Source of the DNA: Peptoniphilus vaginalis
GTDB taxonomy: Bacteria > Bacillota > Clostridia > Tissierellales > Peptoniphilaceae
Assembly (NCBI RefSeq): GCF_900176605.1
Contig: NZ_FXLP01000005.1
Location: forward strand, 248,001-312,000
DNA: 64,000 bases
Direction: 5' to 3'
In this document: positions 1 to 64,000 of the stretch, piece by piece
Layout of the letters: every line of letters begins with the position of its first letter
Position numbering within the stretch: the first letter of the stretch is position 1
The notes under the pieces: generated by a model
Seen by the model: the letters and a program-made list of their open reading frames with translations, nothing else
Told to the model about the DNA's origin: nothing
The model's database searches: none
Program-made: the position numbers and the translations under genes

Positions 1-2340
1 GAAGAACTAACTATCGCAGCCTTAAACCAACTAACTAAGACTGAGGTCATAAACTCTAATCGTGGAATAATCTATGACAGAAATAGAAAGGAAATGGCAA
101 TTAACATAACAAAGTGCAACGTCTTTTATAACATGGATTATTTGAAGGAGAGGAAGGACGAAAGTGAAAGTGACTTCAAAAATAGGAAAGAAAAGTTATA
201 TGACGAAGATGCAAAAATTATTTCTGATGTAACTGGTATAGACTATGATGAAATTAGGTCTAAGATGGAAGGAGATAAGGTTGTAAGACTTGCTACAAAT
301 ATTGACAGAGGTAAGGCACAAGAATTAAAGGATATTAGGACAAAAATAATTAAAGAAAATAAAGAAAAGAAAGACAATAAAAAATCTAACCTCATTCCTA
401 TGACCATTGATGATGTAACAAGAAGGCTTTATCCCTTCAACAACTTGGCATCTTATATAATTGGTTTTACAAATGACGAAAATGTGGGTCAATATGGTAT
501 TGAGGCATCCTTTGACGAAGAATTATCAGGCATTTCAGGGAAAAATGTATCTCTAAAGGACAATGCTTCAAATAAAATTCCTCTTACAGATGAGGAGACT
601 TATGCGCCAAAGGAAGGTTATTCCGTTGTCTTGTCTATTGATTCCAATATCCAACAGTTTGCAGAAACTGCAGCTACAAAAGCAAAAAAGGAAAATATGG
701 CAGATAGGGTTTCTATAATAGTTCAGGATACAATGACTGGAGAAATCTTGGCAATGACAACTAAGGATGACTATAACTTAAATGATCCAAGAGAACCTAT
801 AAATGAAAAACAAGAAGAAGAGTGGGATAATTTAAGCGAAGAAGAGAAGATGGATATCCTCTACGACAACTGGAGAGACTTCAATGTCAACGACCAGTAT
901 GAACCAGGATCAACTTTTAAACTTATAACAGCAGCGGCTGCAATAGAAGAAAACACAGCCCAACCCGATTCGCAATATGTTTGTAATGGGTCAATGGTAA
1001 TTGGAAATAGTAGATTAACTTGTACAAGTCATACTAGAGGGAAAAAGACTCTTGCCAAGGCAATAGAAGAATCTTGTAACATGACTATGATTCAAGTTGG
1101 TCAAGGTTTGGGGGCTGAAAAGTTTTTAAAGTACATCAAGGCCTTTGGCTTTGGTAAAAAAACTGGAATTGAGCTTTATGGTGAATCTATTGGTATTGTT
1201 CCAAGGTCATACAAGGATATAAGTAAGGTTAATCTAGCAACAATGTCCTATGGTCACTCAATTGCAGTTTCTCCTATACAACTTATTAATGCAATAAGTG
1301 CCATTTCCAACGGAGGTTTCTTAAACAAGCCAACTCTTATAAAGGAAATAGTAGATGCCAATGGAAATGTAATAGAGAGAAAAAGAACTGAGCTTAGGAG
1401 AAGGGTAATATCCGAAGAAACTTCTGACAAAATGAAGATGATGATGAGAAGGGTAGTAGAAAAGGGTACAGGTAAGCTTGCCAAAATTCCAGGATATATA
1501 GTTGGAGGTAAGTCAGGTACTGCTAATATTGCAACACCAACTGGCTATCTTGATGCTTATAACTCATCCTTTGTTGGTGTAGCTCCTCTAAATGATCCAA
1601 GGCTTACTGTTCTTGTTGTTGTCAATAACCCTAAGGAAGGAATTCTTGGTGGGGCAGTTGCAGCACCAGTTGTACAAGAAGTTTTGTCTAAGTCTCTTAA
1701 CTATTTGAAGATACCAAAAACTGAAGAAGTTGATGAGAAAGATGAGTACGTATCTGTTCCAAATGTTGGAGGACTTCTTCTTGAGGATGCAGGTAAGATT
1801 TTAATAGATGCAGGGCTTAAGTTTAACAATAACTCTGAAACTGTATTACCTTATTCTGTTGTCACAAACCAAAATCCATCAGCAGGATCTAATGTGCTAA
1901 AGGGAACCATAGTTGATCTTGCAGTTAATGATAAGGACAGTGGTCTATTAATAATGCCTGACTTTAGCAAGAAGACTAGAAAAGAAAGCCAATCTATTTT
2001 AAATTCTATGAATTTAGAGTATAATATCAAAGGAAATGGCGACTTTATATCACAAAGTCCAAGACCTGGACAAAAATTAAGTGGCAGTGAACTTGTCACA
2101 CTTAACTACTCAAAAAGAGATGAGGATTTTGATAAGTCTAGTGAAGAAAATTCTAACAATAAGACTAATAATGAGAGGAAAAATTCTAACAGTGATAAAA
2201 GGTCTGAAGTAAATAATAAGAATAAAGAAAACAAAAAAGAGAATAAAAAAGATAGTAAGAAGTCAAAAAGTAAAAGAAAGAAGTCTAAGGAAAACTTAGA
2301 TAAAAATAATAAAGAAAGTAATAAAAGTAAAAGGAATTAG
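1..2340 (+). CDS. ftsI: FtsI/SpoVD-type penicillin-binding protein (5' end outside window)
   Basis: Class B transpeptidase that cross-links septal peptidoglycan outside the membrane. The frame is open from base 1 and already encodes the NRGIIYDRNRKE motif that follows the membrane anchor in this family, so the ATG at base 94 is internal and the true start lies upstream. The catalytic STFK box is at 910-921, SCN at 1072-1080 and KSGT at 1510-1521. Two PASTA domains follow (about 1747-1920 and 1930-2106). A tail of about 75 residues, almost entirely Lys, Asn, Ser and Glu, ends the protein; it is low-complexity and unusual for the family. mraY starts 11 bases downstream, as in a dcw cluster. The PASTA domains favour a PBP2x/SpoVD-like rather than an E. 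coli FtsI-like protein. Confidence 0.93.
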   Translation, partial: EELTIAALNQLTKTEVINSNRGIIYDRNRKEMAINITKCNVFYNMDYLKERKDESESDFKNRKEKLYDEDAKIISDVTGIDYDEIRSKMEGDKVVRLATNIDRGKAQELKDIRTKIIKENKEKKDNKKSNLIPMTIDDVTRRLYPFNNLASYIIGFTNDENVGQYGIEASFDEELSGISGKNVSLKDNASNKIPLTDEETYAPKEGYSVVLSIDSNIQQFAETAATKAKKENMADRVSIIVQDTMTGEILAMTTKDDYNLNDPREPINEKQEEEWDNLSEEEKMDILYDNWRDFNVNDQYEPGSTFKLITAAAAIEENTAQPDSQYVCNGSMVIGNSRLTCTSHTRGKKTLAKAIEESCNMTMIQVGQGLGAEKFLKYIKAFGFGKKTGIELYGESIGIVPRSYKDISKVNLATMSYGHSIAVSPIQLINAISAISNGGFLNKPTLIKEIVDANGNVIERKRTELRRRVISEETSDKMKMMMRRVVEKGTGKLAKIPGYIVGGKSGTANIATPTGYLDAYNSSFVGVAPLNDPRLTVLVVVNNPKEGILGGAVAAPVVQEVLSKSLNYLKIPKTEEVDEKDEYVSVPNVGGLLLEDAGKILIDAGLKFNNNSETVLPYSVVTNQNPSAGSNVLKGTIVDLAVNDKDSGLLIMPDFSKKTRKESQSILNSMNLEYNIKGNGDFISQSPRPGQKLSGSELVTLNYSKRDEDFDKSSEENSNNKTNNERKNSNSDKRSEVNNKNKENKKENKKDSKKSKSKRKKSKENLDKNNKESNKSKRN

Positions 2341-2351
2341 GATAAAGTATA

Positions 2352-3302
2352 ATGAATTATTTAATTAATATAGGAGTGGGATTAATTCTATCCATAATCT
2401 TGGGCAGGATTATAATTCCATTATTAAGAAGGTTACACGCAGGACAAAGTATAAGAGAAGATGGACCTCAGTCTCACTTAGTTAAAAGTGGGACTCCAAC
2501 TATTGGTGGCTTAATCTTTCTAGCATCAGTAATTATAACAAGTCTTGTTACGGCAAATTTTAAGTTATCAGTTTTAATGATACTTTTCTCAACACTTGCC
2601 TTTGGAGCAGTTGGATTTATTGATGACTACATCAAAGTTGTTATGAAGAGAAACCTAGGTCTACGTGCATATCAAAAACTTCTTCTTCAAATTTTGGTTG
2701 CGGTAATTTTAATAATTTATCAATATAATTCAAAAGAAATAGGGACAGACCTTTATATTCCTTTTATAAAGGATTACAGATCAATAGGATTTTTATATAT
2801 TCCCTTTGTAATTTTTGTAATTGTTGGGACAGTAAACTCAGTAAACCTAACTGACGGGTTAGACGGTCTTTCATCTAGTGTGACAATTATCTGTCTCTTA
2901 TTTTTCAATTTTGTAGCAATTAAACTTCAAAGATATGAAATTGCAGGATTTTGCTTAGCACTTGCTGGGGCGCTAATTGGCTTCTTATACTACAATAAGT
3001 TCCCAGCTAAGGTCTTTATGGGAGATACAGGATCTCTTGCCCTAGGAGGTGCAATATCTGCAATTGCCCTTCTTTTAAATGTGCCTCTAATTTTACCTAT
3101 AGCTGGTGGAATTTACTTTATTGAAACACTTTCAGTTATAATTCAAGTAGTTAGTTTTAAAACTAGGGGAAAGAGAGTTTTCCTTATGTCACCACTTCAC
3201 CATCATTTTGAACAAAAGGGATGGCATGAGAAAAAAATAGTTGCAGTATTTTCATTAGTGGAACTTATACTTTGTATGATTTCCTACTTAATTTTATTTT
3301 AG
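2352..3302 (+). CDS. mraY: Phospho-MurNAc-pentapeptide transferase MraY
   Basis: Integral membrane enzyme that transfers phospho-MurNAc-pentapeptide from UDP to undecaprenyl phosphate, giving lipid I. The 316-residue product is almost entirely hydrophobic helices, the usual topology. The family signatures are present: the DDY aspartates at about residues 91-93, NLTDGLDG at about 165-172, and the HHHFE loop near residue 283. Length is normal. The start follows a short AGGA-type ribosome site. It sits between the PBP and murD with gaps of about 10 bases, so it is almost certainly cotranscribed with them. Confidence 0.96.
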   Translation: MNYLINIGVGLILSIILGRIIIPLLRRLHAGQSIREDGPQSHLVKSGTPTIGGLIFLASVIITSLVTANFKLSVLMILFSTLAFGAVGFIDDYIKVVMKRNLGLRAYQKLLLQILVAVILIIYQYNSKEIGTDLYIPFIKDYRSIGFLYIPFVIFVIVGTVNSVNLTDGLDGLSSSVTIICLLFFNFVAIKLQRYEIAGFCLALAGALIGFLYYNKFPAKVFMGDTGSLALGGAISAIALLLNVPLILPIAGGIYFIETLSVIIQVVSFKTRGKRVFLMSPLHHHFEQKGWHEKKIVAVFSLVELILCMISYLILF

Positions 3303-3312
3303 GTGATTTGAG

Positions 3313-4632
3313 ATGTTAGAAAACAAAAATATATTAATAATGGGCTTTGGCGTTACTGGAAAGACAGCACTAAAGTTTTTAAAAGAATTTCCATGTAAAA
3401 TTTATGTCTATGATAGCAATCAAGACCTTCAAAAATTAAATGTTGAAGAAGATTTTATTATTTTCAAAGATGAAGATCTTGATAATATTGATTTGATAGT
3501 AAAAAGTCCAGGAATTTATCCCTTCCATGAACTCTTAGAAAAAGCTAGAGAAAAGAATATTGAAATTATTTCTGATATTGAACTTAGCTATAGAAATTTA
3601 AAAACAAAGAATATTATTGCAGTTACTGGCACTAATGGAAAGACTACAACAACTACCATTCTTGGGGATATCCTAAGAAGGGTAGCAAAAACTTTTGTTG
3701 TGGGAAATATTGGAAGAGGAATTCTTGAAATAACTAAAAAATCTAAGGCTGAAGATTATGTTGTTATAGAAGCGTCTTCCTTCCAACTAGAGAATACCAT
3801 TTATTTTAAACCACATATTGCAGTGCTTACTTATGTGACAAGCGACCACTTAGACTGGCACAAGACTAGACAAAACTATGTGAATGCAAAGTTTAAGATT
3901 TTCAAAAACCAAGATGAAAATGACTTTGCAATTTTAAATTATGAAGATAGGGATCTTGCAGATAAATATAATTTAAAAGCAGAAAGATATTATTTCTCTA
4001 TGGAAAAAATCTCTGAAAAGGGAGCCTACCTTGACCAAGGTAAAATTTATTTCAACGACGGAGTTAAGATAGAAGAAATTTTAGATGTTAAGGATATAAA
4101 AATACCTGGAGACCACAACGTAAGAAATATTATGGCTGCAATAATTGCTTGCAAACTCTTAAATATTGATTTAGATATTATAAAAAAATCAATTGCATCT
4201 TTTACTGGAGTTGAACATAGAATTGAATTCGTAAGAGAAGTTGATGGAGTTAAATACTATAACGATTCCAAGGGAACAAACCCAGACTCTACTGAAGTTG
4301 CAGTAGCCGCTATGTATGGAGATGTAGTTTTAATCGCTGGTGGTTACGACAAGGGTGCTGACTTTGATAACTTAATAGAAAAATCTAAGGATAAATTGAA
4401 GACAGCTATTCTATTTGGACAAACAGCAGAAAAAATTTCTGAGTCATGTAAGAAGTATGGAGTAGAATTTTATATTACAGAAGACTTAAAAAAGGCAGTA
4501 GAACTAGCAAAAAAACTTGCTGTAAAGGGTGATGACGTCTTACTTTCACCAGCATGTGCTTCATGGGATATGTATAAGAGCTATGAAGTGAGGGGTCAAC
4601 ACTTTAAAGACCTTGTAAAAGAGTTGGTGTAG
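3313..4632 (+). CDS. murD: UDP-MurNAc-L-alanine--D-glutamate ligase MurD
   Basis: Cytoplasmic Mur ligase that adds D-glutamate to UDP-MurNAc-L-Ala using ATP. The 439-residue protein has an N-terminal nucleotide-binding fold, the ATP loop GTNGKTT at residues 106-112, the central-domain DSKGTNPDST signature, and the C-terminal LSPACASWDMY motif typical of MurD. Length is normal for the family. The stop codon TAG is directly followed by the ATG of ftsW, so the two genes are translationally linked. MurC and MurB are not encoded nearby. Confidence 0.96.
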   Translation: MLENKNILIMGFGVTGKTALKFLKEFPCKIYVYDSNQDLQKLNVEEDFIIFKDEDLDNIDLIVKSPGIYPFHELLEKAREKNIEIISDIELSYRNLKTKNIIAVTGTNGKTTTTTILGDILRRVAKTFVVGNIGRGILEITKKSKAEDYVVIEASSFQLENTIYFKPHIAVLTYVTSDHLDWHKTRQNYVNAKFKIFKNQDENDFAILNYEDRDLADKYNLKAERYYFSMEKISEKGAYLDQGKIYFNDGVKIEEILDVKDIKIPGDHNVRNIMAAIIACKLLNIDLDIIKKSIASFTGVEHRIEFVREVDGVKYYNDSKGTNPDSTEVAVAAMYGDVVLIAGGYDKGADFDNLIEKSKDKLKTAILFGQTAEKISESCKKYGVEFYITEDLKKAVELAKKLAVKGDDVLLSPACASWDMYKSYEVRGQHFKDLVKELV

Positions 4633-5739
4633 ATGAAGTTAAAAAAGGAAATGAAAGATATAGACCTGATGTTGCTTTTGACTACAATTTTTCTTATTGT
4701 GATTGGTCTTGTAGCAGTTACATCAGCTTCCTTTCCCACAGCAAAAAAATATAATCTAAACAGTTTCCATTACTTAGCTAGGCAATCTGGTTTCTTAATA
4801 ATAGGAATTGTTGCCCTATTTATGATAATAAAAATGCCAAGGGCAGTAATTTATAAAAATATCGATTGGTTATTCCCCTTTAGTATTATCTTGATACTCC
4901 TTCTATGGTCGCCACTAGGAGACAAGTCAAAGGGTCAAGTAAGATGGCTAGACTTAAAAATAATTAGGTTTCAACCTTCGGATATTTTGAAATTATCGTC
5001 AATAATATATTTAGCCAAGTACTTGGCTAAGCACATCTACTCTTTAAGAGATAAAAAAATTTTCTTAACGGCAGTAGCTATAATGGGTATATCTGTTGGA
5101 CCAATTATGATAAAGGACTTCTCAACAGCAGTTGTTATTGGAGTCGGTCTATTTGCTATTTTACTAGCAAGTGGAATTACAAAAAAACAATTTTTATTCT
5201 TAATCCTACTTGGTATAGGTTTAATCTATGTAATCTTAAAGGATCCAGAAAATAAATTTAGAATAATGAGAATTCTAGGATTTGTGTCTGATTCAACAGA
5301 TTATCAATCAGCAGCCCTTTATCAATCAAGGCAATCTTTATATGCCTTTGCCCTAGGAGGATATTCTGGAGTAGGTTTATTTAGGTCTAGACAAAAGTAC
5401 ACTAACCTACCAGAAGCCTATACAGACTTTATTTTTTCTGTAATTGCGGAAGAATTTGGTTTTATTGGAACTTTTATAGTAATATTATTATTTGTAATAT
5501 ATATTTACAGGGGATACATGATTGCCTTTAAGGCTACTAATTACTTTGATAAGTTTACAGCTATTGGGATGACAACATATATTGGTATTCAAGCCTTTTT
5601 TAATATGGGGGTCTGTGCCAAGATTCTTCCAGTAACTGGTATAACTTTACCCTTTATTTCTTATGGGGGTACAGCTCTTGTAATGGCACTTGTATCTACA
5701 GCAATTTTATTAAAAATTTCGAAAGAAGGTACGCTATGA
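4633..5739 (+). CDS. ftsW: Septal SEDS glycosyltransferase FtsW
   Basis: Membrane peptidoglycan polymerase of the SEDS family that works with the class B PBP at the septum. The 368-residue product has about ten hydrophobic segments, the family signature SVIAEEFGFIG, and the C-terminal pattern LPFISYGGTALV shared by FtsW, RodA and SpoVE. Its place between murD and murG in the division cluster favours FtsW over RodA. The start abuts the murD stop and the gene overlaps murG by four bases (ATGA). Confidence 0.93.
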   Translation: MKLKKEMKDIDLMLLLTTIFLIVIGLVAVTSASFPTAKKYNLNSFHYLARQSGFLIIGIVALFMIIKMPRAVIYKNIDWLFPFSIILILLLWSPLGDKSKGQVRWLDLKIIRFQPSDILKLSSIIYLAKYLAKHIYSLRDKKIFLTAVAIMGISVGPIMIKDFSTAVVIGVGLFAILLASGITKKQFLFLILLGIGLIYVILKDPENKFRIMRILGFVSDSTDYQSAALYQSRQSLYAFALGGYSGVGLFRSRQKYTNLPEAYTDFIFSVIAEEFGFIGTFIVILLFVIYIYRGYMIAFKATNYFDKFTAIGMTTYIGIQAFFNMGVCAKILPVTGITLPFISYGGTALVMALVSTAILLKISKEGTL

Positions 5740-6815
5740 AATATATTTTATCCGGTGGCGGTACTGGTGGACATATATATCCAGCTCTAGCAATTGGAGA
5801 AGAAATTAAAAAGAAAGACAAGGAAGCAGATATATTATACGTTGGTAAGAAAAATTCTTTAGAAGAAGAATTAGCCGAGAAGTATAATTTTGATTTTAAG
5901 GGAATAGATATTTCTGGCCTTCCAAGAAAAAAATTAAATAAAGATACAGTCATAACTTTCTTTAACCTCATGAAGGGGTTAAGGGAATGTAGCAAAATAA
6001 TTCATGATTTTAAACCAGATTTTGTAATTGGAACGGGTGGATATGTTTGTGCTCCTATAGTTTTTAAAGCTCAACAAAAAAAGATAAAGACAGTAGTGCA
6101 AGAACAAAATGCCTACCCAGGTAAGACAAATAAAATTCTTGCCAAGAAGGCTGACTATGTCTTTATTAACTTTGAAGAAGCTAAAAAGTATTTAGATAAC
6201 GACAACATCATCTTCACAGGTAATCCTGTGAGAGATGTATTTTCTCATTTAGATAGGGAGAAATCTAGAAGAGAATTAAACATTAAAGATAAAGAAAAAT
6301 TTGTATTTTCCTTTGGTGGATCTGGAGGACAAGAATCTACAAATGATGCAATTTTAGAAATTCTAAAAGAGAATAAGAGTCTTCCTTTTAAGTTAACTCA
6401 TGTCACTGGTAGAGAACATTATAAGGCTTTTATGGAAAAGGTGGATGAACTTCCAGATAATGTTGAAATACTAGATTATACACATAAGGTTTATGATTAC
6501 CTATCAAGTGCAGACCTTGTTATAGCATCATCATCTGCTATGACCCTTGCAGAAATATCTGCATTAGGTCTTGCATCTATATTAATCCCAAAGGCTTACA
6601 CTGCTGGTAACCACCAATATTATAATGCCATGAGCTACAAAAATATGGGTGCATCTAGGGTTATTGAAGAAAAGGACTTAAATGGAAATGTGCTATTGGA
6701 AGAAATAAATAAAATTATTGATGATGATGAAGAAAGAAATGAGATGGCGAAAAATTCAAAGAAACTCGCCAGTCCAGATGCAGTTTCAAAAATAGTTGAT
6801 ATGATTTTAAAGTGA
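5736..6815 (+). CDS. murG: UDP-GlcNAc:lipid I N-acetylglucosaminyltransferase MurG
   Basis: Peripheral membrane GT-B glycosyltransferase that adds GlcNAc to lipid I, making lipid II. The 359-residue protein has the N-terminal glycine-rich loop GGGTGGHIYPALA at residues 7-19, the TGGYVCAPIV segment, EQNAYPGKTNK, and a C-terminal donor-binding half with SSSAMTLAEISALG. Length is normal. It overlaps ftsW by four bases and lies only four bases before divIB, so it belongs to the same transcript. Confidence 0.96.
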   Translation: MKYILSGGGTGGHIYPALAIGEEIKKKDKEADILYVGKKNSLEEELAEKYNFDFKGIDISGLPRKKLNKDTVITFFNLMKGLRECSKIIHDFKPDFVIGTGGYVCAPIVFKAQQKKIKTVVQEQNAYPGKTNKILAKKADYVFINFEEAKKYLDNDNIIFTGNPVRDVFSHLDREKSRRELNIKDKEKFVFSFGGSGGQESTNDAILEILKENKSLPFKLTHVTGREHYKAFMEKVDELPDNVEILDYTHKVYDYLSSADLVIASSSAMTLAEISALGLASILIPKAYTAGNHQYYNAMSYKNMGASRVIEEKDLNGNVLLEEINKIIDDDEERNEMAKNSKKLASPDAVSKIVDMILK

Positions 6816-6819
6816 TTTT

Positions 6820-7671
6820 ATGAAAAAGATGGAAAAGAGAAAAAGAAAACTGAATAAAAAGAAAAGATATTTTAGAATTTTTAGTAGGTTTTTTATATTC
6901 TTTTCCTTCATTTTTTTGATAATCTTTGCTCTTAAAAACTCAAATTTTTTTGATGTAACAAGTATCACCATAGAGGGCAATAAAAATGTGAGCTCTGCTA
7001 AGATAAAAAAGGTTACTGACTTACATAAGGGAAGTAAATTTTTTGTGGTATCAAAAAAATATAGAATTAAAAAACTAAAAAAGGTTCCTTATATAGAAGA
7101 CGCTAAAATTTCTTACAGCTTAAGGGGTAGAGTGAAAATAAAGGTAAAGGAAAGACTTCCTTATTACCAAATAGATGCCAATGATTACTTATTAGTTGAT
7201 GATAACTTCAGAATTCTTGAAAACTCAGATAAGAAAAGAGACAACTTAGTTAACTTATCTGGATTTAATGTTGAGAACCCACAGGCTGGGAACTATATAC
7301 TCACAAATAAAGAGGATCAAGAAAAGAGGAATCTTTTGCTGGAACTTAGAAATGACGAGTATTCACTTCGTGGAAATATTAGAGATATTGAGCTCTTAGA
7401 TTCTATTTCAACTTTTACTACAGTAGATGGAATTAAAATTGAATTTGGATCTTATTCTAATATTGAATACAAACTTAAGATGCTTTCATTAATTTTGAAG
7501 GACATTAGCACTACAAATAAAAATGCAGTTTTAATTCAAATGGAAAAGGGAGACAGCCCAGTTTTAATTACTGATGGAGAAAAAGATTCTAAATCAGACA
7601 AAGAAGAAAATAAAAATTTAAAAAAAGAAGAAAATAAAGATAAATCTTATAGAGAAATAAATCAAGATTAG
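6820..7671 (+). CDS. divIB: Cell division protein DivIB/FtsQ
   Basis: Bitopic division protein that links divisome parts outside the membrane. The product has a very basic cytoplasmic start, one transmembrane helix at about residues 19-40, then a POTRA-like segment starting FFDVTSITIEGN and the beta domain of the FtsQ/DivIB family. Sequence identity in this family is low, so the call rests on topology, the POTRA pattern and the location directly before ftsZ. The last 30 or so residues are a Lys/Glu/Asp-rich low-complexity tail, echoing the tail of the PBP upstream. Confidence 0.88.
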   Translation: MKKMEKRKRKLNKKKRYFRIFSRFFIFFSFIFLIIFALKNSNFFDVTSITIEGNKNVSSAKIKKVTDLHKGSKFFVVSKKYRIKKLKKVPYIEDAKISYSLRGRVKIKVKERLPYYQIDANDYLLVDDNFRILENSDKKRDNLVNLSGFNVENPQAGNYILTNKEDQEKRNLLLELRNDEYSLRGNIRDIELLDSISTFTTVDGIKIEFGSYSNIEYKLKMLSLILKDISTTNKNAVLIQMEKGDSPVLITDGEKDSKSDKEENKNLKKEENKDKSYREINQD

Positions 7672-7710
7672 ATAAAATGCAAATTAAAGGACACTTTTAA
7701 CCTTTATATA

Positions 7711-7739
7711 TTGACTATTTCACACTATTTCTATAAAAT
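7711..7739 (+). promoter_or_regulatory. Probable promoter of ftsZ
   Basis: TTGACT at 7711-7716 and TAAAAT at 7734-7739 are separated by 17 bases in the 110-base gap between divIB and ftsZ. This would let ftsZ be transcribed apart from the wall-synthesis genes. It is seen by pattern only. Confidence 0.6.
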
Positions 7740-7788
7740 GGTAGTAATGAATATAAAAATAATTATTTAGTATACGAGGAGGATGTTT

Positions 7789-8877
7789 ATGTTGGAATTC
7801 GATATGGACCAAGACGATTTTGCCAAAATTAAAGTAGTTGGCGTTGGTGGCGGCGGAAATAACGCTGTTAATAGAATGATTGATGCTGGTGTAAAGGGCG
7901 TTGAATTTTTAGTATTCAACACTGATAGACAAGCACTTAAAAATTCAAATGCTGAAACTAAAATTCAACTTGGAGAAAAAATTACTAAGGGACTTGGAGC
8001 AGGTGCTAATCCTGAAATTGGTGAACAAGCTGCTGAAGAATCTTTAGATGAAATTAGAGAAGCCCTAACTGGTGCTGATATGGTATTTATCACTGCAGGA
8101 ATGGGTGGAGGTACTGGTACTGGTGCTGCTCCTGTTATTGCAGATGTAGCAAAAGAATTAGGTCTACTTACTGTTGGTGTTGTTACAAAACCTTTCACAT
8201 TTGAAGGTAGAAAAAGAGCAAAATCAGCTGAATTAGGTATTAATGCTCTTAAGGGAAAAGTTGATACATTAGTTATAATTCCAAACGACAGACTTCTAAG
8301 TATTGCAGATAAAAAGACTAGCTTCTCACAAGCCTTTGAAATGGCTGATGATATTTTAAAACAAGGTATCCAAGGTATTTCAGATTTAATTTCTGTTCCT
8401 AACCTAATTAACCTTGACTTTGCTGACGTTAAGACAATTATGTTCGACAAGGGCATTGCTCACATGGGTATTGGACGTGCATCTGGAGATGACAGAGCAA
8501 CAGAAGCAGCTAAGCTTGCAATAAACTCTCCTCTACTAGAAACTTCAATAGAAGGAGCAAAATCTGTTCTTTTAAACATTACAGCAGGTTCAGACCTTGG
8601 TATTTTTGAAGTTAATGAAGCAGCTGATCTTATTAGAGATTGCGTATCTGAAGATGCTAATATTATCTTTGGAGCAGGAATTGATGAATCACTTAAGGAT
8701 GAAGTTAAGATTACAGTTATAGCTACTGAATTTGAACAATACAAAGATGACAAGAAAGACAAAAAGGATAATAAAGGAGAACTTGGTCAAAAGTCTCCCA
8801 TTGAATCTCTTGAAGATAATGAAGAAGATAATGGAGAACTTAAAATCCCTTCTTTCTTAAGAATTAACAGAAAATAA
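7789..8877 (+). CDS. ftsZ: Cell division GTPase FtsZ
   Basis: Tubulin-like GTPase that forms the cytoplasmic Z ring. The GTP-binding signature GGGTGTG is at residues 106-112, and the [13 protein letters not shown] start is characteristic. A Lys/Asp-rich linker leads to a conserved C-terminal peptide ending [10 protein letters not shown], the docking site for FtsA, SepF and similar partners. The start is the ATG at 7789, six bases after a strong GAGGAGG; an in-frame ATG at 7783 directly abuts that site and is too close. No ftsA is next to it, so another anchor such as SepF may hold the ring. A terminator follows directly. Confidence 0.97.
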
Positions 8878-8892
8878 ATTAATCAAAGATTT

Positions 8893-8918
8893 AGGACATT
8901 GGAGACAATGTCCTTTTT
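8893..8918 (+). terminator. Terminator after ftsZ
   Basis: A 9-bp perfect stem, AGGACATTG with CAATGTCCT, has a four-base loop and is followed by a T run. It begins 15 bases after the ftsZ stop. Confidence 0.9.
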
Positions 8919-8977
8919 GATTGCAAATAAGTTAGTAAAGAATTTACAATTTTTTGATTGCAAGAATAAGTTAGCAA
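8914..8977. repeat. Imperfect direct repeat of about 25 bp
   Basis: TTTTTGATTGCAA followed by ATAAGTTAG and AA occurs at 8914-8938 and again at 8951-8977. The copies differ by a two-base insertion (GA) and one substitution, and start 37 bases apart. The first copy begins in the T run of the ftsZ terminator. The function is unknown; it may be a binding site or a duplicated promoter-like element. Confidence 0.7.
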
Positions 8978-9175
8978 CTTAGGGGAAGTAAAGTAGGGGT
9001 TAACATCTTCCAAGTTGGTTGGGTGAAATTTTTTAATATGACATTAAGTCCTTGTAGTTAATCAAAGAGTCAATGCAGAACTTTTCACAAAACTCCTAAA
9101 TGTTGGGCGAGGTATTTAATAAGATTATTAAGTTAGTTAATATTAATTAGCTGGGCATTAGTGTCCAGCTTTTTT
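8976..9175 (+). ncRNA. Candidate small RNA between ftsZ and nrdR
   Basis: The 387-base stretch between ftsZ and nrdR has no plausible protein gene. About 200 bases of it, from the second direct repeat onward, end in a clear intrinsic terminator (stem 9149-9157 with 9162-9170, then TTTTT). Possible long-range pairing joins AACTTA (8976-8981) with TAAGTT (9129-9134), and GTGAAA with TTTCAC inside. The size and paired ends would suit a 6S-like RNA, but I cannot identify conserved features of 6S, tmRNA, SRP RNA or RNase P. The 5' end is a guess. Confidence 0.35.
9149..9175 (+). terminator. Terminator closing the ftsZ-nrdR gap
   Basis: AGCTGGGCA pairs with TGTCCAGCT (one G-U pair) across a TTAG loop and is followed by TTTTT. 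No coding gene ends nearby, so something non-coding is probably transcribed into it. Confidence 0.8.
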
Positions 9176-9189
9176 ATATTGTCTTGCAA

Positions 9190-9218
9190 TTGATTAATAA
9201 ATTTTTAAGTGATATTAT
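9190..9218 (+). promoter_or_regulatory. Probable promoter of nrdR
   Basis: TTGATT at 9190-9195 and TATTAT at 9213-9218 are spaced by 17 bases. A small GGTCC-TTTT-GGACC inverted repeat (9229-9242) lies at the expected start of the transcript, before the ribosome site. Confidence 0.55.
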
Positions 9219-9264
9219 TTAGTTAAATGGTCCTTTTGGACCTTATTTGAATGAGGTGAAAAGT

Positions 9265-9723
9265 ATGAAATGTCCTTTTTGTGGATACGATGACTCCAAA
9301 GTACTAGACACAAGACCTACTGATGAAGGTAATACAATTAGAAGAAGACGTGAGTGTTTAAAGTGTCAAAAGAGATTTACTACTTATGAAAAAATTGAAC
9401 AGTCACCAATTATGGTAATAAAGAAGGATGGAAACAGGCAGGCCTTTGATAGGGAAAAGATTATTAGAGGGATGATAAAGTCTTGTGAAAAGAGACCAGT
9501 TTCTGCTGCTGATATAGAAGAAGCTGTTAATAATATAGAAAAGAAAATTGAAAACTCTATGAAGAAGGAAATCAGTTCTCTTGAAGTTGGCGAAATGGTA
9601 ATGGATGAGTTAAAGGACCTTGATGAAGTTTCTTATGTTAGGTTTGCATCTGTATATAGAGAGTTCAAAGATCTTCAATCCTTTATAGACGAATTAGAAA
9701 ACTTTGTAAAGAAGAAGAATTAA
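9265..9723 (+). CDS. nrdR: Transcriptional repressor NrdR
   Basis: Zinc-ribbon and ATP-cone repressor that senses nucleotides and represses ribonucleotide reductase genes. The 152-residue protein starts MKCPFCGYDDSKVLDTRP, with the CPFC and CLKC zinc pairs, followed by the ATP-cone. The ATG at 9265 is chosen because GAGGTG precedes it at good spacing and the family begins there; the frame is open upstream to a TTG at 9247. It lies one base before rarA and probably shares its transcript. Confidence 0.96.
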   Translation: MKCPFCGYDDSKVLDTRPTDEGNTIRRRRECLKCQKRFTTYEKIEQSPIMVIKKDGNRQAFDREKIIRGMIKSCEKRPVSAADIEEAVNNIEKKIENSMKKEISSLEVGEMVMDELKDLDEVSYVRFASVYREFKDLQSFIDELENFVKKKN

Positions 9724-9724
9724 T

Positions 9725-11026
9725 ATGGACTTATTTGAACTTAGTATGCAAAAAAATTTGGAGACCAAGGCACCACTTGCTGATAGGATGAGACCAAGGA
9801 CTCTAGAAGAATTTTTTGGTCAAGACCATATTATTGGTGAAGGGAAGTATCTATCTCGGTTAATAAAAAGTGACAGGCTTACTTCAGTCTTGTTTTATGG
9901 ACCTCCTGGAGTTGGGAAGACAACTTTAGCAGAAATTATTGCAAGAACTACTAATAAAAATTTTGTAAAGCTCTCTGCTGTAACTTCAAATTTAAAAGAA
10001 CTGCGTGAAGTCTTAGCAAAGGCTGAAGACTCTATGAAGTTTGACAATGTATCAACTATAGTTTTTATTGATGAAATCCACAGATTTAACAAGAGTCAGC
10101 AGGATGCTCTTTTGCCCTTTGTTGAAAGAGGTGTTATAAGTCTAATAGGTGCTACAACTGAAAATCCTTATTTTGAAGTAAATAGGGCCCTTCTATCAAG
10201 AATGCAAATAATAAACTTGCATCCACTTGAAGATAAAGACCTTGAAGTTATGATGGATAAGGCCTTAAATGATAAGGAACGTGGACTTGGCAAAAAAAAT
10301 ATAAAAATCAGTGAGGATGCAAAAAATATTTTAATAAAAAACTCCAATGGAGATGGAAGGTATTTATTAAATAGTTTAGAAATTGCAGTTCTCTCGACCG
10401 ATCAAGTTGATGGAAAAATATTAATTGATAGGGATGTCATTGAAAACTCCCTACTTATAAAAAACGTCAAGTACGATAAGAATAATAATGAGCACTACGA
10501 CACAATTTCAGCCTTTATTAAGTCTATGAGAGGGTCTGATCCTGACGCTACCTTGATATATCTTGCAAAGATGCTAGAAGGTGGAGAAGATATTAAATTC
10601 ATTGCAAGGAGACTTATAATTTTTGCATCAGAAGATGTTGGAAATGCAAATCCTCAAGCTATTCAAGTGGCTGCAGCTTGTTTTAATAACATAAATGCTG
10701 TGGGAATGCCTGAAGCAAGAATAATTTTGGCACAGACAGCTACTTATCTTGCAACATCAGAAAAATCTAACGCAGCCTATCGTGGCATAAATAAGGCTAT
10801 GGAAGATGTAAAAAATTCAAATAATATTGATATTCCAAAGTATATAAGAGACAAGAGAAATCCACAAAATGAAACAGATGAAAAATACCTATATCCCCAC
10901 GATTATGAAAATGCCTACGTGGAACAAAAATATATGCCTGACAATTTTAAGGGGAAAAAATATTACGAGCCAAAAGACATTGGCTATGAAAGAAAAATAA
11001 AAGAATATTTAGATAGTTTGAAATGA
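9725..11026 (+). CDS. rarA: Replication-associated recombination ATPase RarA/MgsA
   Basis: AAA+ ATPase related to clamp loaders that acts at stalled replication forks. It carries Walker A GPPGVGKTT at about residues 59-67 and Walker B IVFIDEIHRF at about 111-120, followed by the ATTENPYFEVN sensor region and the C-terminal MgsA tetramerisation domain (MRGSDPDATLIYLAKMLEGG). Its 433 residues are the normal length. It starts directly after nrdR. Confidence 0.95.
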   Translation: MDLFELSMQKNLETKAPLADRMRPRTLEEFFGQDHIIGEGKYLSRLIKSDRLTSVLFYGPPGVGKTTLAEIIARTTNKNFVKLSAVTSNLKELREVLAKAEDSMKFDNVSTIVFIDEIHRFNKSQQDALLPFVERGVISLIGATTENPYFEVNRALLSRMQIINLHPLEDKDLEVMMDKALNDKERGLGKKNIKISEDAKNILIKNSNGDGRYLLNSLEIAVLSTDQVDGKILIDRDVIENSLLIKNVKYDKNNNEHYDTISAFIKSMRGSDPDATLIYLAKMLEGGEDIKFIARRLIIFASEDVGNANPQAIQVAAACFNNINAVGMPEARIILAQTATYLATSEKSNAAYRGINKAMEDVKNSNNIDIPKYIRDKRNPQNETDEKYLYPHDYENAYVEQKYMPDNFKGKKYYEPKDIGYERKIKEYLDSLK

Positions 11027-11032
11027 GTAAAA

Positions 11033-11061
11033 TTGACAAACAGAGCAATTAATTATATACT
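11033..11061 (+). promoter_or_regulatory. Promoter of the asnS-leuS pair
   Basis: TTGACA at 11033-11038 and TATACT at 11056-11061 are 17 bases apart, close to the housekeeping consensus. The 5' leader is about 30 bases, so there is no room for a T-box before asnS. Confidence 0.8.
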
Positions 11062-11098
11062 TAACAATTAAGTAAGAAATTGAAAATTAGGAGGAATT

Positions 11099-12487
11099 AT
11101 GTCAATTAGCATTAGAGATATATTTAAAAATCCAGAAGATTTTTTAGATAAAGAAATAGTATTAAGTGGTTGGGTGAAAACATCTAGGGCTTCAAAAAAC
11201 TTTGGTTTTATTGAACTCACTGATGGAACAGTTTTCAAACCAATTCAAGTTGTTTATGGTAAAGAATTAGAAAACTTTGACGAAGTTGAAAAATTTCCTA
11301 TAAGTTCTTCACTTGAAATAAGCGGTAAAATTGTTAAATCACCTGGTAAAAATCAATCTTTTGAATTACAAGCAAATAAGATAGAAGCAATTTGTTCATC
11401 AGACCCATCTTATCCACTTCAAAAGAAGAGACACACAATGGAATACTTGAGAACAATAGCTCATCTACGTCCAAGAGCAAACACATTTAATGCTGTTTTT
11501 AGAGTTAGATCACTAATTGCCTATGCAATTCACAAGTTCTTCCAAGAAAAGGGATTTGTTTACGTTCATGCTCCAATTATTACAACTTCAGATGCTGAAG
11601 GAGCAGGAGAAATGTTCCAAGTGACAACTCTTGATATTGATAAGCTTGCTAAGTCTGAATCAACAGAAGTTGATTATTCTAAGGACTTTTTCAATAAGAT
11701 GACACACCTTACAGTGTCTGGACAACTAGAAGCAGAAGCTTTTGCTGAAGCTTTTAGAGATATTTATACATTTGGTCCAACTTTTAGGGCAGAAAATTCA
11801 AACACACAAAGACACGCTGCTGAATTCTGGATGATTGAACCAGAAATGGCCTTTGCTGACTTAAATGTAAATATGGACGTGTCAGAAGAAATGTTAAAAT
11901 ACATCATTTCTTATGTCCTAGAAAATGCACCTCAAGAAATGGAATTTTTCAATAACTTCATTGACAAGGGTCTACTTGAAAGGCTACACAATGTTGTGGA
12001 AAATGAATTTGCTAGAATAACTTATACAGAAGCTATTGAAATTCTAGAAAAAGCTGACAAGGAATTTAATTATCCTGTAAGTTGGGGAATTGACTTACAA
12101 ACAGAACACGAAAGATACATTACAGAAGAAATTTATAAAAAGCCAGTTTTTGTAACTGACTATCCAAAGGAAATCAAAGCCTTCTATATGTATGAAAATG
12201 ATGATAAAAAGACTGTTGCAGCTATGGACCTCCTAGTACCAGGTGTTGGTGAAATAATTGGAGGAAGCCAAAGGGAACACAGATTTGAAGTTCTAGAAGA
12301 AAAAATGAAAAACATAGGAATGAATATGGAAACTTACGATTGGTATCTTGACTTAAGAAGATACGGATCTGTAGTTCACTCTGGATTTGGTCTAGGATTT
12401 GAAAGGGCAGTAATGTACATTACTGGAATGAAGAATATAAGAGACGTAATTCCATTCCCTAGAACTGTTGGAAATGCTGAATTTTAA
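11099..12487 (+). CDS. asnS: Asparaginyl-tRNA synthetase
   Basis: Class II aminoacyl-tRNA synthetase that charges tRNA-Asn. The 462-residue protein begins with an OB-fold anticodon-binding domain ([20 protein letters not shown]). The class II core has motif 2 in [20 protein letters not shown] and motif 3 in [15 protein letters not shown]. The ending [16 protein letters not shown] is typical of AsnRS. The start follows an AGGAGG-type site. leuS follows after 23 bases, probably on the same transcript. Confidence 0.97.
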
Positions 12488-12510
12488 TATTTGAAATTTT
12501 AGGAGTTATT

Positions 12511-14922
12511 ATGAATAAATATACACCAAATGATATAGAAAAAAAATGGCAAGATTTTTGGGATGAGCATGAATCCTTTGTATGCGAAAACAATTCAGAT
12601 AAGGAAAAATTCTATGCTCTAGTAGAATTTCCTTATCCCTCAGGACAAGGACTTCACGTAGGCCACCCAAGACCTTACACTGCCCTTGATATAGTTTCTA
12701 GAATGAAGAGAATGCAAGGCTACAATGTACTTTATCCAATGGGATGGGATGCCTTTGGACTTCCAACAGAAAATTATGCAATAAAAAATAAAATCCATCC
12801 AGCACTTGTTACAAAAAATAACATTGCTCACTTTAAGAAACAATTAAAGTCAATAGGTTTTTCCTTTGACTGGTCTAGAGAAATTAACACAACTGACCCA
12901 GAATATTATAAGTGGACACAATGGATTTTCTTACAACTTTATAAAAGAGGACTTGCTTATAAGAAAGAAATGCCAATAAACTGGTGCCCATCATGTAAGG
13001 TAGGACTTTCCAACGAAGAAGTTGTTGGTGGAAAGTGCGAAAGATGTGGTGAAGAAGTTGTAAGACGTGTTAAGAGCCAATGGATGCTTAAGATTACTGA
13101 ATACGCAGATAGGCTTATCGAGGACTTAGATGATCTTGACTTTATTGATAGGGTTGTAACACAACAAAAGAATTGGATTGGTAGAAGTGAAGGAGCAAGT
13201 ATTAACTTCTCACTTAAGGACTATGATGAAAAACTTGAAGTTTTCACAACAAGACCAGATACAATTTACGGGGCAACTTATATGGTAATAGCACCAGAGC
13301 ACCCATTAATCGAAAATCATGCTGATGAGATTGAAAATCTAGATGAAATAAATGCCTATAAGGCAGAGTGTGCTAAGAAGAGTGACTTCGAAAGAACTGA
13401 ACTTGAAAAAGACAAGACAGGTGTAGAAATAAAGGGAATTAAGGCAATTAATCCTCTTACAAATAAAGAAATTCCAATTTGGATTTCTGACTATGTTCTT
13501 ATGACTTATGGAACAGGTGCTATCATGGCTGTACCTGCCCACGATGACCGTGACTATGACTTTGCAAAGAAGTTTTGTCTTAATATTGTTCCAGTAATCG
13601 AAGGGTCAGATGTGTCAGAACATGCAAACACTGAAACTGCTACTGGAAAAATGATTAACTCAGGTATCCTAGATGGACTTGAAGTTAAAGATGCAATAGC
13701 TAAAATGATTAACTATCTTGAAGAACACAAGCTTGGAAATAGAAAAATTAACTACAAATTAAGAGACTGGGTATTCTCAAGACAAAGATACTGGGGAGAA
13801 CCAATTCCAATAGTTTACTGTGATAAATGCGGTTACGTAGCTCTTCCTGAAGAAGAACTTCCACTATTACTACCAGAAGTTGAAAACTATGAACCAACTG
13901 ACTCTGGTGAATCTCCACTTGCTAAGATGACTGATTGGGTTAACACTACTTGTCCAAAATGTGGTGGATCAGCAAAGAGGGAAACAGATACAATGCCACA
14001 ATGGGCTGGATCATCTTGGTACTTCTTAAGATATACTGACCCTCACAACGATAAGGCACTTGCAAGCAAGGAATCTCTTGAGTATTGGACTCCAGTAGAC
14101 TGGTACAATGGTGGTATGGAACATACAACTCTTCACTTACTATATTCAAGATTCTGGCACAAGTTCCTATATGATATTGGCGTTGTTCCAACTAAGGAAC
14201 CATATCAAAAAAGAACGTCTCACGGTATGATTCTTGGAGGAAACAATGAAAAGATGTCAAAGTCTAGGGGAAATGTTGTAAACCCAGATGATATAGTTAG
14301 AGATTATGGTGCAGACACCTTGAGATGTTATGAAATGTTTATTGGTGACTTTGAAAAACCTGTACCTTGGTCAGAAAATGGTGTTAGGGGTTGTAGAAGA
14401 TTTTTAGAAAGAGTTTGGAATCTACAAGAAATTGTTGTTGATGGTGATGGATATAGTAATGAATTAGTTTCTCAAATGCATAAGACTATCAAGAAAGTAA
14501 CTGAAGATTATGCAAACTTAAAAGCCAACACTGCAATCGCACAACTTATGACTCTTTCCAACGAATTTAGTGACCTTGGAAAGATTACTAAAGAGGATTT
14601 TAGAACTTTCTTAATTTTATTAAATCCAGTTGCACCTCATATCACAGAAGAATTATGGGAAGTTTGCAACTTAGGTGGAGTATTATCTGACCAAGCTTGG
14701 CCTGAATTTGAAGAAAAATTAACTATTGATAATGAAATTGAAATTCCAGTTCAATTTAATGGAAAAGTAAGATATACAATTAAAATTGAAAGAAATGCTT
14801 CACAAGACAAGGTACTTGAAATGGCAGAAAAGGACGAACTTTTTGCCAAAAATACTGAAGGCAAAAGTATAGTTAAGAAAATTTATATTCCAAATAAGAT
14901 AGTTAATATTGTAGTAAAATAA
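12511..14922 (+). CDS. leuS: Leucyl-tRNA synthetase
   Basis: Class I synthetase that charges tRNA-Leu. HVGH at residues 49-52 is the HIGH box, and KMSKS at 581-585 the second signature. The CP1 editing domain is present ([20 protein letters not shown], and the acidic [12 protein letters not shown]). Two zinc-binding CxxC sets flank the core. The 803 residues match the bacterial LeuRS length. It ends in a strong intrinsic terminator. Confidence 0.97.
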
Positions 14923-14926
14923 AATG

Positions 14927-14949
14927 AAAAGCACTTTTTAGTGCTTTTT
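14927..14949 (+). terminator. Terminator after leuS
   Basis: AAAAGCACT pairs with AGTGCTTTT across a TTTT loop and runs into a T tract just after the leuS stop. Confidence 0.9.
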
Positions 14950-14970
14950 GTTCTTTATGAGGAGTAATTT

Positions 14971-15846
14971 ATGAATAGCATGACTGGCTACGGCCTTTTT
15001 GAAAAAAAGTGTGAAGATTTTTATATAAAAGTAGAGATGAAATCTGTCAACAACAGGTATCTTGACATGAACATAAGGATGCCTAGCTCAATTATGTATG
15101 CAGAAGAAGCTGTAAGATCTTTTATAAAGTCAAAAATCAAAAGAGGCAAGGTTGATGTATTCGTAAACTTTGAATACTTGGACTCAAGCCAGGTTGAAAT
15201 AGATATTGACTATAAGCTTTTAAATAAGTATATTATTATAAGTAAAGAATTAGAGGAAAATTTTGGATTAAGTTCAGACCTATCCTTCTCCAAAATTATG
15301 AAGGACTCAAATATAGTGAAACCACAAAAAGCTGATTTTGATGGCGACTATATTAAGGAGGAACTTTTAAGAGTTCTTGATGAAGCAGCAAAAGATTTTA
15401 TTAAATCAAGAGCCTTTGAAGGAGAAAAGATTAGGGAAGACTTTAAAGTAAAGCTTAATGAAGTTGAAAGGCTTACTTATTTTATTGAAGAGAGGGCCCC
15501 TATAAGCTTAATTGAAAATGAAAATAGATTAAGAGATAGGGTAGCCGAATTTCTACAAGCAAGTGAAATAAATGAAGATAGAATTCTAACAGAGATTGCT
15601 ATAATGCTAGATAAACTTTCAATTGACGAAGAAATTACAAGGCTTAAAATCCATATTCAAAATTTTAATGATATAATACATGAAGAGGGACCAATTGGAA
15701 GAAAATTAGACTTTCTAATTCAAGAAATGAATAGGGAAGCTAATACCATAGGTTCAAAATCCAACGATATAGAACTTACAAGCACAGTAGTAATGCTAAA
15801 ATCAGAAATAGAAAAACTGCGTGAACAAGCGCAAAATGTTGAATAA
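14971..15846 (+). CDS. yicC: YicC/YloC family endoribonuclease
   Basis: Member of the YicC/YloC family; some members are endoribonucleases. The product begins MNSMTGYG, the family's conserved opening, followed by EMKSVNNRYLDMNIRMP. It has the C-terminal DUF1732-type region with KLDFLIQEMNREANTIGSKS. Length is normal at 291 residues. It lies before gmk and rpoZ, its standard Firmicute neighbours. Confidence 0.92.
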   Translation: MNSMTGYGLFEKKCEDFYIKVEMKSVNNRYLDMNIRMPSSIMYAEEAVRSFIKSKIKRGKVDVFVNFEYLDSSQVEIDIDYKLLNKYIIISKELEENFGLSSDLSFSKIMKDSNIVKPQKADFDGDYIKEELLRVLDEAAKDFIKSRAFEGEKIREDFKVKLNEVERLTYFIEERAPISLIENENRLRDRVAEFLQASEINEDRILTEIAIMLDKLSIDEEITRLKIHIQNFNDIIHEEGPIGRKLDFLIQEMNREANTIGSKSNDIELTSTVVMLKSEIEKLREQAQNVE

Positions 15847-15868
15847 TAAAAATTAGGATGGTGATTAT

Positions 15869-16489
15869 TTGGACGGCGGATTTTTATTAGTTTTATCAGG
15901 TCCTTCTGGTTCCGGAAAGGGAACAGTAAGTGAAGCTTTAATGAAAAATAATGACGATATAATTTTCTCAACTTCTGTTACCACTAGGACACCTAGACCA
16001 GGAGAAGTTAATGGCGAAAATTACTTTTTTGCCACAAGAGAAGAATTTGAAGAAATGGTAGAAAAGGATGAACTTTTGGAACATGCCTTTGTTCACACCA
16101 ACTACTACGGTACACCAAAGAAATTTGTTTTTGATGAAATAGACAAGGGTGAAATCGTCCTACTTGAAATAGATGTACAAGGAGCCCTTCAAATCAAAAA
16201 AAAATATAAGGAAGCAGTTTTTATTTTCTTAATTCCACCAACAATGGATGAATTAAGATCTCGACTTGTTAAAAGAGATACAGAAACTGAAGATGAAATT
16301 GAAACAAGATATAGAAATGCCTTTAGAGAACTTGACTTCGTAGGAGAATATGACTATTTTGTTATCAATGATGTTATAGATAATGCTGTAAAGGATATCG
16401 AAACTATTATAGCTGCTGAAAAACTTAGGGTTAAAAGGCACAAGAATATTAAGAAGGAAGTTCAAGCAGAAGAGGAGAGAAGCAAATGA
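15869..16489 (+). CDS. gmk: Guanylate kinase
   Basis: Phosphorylates GMP to GDP with ATP. The P-loop GPSGSGKGT is at residues 9-17. The GMP-binding region TRTPRPGEVNGENYFF and the lid region with RLVKRDTETEDEIETR are present. The start is a TTG preceded by GGATGGTGAT at suitable spacing. It overlaps rpoZ by four bases. Confidence 0.96.
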   Translation: MDGGFLLVLSGPSGSGKGTVSEALMKNNDDIIFSTSVTTRTPRPGEVNGENYFFATREEFEEMVEKDELLEHAFVHTNYYGTPKKFVFDEIDKGEIVLLEIDVQGALQIKKKYKEAVFIFLIPPTMDELRSRLVKRDTETEDEIETRYRNAFRELDFVGEYDYFVINDVIDNAVKDIETIIAAEKLRVKRHKNIKKEVQAEEERSK

Positions 16490-16788
16490 TTATACCATCT
16501 TTTAAAGAATTAAAAGAAGTTACAGATTCAAGATATGAACTTGCAATCCTAGTATCAAAAAGAGCAAGAAAGCTTATTGATGGAAACCCAGCTCTTGTTG
16601 ATACAGATAGCAATAAGCCAGTTTCAATAGCTATTGAAGAAATCATGGCTGGAAAAATAAAATTTGGAGAAAAATTAAGCGACTCTGAATACGAAGAAAA
16701 AATCGCTGAAGAAAAAGAAAATCTTATCCAAGAAATCAAACAAAAAAAGATTGAAGATTTAAATAAAGAGGAAGCAGAAGAGGAATAA
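16486..16788 (+). CDS. rpoZ: RNA polymerase omega subunit
   Basis: Small RNA polymerase subunit that helps assembly and stability. The conserved segment RYELAILVSKRARKLIDG identifies it, and SNKPVSIAIEEIMAGKI follows. The acidic C-terminal tail makes it slightly long at 100 residues. Its ATG overlaps the gmk stop, and coaBC follows after one base. Confidence 0.93.
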   Translation: MIIPSFKELKEVTDSRYELAILVSKRARKLIDGNPALVDTDSNKPVSIAIEEIMAGKIKFGEKLSDSEYEEKIAEEKENLIQEIKQKKIEDLNKEEAEEE

Positions 16789-16789
16789 G

Positions 16790-17983
16790 ATGTTAAAAGG
16801 TAAAAAAATTCTACTTGGAGTTACAGGTGGAATTGCAGCTTATAAGTCCCCAGGTATTTGTAGCCTTTTGAGAAAATTAGGAGCAGAAGTTAAGGTTATA
16901 ATGACCAAAAATGCTACTGAATTTGTAAGACCTCTTACTTTTCAGACTATGTCTAACAATGTTGTGCATGGTGATATGTTTAATCAACTTTTAAATATGG
17001 ATGTTGAGCACATATCTCTTGCTAAGTGGGCAGATATAATTGTTATTGCACCAGCTACTGCAAATATTATTGGGAAGTTTGCCAATGGTATAGCTGATGA
17101 TATGCTATCAACTGTCCTAATGGCTTCAAGGTCTAAGGTAATGTTGGCACCTGGTATGAATACAGTGATGTTAAACTCAGAGCCTAATCAAAAAAATATG
17201 CAGACTCTTAGGGATAGGGGCGTTATAATCTTAGACACTAAAGAGGACCTTCTTGCTTGTAATGACTACGGGAGTGGTAAGATGCTAGAGCCAAGCGAAA
17301 TAGTCGATGAAATCGACAGGGCTCTTACTGAGAAAGATCTTGAAGGCAAGCACATTGTAATAACTGCTGGCCCTACAAGAGAGGCACTTGATCCAGTTAG
17401 ATTTATTTCCAATTACTCTTCAGGGAAAATGGGCTATGCTCTAGCTGATAATGCAAAAAAAAGAGGAGCAAGGGTAACTCTTATTTCAGGTCCAACTAAA
17501 ATAGAAGTTCCAAAGGTTGATAATTTTGTTAGGGTAGATTCAACTCATCAAATGTTTGAGGCTGTTGGAAAATATTTTGATGACTGTGACGTCTTAATCA
17601 AGGCCGCAGCTCCAAGTGATTATAGACCAAAGACTTATAGTGAAGAAAAGATTAAAAAGGGTAGCGACAGTCAGATGAATCTTATTGAGATGGAAAAGAA
17701 TCCAGATATTGCTGCACACTATGGTAGTCTAAAGAAAAATCAAGTTATAGTTGGTTTTGCAGCTGAGTCAACTAACATATACGAGTATGCAAAGGAAAAA
17801 CTAATTAAAAAGAATTTTGATATTATCGTTGTTAATAATATTAAAAGAGAAGGCGCAGGTTTTGGCAGCGACACTAACATAGTTTCTATTATTTCAAGAG
17901 ACAAGATTGATGATTTAGAAATTATGAGCAAGACGGAACTTGCAAGAGAAATTTTAGATAGGGCAAAAAAACTTATGAGCTAG
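16790..17983 (+). CDS. coaBC: Bifunctional phosphopantothenoylcysteine decarboxylase / phosphopantothenate-cysteine ligase
   Basis: Two consecutive steps of coenzyme A synthesis. The N-terminal CoaC flavoprotein half has GVTGGIAAYKS, APATANIIGKFANGIADD and APGMNTVML. The CoaB half begins near residue 185 with ITAGPTREALDPVRFISN and SSGKMGYALA, and includes KAAAPSDYRPK. The 397 residues are normal. The stop codon lies inside a terminator-like hairpin. Confidence 0.96.
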   Translation: MLKGKKILLGVTGGIAAYKSPGICSLLRKLGAEVKVIMTKNATEFVRPLTFQTMSNNVVHGDMFNQLLNMDVEHISLAKWADIIVIAPATANIIGKFANGIADDMLSTVLMASRSKVMLAPGMNTVMLNSEPNQKNMQTLRDRGVIILDTKEDLLACNDYGSGKMLEPSEIVDEIDRALTEKDLEGKHIVITAGPTREALDPVRFISNYSSGKMGYALADNAKKRGARVTLISGPTKIEVPKVDNFVRVDSTHQMFEAVGKYFDDCDVLIKAAAPSDYRPKTYSEEKIKKGSDSQMNLIEMEKNPDIAAHYGSLKKNQVIVGFAAESTNIYEYAKEKLIKKNFDIIVVNNIKREGAGFGSDTNIVSIISRDKIDDLEIMSKTELAREILDRAKKLMS

Positions 17984-18000
17984 AGAAATCTAGCTCTTTT
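17977..18000 (+). terminator. Terminator overlapping the coaBC stop
   Basis: GAGCTAGA pairs with TCTAGCTC across a GAAA loop, followed by TTTT. The coaBC stop is in the left arm and priA starts 13 bases later, so it may attenuate rather than fully stop transcription. Confidence 0.75.
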
Positions 18001-18012
18001 GTGGGTGAAGAT

Positions 18013-20352
18013 ATGTTTGCAGATATTTTTATAGAAAATAATTTTCAAAAAATAGATAAACTTTATACATATATAGTAAAAGATGATGTTCAACCTGGTA
18101 TGCGAGTTCTCGTAAATTTTGGTAAATCTCACCGAGTTGGTATCGTCCTTTTTTTGCACGAAAATTATTCTGGAAACCAGCTAGAAAAATTAAAAGAAAT
18201 TCATTCAGTCATTGATGATGAACCAATAATTTCTGAAGATTTAATAAAACTTGGATTATGGATGAAAGAAAGATACCTCGTAGGTTATTCAAAGGCCTTT
18301 TCTCCAATCTTACCTCCTGGGAACCTACAAAAAATTAAAAAGAAAATCCTTGTTGAGAAGTATCCCCATGGCAAGGATCTAGAGGACTTAAACTCTATTG
18401 ATCTGTCAAAATATTTTGAAGACTTAAGTGAAGATGAAAAAATTATTATTAAGAGACTAAGGACCAAGGGCTATCTAAAATATATTTATGATTCACTAGT
18501 AGCTATAAAGCCAAAACTTGTTAATTATTTAAAAGTTTCAGAGGATTTTGATTCAAAAAATCTTGAGGGCATAAGCGAAAAACAGGCTCAGGTATTTAAT
18601 TTTATAAAAGATAAGAAAGATATCTCTCGAGTGGATGCTATGACGGGACTAAATATATCTTATTCTCCAATAAAGACCTTGATTAAAAGAAACTTAATAG
18701 AAGAATATAAAAAAGAAGTTAATAGAGAACCTATAGAAAATCCTTATAAGAAAAATAAGTTGGCACTAAATGATGAGCAGCAAGAAGCTTTAAAAAGTAT
18801 AGAAGAGACTGACAAAGTTGTATCACTACTCCATGGTCTCACTGGGTCCGGTAAGACTGAAGTTTATTTGAATCTAACATCAAGAGTCATAGAAGATGGT
18901 GGACAAGTTATTGTTCTTGTTCCAGAAATTGGTTTAACACCTCAGATGATTGAGAGATTTAAATCTTGGTTTGACAAGGAAGTGGCAATAATTCATTCTA
19001 AGTTATCTTCAGGTGAAAGATATGATGAATACAGAAAGGTTTTAAATGACCAAGTAAAGGTTGTCGTTGGAGTGAGATCTGCTGTCTTTGTACCTTTTAA
19101 AAATTTAAAAATGGTTATAGTTGACGAAGCCCACGACTCTTCTTATGAATTTCACGATAATTTAAAGTATGATACTATAGAAGTTGCTATTAATAGGATG
19201 AAGGATAGGGGCAAGGTAGTTCTTGGATCTGCAACTCCTTCTGTGGAATCATATTTTTATGCTAAGAAGGGATTTTATAATCTTTGCCAATTAAAAAACA
19301 GGGCCAAGAAAGGAGCCTTCCTACCAGATACAGAAATAGTTGACATGAGAGACGAACTTATCATGGGCAACGTCTCAATATTTAGTAGAGACCTAAAAAA
19401 AGCTATAGAAGAAAAGTTAAAGAATAAGGAACAAGTTATATTGTTTTTAAATAGGAGGGGCTTTTCTAATTTTATTTCTTGCAGGTCCTGCGGGGAAGTT
19501 ATAAAGTGTGATGACTGTGACATATCTATGACTTATCACAAGTCAAAGAATAGATTAATATGTCACTATTGTGGAAAGACAAAGCCACTGCCTAAGTTAT
19601 GCCCTTCATGCGGATCTAAATTCATAAAACAATTTGGAGTTGGAACTCAAAGGGTAGAGGAAGAAGTCAAAAAATATTTTCCAGAAGCTAGGGTCCTAAG
19701 GATGGATAGGGACACAACTGGCAAGAAAGATTCCTTTAATGAATTTTATGAGAAGATAAAGAATAAGGAAGCTGATGTTATTATAGGTACTCAAATGGTA
19801 TCTAAGGGATTTGACTTTGAAGATGTTACTCTTGTGGGTATAGTTGCAGCAGATTTATCTCTATACATTTCTGATTACAAGGCAAGAGAGAGAACTTTCC
19901 AACTTATAACTCAAGTCTCAGGAAGGGCAGGACGTGCATCAAAGAAGGGACAAGTTATAATTCAAACCTACAGTCCCGACAGTGAAATTATAAATTACTC
20001 TGCTAAGGGAGATTATGAAGACTTCTACGAGTATGAAATTGAAGAGAGAAAGACTTTTTTGTATCCTCCTTATACAAAATTAATTGAACTTGAATTTTCA
20101 TCCTACGATGAAAACCTTACTCAAGTTTGGGCAGAAAAATTTTTACAACAAATGTCTATTGACTTAAAGGGTATGAGTATCATGGTAACAAAATTTATCA
20201 AGATGCCTAAGATAAAGAATATAAACAAGACTAAATTTTCCCTTAAGGTCAAGCCTAAGGACCTGGCTTTGTTAATTGAAGGTCTTAATAGGGTAATAAA
20301 TAACAGCAAGATAGAAGATGAAAGAAAAATAATATTAAATATAGAATTTTAG
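18013..20352 (+). CDS. priA: Primosomal helicase PriA
   Basis: Superfamily 2 helicase that restarts stalled replication forks. The 779-residue protein has an N-terminal DNA-binding domain, Walker A LTGSGKTEVY and the DEAH box VDEAHDSSYEF. A cluster of eight zinc-binding cysteines (CRSCGEVIKCDDCD, CHYCG, CPSCG) and the GTQMVSKGFDFEDV helicase motif follow. The ATG at 18013 is preferred over the GTG at 18001 because GGGTGAAG precedes the former, while the terminator T run precedes the latter. Confidence 0.96.
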   Translation: MFADIFIENNFQKIDKLYTYIVKDDVQPGMRVLVNFGKSHRVGIVLFLHENYSGNQLEKLKEIHSVIDDEPIISEDLIKLGLWMKERYLVGYSKAFSPILPPGNLQKIKKKILVEKYPHGKDLEDLNSIDLSKYFEDLSEDEKIIIKRLRTKGYLKYIYDSLVAIKPKLVNYLKVSEDFDSKNLEGISEKQAQVFNFIKDKKDISRVDAMTGLNISYSPIKTLIKRNLIEEYKKEVNREPIENPYKKNKLALNDEQQEALKSIEETDKVVSLLHGLTGSGKTEVYLNLTSRVIEDGGQVIVLVPEIGLTPQMIERFKSWFDKEVAIIHSKLSSGERYDEYRKVLNDQVKVVVGVRSAVFVPFKNLKMVIVDEAHDSSYEFHDNLKYDTIEVAINRMKDRGKVVLGSATPSVESYFYAKKGFYNLCQLKNRAKKGAFLPDTEIVDMRDELIMGNVSIFSRDLKKAIEEKLKNKEQVILFLNRRGFSNFISCRSCGEVIKCDDCDISMTYHKSKNRLICHYCGKTKPLPKLCPSCGSKFIKQFGVGTQRVEEEVKKYFPEARVLRMDRDTTGKKDSFNEFYEKIKNKEADVIIGTQMVSKGFDFEDVTLVGIVAADLSLYISDYKARERTFQLITQVSGRAGRASKKGQVIIQTYSPDSEIINYSAKGDYEDFYEYEIEERKTFLYPPYTKLIELEFSSYDENLTQVWAEKFLQQMSIDLKGMSIMVTKFIKMPKIKNINKTKFSLKVKPKDLALLIEGLNRVINNSKIEDERKIILNIEF

Positions 20353-20360
20353 GTGATTTA

Positions 20361-20852
20361 ATGGCAATAAGAAAAATTAGAACAGATGAAGATCCAATTC
20401 TTAGGAAAACATCAAAAATAGTTACTAATTACAATGATAGATTAAAACTTTTAATAGAGGATATGTACGAAACCATGGATATGGCCTATGGAGTAGGTCT
20501 TGCTGCCCCTCAAATAGGAATCCTTAAAAGATTAATTGTTGTTGACAATAGGGAAGACGAGGAAGAAGAAGGCGAAAAGCCCATGAGATTTTATATGATA
20601 AATCCTGAAATTATAGAAAAAGATGGAGAAGAAGTCTCAATGGAAGGATGTCTTTCAGTTCCTGGAAAACAAGGGACAGTTAAAAGGGCAAAACACATTA
20701 AGGTGAAGTACAATGACTTAGAAGGTCAAGAGATTATTATGGAAGCAGAAAACTTTTTGGCTAGGATTATTCAACACGAGACAGACCACCTTAATGGAAT
20801 ACTTTATACAGACAAGGCAATAGAAATGTATGAAGTGGAGAGTGGTGAATAA
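20361..20852 (+). CDS. def: Peptide deformylase
   Basis: Metalloenzyme that removes the formyl group from new proteins. All three family motifs are present: GVGLAAPQIG, EGCLSVPG and HETDHLNG, which give the Cys and two His metal ligands and the catalytic Glu equivalent. The 163 residues are normal. It shares one base with the start of fmt, giving tight coupling. Confidence 0.96.
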   Translation: MAIRKIRTDEDPILRKTSKIVTNYNDRLKLLIEDMYETMDMAYGVGLAAPQIGILKRLIVVDNREDEEEEGEKPMRFYMINPEIIEKDGEEVSMEGCLSVPGKQGTVKRAKHIKVKYNDLEGQEIIMEAENFLARIIQHETDHLNGILYTDKAIEMYEVESGE

Positions 20853-21778
20853 TGAAGTTTATCTTTATGGGAACTCCTGAATTTTCCGTTCCCATTTTGG
20901 AAAGATTAAATAAATTAGGAGAAGTTGCCCTTGTAGTATCTCAAGAAGATAAGAGAAAGGGCAGGGGAAAAAAGTTTACTAAAACTCCCGTAAAAGAAAA
21001 GGCAGAGGAACTTGGACTTGAAGTTTTCCAACCAGCAGATGTAAATTCTCCTGAAGCAATTGAGAAATTAAGACAAGTTCAAGCTGATATTATTGTTGTT
21101 GTTGCTTATGGTCAAATTTTAAGCAAAGCTATAATAGACCTGCCAAAGAAATATATAGTAAATGTTCACGCTTCCCTTTTACCTTATCTAAGAGGGGCAG
21201 CACCAATTAATAGGGCCATTATGGAAGGCCACTCAAAGACTGGGGTCAGTCTAATGAAGGTTGAGGAAGGTCTTGATTCTGGACCAGTTTCCTCTGCGAG
21301 AGAAATTGAAATTGGAGAAATGAATGCAGGAGAACTTGAAGAAAAACTTTCACAAATGGGTGCAGATTTACTAGAAGAATTTATCCTAGAAGCTTCTAAA
21401 GGACCAGTAGAATTTATAGAACAAGATGAATCCAAAAAAACTTATGCTAGTAAGATATTAAAAAATGATTTAGACTTAGATTTTAATGACACTTCTTTAA
21501 ACATCGTAAATAAAATAAAGGGTCTTAGTCCACACTATGGAGTAAGGTTCAAATATGATGACAAGTTCTATAAGATTTACAAGGCAGAAAAACTTGATGA
21601 TAATTGTGAAAAAGAAGCAGGAACAATTATAAAATCAGACAAAGAATTAATAATTAAAACAGGTGATGGGGCAATCTCTGTTAAAGAAATACAAGCACCA
21701 GGAAAAAGAGCAATGGGAATAGATGATTTTTTACGAGGAAATAAATTCCAAGAAAATTATGTGATTGGAGGAAAATAA
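20852..21778 (+). CDS. fmt: Methionyl-tRNA formyltransferase
   Basis: Formylates initiator Met-tRNA using 10-formyl-THF. The start MKFIFMGTPEFSVPIL is typical. The catalytic region NVHASLLPYLRGAAPINRAI (Asn, His) is present and is followed by a C-terminal tRNA-binding domain. Its 308 residues are normal. It is paired with def, the enzyme that reverses its effect on new proteins. Confidence 0.96.
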   Translation: MKFIFMGTPEFSVPILERLNKLGEVALVVSQEDKRKGRGKKFTKTPVKEKAEELGLEVFQPADVNSPEAIEKLRQVQADIIVVVAYGQILSKAIIDLPKKYIVNVHASLLPYLRGAAPINRAIMEGHSKTGVSLMKVEEGLDSGPVSSAREIEIGEMNAGELEEKLSQMGADLLEEFILEASKGPVEFIEQDESKKTYASKILKNDLDLDFNDTSLNIVNKIKGLSPHYGVRFKYDDKFYKIYKAEKLDDNCEKEAGTIIKSDKELIIKTGDGAISVKEIQAPGKRAMGIDDFLRGNKFQENYVIGGK

Positions 21779-22470
21779 TGTTTGGACCATATTTTTATGC
21801 TTATGATTTCTCTTATTTAATTTATATACTACCAGGCTTAATTCTAGCCATGTATGCACAGGCAAAGATTAGCTCTGCCTATGAAAAATATAAAAAAATT
21901 CCAGCGTCAACAAATTTAAGTGGCGCAGAAGTTGCCAGGGAAATTTTAGATAGAAATGGACTTTCTAATGTAAGTATTAGGATGGTTGATGGGAAACTTT
22001 CGGACCACTATGATCCTAGAGATAAAACTTTAAACCTATCAAGAGATGTTTATTATAAAAATTCAATTGCATCAGTTTCTATTGCAGCCCATGAAGTTGG
22101 TCATGCCATTCAAGACTCAGTGGACTATGCTCCTTTAAAGTTTAGAGCAGCCCTAGTTCCACTTGCAAATCTTGGCACACAAGTCTCCTTCTTTTTAATA
22201 ATACTAGGCTTTTTCTTTTCTATATTTTTTACTAAGCTGGGTATTGCTCTATTCTTCTTTGTAGTTTTATTTCAAATAGTTACCCTGCCTGTTGAGTTTA
22301 ACGCATCTAATAGGGCGAAAGAAGAGCTTGCTATGGGAATTATATCTGAAGAAGATTTAAAAGGCACAAGAGAAGTTTTAAGTGCAGCAGCACTAACATA
22401 CGTTGCATCAACTTTAGTTGCAATTGGACAATTTTTGAGATTACTTAGTATATTTGGAAGAAGAGATTAA
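21778..22470 (+). CDS. Neutral zinc metallopeptidase, YugP-like
   Basis: Membrane zinc peptidase of the Zn_peptidase_2 (YugP) family with unknown substrate. The HEVGHA zinc motif sits in SIAAHEVGHAIQDSVDYAP, and VEFNASNRA contains the family's downstream conserved Glu. There is one hydrophobic segment at the start and two in the middle. Its 230 residues are normal. It overlaps fmt and rsmB by one base each, within the operon. Confidence 0.9.
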   Translation: MFGPYFYAYDFSYLIYILPGLILAMYAQAKISSAYEKYKKIPASTNLSGAEVAREILDRNGLSNVSIRMVDGKLSDHYDPRDKTLNLSRDVYYKNSIASVSIAAHEVGHAIQDSVDYAPLKFRAALVPLANLGTQVSFFLIILGFFFSIFFTKLGIALFFFVVLFQIVTLPVEFNASNRAKEELAMGIISEEDLKGTREVLSAAALTYVASTLVAIGQFLRLLSIFGRRD

Positions 22471-23765
22471 TGAAGAACGCCAGAGATAAAGCACTGCAAA
22501 TAATTAATGATGTCCTCTATAAGGGGACATTTTTAGAGGAAAGTTTAGAAATTTTAAAAAAATCAAATATTGATGAAAGAGACTTTGCCTTCATTAAAGA
22601 AATAAGTACGGGAGTTGTGAGAAATAAAAGTTACTTAGACTACGTTATAAGAGAAAATTCTAAAGTTAGCTTCAATAGGATTCACAAAATTATACTTAGT
22701 ATCTTGGAGATGGCTATTTATCAAATGTATTTTCTCGACAAGGTTCCTGATTACTCCATAGTTGATGAATCTGTAAATCTTGCAAAGATTTATGGCAACA
22801 AGGGATCAATTTCTTTTACCAATGGAATTCTAAGAAGTATTTCAAAAAAGAAGCCTCTTCAAGTTACTTTGAAGAATTCAATAGATAATCTCTCAACTTA
22901 TTATTCTCATCCAAGATTTTATACAGAGTATTTTTATAAAAACTATGGAGAAGAATTTACAAAAAAACTCCTTAAGTCTAATAACGAAAAGCCACCCTTT
23001 ACTATTAGGGTTAACACTTTAAAAACTAATAGGGATGAACTTATTAAAAACTTAACTAAGGCTGGCTTTGACATCGAAGAAACAACTTATAAGAATTCCT
23101 TAAATGTTTTAAATCCCAATGGAATTATAGACACTGAATTTTTTGACAAAGGGCACTTCTATGTACAAGACTTAGGCTCCATTTTAGTTTCTACATTTTT
23201 AAATCCAAGCAAGGATTCAAAGGTTCTTGATCTTTGTGCAGCACCTGGTGGGAAGACAAGTCACCTATCAGAGCTTATGGATAACACAGGAGAAATTATC
23301 GCTTGTGATAAGTCCAAGGGAAAAATTAAATTAATAAAAGAAAATGCAGAGAGACTCGGTTGCAAAAACATATCACCAATGATTAATGATGCCAGAGTCT
23401 TGAAGGAAGAGTTTATTAATAAGTTTGATTACGTCTTAGTTGATGCGCCTTGTTCTGGCATTGGTCTTTATAGGAAGAAGCCAGACATAAAATGGAATAA
23501 AGGTCTTGAGGACTTAAAGGAACTTGGACTAATTCAATTAGAAATTTTAAACAGGGCTAAAGAATATGTAAAAGAAAAAGGACTCTTACTCTACTCAACT
23601 TGTTCTCTATCAAAGACTGAGAACGAAGATGTAATTGATAACTTTTTAAAAGAGAACGAGAACTTTAAAATAAAAAAATTAAGAGACAAGGAAGTCTTAA
23701 AACTTTTCCCATCAGTTGATGGTTCAGATGGTTTTTCCATTTGTCTCTTAGAAAAAACTTCATAA
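22470..23765 (+). CDS. rsmB: 16S rRNA m5C967 methyltransferase RsmB
   Basis: SAM-dependent methyltransferase acting on 16S rRNA. The N-terminal third is a NusB-like RNA-binding domain. The catalytic domain has DLCAAPGGKTSHLSELM (SAM site), VDAPCSGIG and YSTCSLSKTENEDV, the last two holding the PC and TC cysteines of m5C enzymes. The 431 residues are normal. A strong terminator follows. Confidence 0.95.
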   Translation: MKNARDKALQIINDVLYKGTFLEESLEILKKSNIDERDFAFIKEISTGVVRNKSYLDYVIRENSKVSFNRIHKIILSILEMAIYQMYFLDKVPDYSIVDESVNLAKIYGNKGSISFTNGILRSISKKKPLQVTLKNSIDNLSTYYSHPRFYTEYFYKNYGEEFTKKLLKSNNEKPPFTIRVNTLKTNRDELIKNLTKAGFDIEETTYKNSLNVLNPNGIIDTEFFDKGHFYVQDLGSILVSTFLNPSKDSKVLDLCAAPGGKTSHLSELMDNTGEIIACDKSKGKIKLIKENAERLGCKNISPMINDARVLKEEFINKFDYVLVDAPCSGIGLYRKKPDIKWNKGLEDLKELGLIQLEILNRAKEYVKEKGLLLYSTCSLSKTENEDVIDNFLKENENFKIKKLRDKEVLKLFPSVDGSDGFSICLLEKTS

Positions 23766-23772
23766 ACTAATC

Positions 23773-23803
23773 AAGACTGTGAAAATTTTTCGCAGTCTTT
23801 TTT
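23773..23803 (+). terminator. Terminator after rsmB
   Basis: AAGACTGTG pairs with CGCAGTCTT, with further A-T pairs inside, followed by TTTTTT. Confidence 0.9.
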
Positions 23804-23853
23804 GTATTTGATTAATTTCATTAAATCTCTTTTTATTTGTAGATGTCTAATGG

Positions 23854-23859
23854 TATAAT
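23854..23859 (+). promoter_or_regulatory. Extended -10 promoter of the rlmN operon
   Basis: TATAAT preceded by TGG makes an extended -10; the -35 region is only weakly T-rich (about 23831). It lies 24 bases before the rlmN start and after the rsmB terminator, so it would drive rlmN through thiN. Confidence 0.6.
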
Positions 23860-23882
23860 GATTAGATGAATAGGTGGTTTTA

Positions 23883-24902
23883 ATGGAATTAAATTCTATG
23901 TATGAAGATGAACTGCGCAAATTTTTTGAAGATAGAAAAGAGAAGACCTTTAGAGGCACGCAACTTTTTACTTTTTTCCACGATAAAAAAAGATATGATG
24001 TGGAGAATTCAAATCTTTCGGCAAAGGCCATCTCACTTATAAAAGATGAAGAAGTAAATAAAATAGAAATATTTAAAAGTTTCGATTCAGACCTAGATGA
24101 AACAAAAAAGATGCTCTTTAGACTAAAGGATGGAAACCTAATTGAGGGTGTCTTAATGGAGTACAAGCATGGTTATTCTCAATGTGTATCTACTCAAGTT
24201 GGTTGCAGAATGGGTTGCGATTTTTGTGCTTCAACAAAGTCGGGACTTGTGAGAAACCTTAGTGCTGGTGAAATGCTTGGACAGGTTTATGAAATCGAAA
24301 ATAAATATAATATAAAGATTTCAAATTTTATATTAATGGGAAGTGGCGAGCCCCTTGATAACTTTGATGAAGTGATTAGATTTATAAAACTTCTTCACAG
24401 CGAGAAGGGTCATAATACATCATATAGGAATATTACAATTTCAACTTGTGGAGTTGCCGATAAGATTTATAATCTTGCAGACTTAAATCTTCCAATTAAC
24501 CTGGCAGTAAGTCTACATCAAACGAATGACAAAGATAGGTCAGCACTTATGCCAATTAATAGGCGTTTTAATCTTGCTGAACTAAAGAAATCCTTGGAGT
24601 ATTATGTAGATAAGACAAATAATAGGATTACCTTTGAATACACAATGATAAAAAATCAAAATGATGGATTTAAAAATATTGATGACCTATATAATTTTGC
24701 AAAAAATTTAAAGTGTCACATAAATTTAATTCCCTTAAATCCCATAGAAGAATTCGATGAGAAGAGGCCTTCTAAGGCTGAAATTAACGACTTCAAAAAC
24801 AAGCTTGAGAAAAAGGGATTTAATGTAACGATAAGAAGAGAACTAGGTAGCGACATCAGTGCCTCATGTGGACAACTTAGGCGTAAGATCGAGGTGAAAT
24901 GA
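23883..24902 (+). CDS. rlmN: 23S rRNA/tRNA A2503/A37 methyltransferase RlmN
   Basis: Radical SAM enzyme that methylates C2 of adenine in 23S rRNA and tRNA. The cluster motif CRMGCDFC is present, with GSGEPLDNFD and the C-terminal SDISASCGQL, which holds the second catalytic Cys. The 339 residues are normal. The ATG at 23883 follows AGGTGG by five bases; an in-frame GTG at 23874 lies inside that site and is not chosen. Confidence 0.96.
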   Translation: MELNSMYEDELRKFFEDRKEKTFRGTQLFTFFHDKKRYDVENSNLSAKAISLIKDEEVNKIEIFKSFDSDLDETKKMLFRLKDGNLIEGVLMEYKHGYSQCVSTQVGCRMGCDFCASTKSGLVRNLSAGEMLGQVYEIENKYNIKISNFILMGSGEPLDNFDEVIRFIKLLHSEKGHNTSYRNITISTCGVADKIYNLADLNLPINLAVSLHQTNDKDRSALMPINRRFNLAELKKSLEYYVDKTNNRITFEYTMIKNQNDGFKNIDDLYNFAKNLKCHINLIPLNPIEEFDEKRPSKAEINDFKNKLEKKGFNVTIRRELGSDISASCGQLRRKIEVK

Positions 24903-25619
24903 ATGAAAGTAGTATCAGCAACAAATGTAGGTAACTACAGAAAAAACAACGAAGATTCATTTTATGTAAATGAGTCAAAAAACTTATATCTATTAGCTGA
25001 TGGAATGGGAGGCCATCTTGCAGGTGAAAGAGCATCTAAGATGGCAACGGAAATAATTGGTGAAGATTTTGCAAGTGAAAGAGAGGTAGTAAGCATTGAC
25101 GATGCAATAGAGATCCTTTCTTCTTCAATTAGAGATGCCAATAAAAAAATTTATGAAAGCTCCCAAGAAAATGAAGATTATAGGGGAATGGGAACCACTT
25201 TATCAAGTGGACTTATTTTGGATAATGTTCTTATTTATTCTAATATAGGAGATTCTAGAATCTATAGGATAAATGAAGAGATGGAACAAATAACTCAAGA
25301 TGATTCCTTTGTAAATTATCTAATTGAAATTGGAGAAATTACGGAAGAAGAAGCAAAAAATCACCCCAAGAAAAATGTCTTAACTAAGGCTATGGGGACC
25401 ACATCTGATATAGAGGTTATAGTTAACACTCTTAACATTAAGGATAAGGATGTATTTTTATTTTGTTCAGACGGGCTAACAAATATGGTTCCTGATGAGG
25501 ATATATTTAAGATTGTACAAGAGAACAGCCCTGAAGAAGCTAGGGATATGCTTCTTGACTTAGCCCTAAAAAATGGTGGCATGGATAATATTACATTTAT
25601 TTTAGTATTTAATGAGTAG
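24903..25619 (+). CDS. prpC: PP2C-type protein phosphatase Stp/PrpC
   Basis: Cytoplasmic metal-dependent Ser/Thr phosphatase that reverses PrkC phosphorylation. The family motifs are RKNNEDSF, LLADGMGGHLAGE, GMGTTLSSG, NIGDSRIYRI and CSDGLTNMV, with the metal-binding aspartates. The 238 residues are normal. It starts directly after the rlmN stop and its end overlaps the upstream region of prkC. Confidence 0.95.
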   Translation: MKVVSATNVGNYRKNNEDSFYVNESKNLYLLADGMGGHLAGERASKMATEIIGEDFASEREVVSIDDAIEILSSSIRDANKKIYESSQENEDYRGMGTTLSSGLILDNVLIYSNIGDSRIYRINEEMEQITQDDSFVNYLIEIGEITEEEAKNHPKKNVLTKAMGTTSDIEVIVNTLNIKDKDVFLFCSDGLTNMVPDEDIFKIVQENSPEEARDMLLDLALKNGGMDNITFILVFNE

Positions 25620-25626
25620 GTGGGCA

Positions 25627-27615
25627 ATGATTAATAAAATTTTAGGAAATAGATACGAAATATTAGAAAAAATTGGCACTGGCGGTATGGGCAATGTATT
25701 TAAGGCTCATGACAGCAAACTTGATAGGATAGTTGCCATTAAGGTTCTAAAATTAGAATATAATGAAGATAACAATTTTATAAGAAAATTTAAGAGAGAG
25801 TCACTTGCAGCAGCAAGCATCTCTCACCCAAATATAGTTAGCATTTATGATGTTGGGACTGAAAAAATTCAAGATAAGGAAGTCCACTACATTGTTATGG
25901 AGTACATTGATGGAAAAACTCTTAAGGACTTAATTAATGATGAAGGAAGACTTTCCGAAAAGAGGGCCTTAAATTACTGCATACAAATTGCTGAAGCCCT
26001 TAAAGTTGCCCACTCTAAGCATATAGTCCACAGAGATATAAAGCCTCAAAATATTATGGTCACAAGGGATGATAGGATAAAGGTTACAGACTTTGGAATA
26101 GCGAGAGTAGCAGACAACACAACTGTGACAGCTACAAATGCTGTTATGGGTTCTGTTCACTATTTTTCACCAGAACAAGCTAGGGGTGCAAAGGTAGATA
26201 ACAGGTCTGATATTTATTCTCTGGGTATAGTTCTTTTTGAAATGTTAACAGGTAGGTTGCCTTTTGATGCAGATAATCCTGTATCTGTTGCTTTGATGCA
26301 AGTGCAATCTCAGATGCCAAGACCTTCTGAATTTATAAAAAGTCTTGACCCATCTGTTGATGCCTTAGTTTTAAAGATGACTGAAAAAGATCCAGATCAT
26401 AGATATAAGGATGTCTTTGAACTTATTAAGGACATTAAAGATTACACAATGGGGGCAAAGACTTTCTCAGTAAATAGAGTTTACGAAGAAGATGAGGATG
26501 CAACAGTTGTCACTCCACCTGTTAATAGAAGGCCAAATAGGAATCACTCAAATAATTTGGATGCCAAAAGACCTAACAAACCAAAAAAAGTTCTTAAAAA
26601 GAAAAAATCTGTGGCTCCAGCCATATTGGGGATATTCTCGGCTATTGTAATTATTGCTCTCTTAATTTATGTAGTTCCAAAGGCAATAAAGGGTATGAAG
26701 TCTGGTGACGTAGTTGAAAAAATTTCTATTGAAAATTACATTGGAAAGACTCGTGAAGAAGCAAAGGAACTTATAGAGGCTCAGGGCTTAGTATTAGATG
26801 TTAATACCGTGGAAAATGAAAATGAACCAGATGGAGTAGTATTAGGACAAAATCCAGAAGAAGGGACTACCGTCGAAAAAGGAAGCACAGTTACACTTGA
26901 AATTAATGAACTTCCTGATTCTGTTCCAGTTCCACCACTTAAGGGATTGTCAGAAGATGAAGCAAAAAAATTACTTGAAGAAAATTCACTAAAATTAGGT
27001 TCTGTAGAAGAAGAATTTAATGACACTGTTGAAGAAGGTAAGGTCATTTATTCAAACCCTGATGGAGGTTACTCTGTAAAAAGAGGAACAGCTGTAAAAC
27101 TTATTGTATCTAAGGGGGCTGACAATACTCCAGTTGTTTTAGGCGACTACAAGGGTATGGACCAAGATGTTGTTGTAAATCAATTAAAGAGTCTTGGGCT
27201 AACTGTTGTTATAGAAAACGGATATAGTAACAAGGTTTCTGAGGGTCAAGTTTATGACATGGATCCAAAATCAAAAACAAGTGTGGAAAAGGGATCAACT
27301 GTCACACTTTATATATCAAAGGGACCTAAAACAGATGCTGATGATAGGAATGAAGATAAAAATAGTGACGATAACAACAAGGATGATAATTTTAACAAGG
27401 TAAATCATATAAAGATTAAGGTTCCTGATGATGGAGATAGCCACAAGGTTTCTGCTGACAGGGTAAGAGATGGCAATGGAAATAAAACAGGTGGTCAAAC
27501 TGTTTGGAACTATAATGTTGAAGCTGGAGACGTTGCAAGTGTTGAACTTATAGGTCCTGGTGATTACAACATATATGTTGATGGCAACCTTGTAAAAACT
27601 GAAAAGATAAGATAA
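25627..27615 (+). CDS. prkC: PASTA-domain Ser/Thr protein kinase PrkC/StkP
   Basis: Membrane Hanks-type kinase that senses muropeptides or lipid II through its external PASTA domains and phosphorylates division and wall proteins. The kinase domain has GTGGMGNVF, HRDIKPQNIMV and DFGIARV. One membrane helix (about residues 335-355, APAILGIFSAIVIIALLIYV) precedes three PASTA repeats. An extra external domain of about 85 residues follows, after an Asp/Asn-rich spacer. The ATG at 25627 fits the start of kinase homology (MINKILGNRYEIL) and follows AGGTGGG, though the spacing is short; the ATG at 25612 is the alternative. It is paired with its phosphatase. Confidence 0.95.
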   Translation: MINKILGNRYEILEKIGTGGMGNVFKAHDSKLDRIVAIKVLKLEYNEDNNFIRKFKRESLAAASISHPNIVSIYDVGTEKIQDKEVHYIVMEYIDGKTLKDLINDEGRLSEKRALNYCIQIAEALKVAHSKHIVHRDIKPQNIMVTRDDRIKVTDFGIARVADNTTVTATNAVMGSVHYFSPEQARGAKVDNRSDIYSLGIVLFEMLTGRLPFDADNPVSVALMQVQSQMPRPSEFIKSLDPSVDALVLKMTEKDPDHRYKDVFELIKDIKDYTMGAKTFSVNRVYEEDEDATVVTPPVNRRPNRNHSNNLDAKRPNKPKKVLKKKKSVAPAILGIFSAIVIIALLIYVVPKAIKGMKSGDVVEKISIENYIGKTREEAKELIEAQGLVLDVNTVENENEPDGVVLGQNPEEGTTVEKGSTVTLEINELPDSVPVPPLKGLSEDEAKKLLEENSLKLGSVEEEFNDTVEEGKVIYSNPDGGYSVKRGTAVKLIVSKGADNTPVVLGDYKGMDQDVVVNQLKSLGLTVVIENGYSNKVSEGQVYDMDPKSKTSVEKGSTVTLYISKGPKTDADDRNEDKNSDDNNKDDNFNKVNHIKIKVPDDGDSHKVSADRVRDGNGNKTGGQTVWNYNVEAGDVASVELIGPGDYNIYVDGNLVKTEKIR

Positions 27616-28466
27616 TGATTGGAAAGATAATTAAACTAATTGGTGGCTTCTACTACATTCTTGCTGAGGGACAAGTTTATGAGACTAGGGCAAGAGGAAA
27701 TTTTAGACATTCCAAGGTGGAGCCAATAGTTGGTGACAAGGTAGAATTTAAATATGAAGAAAAAACTCTGGGATATATTGAAAAAGTATATCCCAGAAAA
27801 AATATGCTCACAAGGCCAAAGGTAGCCAATGTTGATATGGCTCTAGTTGTGGTTCCTGTTATGGATCCAAAATATAATTTAATGACAATAGACAAGACTA
27901 TTATACAGGCAGAGCACCAAGGCATTGATGTGGCTATTATAATAAATAAGTGTGACCTAGATAGGGAAGTGAGCAAGAAACTTGTAAGTCTTTATGAGAA
28001 CTCTGGATTTAAAACTTTTATGATTTCTTACAAAGATGATTCTATAGAGGACTTAAGATATTATATAAGGGGAAAGACAGTTGCTCTATGTGGAGTTAGT
28101 GGTGCAGGCAAGTCAACGATTACTTCTAGGATATTGGATAAGGAGCTTGAAGTCGGGAAAGTCTCTGACAAGACGAGAAGAGGTAAGCATACAACAAGAC
28201 ACACAGAAATCCTATTTAAGGATGATATATATATCTTTGACACACCAGGCTTTTCTTCCTTAAACTTAAATATTAACAGTGATGATTTAAAAAATTATTT
28301 TAGAGAATTTGAAAAATATTCATCTTGTAAGTTTAACAACTGCAACCACATAAGAGAACCACAGTGTGGGGTTAAGCAAGCTCTTAAGGCTGGAAAAATT
28401 GAAAAAGAAAGATACGATAACTACTTATACATTTTTGAAGAATTAAAAAGCAAAGGAGAATACTAA
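27615..28466 (+). CDS. rsgA: Ribosome small-subunit GTPase RsgA
   Basis: Circularly permuted GTPase in late 30S assembly. An N-terminal OB fold is followed by permuted motifs in the order NKCDL, GVSGAGKST, DTPGF. A C-terminal zinc site is made from CKFNNCNHIREPQCGV. The 283 residues are normal. It is chained to prkC and rpe by single-base overlaps, the usual Firmicute order. Confidence 0.96.
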   Translation: MIGKIIKLIGGFYYILAEGQVYETRARGNFRHSKVEPIVGDKVEFKYEEKTLGYIEKVYPRKNMLTRPKVANVDMALVVVPVMDPKYNLMTIDKTIIQAEHQGIDVAIIINKCDLDREVSKKLVSLYENSGFKTFMISYKDDSIEDLRYYIRGKTVALCGVSGAGKSTITSRILDKELEVGKVSDKTRRGKHTTRHTEILFKDDIYIFDTPGFSSLNLNINSDDLKNYFREFEKYSSCKFNNCNHIREPQCGVKQALKAGKIEKERYDNYLYIFEELKSKGEY

Positions 28467-29110
28467 TGATTTCACCATCACTACTCTCAGCAGATTTTAC
28501 AAATTTAGAAAAAGAAATAAAGATACTCAAGGAAGAGAAAGTTGACTTTCTTCACCTTGATATCATGGATGGGAACTATGTGCCAAATATTTCCTATGGT
28601 CCTGGTATAGTGAAATCCTTGAGGCCTTTAACAGATATTCCCTTTGACACCCACCTAATGATTGAAAGACCAGAAAATTTCATTGAAGATTTTAAAAATG
28701 CAGGCTCTGACATTATAACTATCCATCCAAGTACAACCAAGCACCTTGATAGGACACTTTCACTTATTAAGTCCCATGGTATAAAGGCAGGCCTTGCCCT
28801 TAATCCATCAGACAGTCTTGAAGTCTTAGATTATACTTTAGACAAGCTTGACTTAGTATTAATTATGAGTGTTAATCCAGGCTTTGGTGGACAAAAATTC
28901 ATCCCATCTGCTCTTAGAAAAATATCTGAAGTAAAGAAGATGATTGAAGAAAGAAAGCTCAAGACCCTAATTGAAGTTGATGGTGGGGTTAAGCTAGACA
29001 ACGCAAGAGAAGTTCTAAAGGCTGGAGCTGATATACTTGTTGCAGGCTCTGCAATTTTTCAAAAAAATAAGACTAGGGAAAATATAAAGGCATTTAAGGA
29101 ATTGTTATGA
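28466..29110 (+). CDS. rpe: Ribulose-phosphate 3-epimerase
   Basis: TIM-barrel epimerase of the pentose phosphate pathway that interconverts ribulose 5-phosphate and xylulose 5-phosphate. Motifs include HLDIMDGNYVPN (metal and catalytic Asp), MSVNPGFGGQKFIP and EVDGGVKLDNA. The 214 residues are normal. It overlaps thiN by four bases. Confidence 0.96.
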   Translation: MISPSLLSADFTNLEKEIKILKEEKVDFLHLDIMDGNYVPNISYGPGIVKSLRPLTDIPFDTHLMIERPENFIEDFKNAGSDIITIHPSTTKHLDRTLSLIKSHGIKAGLALNPSDSLEVLDYTLDKLDLVLIMSVNPGFGGQKFIPSALRKISEVKKMIEERKLKTLIEVDGGVKLDNAREVLKAGADILVAGSAIFQKNKTRENIKAFKELL

Positions 29111-29742
29111 AAAAAGCATTATTAATTTCTGGTGGCAGGCAAGTTTCTAAAGAACTAATAGAAAAGTATCTTGATAGGTTTATAATTGTGGCAGATGGTG
29201 GCGCGAGACTTCTTATGAAGTATGATTTAGGAGCCAATCTTCTATTAGGTGATCTTGATTCTATTGGAGAGGAAGCCCTAACTTATATTAAGGAACACAA
29301 GATAGAAGTTAAAAAGTTTCCTGCAAAAAAAGATTTCACTGACACAGAGCTGGCCTTATCTTACCTAGTTGATGAAGGCTACAAGGATATTGTAATTCTT
29401 GGTGCACTGGGAACAAGACTTGACCATGAGCTTGCCAACTTATTGAATCTTAAAAAATTATACAAAAAGGGAATAAAGTCAAAAATAGAAGACGATTATA
29501 ATGAAGTTATTTATGTAGAAGAAGGAACTTATGACTTCGTAAAAACCAATAAAAAATATTTTTCTTTAATAAATGCTGGTGATAGGATGAACTTTACAAC
29601 TAAGGGGCTTTATTACGAAGTAGAAAACCTTGAAATTAATTCAGAAAATCCTAGCAGGGGAGTTAGTAATGAAATGGTGGGAGATAGTGCTACTATAAAA
29701 ATCAATTCTGGCTCAGCCTTTATCATTCAGTCGAGAGATTAA
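29107..29742 (+). CDS. thiN: Thiamine pyrophosphokinase
   Basis: Converts thiamine to thiamine pyrophosphate. The family motifs are VADGGARLL, LLGDLDSI, FPAKKDFTDTELAL and LGALGTRLDHELANL. The 211 residues are normal. It is the last gene of the rlmN-thiN run and is followed by a strong terminator. No thiamine riboswitch is visible nearby. Confidence 0.93.
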   Translation: MKKALLISGGRQVSKELIEKYLDRFIIVADGGARLLMKYDLGANLLLGDLDSIGEEALTYIKEHKIEVKKFPAKKDFTDTELALSYLVDEGYKDIVILGALGTRLDHELANLLNLKKLYKKGIKSKIEDDYNEVIYVEEGTYDFVKTNKKYFSLINAGDRMNFTTKGLYYEVENLEINSENPSRGVSNEMVGDSATIKINSGSAFIIQSRD

Positions 29743-29746
29743 GATT

Positions 29747-29780
29747 AAGCCCAAGCTTTAAGAAGCTTGGGTTTTCTTTT
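29747..29780 (+). terminator. Terminator after thiN
   Basis: CCCAAGCTT pairs with AAGCTTGGG across TAAG, extended by flanking A-T pairs, then TTTTCTTTT. It closes the operon. The rest of the 179-base gap to the leftward gene shows only AT-rich sequence and the next terminator. Confidence 0.9.
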
Positions 29781-29889
29781 ATAAGCATCGAAAAACATAT
29801 GAATTTAAAATTTTAAATAAGAATTAGAAAGTAAATTATAGATAGCTCTTAAATATTAATTTATTACTTAATATTTAAGGTCAAAGAAT

Positions 29890-29916
29890 AACCAGCTCCA
29901 TATCAAAGAGCTGGTT
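29890..29916 (-). terminator. Terminator of the leftward ATP-grasp gene
   Basis: AACCAGCTC pairs with GAGCTGGTT across nine bases. T-rich sequence is found on both sides, so it may work in both directions. Confidence 0.75.
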
Positions 29917-29921
29917 AATTT

Positions 29922-31160
29922 TTATTTTTCTAATTTATAATACATTTTGTAGTGTTTTATTGATCCATACTTTCTCTTTAGATAAGTTATTTCTCTAGAA
30001 ATGCTAAAGTCCTTCTTGTTGTTAATTGTAAACTCATAGCCATTCCTTAAAAGCTTATCAATTGTCTTGTGGTATTTTTTATTTGTGTATTCTTTTAAAA
30101 GTTTTGGATGGGCATTCATCCAAATTTTTGAAGTATCCTTGTGGTAGTAAACCTCTTCTTCAAAGCCAAGGTCTAAGAGGTCACGAATGTAAAAATCAAG
30201 AACGTTTACGCCACCAGCAGCCATAAAGTAGTGACTTTGTGGAAGTCTTAGGTTCATTTCAAAGGCCTTGAAGCTATTGTCTCGTGGATCGTATTTTAAG
30301 TCTATGTTTGAAAAGCCAGTGTAGTGAATTGACTCTAACTTTTCTTTATAGAATTTAAAAAGTTCTGGCATATATCTTGTGTAAATCGCATCATTATTTC
30401 CAATCCTTAGTGGAAGTGGATCGGCAAGAAGAATTTGACCATATACCATCATCCTAACTTTTCCATTCTTGTCACAGTAGGCGTTAAAGGAGGCTTGGTT
30501 TGATGCAGGGCCAGGAATAAATTCTTGGACAAGCATTGTACCTTCATAGTTGTTGTCATCGTAAATAGTTTTTACAACGGACTCAAGTTCTTCATAATCA
30601 GATATTGTGTAGACCTTATACTTGTTTGGAAAAGATAATTTCACATAGGAAATAGAATCGTTGGGCTTAAGTATAAGTGGAAATTGCAAATCAAGGTCTT
30701 TAATTTCCTTAGAAGAATTTATTATTGCAAATTTAGGATAGGGTATGCTAAGTTCTTCGCAGGTATTATAAAAATCAATTTTATTTTCAAGCCTTTCATT
30801 TAAGTCTGTTGATGGCGTATTAAACTTGTAATATTGTTTTATCTTTTCCTTGTTGTTTGATAGCAACTTGGAATACTCGTCACCGCATGGAATTGTAATC
30901 AGGCTGGCATCTTTATTAGCTTCTGCAAATTTTATCATTTCATTTACAAAAACTTCATTATCAGAAAAGTTTTTTATAATTTTTCTATCAAGAATCTTTG
31001 AATTGTCTGTAGCAGGAAGGGCCTTTTGACAAAAAACTGTGGAGATTAGACCATAGTTGTCATTTAAAATACGAGCAATCCCATAGGCATTTTCATCGGA
31101 ACCAAGAATTACAAACTTAACTTTATATTTTTTTATTAAATCTCTAGGAATATTTTTCAT
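29922..31160 (-). CDS. ATP-grasp carboxylate-amine ligase, D-aspartate ligase-like
   Basis: ATP-grasp enzyme of 412 residues. It opens with a nucleotide-binding fold (FVILGSDENAYGIARILN). ATP-grasp features follow: FPLILKPNDS (ATP lysine), MLVQEFIPGPAS and the metal-binding FEMNLRLPQSHYF near the C-terminus. From memory of the family, the opening, the FIPG loop and the VRMM segment resemble the enterococcal D-aspartate ligase that activates D-Asp for the peptidoglycan cross-bridge. That specificity is inference; a biotin-carboxylase-like or CPSase-like ligase is the alternative. It is monocistronic with its own promoter and terminator, and no Asp racemase lies beside it. Confidence 0.65.
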   Translation of the reverse strand: MKNIPRDLIKKYKVKFVILGSDENAYGIARILNDNYGLISTVFCQKALPATDNSKILDRKIIKNFSDNEVFVNEMIKFAEANKDASLITIPCGDEYSKLLSNNKEKIKQYYKFNTPSTDLNERLENKIDFYNTCEELSIPYPKFAIINSSKEIKDLDLQFPLILKPNDSISYVKLSFPNKYKVYTISDYEELESVVKTIYDDNNYEGTMLVQEFIPGPASNQASFNAYCDKNGKVRMMVYGQILLADPLPLRIGNNDAIYTRYMPELFKFYKEKLESIHYTGFSNIDLKYDPRDNSFKAFEMNLRLPQSHYFMAAGGVNVLDFYIRDLLDLGFEEEVYYHKDTSKIWMNAHPKLLKEYTNKKYHKTIDKLLRNGYEFTINNKKDFSISREITYLKRKYGSIKHYKMYYKLEK

Positions 31161-31207
31161 GTTTCTCCTTTTATCGATAAATTTATTTAGTCGCTATATC
31201 TTTATAC

Positions 31208-31213
31208 ATTATA
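31208..31213 (-). promoter_or_regulatory. -10 box of the leftward ATP-grasp gene
   Basis: On the minus strand a TG dinucleotide directly precedes TATAAT, about 50 bases before the ATG, which has an AAAGGAG ribosome site. The -35 is weak. Confidence 0.45.
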
Positions 31214-31232
31214 CACCAGTAGAAAAGAAAAT

Positions 31233-32198
31233 TTAAGGAAACTGGTAAAAAGCCTTATCCTTATCCTTCCAATAATTTGAAATTTTTATTATCTCATCTT
31301 GAGAAATTATTTTTTTATTACTTTCCTTTAAAGCCTTGTCGATTTCAGAAATCACAGACAACTTGTCAGCACACCACTTAGGTTCATAAAGTTTTGACTT
31401 TGGTGGGTCCCCAGTTATCCTGTGGACTACAGTTTTCTCGTCAATCCTATCTAGGGCTCTAAGAATAAGATCAACATATTCCTCTTTTGAAAGAATTTTA
31501 AAATTTTTATTTTTGTATAGATTATAGATTGGCGAATCCTTTAAGATGTATAAATTGTGAAACTTTACTCCAAAGGGTGCAAGATCTTTTATATAATTAA
31601 TTGTCTTATCGAAGTCCCCTTGGCTTTCATAGGGAAGCCCGAAGATAGCGTGAAGCAAAAATAAAATATTTGCATCCTTTAGCTTATTTATAGTATCATC
31701 AAAAAGTTTGTGAGAGTAGCCACGATTAATTAGCTTAATTGTTTCTTCATTAACTGATTGCATCCCAAGTTCAAGCCAAAGAGTTTTTTTCTCAGAGATT
31801 TCTTTTAAATACTCAATCTTCTCATCATCAAGGCAGTCACACCTAGTTGCAATTGAAATACCACTCACATCATCACGGTCTGCGACTTGATCATAAATTC
31901 TTTTTAAATCATCAAGATCCCCATAGGTGTTGGTAAAATTTTGAAAGTAGGCTATGTAGTTCTCGGCTTTCCATTTATTTTTTAAAAACTTTTTTTGACT
32001 TTCAATTTGTTCCTCTATACTTAAATACTTTGAACTAGCGAACTCTCCACTGCCTTCATCAGAACAGAAGATGCAACCAGTATTTGACAGTCTGCCATCT
32101 CTGTTGGGACAAGAAAATCCTCCATCAAGAGAAAGCTTGACAGTCTTGCCGCCAAAGTATTCTTTAAAAAAATCATTAAAGGATAAAAATCTTCTCAC
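31233..32198 (-). CDS. Radical SAM protein, YhcC family
   Basis: Radical SAM protein of the YhcC/TIGR01212 family, whose reaction is not established. The family-specific long-spaced cluster motif (CPNRDGRLSNTGCIFC) is near the N-terminus, followed by ELGMQSVNEETIKLINRGYS and HNLYILKDSPIYNLY. The GTG at 32198 is preferred because GGTGAT precedes it by four bases and the family opens there (RRFLSFNDFFKEYFG); an upstream ATG at 32216 would add six residues. The product is about 321 residues. Confidence 0.87.
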   Translation of the reverse strand: MRRFLSFNDFFKEYFGGKTVKLSLDGGFSCPNRDGRLSNTGCIFCSDEGSGEFASSKYLSIEEQIESQKKFLKNKWKAENYIAYFQNFTNTYGDLDDLKRIYDQVADRDDVSGISIATRCDCLDDEKIEYLKEISEKKTLWLELGMQSVNEETIKLINRGYSHKLFDDTINKLKDANILFLLHAIFGLPYESQGDFDKTINYIKDLAPFGVKFHNLYILKDSPIYNLYKNKNFKILSKEEYVDLILRALDRIDEKTVVHRITGDPPKSKLYEPKWCADKLSVISEIDKALKESNKKIISQDEIIKISNYWKDKDKAFYQFP

Positions 32199-32269
32199 AC
32201 TTATCACCACATTCATTATATATTTAATTAAAAATTATTTCTATCTCTGTGAAATTGAAAAAAATACTA

Positions 32270-32275
32270 TATAAT
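32270..32275 (+). promoter_or_regulatory. Probable -10 box upstream of the TPR gene
   Basis: TATAAT lies 23 bases before the TPR gene start, in the short divergent gap. No convincing -35 is seen at the right distance. Confidence 0.4.
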
Positions 32276-32298
32276 AGAATAGGAATTGAGGTTTTTTA

Positions 32299-33195
32299 AT
32301 GGACTTAAAATTTAAAAACTATTTAATTTTAGCAGAAGATTTTTTAATTGATGGCGATTATGATAAGGCTGAGGACCTTTTACTAAGGTCGCTTAACTTT
32401 ACATCTACCAAAGACATTGATGAAAGAATTTCAGTTTACTTTGAGTTAGCTGATATTTATCTAAAAAAAGAAGTTTATAATGAGGCAAAAAATTATTTTG
32501 AAAAGATTTTAGATTTAAAGGAAATGCCTGGTGCCTATTATGGACTTGCCATTACCAATGACTTCGAGGGTGGAGACATAGGCTACTCTATAGGAAATTA
32601 TAAAAGAGCCATTAACTTAGATGATAATTATGACAGGGCTCACTATTACTTGGCTCAAGCCTATGACAAAATGGGAGAGAGTAGGCTTGCCATAGATGAA
32701 TTAAAAAAAGTTATTGACATAGATAAATTTGATTTTGTAGCCTACAATGACCTAGGGTCTATCTATGAAGTCCTAAATGAAGATGAACTGGCAGAAAATT
32801 ATGTAAAAAAATCATTAGATATTAAACAAGATTATGGGAGAGCCATCTATAATATGGGTGTCCTTAGTAAAAAGAAGGGCGACAACAAGCTGGCACTTAA
32901 ATATTATTATGATGCCATAGGAAAATTTGAAGAACCCTTTTTATTTTTAAATATGTCAGCAATTTATATTGAAGAAAAGGATTATAAAGCTGCTATTGAT
33001 ATATTAAACAGGGGACTTATAGATTTTCCAAAGTCGGTAAATCTTCACTATAACAAGGCCTGCTCCTTCCACTTGCTTGGGAGAGATGACTTGGCTAAAG
33101 AAGAGATTATTAAAGCTATAGATATAAATCCAGATGCCTATCACTGGGCATTGAAGGACGATGATTTAAGCGAAATAGTAAAGGAGTTAAAATGA
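32299..33195 (+). CDS. Tetratricopeptide repeat protein
   Basis: Cytoplasmic protein of 298 residues built from about seven TPR helix pairs. Recognisable repeat cores include YDKAEDLLLRSL, YNEAKNYFEKIL, YDRAHYYLAQAYDKMG, YGRAIYNMGVLSKKKG and YKAAIDILNRGL. No signal peptide, membrane segment or enzymatic domain is visible, so a protein-binding scaffold is all that can be said. It overlaps map by four bases, suggesting a shared transcript with map. Confidence 0.85.
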   Translation: MDLKFKNYLILAEDFLIDGDYDKAEDLLLRSLNFTSTKDIDERISVYFELADIYLKKEVYNEAKNYFEKILDLKEMPGAYYGLAITNDFEGGDIGYSIGNYKRAINLDDNYDRAHYYLAQAYDKMGESRLAIDELKKVIDIDKFDFVAYNDLGSIYEVLNEDELAENYVKKSLDIKQDYGRAIYNMGVLSKKKGDNKLALKYYYDAIGKFEEPFLFLNMSAIYIEEKDYKAAIDILNRGLIDFPKSVNLHYNKACSFHLLGRDDLAKEEIIKAIDINPDAYHWALKDDDLSEIVKELK

Positions 33196-33947
33196 TAATT
33201 ATAAAAACAGAAGAGGAAATTAAGAAAATGCAAGTTGCTGGTAGAGTTTTATCAGACGTTCACCACAAGCTTAGAGATTTTATTAAGCCTGGTGTTAAGA
33301 CAATTGAAATCGACAGATTCGTGGAAAATTATTTAAAGGAAAGAGGAGCCTATCCTGAACAAAAGGGTTACGAAGGCTATCCTTATTCAGTTTGTGCCTC
33401 TGTTAATGATGAAATTTGCCACGGTTTTCCAACTGAATATGAATTAAAAGACGGAGACATAATTACAGTTGATATGGTTGTAAATGTGGATGGATGGCTT
33501 GCCGATTCAGCTTGGTCCTATGAAGTGGGCAATGTTTCACCTGAAGCAAAAAAACTTTTAAGAGTTACTCGTGAAGCAATGTATAAGGGAATAGAAAAAG
33601 CTGTAATAGGAAATAGACTTGGCGATATTGGAGCAGCAGTACAAAAACACGCTGAAGACAATGGCTATTCTGTAGTAAGAGAATTTGTTGGCCATGGCAT
33701 TGGACAAGAAATGCATGAAGACCCACAAGTTTTACACTATGGAAAGCCTGGACGTGGTCTTAGAATCCAAGAGGGAATGGTATTTACTATTGAACCAATG
33801 ATAAATATGGGCAAGAAGGAACTTACAATTGACGATAATGGTTGGACAGCAAGGACAAAGGACGGTTCTCTTTCAGCCCAATATGAGCACCAAATTGCGA
33901 TAACAAAGGATGGTCCAATAATTATTACAGATCAAGGTGATTGTTAA
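33192..33947 (+). CDS. map: Methionine aminopeptidase, type I
   Basis: Removes the N-terminal Met from new proteins. The pita-bread fold metal ligands are recognisable in ITVDMVVNVDGWLADSA, FVGHGIGQEMHEDPQV, FTIEPMINMG and YEHQIAIT. The 251 residues are normal for type Ia. It overlaps the TPR gene at its start and leads into a MATE transporter three bases after its stop. Confidence 0.95.
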   Translation: MIIIKTEEEIKKMQVAGRVLSDVHHKLRDFIKPGVKTIEIDRFVENYLKERGAYPEQKGYEGYPYSVCASVNDEICHGFPTEYELKDGDIITVDMVVNVDGWLADSAWSYEVGNVSPEAKKLLRVTREAMYKGIEKAVIGNRLGDIGAAVQKHAEDNGYSVVREFVGHGIGQEMHEDPQVLHYGKPGRGLRIQEGMVFTIEPMINMGKKELTIDDNGWTARTKDGSLSAQYEHQIAITKDGPIIITDQGDC

Positions 33948-33950
33948 TAA

Positions 33951-35315
33951 ATGAGGGAAGTCAATTTACTAAGGGGAAATATTTTTTCTGCCCTATTAAA
34001 AATGGCTTTGCCGCTAATGGGAACTGCCTTTGTTCAAATGGCATATTCTCTTGTAGATTTAATGTGGTTGGGACGACTCTCTACAGAAGCAGTAGCTGCT
34101 GTAGGGGCCTGTTCCTTTTTAGTTTGGATGGCTCAGGCCATAACCCTTGTTGCCAAGACAGGAGTTTCTGTTGGACTGTCTCAGGCCTTTGGAAGGAATG
34201 ATGAGGAGTCGTCAAAAAAAGTTTGGATAGCAGGATTTATAATTAATTCAATCTTTTGTATAGGTTTAATGACCTTATACATAAGTATGAGAAATAATAT
34301 TATTGGCTTTTATAGACTAGAAAAATCTGTTCACACTATGGCAGTTGATTATTTATTAATTGTCAGTGGAGGACTTATTTTTACTTTTTTAAATCCAATC
34401 TTATCTTCAGCTTTTTTTGCTAAGGGAAATTCAATAACACCCTTTAAGATTTCAATTATTTCCCTAATAATTAATTTAATCCTGGATCCCTTTTTCATCT
34501 TTGGAATTTGGATATTTCCAGAAATGGGAATAAGGGGAGCAGCCTATGCTACTGTTCTTGCCCAGATGGTATCGAGCCTATTGTATCTTTACGTTGGAGT
34601 AGTAAATAGAGAAATATTTGTGAGGACAAATTATTTTAAGATGCCTGAAAGCTCTTACTTTAAATCAATTCTAAATCTTGGCTTGCCTGCATCACTCCAG
34701 TCTTTAATTCATGCTTCAGTGAGTATGATATTAAATAGATATATAGCAAGCTTTGGAGCTTTATACATTGCTGTTTATTCCATTGGATCGCAAGTAGAGT
34801 CTATTTCCTGGATGACTGCTGATGGTTTTTCCGTTGCCTTCTCAGCATTTTTTGGTCAAAATTTTGGAGCAAAAAATTATGAAAGGCTTCATCATGGAAG
34901 AAGAGAGGCCTTGAAAATTATAAACATAATTGGAATTTTTGCTACAGTCCTCTTATTTTTCTTTGCAGAAAATTTATTTAGACTCTTTATACCTAAGGAC
35001 CCTGAGGCCATTATAGCCGGTATAGATTATTTAAAAATTCTAGCTTTTTCGCAATACTTTATGACTTTAGAAATTGGTACTACAGGTATGTTAAATGGAC
35101 TTGGCCTCACGAGGTATCCCGCTATAAATTCTATGGTATTTAATGTGTCAAGGATTCCTATGGCTCTTTTATTAATGCAAATTTTACATGTAAATGGAAT
35201 ATGGACGGCCATGACCCTATCATCAGTTTTAAAGGGAATATTTTTAACTTTTATGTATTATTATTTGCGAAAAAAGACTAAAGGTTTTAGAATTAATATG
35301 AAAAGTTATTTATGA
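33951..35315 (+). CDS. MATE family efflux transporter
   Basis: Multidrug and toxic-compound extrusion transporter of 454 residues with twelve predicted membrane helices. Family features include PLMGTAFVQMAYSLVDLMWLGRLSTEAVAAVG at the first helices and an internal second half starting LNLGLPASLQSLIHASVS. The substrate cannot be told from sequence. It is followed closely by the cyclophilin gene. Confidence 0.92.
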   Translation: MREVNLLRGNIFSALLKMALPLMGTAFVQMAYSLVDLMWLGRLSTEAVAAVGACSFLVWMAQAITLVAKTGVSVGLSQAFGRNDEESSKKVWIAGFIINSIFCIGLMTLYISMRNNIIGFYRLEKSVHTMAVDYLLIVSGGLIFTFLNPILSSAFFAKGNSITPFKISIISLIINLILDPFFIFGIWIFPEMGIRGAAYATVLAQMVSSLLYLYVGVVNREIFVRTNYFKMPESSYFKSILNLGLPASLQSLIHASVSMILNRYIASFGALYIAVYSIGSQVESISWMTADGFSVAFSAFFGQNFGAKNYERLHHGRREALKIINIIGIFATVLLFFFAENLFRLFIPKDPEAIIAGIDYLKILAFSQYFMTLEIGTTGMLNGLGLTRYPAINSMVFNVSRIPMALLLMQILHVNGIWTAMTLSSVLKGIFLTFMYYYLRKKTKGFRINMKSYL

Positions 35316-35327
35316 AAGGGAGATAGA

Positions 35328-35933
35328 ATGTTAAAACAATTTGAAAAACCTGCAATTGGAGAAAAGATTGCAGTGCTAAAGACTAATAAAGGCAATATTA
35401 AGATTAGATTATTTGAAGAAGCAGCACCCCTTGCTGTTGAAAACTTCATTTCACTTATAGAAGACAAGTACTACGATGGAATAATTTTTCATAGGGTTAT
35501 AGAAAACTTTATGATTCAAGGTGGAGATCCAAGTGGAACAGGTCGTGGAGGAGAAAGTAAGTGGAATAAACCTTTTAAGGATGAGTTTGATGTAAACTTT
35601 AGAAACTTTAGGGGAGCCCTTTCCATGGCAAACGCTGGTCCTAATACAAATGGATCTCAATTTTTTATTGTTCAAGGGGACAAGCTATCTGATGATATAA
35701 TCTCCCAAATGAAAGAAGCTGGAGAAAAAAATGGTTATCCTGAAGAAATTGTAAAAGCCTACGAAGAAAAGGGTGGAGCTTTTTGGCTTGATGGAAAGCA
35801 CTCTGTCTTTGGACAAGTTTTTGAAGGAATGGATGTAGTTGATGACATTGCAAGGACTAGAGTTGGTTTTATGGATAAGCCAGTTAATGATATTGTAATA
35901 GAAGAAGCACTTGTAGAAGAGTATAAGGGATAA
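35328..35933 (+). CDS. Peptidyl-prolyl isomerase, cyclophilin type
   Basis: Cytoplasmic cyclophilin with no signal peptide. The active-site segments FHRVIENFMIQGGDPSGTG, MANAGPNTNGSQFFI and HSVFGQVFEGMDVVD are present. It is 201 residues, slightly longer than minimal cyclophilins because of an insert of about 30 residues after FFIVQGDKLS. The start follows AAGGGAG. Confidence 0.93.
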   Translation: MLKQFEKPAIGEKIAVLKTNKGNIKIRLFEEAAPLAVENFISLIEDKYYDGIIFHRVIENFMIQGGDPSGTGRGGESKWNKPFKDEFDVNFRNFRGALSMANAGPNTNGSQFFIVQGDKLSDDIISQMKEAGEKNGYPEEIVKAYEEKGGAFWLDGKHSVFGQVFEGMDVVDDIARTRVGFMDKPVNDIVIEEALVEEYKG

Positions 35934-35937
35934 GGTC

Positions 35938-36540
35938 ATGCATCAATATAGAGGAAGAATGATTTTACACACAGGTTCAATGTTTTCAGGTAAGACAAGC
36001 TCACTCGAAAAGGACCTAAAGAGATTTTCTATTGCCAACTACAAGGTGGTTGCCTTTAAACCACTTATGGATAAGAGGTATGCTAAAAGTGAAATTGTCA
36101 CACATGACAAGATTTCCCTTGACGCTGTTGAAGTAGAATCAATAAGAGAAATATTAGATTATGTAGAAAAATACTCTCCACAAGTTGTTGGTATTGATGA
36201 AGTACAATTTTTGTGCGACACTCCTGAACTTGTATTAGAAGACTTAGAAAAAATTCTCGATATGGGGATTACCATTGTTTTGGCAGGTCTTGATATGGAC
36301 TACATGGCTCAACCCTTTGAAATAGTAAAGGAACTTATGCCCAAGGTTGACTACCTCAACAAACATCATGCAGTTTGCAAGAAATGTGGAACAGATGCCT
36401 GGGTTTCTCATAGAAAAATCAAGAGCGACAAGAGGGTAGAGCTGGGAGCAGTAGAAGAATATGAACCACTTTGTAGAAGATGCTACAGGGAAGCAAGAGA
36501 AGAAGATAAGCTAAGAAAAAATCAAGAAAACTTTTTATAA
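35938..36540 (+). CDS. tdk: Thymidine kinase
   Basis: Type II thymidine kinase of dTMP salvage. The P-loop is GSMFSGKTSSLEKDL, the Asp-Glu pair is in VVGIDEVQFL, and the C-terminal zinc site uses CKKC and CRRC. The 200 residues are normal. It starts four bases after the cyclophilin gene. Confidence 0.94.
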   Translation: MHQYRGRMILHTGSMFSGKTSSLEKDLKRFSIANYKVVAFKPLMDKRYAKSEIVTHDKISLDAVEVESIREILDYVEKYSPQVVGIDEVQFLCDTPELVLEDLEKILDMGITIVLAGLDMDYMAQPFEIVKELMPKVDYLNKHHAVCKKCGTDAWVSHRKIKSDKRVELGAVEEYEPLCRRCYREAREEDKLRKNQENFL

Positions 36541-36544
36541 GATA

Positions 36545-36573
36545 TTGACATCCTCTAATCATTTGACTAGAAT
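36545..36573 (+). promoter_or_regulatory. Promoter of the psuK-psuG pair
   Basis: TTGACA at 36545-36550 and TAGAAT at 36568-36573 are spaced by 17 bases, a near-consensus promoter immediately after tdk. Confidence 0.8.
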
Positions 36574-36592
36574 ATAAGTAAATGATTAGAGG
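36552..36592. promoter_or_regulatory. Perfect 13-bp inverted repeat, probable autoregulatory operator
   Basis: CCTCTAATCATTT (36552-36564) is repeated inverted as AAATGATTAGAGG (36580-36592). The left arm fills the promoter spacer and the right arm covers the expected transcription start and the ribosome site. The next gene has an N-terminal HTH, so autoregulation is a natural inference. Confidence 0.7.
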
Positions 36593-36600
36593 TGATTTTT

Positions 36601-37671
36601 TTGACTCCAAGAGAGAAAGAAATTATAAATCTTTTGAAAAAAAATCCTGGAATGTCTCAGCAAGAAATTGCTGATGAGTTAAAGATCACAAGGTCAGGTG
36701 TATCTGCCCATATTAATAACTTGATGACTTCGGGTTATATCTTGGGCAGGGGTTATATCTTAAGAGAGGACACCTATGTAGCAATACTTGGTGGCTGCAA
36801 TATGGATATAACAGGTTCAACCCTTGACAATTTAAAGGAGAGAGACTCAAACCCAGGTAAAATTGAATACTCTAGTGGCGGTGTTGGAAGAAACATTTGT
36901 GAGAACCTAGCAAGGCTTGGAGTTAATACAAGCCTCCTATCAGTGGTAGGAAGAGACGATGCTGGCAAAAATATTTTGACTGAGCTCAATAGGATTAATG
37001 TTGATAGCTCAAGAGTTTTAATAACTGATGGTATCACTCCACACTATCTTGCAATCCTTGATGAAACAAGGGATATGTACGTAGCCATATCAGATATGGA
37101 ACTTATAAAAAATATAGACAAGGATTATGTAGAGAAAAATAAAAAGATTATTGAGAACGCTGAGTTCACAGTAATGGATACAAACCTTGAAGAAGAAACT
37201 CTTGACTATGTCCTAAAAAATTTAAAGGGAAAGTTTTTAATAGATGGGGTTTCAACTAAGAAGGTAATTAAGATTAAAGATTTGCTTGATAAGATTTACT
37301 TCTTAAAGGTAAATATTTACGAAGCCCAAGCCCTTTCAGGCTTAGAAACTGATAATATAGATAGGCTTGGAGAAGACCTAATCAATAAGGGACTAGAAAG
37401 TCTTGTAATAACTGCTGGAGGTCAAGGATCGTATTATTTTGAAAAAGATTTTAAAATGATGAGAAAGCCAAGAGAAGTTAAGGTATTTAGTGCCAGTGGA
37501 GCAGGAGATGCCTTTATGGCAGGCTATGCTTATGGACTCTACAATGACCTAGAAATAGAAGAGAGAATGGCTACAGCAGAAGCTGCGGCTAGGATAGCAC
37601 TTATGAGTTCAGACTCATGTTCAAAGGATATGAATGAAAATAATTTAAAAGGAGAAATTTATGATTACTAA
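36601..37671 (+). CDS. psuK: HTH-fused PfkB carbohydrate kinase, probable pseudouridine kinase
   Basis: A winged helix-turn-helix of about 55 residues ([38 protein letters not shown]) is fused to a PfkB-type sugar/nucleoside kinase. The kinase half has the [10 protein letters not shown] opening, the [15 protein letters not shown] substrate loop and the [16 protein letters not shown] anion hole. The partner psuG overlaps by 11 bases, which points to pseudouridine as substrate. The TTG at 36601 is chosen because AGAGGTGAT precedes it by good spacing. The HTH suggests it also controls its own operon. Confidence 0.88.
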
Positions 37672-38584
37672 TGAAATGTTAAAAAAATATGTTGAGTACA
37701 GTGACGAAGTTAAAAAAGCTATGGAAGAAGGCAAACCAGTAGTTGCTCTTGAATCTACAATTATTTCTCACGGAATGCCTTACCCACAAAATATTGAAAC
37801 AGCTAAGGCTTGTGAAGAAATAATTAGAGAAAATGGAGCTGTTCCTGCAACAACTGCAATAATTGGAGGAAAAATAAAAATCGGTCTTAGCGAAGAAGAG
37901 TTAGAATTTATGGCAACTTCAAAAGACATCATCAAGGCTTCAAGAAGAGACTTTGCTTACATCGTTTCTCGTGGACTTAATGGAGCTACAACTGTTGCAT
38001 CAACAATTATTGCATCAAGGCTTGCTGGAATCAAAATCTTTGTTACAGGTGGACTTGGTGGAGTTCACAGACACGCTGAAACAACATTTGATATTTCAAG
38101 AGACCTTGATGAACTTGCATCAAATGACATTATGATAGTATGTGCAGGTTGTAAATCAATCCTTGATATTGGACTTACTCTTGAATATCTTGAAACAAAG
38201 GGTGTGCCAGTATTTGGTTACCAAACTGACTACATGCCAGCTTTCTTTACAAGAAAATCTGAGTTTAAAGTTGACTACAATATTAAGACTCCAAAGGAAG
38301 CAGCAGAAGCCGCAAACACTCAATGGGATCTTGGCCTAACTGGTGGAATTCTTCTTACAAATCCAATTCCAGAATCAGATTCAATGGATGAAGATAAAAT
38401 TAATAAGGCAATTGAAACAGCTCTTGTTGAAGCTGAAAAGAAAGGAATTCATGGAAAGGAAACAACTCCATTCTTATTAAGCAAGGTTCTTGAAGTTACA
38501 GAAGGAAAGTCTCTTGAAGCAAATATTGCTCTTGTAAAAAACAACGCAAGATTAGGTGCTGAAGTTGCAAAATATCTCTACTAA
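37661..38584 (+). CDS. psuG: Pseudouridine-5'-phosphate glycosidase
   Basis: Cleaves pseudouridine 5'-phosphate to uracil and ribose 5-phosphate. Family segments include [42 protein letters not shown] and the ending [16 protein letters not shown]. The 307 residues are normal. AGGAG precedes the ATG, and the gene overlaps the kinase, forming a pseudouridine salvage pair. Confidence 0.95.
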
Positions 38585-39068
38585 TTCAAAAAAAGTTTCA
38601 GAATCAAAGGTAGTCTTTACTTACGGTATCATGCCAACAGATTTAAACACTGGAGGCACACTTTATGGACCCAGACTTTTCGAGATAGCAGACCACAGTT
38701 CTGGTACTTGTGCCATAAGACACACAAGGGGAAGAGTTGCCACAATCTCATGTGATAACTTTACTTTTCATAAGCCAATTAACCAAGGAGATTTTTTAAC
38801 TGCGACAACTTTTATTTCAGGAGTGGGGAACACTTCTGTAGAAGTCTTTACAAAATTTACTAAAGAAGTTCCTATGACTGGTGAAACTGAACTTGCAGCC
38901 TTTTGTTTCTTAACTTTTAAGTGCAAGGGAGCAGAGCCAGGTAAGATTCCAGCAATTATTGGAGAAAGTCTTGAAGAGAAAAAAATTATAGAAGGCTACG
39001 AAGCTAGAAAACAAATAAATAAAATCAGGCAACAAAACAATAAGGAATTAAGAGAAATCTTAAAATAA
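38565..39068 (+). CDS. Hotdog-fold acyl-CoA thioesterase
   Basis: Hotdog protein of the acyl-CoA hydrolase (YciA/ACOT) type: [26 protein letters not shown] matches the active-site helix region, and [19 protein letters not shown] follows. The substrate is unknown. It is about 167 residues. A TTG at 38565 with AGGTG six bases upstream is the best start, so it overlaps the end of psuG by 20 bases. An upstream in-frame GTG at 38556 lacks a ribosome site. Confidence 0.85.
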
Positions 39069-39072
39069 AATG

Positions 39073-39108
39073 AAGCTGTAAGTAACTTTTGTTATTTGCA
39101 GCTTTTAA
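39073..39108 (+). terminator. Terminator after the thioesterase gene
   Basis: A 14-bp stem with two G-U pairs (39073-39086 with 39091-39104), a TTTT loop and a following T run. Confidence 0.9.
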
Positions 39109-39161
39109 TTTGCTTAATATGTTTTTAGAGAAGATTGAATTCAAGACAGGGTAGGCTTTTT

Positions 39162-39194
39162 AATATGAAAATATTTTCATATTCATGTTATAAT
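39162..39194 (+). promoter_or_regulatory. 22-bp palindrome overlapping a -35 region, with extended -10
   Basis: A perfect 22-bp palindrome, AATATGAAAATATTTTCATATT, spans 39162-39183. It is followed by TGT-TATAAT with the -10 at 39189-39194, so the palindrome occupies the -35 position and may be an operator. The -10 ends seven bases before the ATG of the next gene. Confidence 0.65.
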
Positions 39195-39201
39195 ATTTAA
39201 T

Positions 39202-39483
39202 ATGATAATAGGAATTTGTACTTGCGAAATTTTTATTTTTAATGCAAACTCTCTTAAGTCCAAGAGGTCTGTAGTTAAAAGTATTATTGAAAAATCAAAA
39301 AACAGATTTAATATATCAATTGCTGAAGTGGGAGACAATGATAAATGGCAAAAATCTATTATTGCCTTCTCAACTATCTCTAATGAGCAGAAGGTTGTTG
39401 AAGAAACTATGGATAAAGTAATAAACTTTTTTGACTCCTATAGTGAAATCGAAATTATAAGTATTAAAAGGGAATTATTATAA
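39202..39483 (+). CDS. ylxP: DUF503/YlxP family protein
   Basis: Small conserved protein of 93 residues of unknown role. The opening MIIGICTCEIFIFNANSLKSKRSVVKS is the family hallmark, and the product keeps the ending typical of the family. The start is certain from homology, yet there is no ribosome site upstream and a TATAAT box lies seven bases before the ATG. The transcript may therefore be leaderless. It is not in the usual nusA-infB-rbfA context. Confidence 0.85.
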   Translation: MIIGICTCEIFIFNANSLKSKRSVVKSIIEKSKNRFNISIAEVGDNDKWQKSIIAFSTISNEQKVVEETMDKVINFFDSYSEIEIISIKRELL

Positions 39484-39500
39484 AATTAAGGGGAATAAAG

Positions 39501-40142
39501 ATGAAGGGAATTTTAAGCCACGAAGAGGCCGACAAGTGCCTTGACGTCTTAGAAGAGACTTATCCAGATGCAAAGTGTGAACTTGAACACAGGAACCCCT
39601 TTGAGCTTTTAGTGGCAACTATCCTATCAGCTCAATGCACTGATGTGAGAGTTAATAAGGTGACTGGAGAGATGTTTAAAAAATACAATAAGCCGGAAGA
39701 CTTTGCCGAGATGGATATAAAGACTTTGGAGGGACTTGTAAAAGAATGTGGTCTTTACAGAAACAAGGCCAAGAACATAAAGGCAACTTCTAATGTAATA
39801 CTGGAAGAATTTAATGGCAAAGTACCTGAAACTATTAAAGAATTAATGAAGCTTCCTGGAGTAGGAAAGAAGACAGCCAACGTTGTAGCATCAACTTGTT
39901 TTGGAGTCCCTGCTATAGCTGTTGATACTCATGTCTTTAGGGTTTCGAATAGAATTGGCTTTGTTAGTGAAAATAATGTAGAAAAGACAGAGAAAGCCTT
40001 AGAAAATAAAATTGATAGAAAGAGGTGGACTAAGGCCCATCACTTATTTATTTTCCATGGAAGAAGATGTTGCACTGCTAGAAGTCCTAAATGTGACTTT
40101 TGCACTATAAAGGATTTTTGTAGATATTATGGGGAGACATGA
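39501..40142 (+). CDS. nth: Endonuclease III
   Basis: DNA glycosylase/AP lyase for oxidised pyrimidines. The helix-hairpin-helix is LPGVGKKTANVV with the catalytic Lys. A catalytic Asp is in VDTHVFRV, and the C-terminal iron-sulfur cluster cysteines are C-x6-C-x2-C-x5-C (CCTARSPKCDFCTIKDFC). The 213 residues are normal. Preceded by AAGGGGAAT. Confidence 0.95.
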   Translation: MKGILSHEEADKCLDVLEETYPDAKCELEHRNPFELLVATILSAQCTDVRVNKVTGEMFKKYNKPEDFAEMDIKTLEGLVKECGLYRNKAKNIKATSNVILEEFNGKVPETIKELMKLPGVGKKTANVVASTCFGVPAIAVDTHVFRVSNRIGFVSENNVEKTEKALENKIDRKRWTKAHHLFIFHGRRCCTARSPKCDFCTIKDFCRYYGET

Positions 40143-40147
40143 CTTAA

Positions 40148-41644
40148 ATGAAGAATTTAAGAAATAAGTTTTTTAATATAAATAATAAAGCGCTAATAGG
40201 TCTAGCAATTTTTTTAATGCTGTTTTTTGTCTCAGTAATTTACTTTACAAGTGAATCACTAAATACAGGAATTTATAGGGGAATAAAAGTTGAAGATGTT
40301 GATGTATCCAACCTATCTAAGGATGAAGCCCTAAAAAAGGTATCGAAAATTACTGAAGAAAAGATTAAGAGTAAAAATATAAATTTCCATTATGGGGATA
40401 GAGATCTTCCCATTGCCTTAAGGGACTTTGGTTACTCATTAAATTTAGAAGATGCAGTAAACCAGGCTTATAATCATGGAAGAAGTAAAGGAATTATTGG
40501 CAATTATTTTGATATTGTTTCTAGTTTAATCTTTAAGAAAAATATTATAGCAGAGTCAAGCTTTGATGAAACAAATAAGGATGCTGTACTGGATAATTTA
40601 GCTAAAGAAGTTCACAAGATTCCTCTTGATGCCCATCCAATTTTTAATGAAGATGGAACCATAAGCATAGCAAAATCAGAGAAGGGTAGATATCTTGACT
40701 TAAACGAAGCAAAGGGACTTTTAAAAACAGACATCTTGCATAAAGAAAAGATTGATCTTCCTGTTTATGATACAGAACCAAAAATACATTCAGATTATTT
40801 TCAAGGAATCGATAAAGTTCTAGGTGACTTTAGCACAGATTATTCCTCTTCCATTAAGAATAGGAAAGAAAATATTAAGCTTGCTTCGGAAAAATTCAAC
40901 AATATGAAGTTAAAACCAGGAGATGAAATTTCCTTTAATGATATTGTGGGTGAAATAAGTGAAGCTAATGGCTTCAAAAATGCAACAGTTATTGTTGGAG
41001 GAGAATATGAAAAGGGAATTGGTGGAGGAATTTGTCAAGTTTCAACAACCTTGTACAATTCACTTATCCTATCTGACTTAGAAATTGTTGAAAGGCACAA
41101 TCACTCTAGACCAATTAACTATGTTGATCTTGGAACAGACGCTGCAGTGGCAAGGGGATATAAGGACTTAAAATTTAAAAACAATACAAGTAATCCTATT
41201 ATTATCTTGGCTCAAGCTGACGGGCAAAAACTTGATTTTAAAGTTTTGGGAAATTCCACTGACAGAGATTACAAAATAAACATAATCCCAGAAAGACTTG
41301 GAGTAGTAAGTCCTGATGTAGAGACAACATATTCTGACTCCCTACCAGAAGGCGAAACTGTGGTAAAGGAAAGTGGGAAAAATGGTTACTCCTACAAGAC
41401 ATACAAGGAAGTTGTAAAAAACGGAGAGGTAGTAGAAAAGAAAGAAATTTCAAAATCTTACTATATTCCAAAGAGTAAGGTCCTAGTAGTTGGTACAGGG
41501 ACTTCTTCTAATGATAGAGATGATGATGAAGATAATAATAGCAAGAGTAGTAAGACTAGCAAGAAGTCTAAGGACAGTAAGGAGTCAAAGAAGTCTAAGG
41601 ATAGTAAGGATTCCAAAAAGTCTAAAGACAAGAAGAAATCTTAA
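40148..41644 (+). CDS. VanW family cell-surface protein with Lys/Ser tail
   Basis: Surface protein with one N-terminal membrane helix (about residues 13-33) and a peptidoglycan-binding-4-type segment (GIKVEDVDVSNLSKDEALKKV). The VanW domain contains PGDEISFNDIVGEI and GGGICQVSTTLYNSLI. A G5-like strand region (TYKEVVKNGEVVEKKEISKS) comes before the tail. The last 45 residues are a repetitive Ser/Lys/Asp tail. VanW is common in wall-associated proteins but its function is unknown; this is not evidence of vancomycin resistance. Confidence 0.88.
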   Translation: MKNLRNKFFNINNKALIGLAIFLMLFFVSVIYFTSESLNTGIYRGIKVEDVDVSNLSKDEALKKVSKITEEKIKSKNINFHYGDRDLPIALRDFGYSLNLEDAVNQAYNHGRSKGIIGNYFDIVSSLIFKKNIIAESSFDETNKDAVLDNLAKEVHKIPLDAHPIFNEDGTISIAKSEKGRYLDLNEAKGLLKTDILHKEKIDLPVYDTEPKIHSDYFQGIDKVLGDFSTDYSSSIKNRKENIKLASEKFNNMKLKPGDEISFNDIVGEISEANGFKNATVIVGGEYEKGIGGGICQVSTTLYNSLILSDLEIVERHNHSRPINYVDLGTDAAVARGYKDLKFKNNTSNPIIILAQADGQKLDFKVLGNSTDRDYKINIIPERLGVVSPDVETTYSDSLPEGETVVKESGKNGYSYKTYKEVVKNGEVVEKKEISKSYYIPKSKVLVVGTGTSSNDRDDDEDNNSKSSKTSKKSKDSKESKKSKDSKDSKKSKDKKKS

Positions 41645-41654
41645 AAAAATTTTT

Positions 41655-41682
41655 AATAAGAGCTTTGGCTCTTATTTTTTTG
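41655..41682 (+). terminator. Terminator after the VanW gene
   Basis: AATAAGAGC pairs with GCTCTTATT across TTTG and is followed by TTTTT. Confidence 0.9.
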
Positions 41683-41794
41683 AAATTTTAAGTTAGTTTA
41701 TAAAATAATTTTTTTATATTAATCAGCGTGAGCGTATTGACAAGTATTTTTCATTTAATAAATATTATGGAAGCATTTGTGATAAAATAAGTTT

Positions 41795-42376
41795 ATGGGA
41801 CTATTTAATATATTTAAAAAGAATAAGTCAATTTATAAAGTTCTTCTAGAAAATAATTTTGATTTAGAAAAGCTCTCTGAGATAAAAGATATAAACCTAT
41901 CTAATGGATCTTATGAACTTAGCATCATAAAGGGAGAGGAAAAAATAAATCACATCAAGACAAGAGAATTGAACAAGGCTCTAGATGATTATTATTTAAG
42001 AGATAATAAGGCAATTGAAGAGTTTGAAGAATTTTTTAAGGATAAAAAGGCTCTTGAAGCAGAGAGAAATTTTTTGACATTCTTACTTCAAAAAATAGAA
42101 TTTGATGAAAGTAAATTAATTGGCCTTTCAATTTTACTTATGAGAGATTCGAGGAATGAAGAGTGCGTGAAGTTTGGTATGCTCATGGCTAAGTATTACA
42201 ATCTCAGAGAAGTGGCAAGGGCTTATGAAATATTTTTGAACTTATTAAAACATCCAGCCTTTATTTATTATGGGATAGATGTTTTAAAGGATATAGATTA
42301 CGGCATAATAGATGATTTGTATGAAAGTATGACGAAGATTGGAAGAGAGATAATAGAGGAGAAGGCATGGAATTAG
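41795..42376 (+). CDS. Uncharacterised protein of 193 residues
   Basis: I do not recognise a family. The product is soluble, mostly charged alpha-helix, with no signal peptide or membrane segment. It starts with MGLFNIFKKNKS, an amphipathic basic opening often seen in peripheral proteins. Its middle and end are helical and TPR-like in feel (VKFGMLMAKYYNLREVARAYEIFLNLL), but no clear repeat can be aligned. A TTGACA lies at 41737. It overlaps the cvfB start by 10 bases, so the two are probably cotranscribed and coupled. Confidence 0.75.
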   Translation: MGLFNIFKKNKSIYKVLLENNFDLEKLSEIKDINLSNGSYELSIIKGEEKINHIKTRELNKALDDYYLRDNKAIEEFEEFFKDKKALEAERNFLTFLLQKIEFDESKLIGLSILLMRDSRNEECVKFGMLMAKYYNLREVARAYEIFLNLLKHPAFIYYGIDVLKDIDYGIIDDLYESMTKIGREIIEEKAWN

Positions 42377-43194
42377 GAAAAATACAAAAATTAACAGTTG
42401 CATCTAAAAAAGATGGAAAAGTAAGTCTTAAAGACCAAGATGGAGAAAGAGTTTATCTTGCAAAAGGAGAAGGAGACGATTTAAAAGTAGGACAAGAAGT
42501 GGAAGCTTTTGTCTATAACATCCACGAAGACTTTGAAGCAACTTTGAAAAGACCCTATGCTCAAGTGGGAGAATTAAAAAAGTTAAAGGTTGTTGACAAG
42601 GCAAAGGTTGGTTATTTCGTAGATAATGGAATTGGCAAGGATATCTTCTTACCCTTTAAAGAATCCTTTGGAAGATTAACAGTTGGCGATGAATACCTGC
42701 TTTATCTTTACCACGACAAGAGCGATAGGCTTGCACTTACAATGAATATAAAGGACAAGCTAAGCACAGAAGGGAACTTTAAGGTCAATGACATTGTAAA
42801 GGGAACTATCTATAGCATTGGTAGACCAGGTGCCTTTGTCGCTATTGATAACAAATACGACGGTATGATTCCTATAGAAGAAATCAAGGGAATCTATAAG
42901 GTTGGAGAAGAAGTAGAGGCAAGAGTTCAAAGAATTCTTCAAACAGGTTTTATAACCTTAACTTTAAGAGAAAAAGCCTACAAGCAAATTGATGCTGATG
43001 CAGACTTAATTTTAGAAATACTTGAAGATAACAATGGAGTTCTAGAATTAGGAGACAAGTCAGATCCAGAAGTAATTAAAGACGTAACAGGTCTAAGTAA
43101 AAAAGCCTACAAAAGAGCAGTAGGCAATCTTTACAAGAATAGGAAGATAAACATTTACGATACAAAAATAGAGTTAAGATATGGTAGAAAATAA
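42367..43194 (+). CDS. cvfB: CvfB-like S1-domain RNA-binding protein
   Basis: RNA-binding regulator with S1 domains; in Staphylococcus CvfB affects virulence gene expression. There are two S1-like segments before a third, clearest one (NDIVKGTIYSIGRPGAFVAIDNKYDGMIPIEEI). A C-terminal winged helix follows (VTGLSKKAYKRAVGNLYKNRKINI). The 275 residues are normal for the family. It overlaps rlmD by 14 bases. Confidence 0.9.
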   Translation: MELGKIQKLTVASKKDGKVSLKDQDGERVYLAKGEGDDLKVGQEVEAFVYNIHEDFEATLKRPYAQVGELKKLKVVDKAKVGYFVDNGIGKDIFLPFKESFGRLTVGDEYLLYLYHDKSDRLALTMNIKDKLSTEGNFKVNDIVKGTIYSIGRPGAFVAIDNKYDGMIPIEEIKGIYKVGEEVEARVQRILQTGFITLTLREKAYKQIDADADLILEILEDNNGVLELGDKSDPEVIKDVTGLSKKAYKRAVGNLYKNRKINIYDTKIELRYGRK

Positions 43195-44461
43195 ATTTAG
43201 GGGAGAAATTATAGACTTTGACTTCAAGGGTCTTGGCATAACCAAGCTCAATAGAAGCCCAGTATTTTTAAATGGGGGCGTCATTGGTGATGAAGTAGAG
43301 TATATAATTACTAAGAAAAAGAAAAACTTCGCCAAAGGAGAAATTTTAAAAATAATAAAAAAATCTAAGGACAGAGTGGAATCCCCCTGTCCTTATTTTA
43401 AAGATTGTGGTGGCTGTGACTTTCTAAATTATTCTGATGATAAGGAATTAAAATGGAAGGAAGCAGATGTAAATAAAAATTTAAATAAACTTGCTGGCCT
43501 TGACCTAGAAGTAGAAGAAGTTATTGACTCTCCAGATAAAACACATTATAGAAACAATATGCAGTTCCAAGTTAAGGATGGAAAGATTGGACTTTTTGCC
43601 AAAAATTCTAAAGAAATTGTTCCTATAAAGACCTGCATTATGCAAAAAGATTCAGCTAATCAAGTTATAAAAATAATGTGGGACTATAAAAAACTAAAGG
43701 ACCTAAAGAGAATAGGAATTAGGACTAATTACAAGGGAGATATTCTCTTAATACTTGTGAGCAAGAAGGGAAGACTAGAGATAAAAGATATCTTGTCCAA
43801 CCTCATAGATGCAGGAGTAAAGTCAATTTACTTAAATTATAACAAGGAAGATAAGACTCACTACTCACGAGAGTTTGAAAAAATTTATGGGGACGACACA
43901 ATAGAGGAAAGACTACTTGGCATAAATTATAAAATTTCTCCAGAGTCCTTCTTTCAAATCAATGGACCTGCAACGGAAAAATTATACAAGAAGGCAATAG
44001 ACTATCTTGAACCTAAAGAGGATGATAAGATTTACGACCTCTACTGTGGAGTTGGATCCATATCCCTTTCAGTGGCAAAGTCTGGTCCTGAAGTCATAGG
44101 AATAGAAATTGTTGAAAGTGCAGTAGATGATGCAAGAGAAAATGCAGAGAAAAATAATATTAAGGCAAGATTTGTGCATGGACCAGCAGAAGAAACTATA
44201 GATAAACTTTGGGAAGAAGAAAAAATTGCACCAAATAAAATTATAGTAGATCCACCAAGAAAAGGACTAGATGAAAAACTAGTAAACTTTTTAAAAGAAA
44301 ATCCCGTTGAAAGACTAGTCTATATCTCCTGCAACCCAGCAACCCAAGCAAGAGATTTAAAGTCTTTAAAAGAAGTGTATAGTGTAGAAAAAATTTCACT
44401 AGTAAATCTCTTTCCAAATACTGCACATGTTGAGAGTGTAGTATTGATGTCAAGAAAATAA
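43181..44461 (+). CDS. rlmD: 23S rRNA uracil-5-methyltransferase, RlmD/RumA family
   Basis: SAM-dependent m5U methyltransferase with an N-terminal TRAM domain. The iron-sulfur site is CPYFKDCGGCDFLNY, the SAM motif is YDLYCGVGSISL, the IVDPPRKGLD motif follows, and the catalytic Cys is in LVYISCNPATQARDL. The C-terminus NTAHVESVVLMSRK is the normal family ending, so the gene is intact. Phage DNA begins just downstream; the 3' end of this gene is a known insertion site for mobile elements in Firmicutes. RlmD cannot be told from RlmCD by sequence alone here. Confidence 0.92.
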   Translation: MVENKFRGEIIDFDFKGLGITKLNRSPVFLNGGVIGDEVEYIITKKKKNFAKGEILKIIKKSKDRVESPCPYFKDCGGCDFLNYSDDKELKWKEADVNKNLNKLAGLDLEVEEVIDSPDKTHYRNNMQFQVKDGKIGLFAKNSKEIVPIKTCIMQKDSANQVIKIMWDYKKLKDLKRIGIRTNYKGDILLILVSKKGRLEIKDILSNLIDAGVKSIYLNYNKEDKTHYSREFEKIYGDDTIEERLLGINYKISPESFFQINGPATEKLYKKAIDYLEPKEDDKIYDLYCGVGSISLSVAKSGPEVIGIEIVESAVDDARENAEKNNIKARFVHGPAEETIDKLWEEEKIAPNKIIVDPPRKGLDEKLVNFLKENPVERLVYISCNPATQARDLKSLKEVYSVEKISLVNLFPNTAHVESVVLMSRK

Positions 44462-44462
44462 T

Positions 44463-44533
<71 letters not shown>

Positions 44534-44539
44534 TATTTG

Positions 44540-44578
<39 letters not shown>

Positions 44579-44590
44579 AGGGGTGTGTAG

Positions 44591-44632
44591 ACAGGATAGA
44601 TATTTATAGGGAGAGTGAACAGAATAGATATA
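44591..44632. repeat. Short direct repeat near the left end of the phage
   Basis: ACAGGATAGATAT (from about 44591) recurs as ACAGAATAGATAT (from about 44620) with one mismatch. The location between the rlmD terminator and the phage lysogeny genes is where recombinase arm sites could lie, but nothing else supports that. Confidence 0.4.
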
Positions 44633-44642
44633 TAAAATATAT

Positions 44643-44679
44643 TAAAAAAAGAGCTAGCCAAAAATAAATAGGCTAGTTC
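44643..44679 (-). terminator. Terminator of the leftward lysogeny operon
   Basis: On the minus strand GAACTAGCC pairs with GGCTAGCTC (one G-U pair) across 11 bases and is followed by TTTTTTT, right after the end of the ImmA-like gene. Confidence 0.9.
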
Positions 44680-44685
44680 TTTTAG

Positions 44686-45981
44686 TTAGAAAGGAATCTG
44701 ATCATCACTTGGAAAATCAAATCCTGAATTAGAATCATCAGTAAAATCTTTATTGTATTCACTGTGGTCGCATAAGATTCCATCTATAAAAAATCTTGTT
44801 TTAGCCCCACAAGTTTCGCAGTATCTGGCATTACTTGGGTTATGATGTATTTCACCAATATCATCAAAGCCATTAAAATTCTGAGTATGAATTCCTTCAC
44901 AATCATTATATAAGTTCGTTCCACATATTTTGCAAAATAATGCATCATCACTAAATTCTTCGTTTCCACATTTAGGACAAATTTTTACTTTCATTGTTGA
45001 TTCATCAAATTCTACACCATCTTCATAAAGCATATCTCTTTCACCTCTTTTTTCTGTAATCTCTTTAATATAATCTTTCATTGTAGTGGGACTTCCACAT
45101 GTTGAGCAGTAATAATCAGTTAATTTAACATCATGATCCTTGTTATCAGAACAAGAGTTATATATAGGAACCCCACATATAGGACAAAATTTTGCATGAC
45201 GATTAAAGTTGTTATGACCACATATAATACAAGTACTATACTTAATAGAATTGTTACTATCAGATAAACGCTTATATTTAAATCCAAAAGCTAAAGATTT
45301 AGAACCACAATTAGCACAATAGTCTGTTCCTTTTTCGTGTTCAACACCACATTCAGGGCAATATATACTGAGAGGATTAAATGTGTTTTTAAAGAAAGAA
45401 AGCATAGAATTAGAAAAATCTCTTAAGTCTCTTGAAATATATTGTAATCTAACCTCAGCAGCTGGGACAGTTATGCTAAATAAATCAGATAGTGTGCTAG
45501 GATTTTTCTTTTTTTCAAACATAACAACTTGTTCAGCAAGAGGTGCAGGTGATAATAGATTCCTAGCAAAATTATTTGCTTCTTTTTCAAGTTCTTCGTA
45601 TTTGTGTTTACCAACACCTTTTCTGGATAGAACATCAACACCATACATTTGGTGATGACCAATAAAAATATGTCCTAGTTCATGAGCTATGGTAAATCTA
45701 ATCCAGTTATCAGTTTTATCTACGTCATTATAATAAATAATATACTTATTTGTATCGTGCCTATAACTACAGGCACCTAAATCGCTATCGAAAAAATCAA
45801 TCACATCTTGTAAAGAACAGTTAGCATAATTCATATATTCAGAGTAAGTTTTTACACTGATTTCATTGCTAAAGCAATCAATAATTTTATCTAAATCAAT
45901 AGGAATTTCAGAGATTTCGGCATCTTCCAACAATTCATATGATTTCTCTAGGGAAATCTTATAATCTGGAGCATACCTCAC
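44686..45981 (-). CDS. ImmA/IrrE metallopeptidase with duplicated zinc-ribbon tail
   Basis: The N-terminal 190 residues are an ImmA/IrrE-type zinc peptidase with HELGH at residues 100-104 and a downstream Glu (EEANNF region). Such proteins cleave the partner repressor after DNA damage. Unusually, the C-terminal half carries eight CxxC pairs (about residues 208, 222, 251, 266, 292, 335, 350 and 388). Residues 251-300 and 335-395 look like two copies of one unit: CxxCG, FCxICG, YNxC, then YCxTCG. Plain ImmA proteins lack this. The GTG start lies two bases after the repressor stop, with GGAG upstream, so the pair is coupled. Confidence 0.88.
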   Translation of the reverse strand: MRYAPDYKISLEKSYELLEDAEISEIPIDLDKIIDCFSNEISVKTYSEYMNYANCSLQDVIDFFDSDLGACSYRHDTNKYIIYYNDVDKTDNWIRFTIAHELGHIFIGHHQMYGVDVLSRKGVGKHKYEELEKEANNFARNLLSPAPLAEQVVMFEKKKNPSTLSDLFSITVPAAEVRLQYISRDLRDFSNSMLSFFKNTFNPLSIYCPECGVEHEKGTDYCANCGSKSLAFGFKYKRLSDSNNSIKYSTCIICGHNNFNRHAKFCPICGVPIYNSCSDNKDHDVKLTDYYCSTCGSPTTMKDYIKEITEKRGERDMLYEDGVEFDESTMKVKICPKCGNEEFSDDALFCKICGTNLYNDCEGIHTQNFNGFDDIGEIHHNPSNARYCETCGAKTRFFIDGILCDHSEYNKDFTDDSNSGFDFPSDDQIPF

Positions 45982-45983
45982 TA

Positions 45984-46328
45984 TTACATATCTCCATTTG
46001 CATCGCCGAATTCTTCTTCAAAATGCTTCTTTAATACCTTTAACATCTCTTCTTTTTTTCCTTGATCCATGTTTCTTGCTGCTCTTTGAATAATACGAAT
46101 TTCTGGTTCATCATCTATTTGCTTATTTAAGGCAAGCAGATAGTTATAGTCGACTTGTAGAACTTCAGATATAGCCTTAAGAGTGTTATTATCTGGAGTT
46201 ATTTTATCGTCGTTTTCAATTCTTGAAACTGTAGAATTACTAATTTTTACTTTTTTTGCCAATTCACGCTGAGATATTCCTAGTTCTTCACGTCTATTGG
46301 ATATAACCTTTCCCAAAGTATCTTTCAT
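45984..46328 (-). CDS. Phage HTH (Cro/CI-type) repressor
   Basis: A 114-residue XRE-family protein. Its HTH covers about residues 8-64, with GISQRELAKKVKISNSTVSRIEN as the helix-turn-helix core. The rest is a short helical tail with many charged residues. The ATG at 46328 has GGAGGAAG seven bases upstream. The frame stays open to 46382, but that extension would run through the -10 box of its own promoter and is not used. As partner of the ImmA-like gene it is the likely lysogeny repressor, acting at the inverted repeat next to it. Confidence 0.92.
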   Translation of the reverse strand: MKDTLGKVISNRREELGISQRELAKKVKISNSTVSRIENDDKITPDNNTLKAISEVLQVDYNYLLALNKQIDDEPEIRIIQRAARNMDQGKKEEMLKVLKKHFEEEFGDANGDM

Positions 46329-46348
46329 AAAACTTCCTCCTTGTAATA

Positions 46349-46396
46349 AAATTATACCACAAGTGTTGCACGCAATCAACACTTGTGGTATAATTT
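46349..46396. promoter_or_regulatory. Perfect 20-bp inverted repeat holding two overlapping divergent promoters
   Basis: The arms at 46349-46368 and 46377-46396 are exact inverse copies (AAATTATACCACAAGTGTTG) around an 8-bp centre. Each arm contains a TATAAT: minus-strand -10 at 46351-46356 with TTGATT at 46374-46379, and plus-strand -10 at 46389-46394 with TTGCAC at 46366-46371. Both have 17-bp spacing. The two -35 boxes are two bases apart. The better -35 belongs to the repressor side. Confidence 0.85.
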
Positions 46397-46407
46397 ATGT
46401 TGAATAG

Positions 46408-46478
46408 ATGGAACGAGATAACTTCTATATTTTTTTAAGTTGAGCGTTCCATTAAATCAACAACAAGAAAGAAGTTAT
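46408..46478 (+). promoter_or_regulatory. Interleaved inverted repeats in the early leader (possible pseudoknot)
   Basis: ATGGAACG (46408-46415) is complementary to CGTTCCAT (46445-46452), and ATAACTTCT (46418-46426) to AGAAGTTAT (46470-46478). The order 1-2-1'-2' is that of an H-type pseudoknot. It would lie in the first 80 bases of the rightward phage transcript, before the 74-residue gene. Confidence 0.5.
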
Positions 46479-46510
46479 TTTATCACAAGCTAAAATATAA
46501 AGAAAGGAAG

Positions 46511-46735
46511 ATGCCTATTAAAGAAATTCAAGAAGTAAAAGATGCAAATAATAAACTTATTTGTAAAATTGAAGCAGAAACTGGGATATTACAAAATATC
46601 TATAAAAAACAAGAAATTAAAGTTAGACTTGAAGTCGGACAAAGTATTGAACTAGCTAGAGGTGGATGTATCACCTTAGTTAAAAGAATAGATAAAACAG
46701 AGTACGACATAAAGAGTTACAAAAAATCAGCATAA
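46511..46735 (+). CDS. Small phage protein of 74 residues
   Basis: The first rightward gene after the divergent promoter, with AGAAAGGAAG before the ATG. The product alternates short strands and charged segments (KLICKIEAETGILQNIYKKQEIKVRLEVGQSIEL). It has no membrane segment, no clear HTH and no motif that I recognise. Position would suit a Cro-like or early regulatory protein, but the sequence does not show it. A terminator follows. Confidence 0.7.
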   Translation: MPIKEIQEVKDANNKLICKIEAETGILQNIYKKQEIKVRLEVGQSIELARGGCITLVKRIDKTEYDIKSYKKSA

Positions 46736-46756
46736 ATTTTTAAGAGCTGCAAGACG

Positions 46757-46793
46757 GCCTAATTTATCTTAACGGATGAATTAGGCTTTTTTT
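46757..46793 (+). terminator. Terminator after the first early gene
   Basis: A 12-bp stem with one G-U pair (46757-46768 with 46775-46786) followed by TTTTTTT. It separates the 74-residue gene from the rest of the early genes, so passage would need antitermination or another promoter. Confidence 0.9.
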
Positions 46794-46819
46794 ATTACAA
46801 ATTATATCAAGCCTGATTA

Positions 46820-46996
46820 GCTATAAGGGCGTGAGATACACATATAAACTAATTTCAATCAATTTTGAAAGAAGTATATGGAGTACCTCTAGTTTCTTAT
46901 AGCCTTTTTTAGGTGAAAGACAACTATGCTCCATAAACTGTAGGTAAAATTTGTATTTCTCGCTCCTTGCTATCGGGCAAGAAAGCGAGGAATATT
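46820..46996 (+). promoter_or_regulatory. Long structured leader of the sigma-like gene
   Basis: About 180 non-coding bases hold a long-range inverted repeat (GCTATAAG near 46820 with CTTATAGC near 46900, then TTTTTT). Just before the gene is a strong local hairpin: CTCGCT (46959-46964) with AGCGAG (46984-46989) and TTGC (46967-46970) with GCAA (46977-46980). The last hairpin covers part of the AGCGAGG ribosome site of the next gene. Confidence 0.5.
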
Positions 46997-47584
46997 TTGA
47001 AAATTAGAAAGACTAGATCGGACGAAAGAACCACGTATGTTTATAGGTTTGCAGATGAAACAAAAGTGGAACTAAAACCAGGAAAAGATGGGATAACAGA
47101 AGTGGACATCAAAAAACTACATGCTTTAGACGACAGTGAAGTTTACTATAACAACAAGAATCTAAGACCTGAACGAACTAAAGAAGAGAAAGCTGAAATA
47201 GATGCGTGGAAACAAGAATTTATAAGCGACTTTAAAAAGAGTAATGGATATGAACCTAATGAGGATTTGTTAAAAGGAGAAGTGGAGGAAAGATTCCCAA
47301 GGAACTATAACTTATCTCTTGATTTCGATAACGATGGGGATATTGATCCAGATAAAAGATTAATAGCAACTATTAAATCCAAAGACATGAATGAAGAATT
47401 TGAATGGTCGGAGCATATGGAAAATATACTTTCTTTATTAACGGATAAACAGCGATTAGTAATCAAGTTGATGTTTGTGGATGGATACAAGCAGTCAGAA
47501 ATTGCAGATTTAATGAACATATCTTCAGCTGCGGTTAAGAAACATTTGGATAAGGCAAAAGAAACAATCAAAAATAATTTTTAA
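46997..47584 (+). CDS. Sigma-70-like phage regulator
   Basis: A 195-residue protein. The N-terminal part matches the small RFADETKVELKPGKDGITEVDIKKLHALDDSE module found in Firmicute phage and ICE sigma-like proteins. The C-terminal 60 residues form a sigma region 4 type HTH (LTDKQRLVIKLMFVDGYKQSEIADLMNISSAAVKKHLDKAKETI). The TTG at 46997 is chosen, six bases after GCGAGG; the upstream TTG at 46967 lies in the hairpin stem and would add ten residues. It probably controls phage transcription, but whether it is a true sigma factor is unknown. Confidence 0.83.
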   Translation: MKIRKTRSDERTTYVYRFADETKVELKPGKDGITEVDIKKLHALDDSEVYYNNKNLRPERTKEEKAEIDAWKQEFISDFKKSNGYEPNEDLLKGEVEERFPRNYNLSLDFDNDGDIDPDKRLIATIKSKDMNEEFEWSEHMENILSLLTDKQRLVIKLMFVDGYKQSEIADLMNISSAAVKKHLDKAKETIKNNF

Positions 47585-47591
47585 ATATTTT

Positions 47592-47619
47592 AGGACGAGG
47601 TTAAAAACTCGTCCTTTTT
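47592..47619 (+). terminator. Terminator after the sigma-like gene
   Basis: AGGACGAG pairs with CTCGTCCT around a GTTAAAAA loop, then TTTT. It is the first half of a module that recurs at 51935. Confidence 0.88.
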
Positions 47620-47669
47620 CTTTGCCTGTGATTTGTAAGGGAGATGACCCTTTCAGAAAGGAGGCAAAC
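47617..47669 (+). promoter_or_regulatory. RBS-sequestering leader, copy 1
   Basis: TTTGCCT (47621-47627) pairs with AGGCAAA (47662-47668), locking the end of the AAAGGAGG ribosome site. Inside, AAGGG (47637-47641) pairs with CCCTT (47648-47652). The first 18 bases, TTTCTTTGCCTGTGATTT, are identical to 51959-51976. Confidence 0.65.
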
Positions 47670-47921
47670 ATGAGGCATAAAATAATCATCAATGTAACAA
47701 ATGAGAAAGGACAAAAAACAAATGTCCTTAAAGGTGCAGTCGGGAAAATTCCAAACAGATTAATAAAATTTTTGTTTGGAGATTACAGACAGATTTATCT
47801 ATTAGACCCTGGGATGACAGTTGATTCAGTGGATGTTAGAGAAATCGAGAAAGGAGAAAAAAGTGTCAAGAATAAAGCTACTAATGGAAATCAAAGAAGA
47901 TGCAGAGAATCTTGCATCTAG
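47670..47921 (+). CDS. Small phage protein of 83 residues
   Basis: Starts at ATG 47670 after AAAGGAGG. The core VTNEKGQKTNVLKGAVGKIPNRLIKFLFGDYRQIYLLDPGMTVDSVDVREI is basic with a hydrophobic middle and no known domain. Proteins like this often precede DUF2800 genes in Firmicute phages; no role is established. Its last 59 bases overlap the next gene in another frame, which is unusual for the region and suggests coupling. Confidence 0.7.
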   Translation: MRHKIIINVTNEKGQKTNVLKGAVGKIPNRLIKFLFGDYRQIYLLDPGMTVDSVDVREIEKGEKSVKNKATNGNQRRCRESCI

Positions 47922-48159
47922 TATAGGTGTCCTTCTCACAGCACTAGAAAGTGATGAGGAACTACCTAAAGAAGAAAAGGTAAAACAAGAAGAAAAGATT
48001 TATGAGATTGAAGATGTTAGAAAGATACTAGCCGACAAATCAAGATTAGGCCATACAGCTAAGATAAGAGAACTATTAGAAAAGTATGGGGCTAAAAAGC
48101 TATCTGAGATTGATCCAGGCAACTATAAAGACTTGGTAGCAGATGTGGAGAAACTCTAA
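47863..48159 (+). CDS. Small helical phage protein of 98 residues
   Basis: A GTG start at 47863 is preceded by AAGGAG at six bases; the open frame before it has no ribosome site. The protein is an acidic coiled segment (MEIKEDAENLASSIGVLLTALESDEELPKEEKVKQEEKIYEIEDVRKILADKS) followed by a compact end (KIRELLEKYGAKKLSEIDPGNYKDLVADVEKL). That end resembles the short domain seen in phage proteins sometimes labelled rRNA biogenesis protein rrp5. A DNA- or protein-binding helper of the next genes is a guess. It shares its final base with the DUF2800 start. Confidence 0.75.
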   Translation: MSRIKLLMEIKEDAENLASSIGVLLTALESDEELPKEEKVKQEEKIYEIEDVRKILADKSRLGHTAKIRELLEKYGAKKLSEIDPGNYKDLVADVEKL

Positions 48160-49283
48160 TGGGTGATCACGCAATATTGTCTGCCTCAAGTAGTTCACGT
48201 TGGATTCACTGCCCTCCAAGCGTTAGGCTTTCTCAAAAATATGCAGATGAGGTTAGTCCTTATGCACTTGAAGGCACATCAGCTCATGCCTTAGCAGAAT
48301 ACAAGCTAAAAAAGATATTAGGCTTTAATGTAAAAGATCCTTCTGATGATTTGGATTTTTATGATGAGGAAATGGATGACCTAACCGAAGGATATGCCTC
48401 ATATGTAACGGAAGTTATAAGTAGGTATGAAAGCACAGCCGTATTCGTGGAAGAAAGACTTGACCTATCAGACTATGTTAAAGAGTCATTTGGTACAGCT
48501 GACTGTGTAGTTGTTGGAGGAAAAGAACTTCATGTAATAGATCTAAAGTATGGTCAGGGAGTTTTAGTAGATGCTAAAGATAATTCACAACTCATGTTAT
48601 ACGGACTTGGTGCATTGACTCTCTTTGATGGAATTTATGATATCGAGAAAGTAGTTCTTCACATATATCAACCAAGAAGATGTAACATATCAACTTATGA
48701 AATCAATAAGATAGAACTTTATAAGTGGGGAGAATCTGTACGAGAGATTGCAGAGAAAGCTTACAAAGGAGAAGGAGAATTCTCATGTGGAGAATGGTGC
48801 ATCTTTTGCAAAGCAAAGAACAGATGCAGGAAAAGAGCAGAAGAGAATCTGAAACTAGCACAAGATGAATTTACTCTACCACCAGAACTATCTGACGATG
48901 AAATTGAAGAGATTTTACCAAGACTAGACGAACTGGAACAATGGGTCAAAGATATCAAGGCTTACGCTTTAGAAAGAGCAATGAAGGGTCATAGATGGAA
49001 GGATCTAAAACTTGTCGAAGGTAGATCTAATAGAAAATACCGAGATGAAGATGAAGTTATTAACAAAGTAAAAGAACTGGGATTTAATCCCTTTGAAGAA
49101 AAGTTACTTGGCATCACAGCTATGACTAAGTTACTAGGTAAGAAAGTCTTTGATGAAAATATCAGCGACTTATTAGAAAAACCAAAAGGAAAGTTGACCT
49201 TAGTAAGTATTGATGACAAGCGAGAAGAAGTAAAAATTGACAATGTTAAAGAAGAATTTGGAGGATTTAATTATGCAAAATAA
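48159..49283 (+). CDS. DUF2800 protein, PD-(D/E)XK nuclease-like
   Basis: A 374-residue DUF2800 phage protein. It opens HAILSASSSSRWIHCPPSVRLS, the conserved family start. The nuclease-like core is VEERLDLSDYVKESFGTADCVVVGGKELHVIDLKYGQG, with Asp and DLKYG as likely catalytic residues of a Cas4/AddB-like fold. A cysteine set (C..EWCIFCKAKNRCRKRA) could bind an iron-sulfur cluster. The role is probably exonuclease in phage recombination with the DUF2815 protein that follows. That is inference from fold and context. Confidence 0.88.
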   Translation: MGDHAILSASSSSRWIHCPPSVRLSQKYADEVSPYALEGTSAHALAEYKLKKILGFNVKDPSDDLDFYDEEMDDLTEGYASYVTEVISRYESTAVFVEERLDLSDYVKESFGTADCVVVGGKELHVIDLKYGQGVLVDAKDNSQLMLYGLGALTLFDGIYDIEKVVLHIYQPRRCNISTYEINKIELYKWGESVREIAEKAYKGEGEFSCGEWCIFCKAKNRCRKRAEENLKLAQDEFTLPPELSDDEIEEILPRLDELEQWVKDIKAYALERAMKGHRWKDLKLVEGRSNRKYRDEDEVINKVKELGFNPFEEKLLGITAMTKLLGKKVFDENISDLLEKPKGKLTLVSIDDKREEVKIDNVKEEFGGFNYAK

Positions 49284-49818
49284 AACAAAAGTAATTACTG
49301 GTGAAGTTAGATTAAGCTATGCGAATGTTTGGGAACCAAAGTCAATCAATGGTGGTAAAGAAAGGTACTCAGTATCTGTCATTATCCCAAAGAGCGACCA
49401 AAAGACAATTGAGAAGATTGAAAAGGCAGTAGATGCTGCCATTGATGAAGGACTTTCTAAATTCAATGGAAAAAAACCTAATAAGAAAGCTATCAAACTT
49501 CCATTAAGAGATGGAGACACAGAAAAAGATGATGAGGCTTATGCTGACGCATACTTCTTAAATGCTAACTCTATGACAGCACCTCAAATTGTGGATAGAA
49601 ATGTAGAACCAATTCTTGAAAGAAGTGAAGTTTACTCAGGAGTATATGCGAGGGTATCACTAAATTTTTATGCCTACAATGTAAATGGTAATAAGGGCGT
49701 AGCGGTTGGCCTCGGAAATATTCAAAAACTGAGAGATGGTCAGCCTCTAGGAAATAGGTCTAATGCAGCAGATGACTTTGATGCCATGGACGATGATGAC
49801 GAAGATTTCTTAGCATAG
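49273..49818 (+). CDS. DUF2815 ssDNA-binding-like protein
   Basis: A 181-residue DUF2815 protein. Its pattern (KVITGEVRLSYANVWEPKSINGGKERYSVSVIIPKSD) and strongly acidic end (DDFDAMDDDDEDFLA) resemble phage single-strand binding proteins. The ATG at 49273 follows TTGGAGG; the ORF extends in frame to 49237, where there is no ribosome site. It overlaps DUF2800 by 11 bases and is part of the replication/recombination set. Confidence 0.87.
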   Translation: MQNKTKVITGEVRLSYANVWEPKSINGGKERYSVSVIIPKSDQKTIEKIEKAVDAAIDEGLSKFNGKKPNKKAIKLPLRDGDTEKDDEAYADAYFLNANSMTAPQIVDRNVEPILERSEVYSGVYARVSLNFYAYNVNGNKGVAVGLGNIQKLRDGQPLGNRSNAADDFDAMDDDDEDFLA

Positions 49819-49827
49819 GAGGAAGAA

Positions 49828-50028
49828 ATGGATTATTTAATTACAGCGATAGTTTTAGCTATTTGGTCCTTTTTATGGTATAAGCTTGGATTTTTACAAG
49901 CTCAGTTAAAAGAACTAGATAGAGATATCAGAAAAATAGAAAAACAAATAAAAGAAGATAGAAAAAATAATTTAGCAGAATTAACAAAGCTTAGTGATAG
50001 CTATGAAGAAATTGTCCATAGATCTTGA
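49828..50028 (+). CDS. Small membrane protein with coiled coil, 66 residues
   Basis: A good AGGAGGAAG site precedes the ATG. One hydrophobic helix at residues 3-22 (YLITAIVLAIWSFLWYKLG) is followed by a charged coiled coil (QAQLKELDRDIRKIEKQIKEDRKNNLAELTKL). No family is recognised. Its end overlaps the polymerase gene by 26 bases. Confidence 0.7.
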   Translation: MDYLITAIVLAIWSFLWYKLGFLQAQLKELDRDIRKIEKQIKEDRKNNLAELTKLSDSYEEIVHRS

Positions 50029-51934
50029 GACCTATTCTTCAGTTGATTTAGGCAAAAGTGGTGTATACAAATATGCCGAGAGTGAGGATTTTGAAATCCT
50101 CCTCTTTGCCTATTCTATTAATGATGAAGAAGTTAAGGTCATGGATTTGGCAAGTGGAGAGATTATTCCTGAAGAAATATTGTCAGCCCTTAGTGATGAA
50201 AACATAGAAAAGTGGGCCTTTAATGCAAATTTTGAAAGGGTGTGTCTATCTAGGTTTTTAGGTAAGAGACTAAAACCTCAAGGTTGGTACTGCACTATGA
50301 TTTGGTCAGCCTATCTTGGTCTACCTCTATCGCTTGAAAAAGTAGGAGAGGTTTTAAGACTTGATAAGCAAAAGATGAATGAAGGCAAGGCTCTCATAAG
50401 ATATTTTTCTATTCCTTGTAAACCAACTAAAACCAATGGTATGAGGACAAGAAATCTACCACATCACGACTTAGAAAAGTGGTCTACTTTTAAGGAATAT
50501 AACAAAAGAGATGTGGAAACAGAAATGGAGATAAAGAAAAAACTATCAGCCTTTCCTATGCCTCAATCAGAATGGGAAAACTACTGGGTAGACCAAAACA
50601 TCAATGACAGAGGAATCTTAATTGATGAAGTTTTAGTTGATTCAGCTATTAAATTTGATGAGATATTACGAGATGAAAACATGGATAGAGCCATAGAATT
50701 AACTGGTCTTGAAAATCCAAATTCTCCCTTACAGCTTAAAGAATGGCTTAATAGAAAAGGCTTAGAGATAGATTCCTTAGCTAAAAAAGATGTAGAGTCT
50801 GCTCTTAAAAATGCTGAAGGAGATATTAAAGAAGTACTGGAACTTAGACAGGAATTATCTAAGTCTTCAGTTAGAAAATATGATGCTATGAAAAATGTAA
50901 AAGGAAAAGATAATCGAGCAAGAGGTCTGATCCAATTCTATGGAGCAAATAGAACTGGAAGATATTCGGGCAGGCTTATTCAAGTTCAAAACTTAAGGAG
51001 AAACAATCTAAAAGATTTAGACTTAGCTAGGAGTCTTGTAAAAAATAGAGATTATGAAACTATGGAAATTCTCTATGAATCTCCTTCTGATATTTTATCC
51101 CAACTAATAAGGACAGCCTTTATAGCAAAAGAAGGCACCAGGTTTATTATTTCTGACTTTTCAGCAATCGAGGCCCGTGTCCTTGCTTGGCTTGCAGAAG
51201 AACAATGGGTATTGGAAGCCTTTGAAAATGGAGAAGATATTTATTGTAGAACAGCATCGAGGATGTTTGGAGTGCCAGTTGAAAAACATGGGGTAAATGG
51301 ACATCTCAGGCAAAAAGGAAAAATAGCGACTTTAGCCTGTGGTTATCAAGGGGCCTTAGGTGCCCTTAAAGCAATGGGTGGTATTGAGATGGGTTTATCT
51401 GAAGATGAACTTCAATCAATAGTCGATTCCTGGCGAGAGGCGAATCCTAACATCGTAAGCTTGTGGTGGGATATAGATTCTGTCGTAAAAAGAGTTGTAA
51501 AGACTAGAAGTAAAGAAGAATACAAGAACCTAGTTATTAGCTATGAAAAAGGCATTCTTTTTATAGAACTTCCTTCAAAAAGAAGACTTTCTTATCCAAA
51601 AGCAAAAATCGGGATGAATCGATTCGGTGGAGAATCAATAGTCTATGAAGGAATCGTAGTTGGAAATAAGTGGGACAAGATTGAATCCTATGGTGGAAAA
51701 TTTGTAGAAAATATAGTTCAAGCCATCGCAAGAGATATTTTAGCAGAGGCTATGATGAGACTTGAGAAAAAAGGATTTAATATCGTCATGCATATTCATG
51801 ATGAAGTTGTAATAGAAAGTGATTCATCTAGTATCGAAGAAATAAATGAAATCATGTCCATAGTTCCTAGTTGGGCACCTGGACTTATCTTAGATGCAGA
51901 TGGATTTGAAAGTGAATTTTATAAAAAAGATTAA
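50003..51934 (+). CDS. Phage family A DNA polymerase with 3'-5' exonuclease domain
   Basis: A 643-residue polymerase. The exonuclease domain starts KLSIDLETYSSVDLGKSGVYKY, with the DLE motif. The polymerase domain has GRYSGRLIQVQNLRR (motif preceding A), ISDFSAIEARVLAWLAEE (motif A Asp), a motif B-type helix around RQKGKIATLACGYQGALGAL, and MHIHDEVVIES (motif C). It replicates the phage genome. The ATG at 50003 fits the family opening; the ribosome site is weak and the gene overlaps the one before, suggesting coupling. A terminator follows. Confidence 0.93.
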   Translation: MKKLSIDLETYSSVDLGKSGVYKYAESEDFEILLFAYSINDEEVKVMDLASGEIIPEEILSALSDENIEKWAFNANFERVCLSRFLGKRLKPQGWYCTMIWSAYLGLPLSLEKVGEVLRLDKQKMNEGKALIRYFSIPCKPTKTNGMRTRNLPHHDLEKWSTFKEYNKRDVETEMEIKKKLSAFPMPQSEWENYWVDQNINDRGILIDEVLVDSAIKFDEILRDENMDRAIELTGLENPNSPLQLKEWLNRKGLEIDSLAKKDVESALKNAEGDIKEVLELRQELSKSSVRKYDAMKNVKGKDNRARGLIQFYGANRTGRYSGRLIQVQNLRRNNLKDLDLARSLVKNRDYETMEILYESPSDILSQLIRTAFIAKEGTRFIISDFSAIEARVLAWLAEEQWVLEAFENGEDIYCRTASRMFGVPVEKHGVNGHLRQKGKIATLACGYQGALGALKAMGGIEMGLSEDELQSIVDSWREANPNIVSLWWDIDSVVKRVVKTRSKEEYKNLVISYEKGILFIELPSKRRLSYPKAKIGMNRFGGESIVYEGIVVGNKWDKIESYGGKFVENIVQAIARDILAEAMMRLEKKGFNIVMHIHDEVVIESDSSSIEEINEIMSIVPSWAPGLILDADGFESEFYKKD

Positions 51935-51965
51935 AGAGGGGGTTAAAAATCCCCTCTATTTCTTT
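51935..51965 (+). terminator. Terminator after the DNA polymerase gene
   Basis: AGAGGGG (51935-51941) pairs with CCCCTCT (51951-51957) around GTTAAAAAT and is followed by ATTTCTTT. The loop matches that of the terminator at 47592. Confidence 0.85.
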
Positions 51966-52015
51966 GCCTGTGATTTAGGAGGGAAACCTCTTAAAAATTC
52001 ACAGGAGGTAATTCA
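51959..52015 (+). promoter_or_regulatory. RBS-sequestering leader, copy 2
   Basis: The first 18 bases are identical to 47617-47634. Here CCTGTGA (51967-51973) pairs with TCACAGG (51999-52005), the latter overlapping the AGGAGGT ribosome site. Inside, AGGAGG (51977-51982) pairs with CCTCTT (51987-51992) around GAAA. Confidence 0.65.
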
Positions 52016-52705
52016 ATGAAGGAATTAATACCAAAGAACGATTATGGAATATTTGCAGATCACAATGATGTTGCAAGGGTGGACAGTAGATTTGTAGCAG
52101 AGTTTTTTGAAAAGAGGCACTCTAATGTTATAAGAGATATACAAACAATCACTCAACCCAAATCTGGGCTCAGTGAAGAATTTATTGAACTCAATTTTGA
52201 GCTCAGCAGTTATAAGGATGTAACTGGAAGAAATCTACCATGTTATTTATTAACTAGAGATGGATTTACTATTTTAGCTATGGGTTACACGGGCAAAAAA
52301 GCCATGAAATTTAAAGAGCTCTATATTAAGAAATTTAACGAGATGGAAGAATTCATAAAGACTCTAGTATCAGCTAGAAATGAATTCCCTCTTTTAACCG
52401 AGAATATAAGATTGCTTCATGACAATCCAAAAGCTTATCACTTTAGTAATGAGTGTAACATGCTGAATCGTATCGTTTTAGGTAAGAGTGCAAAAGAATT
52501 TAGATTAGAAAATGATATACCAAAAGGAAAAAGTATAAGACCATATCTGAATCAATCACAAATAGAGATGATTGAAACCTTGCAAAAGGTAGATATTGGT
52601 TTATTAGTAGCATTTCCTAATTATCAAGACAGAAAGAAACACCTTGAATGGTACAAGCAAAAATTGGAGGTACAAAATGTTTTATGTGAAAGAAAGAATC
52701 AATGA
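52016..52705 (+). CDS. Rha-family phage regulator / antirepressor-like protein
   Basis: A 229-residue protein. Residues 20-115 are a Rha (pRha) domain: VDSRFVAEFFEKRHSNVIRDIQTI and the typical LPCYLLTRDGFTILAMGYTGKKAMKFKELYIKKFNEME. The rest (about 115-229) is a helical region that I cannot assign to ORF6N, ANT or KilA-C. Rha proteins regulate lysogeny or host range in several phages. Expression seems gated by the leader hairpin just upstream. Confidence 0.87.
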   Translation: MKELIPKNDYGIFADHNDVARVDSRFVAEFFEKRHSNVIRDIQTITQPKSGLSEEFIELNFELSSYKDVTGRNLPCYLLTRDGFTILAMGYTGKKAMKFKELYIKKFNEMEEFIKTLVSARNEFPLLTENIRLLHDNPKAYHFSNECNMLNRIVLGKSAKEFRLENDIPKGKSIRPYLNQSQIEMIETLQKVDIGLLVAFPNYQDRKKHLEWYKQKLEVQNVLCERKNQ

Positions 52706-52877
52706 TTCTATGGAAATAAGTATTGAAATAAATTATGAGAATGTCTTTTGCACCTGTCCAAAGTGCGGAAAAGAAGTTCGAGTAGATTTAGTTGAAGAAT
52801 TGGAAGAAGGAGATCTATTTTCTACTCAAGTTTGCTGTAATACTTGCAGTGAAACAATGAGGGATATTTATGAATAA
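52677..52877 (+). CDS. Small zinc-ribbon phage protein, 66 residues
   Basis: The ATG at 52677 follows TTGGAGG. The protein has CTCPKCGKEV and, after about 25 residues, CCNTCSETM, which would make one zinc ribbon. Nothing else is recognisable. It overlaps the Rha gene by 29 bases and the next gene by eight. Confidence 0.7.
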   Translation: MFYVKERINDSMEISIEINYENVFCTCPKCGKEVRVDLVEELEEGDLFSTQVCCNTCSETMRDIYE

Positions 52878-53256
52878 AGAATTATACAACAGGAGTGGGT
52901 GCAAGGACCCCACTCCTTATCAAGCAATTAAAAATACAGAGAAAAGATACTATCCATTGGTATATATCTGCAGTCCATTTTCTGGAGATGTTGAAAATAA
53001 TGTCATCAAGGCACAGAAGTACTCTCGCTATGCTTTGGATAAAGGAAATATTCCCATAGCACCACATCTTTTATTTCCTCAGTTTATGAGTGATGAAAGT
53101 GAGAGAAGACTTGCCATGCATTTTAATTATGTCCTTCTTGGAAAATGTGAAGAAGTGTGGGTCTTTGGTGATTATATAAGTGCTGGAATGGCTGAAGAAA
53201 TAAAGATTGCTGAGAATAGGAAAATGGAGATTCGATATATTAAGGAGGTAGCCTAA
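52870..53256 (+). CDS. DUF4406-like protein (nucleoside deoxyribosyltransferase fold)
   Basis: A 128-residue phage protein with the YICSPFSGDVENNVIKAQKYSRYALDKGNIPIAPHLLFPQF pattern of DUF4406. That family has the nucleoside 2-deoxyribosyltransferase Rossmann-like fold. The EVWVFGDYISAGMAEEI segment holds the conserved Glu of the fold. It may act on nucleotides during phage growth, but no activity can be assigned. The start overlaps the gene before; the primase gene starts directly after. Confidence 0.83.
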   Translation: MNKELYNRSGCKDPTPYQAIKNTEKRYYPLVYICSPFSGDVENNVIKAQKYSRYALDKGNIPIAPHLLFPQFMSDESERRLAMHFNYVLLGKCEEVWVFGDYISAGMAEEIKIAENRKMEIRYIKEVA

Positions 53257-55485
53257 TTGAAAATATACACCTCAAATTTAATAGGAGTGGAGTCAAACTG
53301 TGTTTATCCAAATGAGGTTAATGCAGTAGATGTTAGGTCATTTGAGAAAGCTGCGAGTTTTGACCATGTAATGGCTAAGTATAAAAATTCCTACAGGTCC
53401 AATGATAATTTTATAGAGTCAGAATGTGTTCCCATGGATATAGACAACGACCATTCAGAAAATCCAGATGATTGGATTTCAGCTAATGATTTAAAGAGAA
53501 TATTTGACGGAGTTAAATTTGCCATAGTTTATAGCAGAAACCATAGAAAAGAAAAAAATGGAAAAGCTGCAAGACCAAGGATGCACATATATTTCCCAAT
53601 TCCTAAGATTACAAATTTAGCTGAATATGTAGGAATCAAAGAAAGGTTAGCGGAGACCTATACTTTCTTTGATGGCAATGCCTTAGATGGGGCGAGGTTT
53701 TTCTTTGGAGTTAAGAATCCTGCTGTTGAAATAGTTAGGGGAAGGAAATATGTAACTGATATTTTAAAAGATGACTTTGAAAATTTTGATAACTCTCAAG
53801 ACTTAATTCAGCAAGGCTCTAGAAATTCAACTATGAACCATTTTGCTGGTAGGATTCTAATTCGATATGGAAATACAGATGAGGCAAGAGAATTATTCGA
53901 TAAAAAAGCTAGTCTTTGCTCACCACCACTTCCAGATGATGAACTAGAACAAATATGGAGGTCTGCTTGCAAATTCTATAAAAAAATAGCTGCAAGTGAA
54001 GATTATGTTCCACCTGAAGAATACACTGAAGGTATAAATTTAAGACCGTCAGAATTTTCAGACATAGGTCAAGCAGAAGTTTTTGTAAGAGAATATCAAG
54101 ACAGAATTCGATTTTCTCCTTCTACAGGTTTTCTTGTTTACAACGACTCCTACTGGGAGGAATCTGAACTAAAGGCACAAGGATATTCTCAAGACTTAGT
54201 TTTAAAACAGATAGAGGAAATAGACAATGAACTTTTGAAAATGGATGAGGACATTAAGAAATCGGGAGTTAGAGATATCATATCCTCAATGAGCGAGAAA
54301 AAGGCTATGGAGGTTTTTGATAAGAATCAAAAAACTATATATTATAAATTAACTTCGCTTGAGGCATATAAGAAATATGCTGTAAAACGAGGTGATACCA
54401 GAGCAATCCATGCAACTTTAAAAGAATCAAAACCAATGCTTGAAATAGATCAAAGAGAACTTGATACGGATGAGTTCTTGCTAAATACTCCCTCTTTTAC
54501 AGTTGACTTAAAAACTGGAGATTGTAGAGACCATAAAGCAGAAGACTATATAACCAAAGAAACATCTGTAGATCCAAGTGATGAAAATATGGATATATGG
54601 CTTGGTGCCTTGGATACATTTTTTGTAAATGATAGTGAGCTTATAGAATATGTTCAGAAAGTAGCAGGTATTTCTCTAATAGGAAAGGTCTATATTGAGG
54701 CTCTCATTATAGCTTATGGTGATGGAAGAAATGGCAAGTCCACATTTTGGAATACTATCTCAAGAGTTCTAAATCTTTACAGTGGGTCAATCTCTGCAGA
54801 TATTCTTACAGTTAATTCTAAGCGAAATGCTAAACCAGAACTTGCTGAAACAAGAGGCAAAAGGCTTTTAATTGCAGCTGAACTTCAAGAAGGATTAAGG
54901 TTAAATACTTCAAACGTAAAACAGCTTTGTTCTACGGATGAAATTGTAGCAGAGAAAAAATATCGAGATCCGTTTAAGTTCATACCTTCTCATACCCTTG
55001 TCCTATATACTAACCACCTACCAAAGGTGGGTGCCTTAGATGAAGGAACCTGGAGAAGACTCATTGTAATTCCATTTGAGGCAAAGATAGAGGGCAGTAG
55101 TGATATTAAAAACTACACTGATTATTTAGTAGATAAGGCTGGGGGAGCAGTTCTCAAGTGGTTAATCGAGGGTGCTAAAAAGGCTATTGATGAAGATTTT
55201 AAATTCAGCCTACCTAAAAAAGTAGCAGATGCCATCAATGAATATAAGGAATCAAATAACTGGTTCAAGCATTTCTTAAATGAGTGTTGTGAGATTGATT
55301 CATCCTATGAAGAAAAGTCTGGAGAAGTCTATCAAGAATATAGAGCCTATTGTTTAAGAACTGGAGATTATGTAAGGTCTACAACAGATTTTTATTCTGC
55401 TCTTTCATCCAATGGATTTATGAGGAGAAAAACTAATCAAGGAATTGTGATTAATGGACTTAAATTAAAGTCAGATTTTGTGTAA
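53257..55485 (+). CDS. Phage primase/helicase, P4/D5 type
   Basis: A 742-residue replication protein. The N-terminal part resembles a primase-polymerase domain (VPMDIDNDHSENPDDW, with the acidic pair, and MHIYFPIPK). The C-terminal part is a D5/P4-like SF3 helicase with Walker A YGDGRNGKSTFWNTISRVL, Walker B-like RLLIAAELQEG, and the LVLYTNHLPKVGALDEGTWRR signature. The TTG start has AGGAGGTAGCC upstream. It probably recognises the phage origin and opens it. Structured repeats lie directly after it. Confidence 0.92.
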   Translation: MKIYTSNLIGVESNCVYPNEVNAVDVRSFEKAASFDHVMAKYKNSYRSNDNFIESECVPMDIDNDHSENPDDWISANDLKRIFDGVKFAIVYSRNHRKEKNGKAARPRMHIYFPIPKITNLAEYVGIKERLAETYTFFDGNALDGARFFFGVKNPAVEIVRGRKYVTDILKDDFENFDNSQDLIQQGSRNSTMNHFAGRILIRYGNTDEARELFDKKASLCSPPLPDDELEQIWRSACKFYKKIAASEDYVPPEEYTEGINLRPSEFSDIGQAEVFVREYQDRIRFSPSTGFLVYNDSYWEESELKAQGYSQDLVLKQIEEIDNELLKMDEDIKKSGVRDIISSMSEKKAMEVFDKNQKTIYYKLTSLEAYKKYAVKRGDTRAIHATLKESKPMLEIDQRELDTDEFLLNTPSFTVDLKTGDCRDHKAEDYITKETSVDPSDENMDIWLGALDTFFVNDSELIEYVQKVAGISLIGKVYIEALIIAYGDGRNGKSTFWNTISRVLNLYSGSISADILTVNSKRNAKPELAETRGKRLLIAAELQEGLRLNTSNVKQLCSTDEIVAEKKYRDPFKFIPSHTLVLYTNHLPKVGALDEGTWRRLIVIPFEAKIEGSSDIKNYTDYLVDKAGGAVLKWLIEGAKKAIDEDFKFSLPKKVADAINEYKESNNWFKHFLNECCEIDSSYEEKSGEVYQEYRAYCLRTGDYVRSTTDFYSALSSNGFMRRKTNQGIVINGLKLKSDFV

Positions 55486-55496
55486 AAATACAAGAA

Positions 55497-55595
55497 GTGC
55501 AGGTCGTGAATGTCATATATATAACTATTATATAGTAAGTAAATTAAATTTTAGTTATATATAAAGGTTATATAATAGAGTTTCACGACTTGCAC
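55497..55595. repeat. Nested inverted repeats after the primase gene, possible origin or RNA switch
   Basis: Outer arms GTGCAGGTCGTGAA (55497-55510) and TTCACGACTTGCAC (55582-55595) pair over 14 bases with one G-U. Inside, TATATATAACTA (55516-55527) and TAGTTATATATA (55552-55563) are exact inverse copies. The region between is almost pure A/T, and contains a third small repeat ACTAT/ATAGT. It fills the 133-base gap before the VRR-NUC gene. Confidence 0.65.
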
Positions 55596-55618
55596 AATGT
55601 CTAAAAATAGAGGTTTAT

Positions 55619-55900
55619 ATGTTAGAAAATGAAATAGAAAAAGCATTGGTAGATAAAGTGAAACTCCATGAAGGTCTTTGTCTTAAATTTACATCTCCAT
55701 CAATGACGGGAATACCAGATAGGATAATACTTCTACCTAAAGGTAAAATCGGATTTGTTGAAACAAAAAGACCTGGAGGAGAACCAAGACCAATTCAGAA
55801 AAAGAGAATAAGGCAATTTAAAGATTTAGGTTTTAAGGTTTATGTTCTTGATTCAAAAGAAAACATTGATGAAATAATGAAGAGAATCGGAGGTGACTAA
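55619..55900 (+). CDS. VRR-NUC domain nuclease
   Basis: A stand-alone VRR-NUC domain of 93 residues with the motif GIPDRIILLPKGKIGFVETKRPGGEPRPIQ, where Asp, Glu and Lys form the PD-(D/E)XK active site. Such small proteins often sit next to SNF2 helicases in phages, as here, and may cut branched DNA. The product is complete for this subfamily. The SNF2 gene starts right after its stop. Confidence 0.92.
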   Translation: MLENEIEKALVDKVKLHEGLCLKFTSPSMTGIPDRIILLPKGKIGFVETKRPGGEPRPIQKKRIRQFKDLGFKVYVLDSKENIDEIMKRIGGD

Positions 55901-57244
<1,344 letters not shown>

Positions 57245-57247
57245 GTA

Positions 57248-57291
57248 GAGGTTCTATAGAGAACTTACCTCAATACTTATGGAGGTAAGAA
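57248..57291 (+). promoter_or_regulatory. Mutually exclusive hairpins controlling the DUF1492 ribosome site
   Basis: CTTACCTC (57264-57271) can pair with GAGGTAAG (57282-57289), which includes the ribosome site of the next gene. The same segment can instead pair upstream with GAGGTTCT (57248-57255) in a bulged hairpin with loop ATAG, which would free the ribosome site. This is a two-state design seen directly in the bases; the trigger is unknown. Confidence 0.6.
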
Positions 57292-57720
57292 ATGAATGCA
57301 AAAGAATATTTAAAACAAGCTTTTTATTTAGACAAGAGAATTAACAGTAAGCTAGAGCAAGTTGAAAGTTTAAATGCCTTAGCTACAAAAGCTACATCGA
57401 CCTTATCAGATATGCCCAAGAGTCCTAGTAGAGGAACATCTAAACTTGAAGATACTATTGTTAAGATTGTAGATCTTCAAGAAGAGATTAATAGGGATAT
57501 AGATAAACTTGTAGATTTGAAAGCAGAGATGGTTGGAACAATTAAACAAATTCAAAACAAGGAACTTCAAGTCATTCTTGAAAAAAGATATCTTTGCTTT
57601 GAGACTTGGGAGAAGATAGCAGTTGATATGAATTATGATATTAGACATATTCATAGACTTCACAATCTGGGGTTAAAAGAAACTTCAAAGCTAATCAAAT
57701 CCTGTCATGAAATGTCATAG
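57292..57720 (+). CDS. DUF1492 / sigma-like late regulator
   Basis: A 142-residue DUF1492 protein, part of the ArpU-like group of phage late transcription regulators. A helical N-terminal half (ALATKATSTLSDMPKSPSRGTSKLEDTIVKIVDLQEEINRDIDKLVDLKAEM) leads to a sigma region 4 type HTH (LQVILEKRYLCFETWEKIAVDMNYDIRHIHRLHNLGLKETSKL). It sits just before the packaging genes, the normal place for the activator of late transcription. Confidence 0.87.
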   Translation: MNAKEYLKQAFYLDKRINSKLEQVESLNALATKATSTLSDMPKSPSRGTSKLEDTIVKIVDLQEEINRDIDKLVDLKAEMVGTIKQIQNKELQVILEKRYLCFETWEKIAVDMNYDIRHIHRLHNLGLKETSKLIKSCHEMS

Positions 57721-57747
57721 AATGTCACTATGGAGTTGTAGTATTAT
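57703..57747 (+). promoter_or_regulatory. Three 10-bp-phased TGTCAT sites before a -10: probable late promoter
   Basis: TGTCAT, TGTCAT and TGTCAC stand at 57703, 57713 and 57723, exactly one helical turn apart. TATTAT follows at 57742-57747. There is no consensus -35. This is the layout of an activator-dependent promoter, and the overlapping gene encodes the likely activator. Confidence 0.65.
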
Positions 57748-57773
57748 TAAAATAGCAAAAGAATAATTAAAAG

Positions 57774-57806
57774 AGCCTTGGAGATTTAATCTTCAGGGCT
57801 TTCTTT
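57774..57806 (+). terminator. Hairpin terminator between the late promoter and HNH gene
   Basis: A 12-bp stem with two G-U pairs (57774-57785 with 57789-57800), a three-base loop, and TTCTTT. It lies after the late promoter, so late transcripts must pass it; it may stop early transcription instead. Confidence 0.75.
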
Positions 57807-57819
57807 ATGGAGTGATAAA

Positions 57820-58176
57820 GTGCCGAGAAAACCTAAGAGACCATGTTCACATCCAGGTTGTCCTGAATTAGTTGATGGACGATTCTGCAAGAAACATGAG
57901 AAAGAATACAACAGAAACTATGAAAAATATAAAAGAGATCCTAGAACTCATAAGCGTTATGGAAAAGCATGGAGAGTTATTAGAAAAAGATATGTAGCAG
58001 AGCACCCGCTTTGTGAGATGTGTTTAAAAGAAAATAGAATGACAAAGGTAGAGGAAGTACATCACATACTTCCTCTTTCTCGTGGTGGAACTAATGACGA
58101 AGACAATCTTATGAGTCTTTGTAAATCTTGTCATTCAAAGATTCATGCAAAGAGTGGAGATAGATTTGGAGGATAG
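57820..58176 (+). CDS. Phage HNH endonuclease
   Basis: A 118-residue HNH nuclease of the packaging type. It opens with a CSHPGC/CKKH zinc site. The HNH core is EVHHILPLSRGGTNDEDNLMSLCKSCHSKIHAK, with the two CxxC pairs (CEMC, CKSC). In many HK97-like phages this gene lies just before the small terminase and helps cut at cos. GTG start with GGAGTGAT upstream. Confidence 0.92.
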   Translation: MPRKPKRPCSHPGCPELVDGRFCKKHEKEYNRNYEKYKRDPRTHKRYGKAWRVIRKRYVAEHPLCEMCLKENRMTKVEEVHHILPLSRGGTNDEDNLMSLCKSCHSKIHAKSGDRFGG

Positions 58177-58300
58177 TTTTCCGTGGGGAGGGGGAGTATT
58201 AATCTCTGTGACTGATTTCCCTATCAACGGTGCCGCCCTCTCACGCACAAAAAAACGGGTTCAAAGGCCCTATTAAAGAAGATGAAGAATTAGGAGGTGA
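58177..58300. other. Probable cos region between HNH and small terminase
   Basis: The gap holds GTGGGGAGGGGGAG (58183-58196) and, further on, a C-rich run CGGTGCCGCCCTCTCACGCA (58228-58247). These are strikingly GC-rich for this AT-rich DNA. Position (HNH, gap, TerS) and composition suit a cos site. The cut position cannot be told. Confidence 0.5.
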
Positions 58301-58304
58301 TACT

Positions 58305-58877
58305 ATCGCTAAAGACGGAACATACAGAGGTGGAAGAAGAGTAAAAGCAGGAGGGAAACCACAGCCTGCTGCTGAAAAAATAGAAAAAGGTAAAAAAGTA
58401 GAAATACTTATGAATGATATTCCTACATTTTCTCCAGAGGAAATAGATGCAGTAGATTTACCAGATGGTGCAGTTCTTGATGGAACGGATATGCCTACAC
58501 CAAGTGATTATCTATCTGCAAAGCAAAAGAATGGAATACCACTTGGTGCAGATGAAATATATAAAGAGACTTGGGGCTGGTTAAAACAGAGAAACTGTGA
58601 AAACTTAGTAAATCCAAGATTATTAGAATCCTACTCCCAGGCTTTTGCAAGATACATTCAATGTGAAGAGGCAATAAGTCAATTTGGACTTTTAGGAAAG
58701 CATCCTACAACTGGTGGAGTTATTGCATCTCCATTTGTACAGATGTCTAGCCAGTTTCAAAAGACGGCAAATCTTCTATGGTACGAGATTTATGACATAG
58801 TTAAAGAAAACTGCACGGAAGTATATGAAGACTATGGAGAAGATATGATGGAAAAATTACTAAGGAGTAGAAAGTAA
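58305..58877 (+). CDS. Phage terminase small subunit, P27 family
   Basis: The DNA-recognition subunit of the packaging motor. P27-family proteins open with (M)AKDGTYRGGRRVKAGGKPQP, and here that sequence begins at codon 58305, which is ATC rather than ATG. A perfect TAGGAGG ends seven bases before it. The frame is also open upstream to a GTG at 58230, inside the GC-rich cos region and without a ribosome site, which would add 25 residues. I prefer the ATC start, giving 190 residues. The C-terminal helices (YSQAFARYIQCEEAISQFG) are typical. Confidence 0.85.
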   Translation: MAKDGTYRGGRRVKAGGKPQPAAEKIEKGKKVEILMNDIPTFSPEEIDAVDLPDGAVLDGTDMPTPSDYLSAKQKNGIPLGADEIYKETWGWLKQRNCENLVNPRLLESYSQAFARYIQCEEAISQFGLLGKHPTTGGVIASPFVQMSSQFQKTANLLWYEIYDIVKENCTEVYEDYGEDMMEKLLRSRK

Positions 58878-58886
58878 GGTGATTAA

Positions 58887-59669
58887 ATGTTTGAAAAAGT
58901 AAATCCAAAGCACCCTGACAAACAAGCAGATTGTATTGCAGGTGCAATTGTAGATTTAGCATATAAAGAAAAGGAGAACCCTAAAATTGCAGTCGAGGTT
59001 TTGCTTGGTCATGGAGACTGTCATGTGATTATAGAAACGGACTGCACTCTAAATAAAAAAGAAATTGAAACAGCAATTAGGAGGATAGCTGGAGATGTCA
59101 CAGCAGATATTAAAATTGTAGAACAAGATATCCACCTATCGAACAATCAAAAAGAAAAGATTAGATGTGGGGATAATGGAATATTTAAAGGAGTGCCTAC
59201 ATCAGATGAAGAAAATAAACTATCTTTAATTGCTCGTGAAATATACTCTAATTATCCTTATGATGGGAAATATATTCTTGATGGAGATAAACTTATTATT
59301 TGTCAGTCAAATGTATCTACAGAAATTTTAAAATCAATTTATCCAAGAGCAATTGTAAATCCATTAGGAGATTGGACTGGAGGATATAATGTTGATACTG
59401 GAGCAACTAATAGAAAACTCGGCTCAGATATGGGAAGAGCAGTAACTGGTGGAGGTCTTCATGGTAAAGACCTATCCAAGGCTGATGTATCTGTCAATAT
59501 TTATGCCCACCTGAAGGCACAAGAAGAAAAAAGAGAGATTGAATTATCCTGTGCAATCGGGGATGAAACTGTTGATGGTAGACCATATTCAGAAATTGTA
59601 GAAATTGCTAGAAACTACATTAACTCTATTGGTGGTTTTGAGGAATTTGCTAAGTGGGGGCTAATATGA
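58887..59669 (+). CDS. Short phage MetK-like protein (S-adenosylmethionine synthetase)
   Basis: A 260-residue relative of SAM synthetase, against about 390 in cellular enzymes. Recognisable motifs are KHPDKQADCIAGAIVD for GHPDK, IRCGDNGIFKG for GAGDQG, and GRAVTGGGLHGKDLSKAD for GGGAFSGKD. The shortening is spread over the protein, with no frameshift. It overlaps the gene for a DNA methyltransferase by four bases, so it may supply SAM to it. RBS AAGGTGA. Activity is not certain because the first Gly of GHPDK is Lys. Confidence 0.85.
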   Translation: MFEKVNPKHPDKQADCIAGAIVDLAYKEKENPKIAVEVLLGHGDCHVIIETDCTLNKKEIETAIRRIAGDVTADIKIVEQDIHLSNNQKEKIRCGDNGIFKGVPTSDEENKLSLIAREIYSNYPYDGKYILDGDKLIICQSNVSTEILKSIYPRAIVNPLGDWTGGYNVDTGATNRKLGSDMGRAVTGGGLHGKDLSKADVSVNIYAHLKAQEEKREIELSCAIGDETVDGRPYSEIVEIARNYINSIGGFEEFAKWGLI

Positions 59670-60901
59670 TTACAACAAAAGAAATGAAATTAGTTGATAT
59701 CGAAAAACTTGTTCCCTATGTAAATAATGCAAGAACTCACTCACAAGACCAGATTAATAAACTACGCTCATCAATTCGAGAGTTTGGTTTCATCAATCCT
59801 GTAATTATTGATAAAGACTACGGAGTTATTGCAGGCCATGGAAGAATTATGGCAGCAAAGGAAGAAGGTATAAAAGAAGTACCTTGTGTCTTTGCAGACC
59901 ATCTAAACGAGGCACAGAAGAAAGCCTATATCTTAGCTGATAACAGAATGGCTCTTGATGCTGGATGGGATGAAGAACTATTAAGAGTAGAAATTGAATC
60001 TCTAGAAGATTATGGTTTTAATTTAGAACTTACTGGGTTTTCACCAGATGAACTATCTAATATTTTTGATCTAGGAAATGATACAGAAGATGATGGCTTT
60101 GATGTAGAGGAAGAATTAGAAAAACCTACTTTTTCAAAGGCTGGAGATATATGGACATTAGGCAAGCATACAGTCATCTGTGGAGATTCTACAGATGAGA
60201 TCACTTACGAAAAATTGATGGGAGAATCAAAAGCAAATCTTATCATCACAGACCCTCCATACAATGTAAACTATGAAGGAACAGCAGGAAAAATTAAAAA
60301 TGACAATATGGAGCAAGGTAAATTCTATGAATTTTTACTAAGCTCCTTTTTAAATATGGAAAAGTTTCTCGCAGATGATGGTTCTATTTATGTTTTCCAT
60401 GCTGATACAGAAGGACTTAATTTCAGAAAAGCATTCCAAGATGCTGGATTTTATTTATCTGGCACTTGTATTTGGAAGAAACAGTCCCTTGTACTTGGAA
60501 GAAGTCCATATCAATGGCAACATGAACCAATTCTTTATGGTTGGAAGAAAAAAGGAAAACACAACTGGTATACAGGAAGGAAGGAGTCTACCATTTGGGA
60601 ATTTGATAAACCAAGAAAAAATGGCGACCACCCCACTATGAAACCTATCCCACTTTTATCTTATCCAATTAAAAATTCATCAATGACAAACTCCATTGTA
60701 CTTGATCCTTTTGGTGGAAGTGGAAGTACACTAATAGCTTGTGAGCAAACTGATAGGATTTGTAGGATGATAGAACTTGATGAAAAATTTGTAGATGTGA
60801 TTGTAAATAGGTTTATTGAATTGGTTGGCAGTGATAAAGATGTAAGCCTTTTAAGAGATGGAAAAGAGTATAAGTATGAAGATGTTTTTAATCTGACTTG
60901 A
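59666..60901 (+). CDS. ParB-like domain fused to DNA methyltransferase
   Basis: A 411-residue fusion. Residues 1-150 are a ParB/Srx-like domain (LVPYVNNARTHSQDQINKLRSSIREFGFINPVII, GVIAGHGRIMAAKEEG). The C-terminal half is an N4-cytosine/N6-adenine methyltransferase with IITDPPYNVNYEG first and LDPFGGSGSTLIACE later, the beta-class order. The ATG at 59666 shares ATGA with the metK-like stop; the GTG at 59654 is upstream in frame. It may protect phage DNA. Such fusions are common next to phage terminase genes. Its site is unknown. Confidence 0.92.
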   Translation: MITTKEMKLVDIEKLVPYVNNARTHSQDQINKLRSSIREFGFINPVIIDKDYGVIAGHGRIMAAKEEGIKEVPCVFADHLNEAQKKAYILADNRMALDAGWDEELLRVEIESLEDYGFNLELTGFSPDELSNIFDLGNDTEDDGFDVEEELEKPTFSKAGDIWTLGKHTVICGDSTDEITYEKLMGESKANLIITDPPYNVNYEGTAGKIKNDNMEQGKFYEFLLSSFLNMEKFLADDGSIYVFHADTEGLNFRKAFQDAGFYLSGTCIWKKQSLVLGRSPYQWQHEPILYGWKKKGKHNWYTGRKESTIWEFDKPRKNGDHPTMKPIPLLSYPIKNSSMTNSIVLDPFGGSGSTLIACEQTDRICRMIELDEKFVDVIVNRFIELVGSDKDVSLLRDGKEYKYEDVFNLT

Positions 60902-60944
60902 TATAAATCCTAGATTTAGTGATATATGTATGTGAGGGGATTAG

Positions 60945-61163
60945 ATGATTTCAAGGGAAATTATACAAAAATTAAAAGAGACATATCCAGTAGGTACAAG
61001 AGTAAAACTAATCCAAATGGAAGATGACCAAGCACCTCCAGTTGGAACTTTAGGCACAGTTTATGGGGTGGATGCCATTGGATCAATCCTAGTAAAATGG
61101 GATAATGGTTCGATGTTAAATGTAATTTTCAGAGTGGATAGAATAGAAAAAAATATCGAGTAA
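60945..61163 (+). CDS. DUF4314 family protein
   Basis: A 72-residue protein with the pattern VGTRVKLIQMEDDQAPPVGTLGTVYGVDAIGSILVKWDNGSMLNVI, typical of DUF4314, a small beta-barrel-like family found in phages and conjugative elements. Function unknown. AGGGGATTAG precedes the start. Confidence 0.85.
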   Translation: MISREIIQKLKETYPVGTRVKLIQMEDDQAPPVGTLGTVYGVDAIGSILVKWDNGSMLNVIFRVDRIEKNIE

Positions 61164-61198
61164 AGGTTGAGATATAGCCATTATATTCTCTAATTAAC

Positions 61199-61228
61199 TT
61201 GACTTATTTTTGACAGTACGGTTATATG
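61199..61228 (+). promoter_or_regulatory. Candidate promoter before the 110-residue phage gene
   Basis: TTGACT at 61199 and TATATG at 61223 are 18 bases apart; a second TTGACA is at 61210. The match is modest. Confidence 0.4.
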
Positions 61229-61257
61229 TACATACAAAAAAAGGTAAGGAGAAAAAT

Positions 61258-61590
61258 ATGGCATACAAATACATGAAAACACAGGAAGATTTAAATGAGT
61301 TAATCAACTCTTCAGCAATTACAATGCTTGGACTTTATGAAGGAGAAAATGGAGACTTAGCTTTTCAAGATTATTTAAAAGACTACCTTGAAGATGACAC
61401 AATTTACATCACGATGGGAAAAACAATCAACGAATTTTATGGAACTAGCCTTCCTGAAGACTTAAGGATAGTAAGTTTAAAATACAATAAACTTGGAAGA
61501 CTTCCAATGATAAGGATTGAGATTGGAGCAAAGTGGTTTGACGACTTTATAGATAATCTCCAAAAGAAAAAGAAAATAGGAGTAAGATAA
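61258..61590 (+). CDS. Phage hypothetical protein, 110 residues
   Basis: The ATG at 61258 has AAGGAG seven bases upstream; the frame extends in front to 61210 but without a ribosome site. The protein (MAYKYMKTQEDLNELINSSAITMLGLYE) is acidic in the middle and basic at the end (FDDFIDNLQKKKKIGVR). No known domain, membrane segment or signal peptide. Confidence 0.7.
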   Translation: MAYKYMKTQEDLNELINSSAITMLGLYEGENGDLAFQDYLKDYLEDDTIYITMGKTINEFYGTSLPEDLRIVSLKYNKLGRLPMIRIEIGAKWFDDFIDNLQKKKKIGVR

Positions 61591-61821
61591 ATGACAAACC
61601 AAGAATTGAAAAGACAATGCTTTTTAGAAGCCACCAAAAGAATTAATGAAAGAAGAGATCGAGCACTTTTAGAAATTGCAAAGAAACATTCTTATGCAAT
61701 AGAAGAAAGAGGAGACTTAGAAAAAAGAAACAATGATTCAGAAGACTTTTTAGAAGTTTCAGTATGGTCATTAAAAGAAATGTTAAAAGAGGCTTATGAA
61801 TTAGGAAAACAAAATAATTAA
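61591..61821 (+). CDS. Phage hypothetical protein, 76 residues
   Basis: A highly charged, all-helical protein (RINERRDRALLEIAKKHSYAIEERGDLEKRNNDSEDFLEVSVWSLKEMLKEAYELGKQ) starting directly after the previous stop. There is no recognised family. The position between the methyltransferase block and the large terminase is a site of variable small genes in phages. Confidence 0.65.
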   Translation: MTNQELKRQCFLEATKRINERRDRALLEIAKKHSYAIEERGDLEKRNNDSEDFLEVSVWSLKEMLKEAYELGKQNN

Positions 61822-61861
61822 AAACCAAGAAATTGAGCGAAGGCTCTTTTTCTCGTAGTGA

Positions 61862-61887
61862 ACTAGCTAGGGCTAGTATTTTTTATA
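61862..61887 (+). terminator. Terminator before the large terminase gene
   Basis: ACTAGC pairs with GCTAGT across TAGG and is followed by ATTTTTT. A weaker GAGC-GAAG-GCTC hairpin with TTTTT lies just before it at 61835-61851. Confidence 0.75.
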
Positions 61888-61912
61888 TTCAGTTTTAGAG
61901 GAAGGAGGTCAA

Positions 61913-63502
61913 ATGAAATATAAACCAACAAAATTTATGCTACCTACATCTCACTATGATAAAAACAAAGCAGATTATGCCGTTACCTTTATAGAATGCC
62001 TTAAACACACAAAAGGTAGATGGGCAGGTAAAGACTTCAAGCTTATTGACTGGCAAGAAGAAATAATTAGAGACTTATTTGGAATTGTAAAAGATACAGG
62101 ATACCGACAATTTAATACAGCCTATATTGAAATACCAAAGAAGATGGGAAAGTCTGAACTTGCAGCTGCCATAGCACTCCTCCTTACTTGTGGTGATGGA
62201 GAAGAAAGAGCAGAGGTATATGGATGTGCTGCCGATAGACAGCAAGCAACTATTGTCTTTGATGTTGCAGCTGATATGGTAAGAATGTCTCCAGCCCTTT
62301 CTAAAAGAGTAAAGATTCTAGCATCACAAAAGAGAATGATATATAAACCGACAAATTCTTTTTATCAAGTCTTATCTGCAGAGGCTTATTCTAAACACGG
62401 ATTTAATATTCATGGTGTGGTCTTTGACGAACTTCATACCCAACCTAACAGAAAGTTATTTGATGTCATGACAAAAGGGTCTGGTGATGCGAGAACCCAA
62501 CCCCTATATTTTCTTATAACAACTGCTGGAACAGATACAAAATCAATCTGCTACGAAACACATCAAAAAGCAGTCGACATACTTGAAGGCAGAAAAACTG
62601 ATCCAACTTTTTATCCTGTTATTTATGGAGCAGATAGAGAAGACGATTGGACAGATGAAAAAGTATGGCATAAGGCAAATCCGTCTCTTGGAATCACAGT
62701 TCCAATAGAAAAAGTAAGACAAGCCTGTGAATCTGCTAAGCAAAATCCAACTGAAGAGAACTCCTTTAGACAGTTAAGATTAAATCAGTGGGTCAAACAA
62801 GCAATTAGGTGGATGCCCATGGGAAAATGGGACTTATGTAACTTTGCTGTTAATGAAGAAGAACTAAGAGGAAGAGTTTGTTATGGAGGTCTTGACCTAT
62901 CATCAACAACAGATATTACGGCCTTTGTTTTAGTCTTTCCTCCATTAGATGAAGATGATAAATATCAAATATTACCCTACTTTTGGTTGCCAGAAGATAA
63001 TCTTGACCTAAGAGTAAAACGAGACCATGTAAACTATGACATATGGAAAAAACAAGGCTACATTCAGACAACAGAGGGTAATGTAGTCCATTATGGCTTT
63101 ATTGAAAAATTCATAGAAGACTTAGGTGAGACATATAACATCCGAGAAATAGCCTTTGATAGATGGGGAGCAGTTCAGATGGTTCAAAACTTAGAAGGGA
63201 TGGGTTTTACAGTAGTTCCCTTTGGTCAAGGATTTAAAGATATGTCTCCACCAACAAAAGAATTAATGAAACTTACCCTTGAAAGAAAAATAGCCCATGG
63301 AGGACATCCCGTTCTAAGATGGATGATGGATAACATCTTCATACGAACAGATCCTGCTGGAAATATTAAGGCGGACAAGGAAAAATCTACAGAAAAGATT
63401 GATGGTGTAATTGCTACAATTATGGCACTTGACAGGGCTATAAGGTGTGGTAATGATATAAGTGAATCGGTCTATGATGATAGGGGATTACTTCTGATAT
63501 AA
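61913..63502 (+). CDS. Phage terminase large subunit, HK97/Terminase_1 type
   Basis: The packaging ATPase and nuclease, 529 residues. Walker A-like PKKMGKSELAAAIALLL and Walker B VVFDELHTQP in the ATPase half are followed by LITTAGTD. The nuclease half starts with GGLDLSSTTDITAFVLVF, has IREIAFDRWGAVQMVQNL, and ends DGVIATIMALDRAIRCG. The ending is the normal one, so the gene is complete. The ribosome site is a strong AAGGAGG. The portal gene expected next is missing. Confidence 0.94.
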   Translation: MKYKPTKFMLPTSHYDKNKADYAVTFIECLKHTKGRWAGKDFKLIDWQEEIIRDLFGIVKDTGYRQFNTAYIEIPKKMGKSELAAAIALLLTCGDGEERAEVYGCAADRQQATIVFDVAADMVRMSPALSKRVKILASQKRMIYKPTNSFYQVLSAEAYSKHGFNIHGVVFDELHTQPNRKLFDVMTKGSGDARTQPLYFLITTAGTDTKSICYETHQKAVDILEGRKTDPTFYPVIYGADREDDWTDEKVWHKANPSLGITVPIEKVRQACESAKQNPTEENSFRQLRLNQWVKQAIRWMPMGKWDLCNFAVNEEELRGRVCYGGLDLSSTTDITAFVLVFPPLDEDDKYQILPYFWLPEDNLDLRVKRDHVNYDIWKKQGYIQTTEGNVVHYGFIEKFIEDLGETYNIREIAFDRWGAVQMVQNLEGMGFTVVPFGQGFKDMSPPTKELMKLTLERKIAHGGHPVLRWMMDNIFIRTDPAGNIKADKEKSTEKIDGVIATIMALDRAIRCGNDISESVYDDRGLLLI

Positions 63503-63535
63503 CCAAAATAGAGTTTAATAACAATTATGATTTGA

Positions 63536-63541
63536 TATAAT
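63536..63541 (+). promoter_or_regulatory. Extended -10 promoter after the large terminase
   Basis: TGA-TATAAT lies 41 bases before the next gene. Structural genes of phages normally lack private promoters here. Confidence 0.5.
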
Positions 63542-63581
63542 GGAATAAAGATGAAAATACAAAATTCAGGAGGCACAAATC

Positions 63582-64000
63582 ATGAGACCAAAGTTCAGTT
63601 ATTGGATTATTTTATATCCTTTTATTAAAAGTTATTTAAAGTCTCGATTTCCGAAAAACCAAGTTCGTGAGATATTTAAAAATGCAAAGCGAGAGTATAA
63701 AAATTTGATGGTAAAATCTGAGGATATAGGTGAAGATAATCCTATGGCATCAAATTTATATTACTCAATCTTGTTTTTTTCATTCTTGTACGGAAATCCA
63801 TCTTTAATAAACAAAAGCATTCTGGCAGAATTAATGGAGTATGTTATCACTCATCCAATAATAAACAAATTGAATAAAAAGGATTTCAATAATAGTAAAG
63901 ACATGGAAAAGTTTAAAGAAAAGATGATAGAAAATTCGAAATGGGCAGATGAAAACCTAATTAAATATCCAAGTACATGGAAGTTTAACTTTGATGATTC
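63582..64000 (+). CDS. Possible L-2-amino-thiazoline-4-carboxylic acid hydrolase-family protein (3' end outside window)
   Basis: An open frame of 139 codons continues past the window end. It has CAGGAGGC upstream at good spacing and its own promoter. The product (MRPKFSYWIILYPFIKSYLKSRF, GEDNPMASNLYYSILFFSFLYGN) is not like a portal, capsid or protease protein. The opening reminds me of the ATC-hydrolase family common in gut Firmicutes, but that is a weak call from memory. It may be a host gene past a truncated phage or a cargo gene. Confidence 0.55.
   Translation, partial: MRPKFSYWIILYPFIKSYLKSRFPKNQVREIFKNAKREYKNLMVKSEDIGEDNPMASNLYYSILFFSFLYGNPSLINKSILAELMEYVITHPIINKLNKKDFNNSKDMEKFKEKMIENSKWADENLIKYPSTWKFNFDD

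Follow-up and report, generated by a model that had tools for sequence, protein, structure and literature searches.

What reads a short sequence that stands, letter for letter, in front of two unrelated groups of genes in one prophage, and is it read as RNA or as DNA? The question arises in the window, meaning here the whole stretch of DNA analyzed, 64,000 nt from Peptoniphilus vaginalis (GCF_900176605.1, NZ_FXLP01000005.1, positions 248,001-312,000 of the forward strand). The initial annotation saw one leader-RNA arrangement used twice, with a terminator hairpin, an identical segment of 18 bases, an inner hairpin and a distal strand that pairs with the segment over the ribosome binding site (RBS), and it suggested that a single trans-acting RNA or protein might act on the shared strand. 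The idea of a common target survives, but probably as DNA read by a sigma-like protein, not as leader RNA. The shared unit is, judging from sequence, likely a promoter (or activator site) for the phage's own sigma-like factor, and its copies probably reflect gene-timing by pairs of protein and site that change together, not an RNA sensor.

A rigid unit and its surroundings

Both copies are present with the 18-mer TTTCTTTGCCTGTGATTT exact at 47617-47634 and 51959-51976; no further match with 3 or fewer mismatches occurs in the window, and at that tolerance two or more matches were seen in 3 of 100 shuffles. The identity noticed at first is real and extends further. The 16-mer TTTCTTTGCCTGTGAT lies at a constant N9 distance from an upstream block, GTTAAAAA, so that the unit is a rigid 33 bp of DNA, GTTAAAAA-N9-TTTCTTTGCCTGTGAT, the A-type element, and there is a third copy. 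The three are behind the gene with sigma region 4, before rha, and before recombinase genes, the last being about 30 kb downstream, outside the window, with 1 mismatch. Across the prophage region these three sites have at most 1 mismatch of 24, and the next best match has 7.

All features of the locus are on the + strand. Profile matches and homologues give the sigma-like protein (46967..47584, with a TTG at 46997, MKIRKT..., as the likely true start to judge from relatives) a conserved N-terminal domain and a C-terminal sigma-70 region 4, and 15 bp separate the end of its gene from copy 1 (47600..47632; GTTAAAAA 47600-47607, TTTCTTTGCCTGTGAT 47617-47632), which is proposed to serve the DUF2800 gene set as promoter. 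A terminator-like stem-loop of the sigma transcript (47592..47615) surrounds block 1 of this copy, the inner hairpin follows at 47633..47656, and AGGCAAA (47662..47668), adjoining the RBS, pairs with TTTGCCT in read-through RNA. The set opens with an 83-residue protein of unknown function (47670..47921; phrog_7234), and downstream lie the DUF2800 protein (48159..49283), which also matches the PD-(D/E)XK nuclease superfamily, and, by profile match, an Enc34-type single-stranded DNA-binding protein (49273..49818) and an A family DNA polymerase, polA (50003..51934). In Gva_AB1 the DUF2800-adjacent gene is named DUF2815. Behind polA another terminator-like stem-loop (51935..51957) surrounds block 1 of copy 2 (51942..51974; GTTAAAAA 51942-51949, TTTCTTTGCCTGTGAT 51959-51974), the proposed promoter of rha, with its inner hairpin at 51975..51994. 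TCACAGG (51999..52005) overlaps the rha RBS and pairs in read-through RNA with CCTGTGA (51967-51973), and the Rha regulator itself is at 52016..52705 (Phage_pRha, E 5e-35). The terminator hairpins, the inner hairpins and both pairings are where the initial annotation put them.

The sigma-like protein and the sites that change with it

Residues 152-200 of the protein match Sigma70_r4_2 of Pfam above its gathering score (E 6e-11) and TIGR02937 gives 45.0 bits with a cut-off of 42.9, so that the sigma-70 region 4 expected of a phage-encoded sigma factor is present by two models above threshold. PDB matches are to the C-terminal part, and phrog_1740, 'RNA polymerase sigma factor', covers residues 22-204 and does not distinguish regions. 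A region 2 model is absent from the Pfam matches, and in the NCBIfam matches listed (25 of 52 families) the aligned stretches start at residue 81 or beyond. Between 46353 and 52700 the + strand showed no sigma-70-like promoter, and in the clade of the window phage the second block of the element is unlike TATAAT; in a distant clade the second blocks contain TTAT, at about 16-17 bp. As region 2 is not detected and the second block is unlike TATAAT, the protein may, on sequence grounds, act as an activator instead of a sigma factor.

The element is directly behind the gene in all 26 viral loci with a homologue of the sigma-like protein (43-100%), and in each of the 9 genomes whose homologue is nearly full length, the window's own among them, it follows within 20 bp; these counts are non-independent because the phages are related. 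Four deposited phages (90-99% of each covered), examined after the rule had been formed, have three sites each with at most 2 mismatches to their own first site, the next-best match having at least 6. Many class 3 loci were retrieved by the N9 pattern itself, so the spacing is tested by the sigma-anchored loci only. At L443 no element is seen, and L424 fits only if block 1 is shifted by one base.

A changed recognition helix goes with a changed first block, and the change is nearly identical in the copies of one phage, the variants across phages being GTTAAAAT, GGTAAAAT, GTTTACTA, CTTAAAAA, TTCGAA and TCCGAA. With one phage taken for each of 9 helix types, first-block identity is 0.97 when a phage's own two copies are compared versus 0.76 between helix types, spacer identity is 0.56 versus 0.45, and the permutation p is 1e-4. 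Block-1 letters read by eye for 29 proteins have CGAA for all 8 proteins with Arg after the helix Val/Ile, and CG for none (0/21) of those without it. Domains change separately: L412-type proteins are 63-70% identical in the N-terminal part and only 44-47% in region 4, and their sites have the first block GTTTACTA and a second block unchanged or one base different, while the L423 protein (N-terminal part 60%, region 4 22%, helix VRKDI) has a site with first block GTACGAAT and the second block CTTTGACTG retained. L425 and L427 are exceptions in that two block-1 bases differ between their own copies. Sites that would be promoters thus co-vary with region 4 as cognate sites, and with sites and protein changing together from phage to phage, a gene-timing code may be readable from sequence. 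The natural swaps of domain and site in the L412 type and L423 make such a promoter-recognition code directly testable.

The sigma-like protein as sole reader of A-type sites is a weakened proposition, as 20 of the 29 genomes with the element (3 or fewer mismatches) are without the protein; 14 of the 20 have dual units, 3 have only satellite-like elements, and 3 have neither (G078, and at 3 mismatches G100 and G107). Sister phages with a different sigma-like protein have a different 33-bp unit behind its gene, the B-type, ACTCAAAA-N10-TGTCCTAAGGAATAT. Both types are present in recombinase leaders of the window phage's group, and the B-type unit 51-53 nt upstream of 22 of 50 A-type sites suggests a second reader. 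A broader proposal, with a real if somewhat less than even chance of being right, is that Heliusvirid-type phages have exchangeable pairs of sigma-like protein and promoter, in which the helix would go with block 1 and the N-terminal domain with block 2, and that sites for two of the pairs stand in tandem in recombinase cassettes and in small satellite-like elements that encode capsid proteins, so that a phage of either kind, resident or incoming, could switch them on.

The constant geometry, the three sites per phage, their co-occurrence with the protein and their co-variation with its helix fit an order of events in which we infer promoter function, start sites, timing and translational effect. 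The first block would occupy the -35 position and be read by the C-terminal region 4, and the second, around -10, would be read by the N-terminal domain or by a partner bound to it. An early transcript would stop at the terminator surrounding the element. With the sigma-like protein present, new transcripts would begin just past the element, into the DUF2800 set, rha and the recombinase genes, and these mRNAs would probably open with the inner hairpin as a 5′-terminal stem-loop. Read-through RNA from upstream would contain the promoter strand, which before rha could pair with the RBS.

Hairpins and rival readings

It is quite unlikely that the unit is instead a leader-RNA module, a GUUAAAAA-loop hairpin whose conserved 3′ strand would bind a single RNA or protein acting in trans and which would control termination or translation. 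The outer stem before rha, with its changes on both sides at two pairs, and strong folding favor it, as both window stretches fold better than all 200 of their own shuffles (z -4.5 and -5.6). In a comparison of 24 hand-picked sites, block 1 is looped out by stems of terminator strength at most class 1 and 2 sites (-8 to -15.5 kcal/mol) and of weaker ones in class 3 (-4 to -8), yet the 33-bp geometry is kept where L385, L386 and L291 have no pair enclosing GTTAAAAA, where the stem around block 1 is only -0.6 kcal/mol in class 4 (Gardnerella phages), and where copy 1 of L324 has a stem of -2.2 kcal/mol with no GC pair. A GC-rich hairpin so frequently missing around the element makes an RNA module unlikely, and block 1 following a DNA-recognition helix also speaks against it, as do the outer stem not being kept at copy 1 and the negative accessibility control.

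Pairing over the RBS divides the two copies. The covariation sign reported at first is upheld for copy 2, where in 13 selected leaders the rha outer stem has 97.8% of 91 cells paired (2 of 500 shuffles), a covariation score reached by 2 of 500 shuffles, and two pairs with compensatory changes on both sides (17 of 500 shuffles). It fails for copy 1, where the pairing before the 83-residue gene is not kept in relatives and the helix test on the window's own copy gives p 0.12. Some copy-2 leaders are also without RBS pairing (L157, p 0.56; L062, p 0.78; L063, p 0.51). Shine-Dalgarno (SD) accessibility in read-through RNA is 0.41, no lower than the 0.35 with shuffled upstream sequence, and 1 of 42 sites is within the lowest 10%; RBS hiding as a rule for all sites is rejected on this control and the helix test. 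The suggested kinship to an RNA motif named for DUF2800, possibly an entry of Rfam 15, found no support: the window and 13 related loci have no Rfam match at gathering score, and relaxed searches gave no DUF2800 family at E<=10 for 47500-52100 or E<=5 for a 301-base stretch of L062.

A DNA site of the sigma-like protein that is not a classical promoter, whether it serves as operator or activator site together with the host sigma factor or in replication or recombination, is unlikely as well. The absence of region 2 from profile matches, the non-canonical -10 in the window phage's clade and the closeness of sites to replication and recombinase genes agree with it, as do sister units in tandem arrays of 3-4 within coding DNA, unusual for promoters. 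Against it, an SD and a start codon in the orientation of the element follow 14-50 nt downstream at 42 of the 53 sites retained (the search reached about 90 nt at most past the element), the inner hairpin begins right behind the element, its first paired base being 1-5 nt past it in 25 of 25 hand-chosen leaders that have no shuffle control, and the distant clade has its TTAT-containing second blocks at about 16-17 bp. Identical 18-mers could also come from a functionless DNA repeat that has simply spread, but spacers and flanks diverge while both blocks stay constant, and in diverged phages the copies have changed together, so that this most improbable reading is strongly disfavored unless the concerted changes are gene conversion.

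Known systems

Should the unit be a promoter read by the phage's own factor, sequence alone would tell when the middle genes are switched on in a gut phage lineage that is very common, through regulator, sites and specificity code, and the dual sites would point to a way for integration modules and satellite-like elements to heed more than one helper. The open-access literature searched gave no description of the 33-bp element. PRK06930 of NCBIfam, 'positive control sigma-like factor', a model that we take to be Xpf, matches the window protein weakly (E 2e-7, 30.9 bits, cut-off 136). Like Xpf of PBSX, the window protein is small, prophage-encoded and equipped with sigma region 4, and its position suits control of genes expressed later; unlike with Xpf, the genes behind the sites are those for replication, rha and recombinases. 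One table lists Xpf, the positive control factor of PBSX, with sigma2 and sigma4 (PMC10141391), whereas no region 2 was found in the window protein.

Ca. Heliusviridae gut phages have DUF2800, DUF2815 and DNA polymerase I among nine family-shared genes, as excerpts of their description have it (PMC9226167), and the window phage resembles them at least in its DUF2800 and DNA polymerase genes. A promoter of this kind is not reported in the main text of that paper, where the word "promoter" occurs 0 times (PMC9226167). NatCom_43819, filed under Ca. Heliusvirales, carries the system of sigma-like protein and element.

The T4 genes I-TevI, soc and e have promoters within RBS hairpins, as described in PMC2988022, and there as here the RBS of read-through RNA can be masked when it pairs with a stretch that the later transcript lacks. 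The differences are that hiding here is supported only for the rha leader, with start sites predicted from sequence, and that host and polymerase modification are not alike. In staphylococcal prophages the int promoter, a conserved element of non-sigma-A type immediately before the integrase gene, is read by sigma H (PMC2869324), and the likeness lies in a conserved element before integrase or recombinase with an alternative sigma factor as reader. That sigma H is the host's, whereas here the phage apparently encodes the sigma-like factor itself, and two types of unit stand in the recombinase leader.

The shared unit and its neighbouring gene

The initial annotation described a leader-RNA module used twice, and its account of both copies is correct: the 18-mer TTTCTTTGCCTGTGATTT matches exactly at 47617-47634 and 51959-51976, a terminator-like stem precedes each copy, and both stretches outfold all of their 200 shuffles. 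Allowing up to 3 mismatches brings up no further copy of the 18-mer anywhere in the window. The part common to both copies exceeds it, consisting of a first block, GTTAAAAA, 9 variable bases and a second block, TTTCTTTGCCTGTGAT. This 33-bp element lies at 47600-47632, before the 83-residue gene that opens the DUF2800 set, and at 51942-51974, behind polA and before rha. When the window was scanned together with the next 33 kb, three sites came within 1 mismatch of the 24 fixed bases: window 47600 and 51942 and contig 330424 (L107:19424). The last lies 30 kb downstream, ahead of recombinase-like genes and one small gene; the best remaining match has 7 mismatches. Searched genome-wide with up to 3 mismatches allowed, the pattern has three matches and its reversed control none. 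A single 38.9-kb IMG/VR contig (G149) holds all three sites and encodes a DUF2800 protein with the same sequence as the one in the window.

The gene ending 15 bp before copy 1 (46967..47584, + strand) encodes a protein with sigma-70 region 4. In heliusvirid-type phages the elements are most likely the promoters of this sigma-like factor, which the phage itself encodes, and swaps of specificity can be seen. A search of viral contigs with the protein gave 26 loci (43-100% identity, several near-identical), and an element lies directly 3′ of the sigma-like gene at each of the 26, the remotest loci showing as many as 4 mismatches. Nine of 149 genomes, this one included, have a near-full-length homologue (52-100%), each with an element no more than 20 bp from the gene end; a tenth, G039, has a partial match (residues 5-60) and no element within that distance. 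The association is not exclusive in the reverse direction, the element at up to 3 mismatches being present in 29 of the 149 genomes, 20 of them without this protein. In a subsequent check, four deposited phages found via the protein (Javan105, Gva_AB1, TPDSL_ph1 and NatCom_43819; 90-99% of the records scanned) were queried with the element behind their own sigma-like gene. Each has three sites at 0-2 mismatches, behind the sigma-like, DNA polymerase and endolysin/amidase genes, the last site preceding recombinase genes in three of the four; the next-best match has 6 mismatches in NatCom_43819 and more than 6 in the others.

Two more terminator-like structures, at window 46756-46787 and about 46820-46911 (the latter identified by eye), separate the sigma-like gene from the first early gene, so an attenuator may precede the sigma-like gene as well. 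In Gardnerella phages there is an additional site (L125, L127, L147, L151, L156, L160, L161, L176, L250; Gva_AB1, L457, at 34637), at which TTTGCCTGTG forms a perfect duplex with CACAGGCAAA(TG) that covers the start codon. In Gva_AB1 the gene downstream of this site carries the annotation of a further RNA polymerase sigma-70 subunit, and a cascade is possible.

Blocks and recognition helix

Element copies within one diverged phage alter in concert. The three copies of the L323 type have GTTAAAAT with CTGTGAC and those of the L324 type, also three, GGTAAAAT/A with CTGTTA; L412, L413 and L418 have GTTTACTA at both sites together with the old second block (one L412 copy is one base off), and the first block of L431 is CTTAAAAA. 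A distant clade, labelled here Lachnospiraceae-type phages, has TTCGAA in both leaders and L030 has TCCGAA in both, their second blocks containing TTAT or CATAT about 16-17 bp from the first. The sites of L425 and L427 disagree, with GCTAATAA at one and GCTAAAAT at the other. With one phage per helix type (nine types), first-block identity is 0.97 between copies of one phage versus 0.76 between types (permutation p 1e-4), the corresponding values being 0.56 versus 0.45 for the spacer and 0.95 versus 0.88 for the second block.

The recognition helix changes with the first block: VKKHL goes with TTAAAA, ITKRL with TTTACTA, and [VI]R with CGAA in 8/8 proteins, CG occurring in 0/21 others compared, in a tally where blocks were read by eye and the sequences are related, with perhaps three independent origins. 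L412-type proteins are 63-70% identical in the N-terminal domain, with the second block kept, and only 44-47% in region 4, with a different first block; in L423 the N-terminus is 60% identical and CTTTGACTG is kept, region 4 being 22% identical and the first block, GTACGAAT, different. Protein and element thus compared look modular, region 4 varying with the first block and the N-terminal domain kept with the second.

A second protein and its unit

In sister phages whose DUF2800 gene set is nearly identical, the sigma-like protein is another one, of 178 aa. In six loci inspected (L006:2230-2430, L007, L013, L021, L025, L029) three or four 33-bp units of a B type, ACTCAAAA-N10-TGTCCTAAGGAATAT, stand directly behind its gene, with a period of 48 nt in five loci and less regular in L025. 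The repeats translate in frame as a repeat peptide, LTQ....CPKEYERRN. The protein is present in 13 genomes; in all 11 that have it at 62% identity or more, B-type units lie about 20 bp or less from where the gene stops, and none is near the gene end of the two weak homologues (49% and 35%).

Among 50 listed sites of the first, or A, type, 22 are preceded by a B-type unit at a distance of 51-53 nt. These are recombinase-type leaders and include this genome's own, at the prophage end outside the window (G000:C1:330373-330456, L107:19373-19456), with A and B units 51 nt apart and 1 mismatch each. At ten the B-type unit follows instead, within 330 nt; the elements of this arrangement that were inspected encode a phage capsid protein and a primase-like one, and a recombinase, named from its sequence rather than by a search, is present in L368 and L370 too. 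No B-type unit is near the remaining 18, of which 14 are copies 1 or 2 in phages that encode the first protein. This second pair would explain most A-type sites in genomes without the first protein. L365-L368 and L370-L372 are small, satellite-like elements that carry a capsid gene of the HK97 type together with an NrS-1/D5-like primase, ahead of which stand A- and B-type units.

DNA element or RNA motif

The RNA-motif reading draws on classes 1 and 2, in which the first block lies within the terminator loop. Folding 24 sites of our choosing with block 1 kept single-stranded gave stems of -8 to -15.5 kcal/mol for these two classes, except copy 1 of L324 at -2.2; those of class 3 are weaker (-4 to -8) and class 4, from Gardnerella phages, has -0.6, while no base pair encloses block 1 in L385, L386 and L291. 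Element geometry is identical across all 24 sites whatever the stem strength, and since it stays constant where the stem is absent or weak, the shared unit more likely acts as DNA than as RNA. The inner hairpin, directly after the element, starts 1-5 nt behind it in 25/25 leaders (chosen by us for long leaders, with no shuffle control), as would be the case for an mRNA initiated at that point with the hairpin as its 5′ end, and no sigma-70-like promoter was found on the + strand at 46353-52700.

The covariation that the initial annotation saw over the ribosome site holds before rha, where CCTGTGA/TCACAGG is kept, with 97.8% of 91 cells paired in 13 distinct leaders (2/500 shuffles) and two pairs changed on both sides, in L431 and L324 (17/500 shuffles); NatCom_43819 has A-U in place of the window's G-C, a change scored as one-sided relative to G-U, the commonest pair. 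Pairing is 14 bp in the copy-2 leader of L067, absent from other copy-2 leaders (L157, L062, L063), and 10 bp in class 4 (p 0.02). It is not conserved before the 83-residue gene, and RBS accessibility in read-through RNA, tested across sites in general, gave a negative result, so only for rha is a device resembling that of T4 (PMC2988022) plausible. The shared unit is real, and of more interest as DNA than as RNA. Phage sigma-like factors that have promoters of their own are already known as a kind; no description of this family, its code and its dual sites was found in the literature searched.
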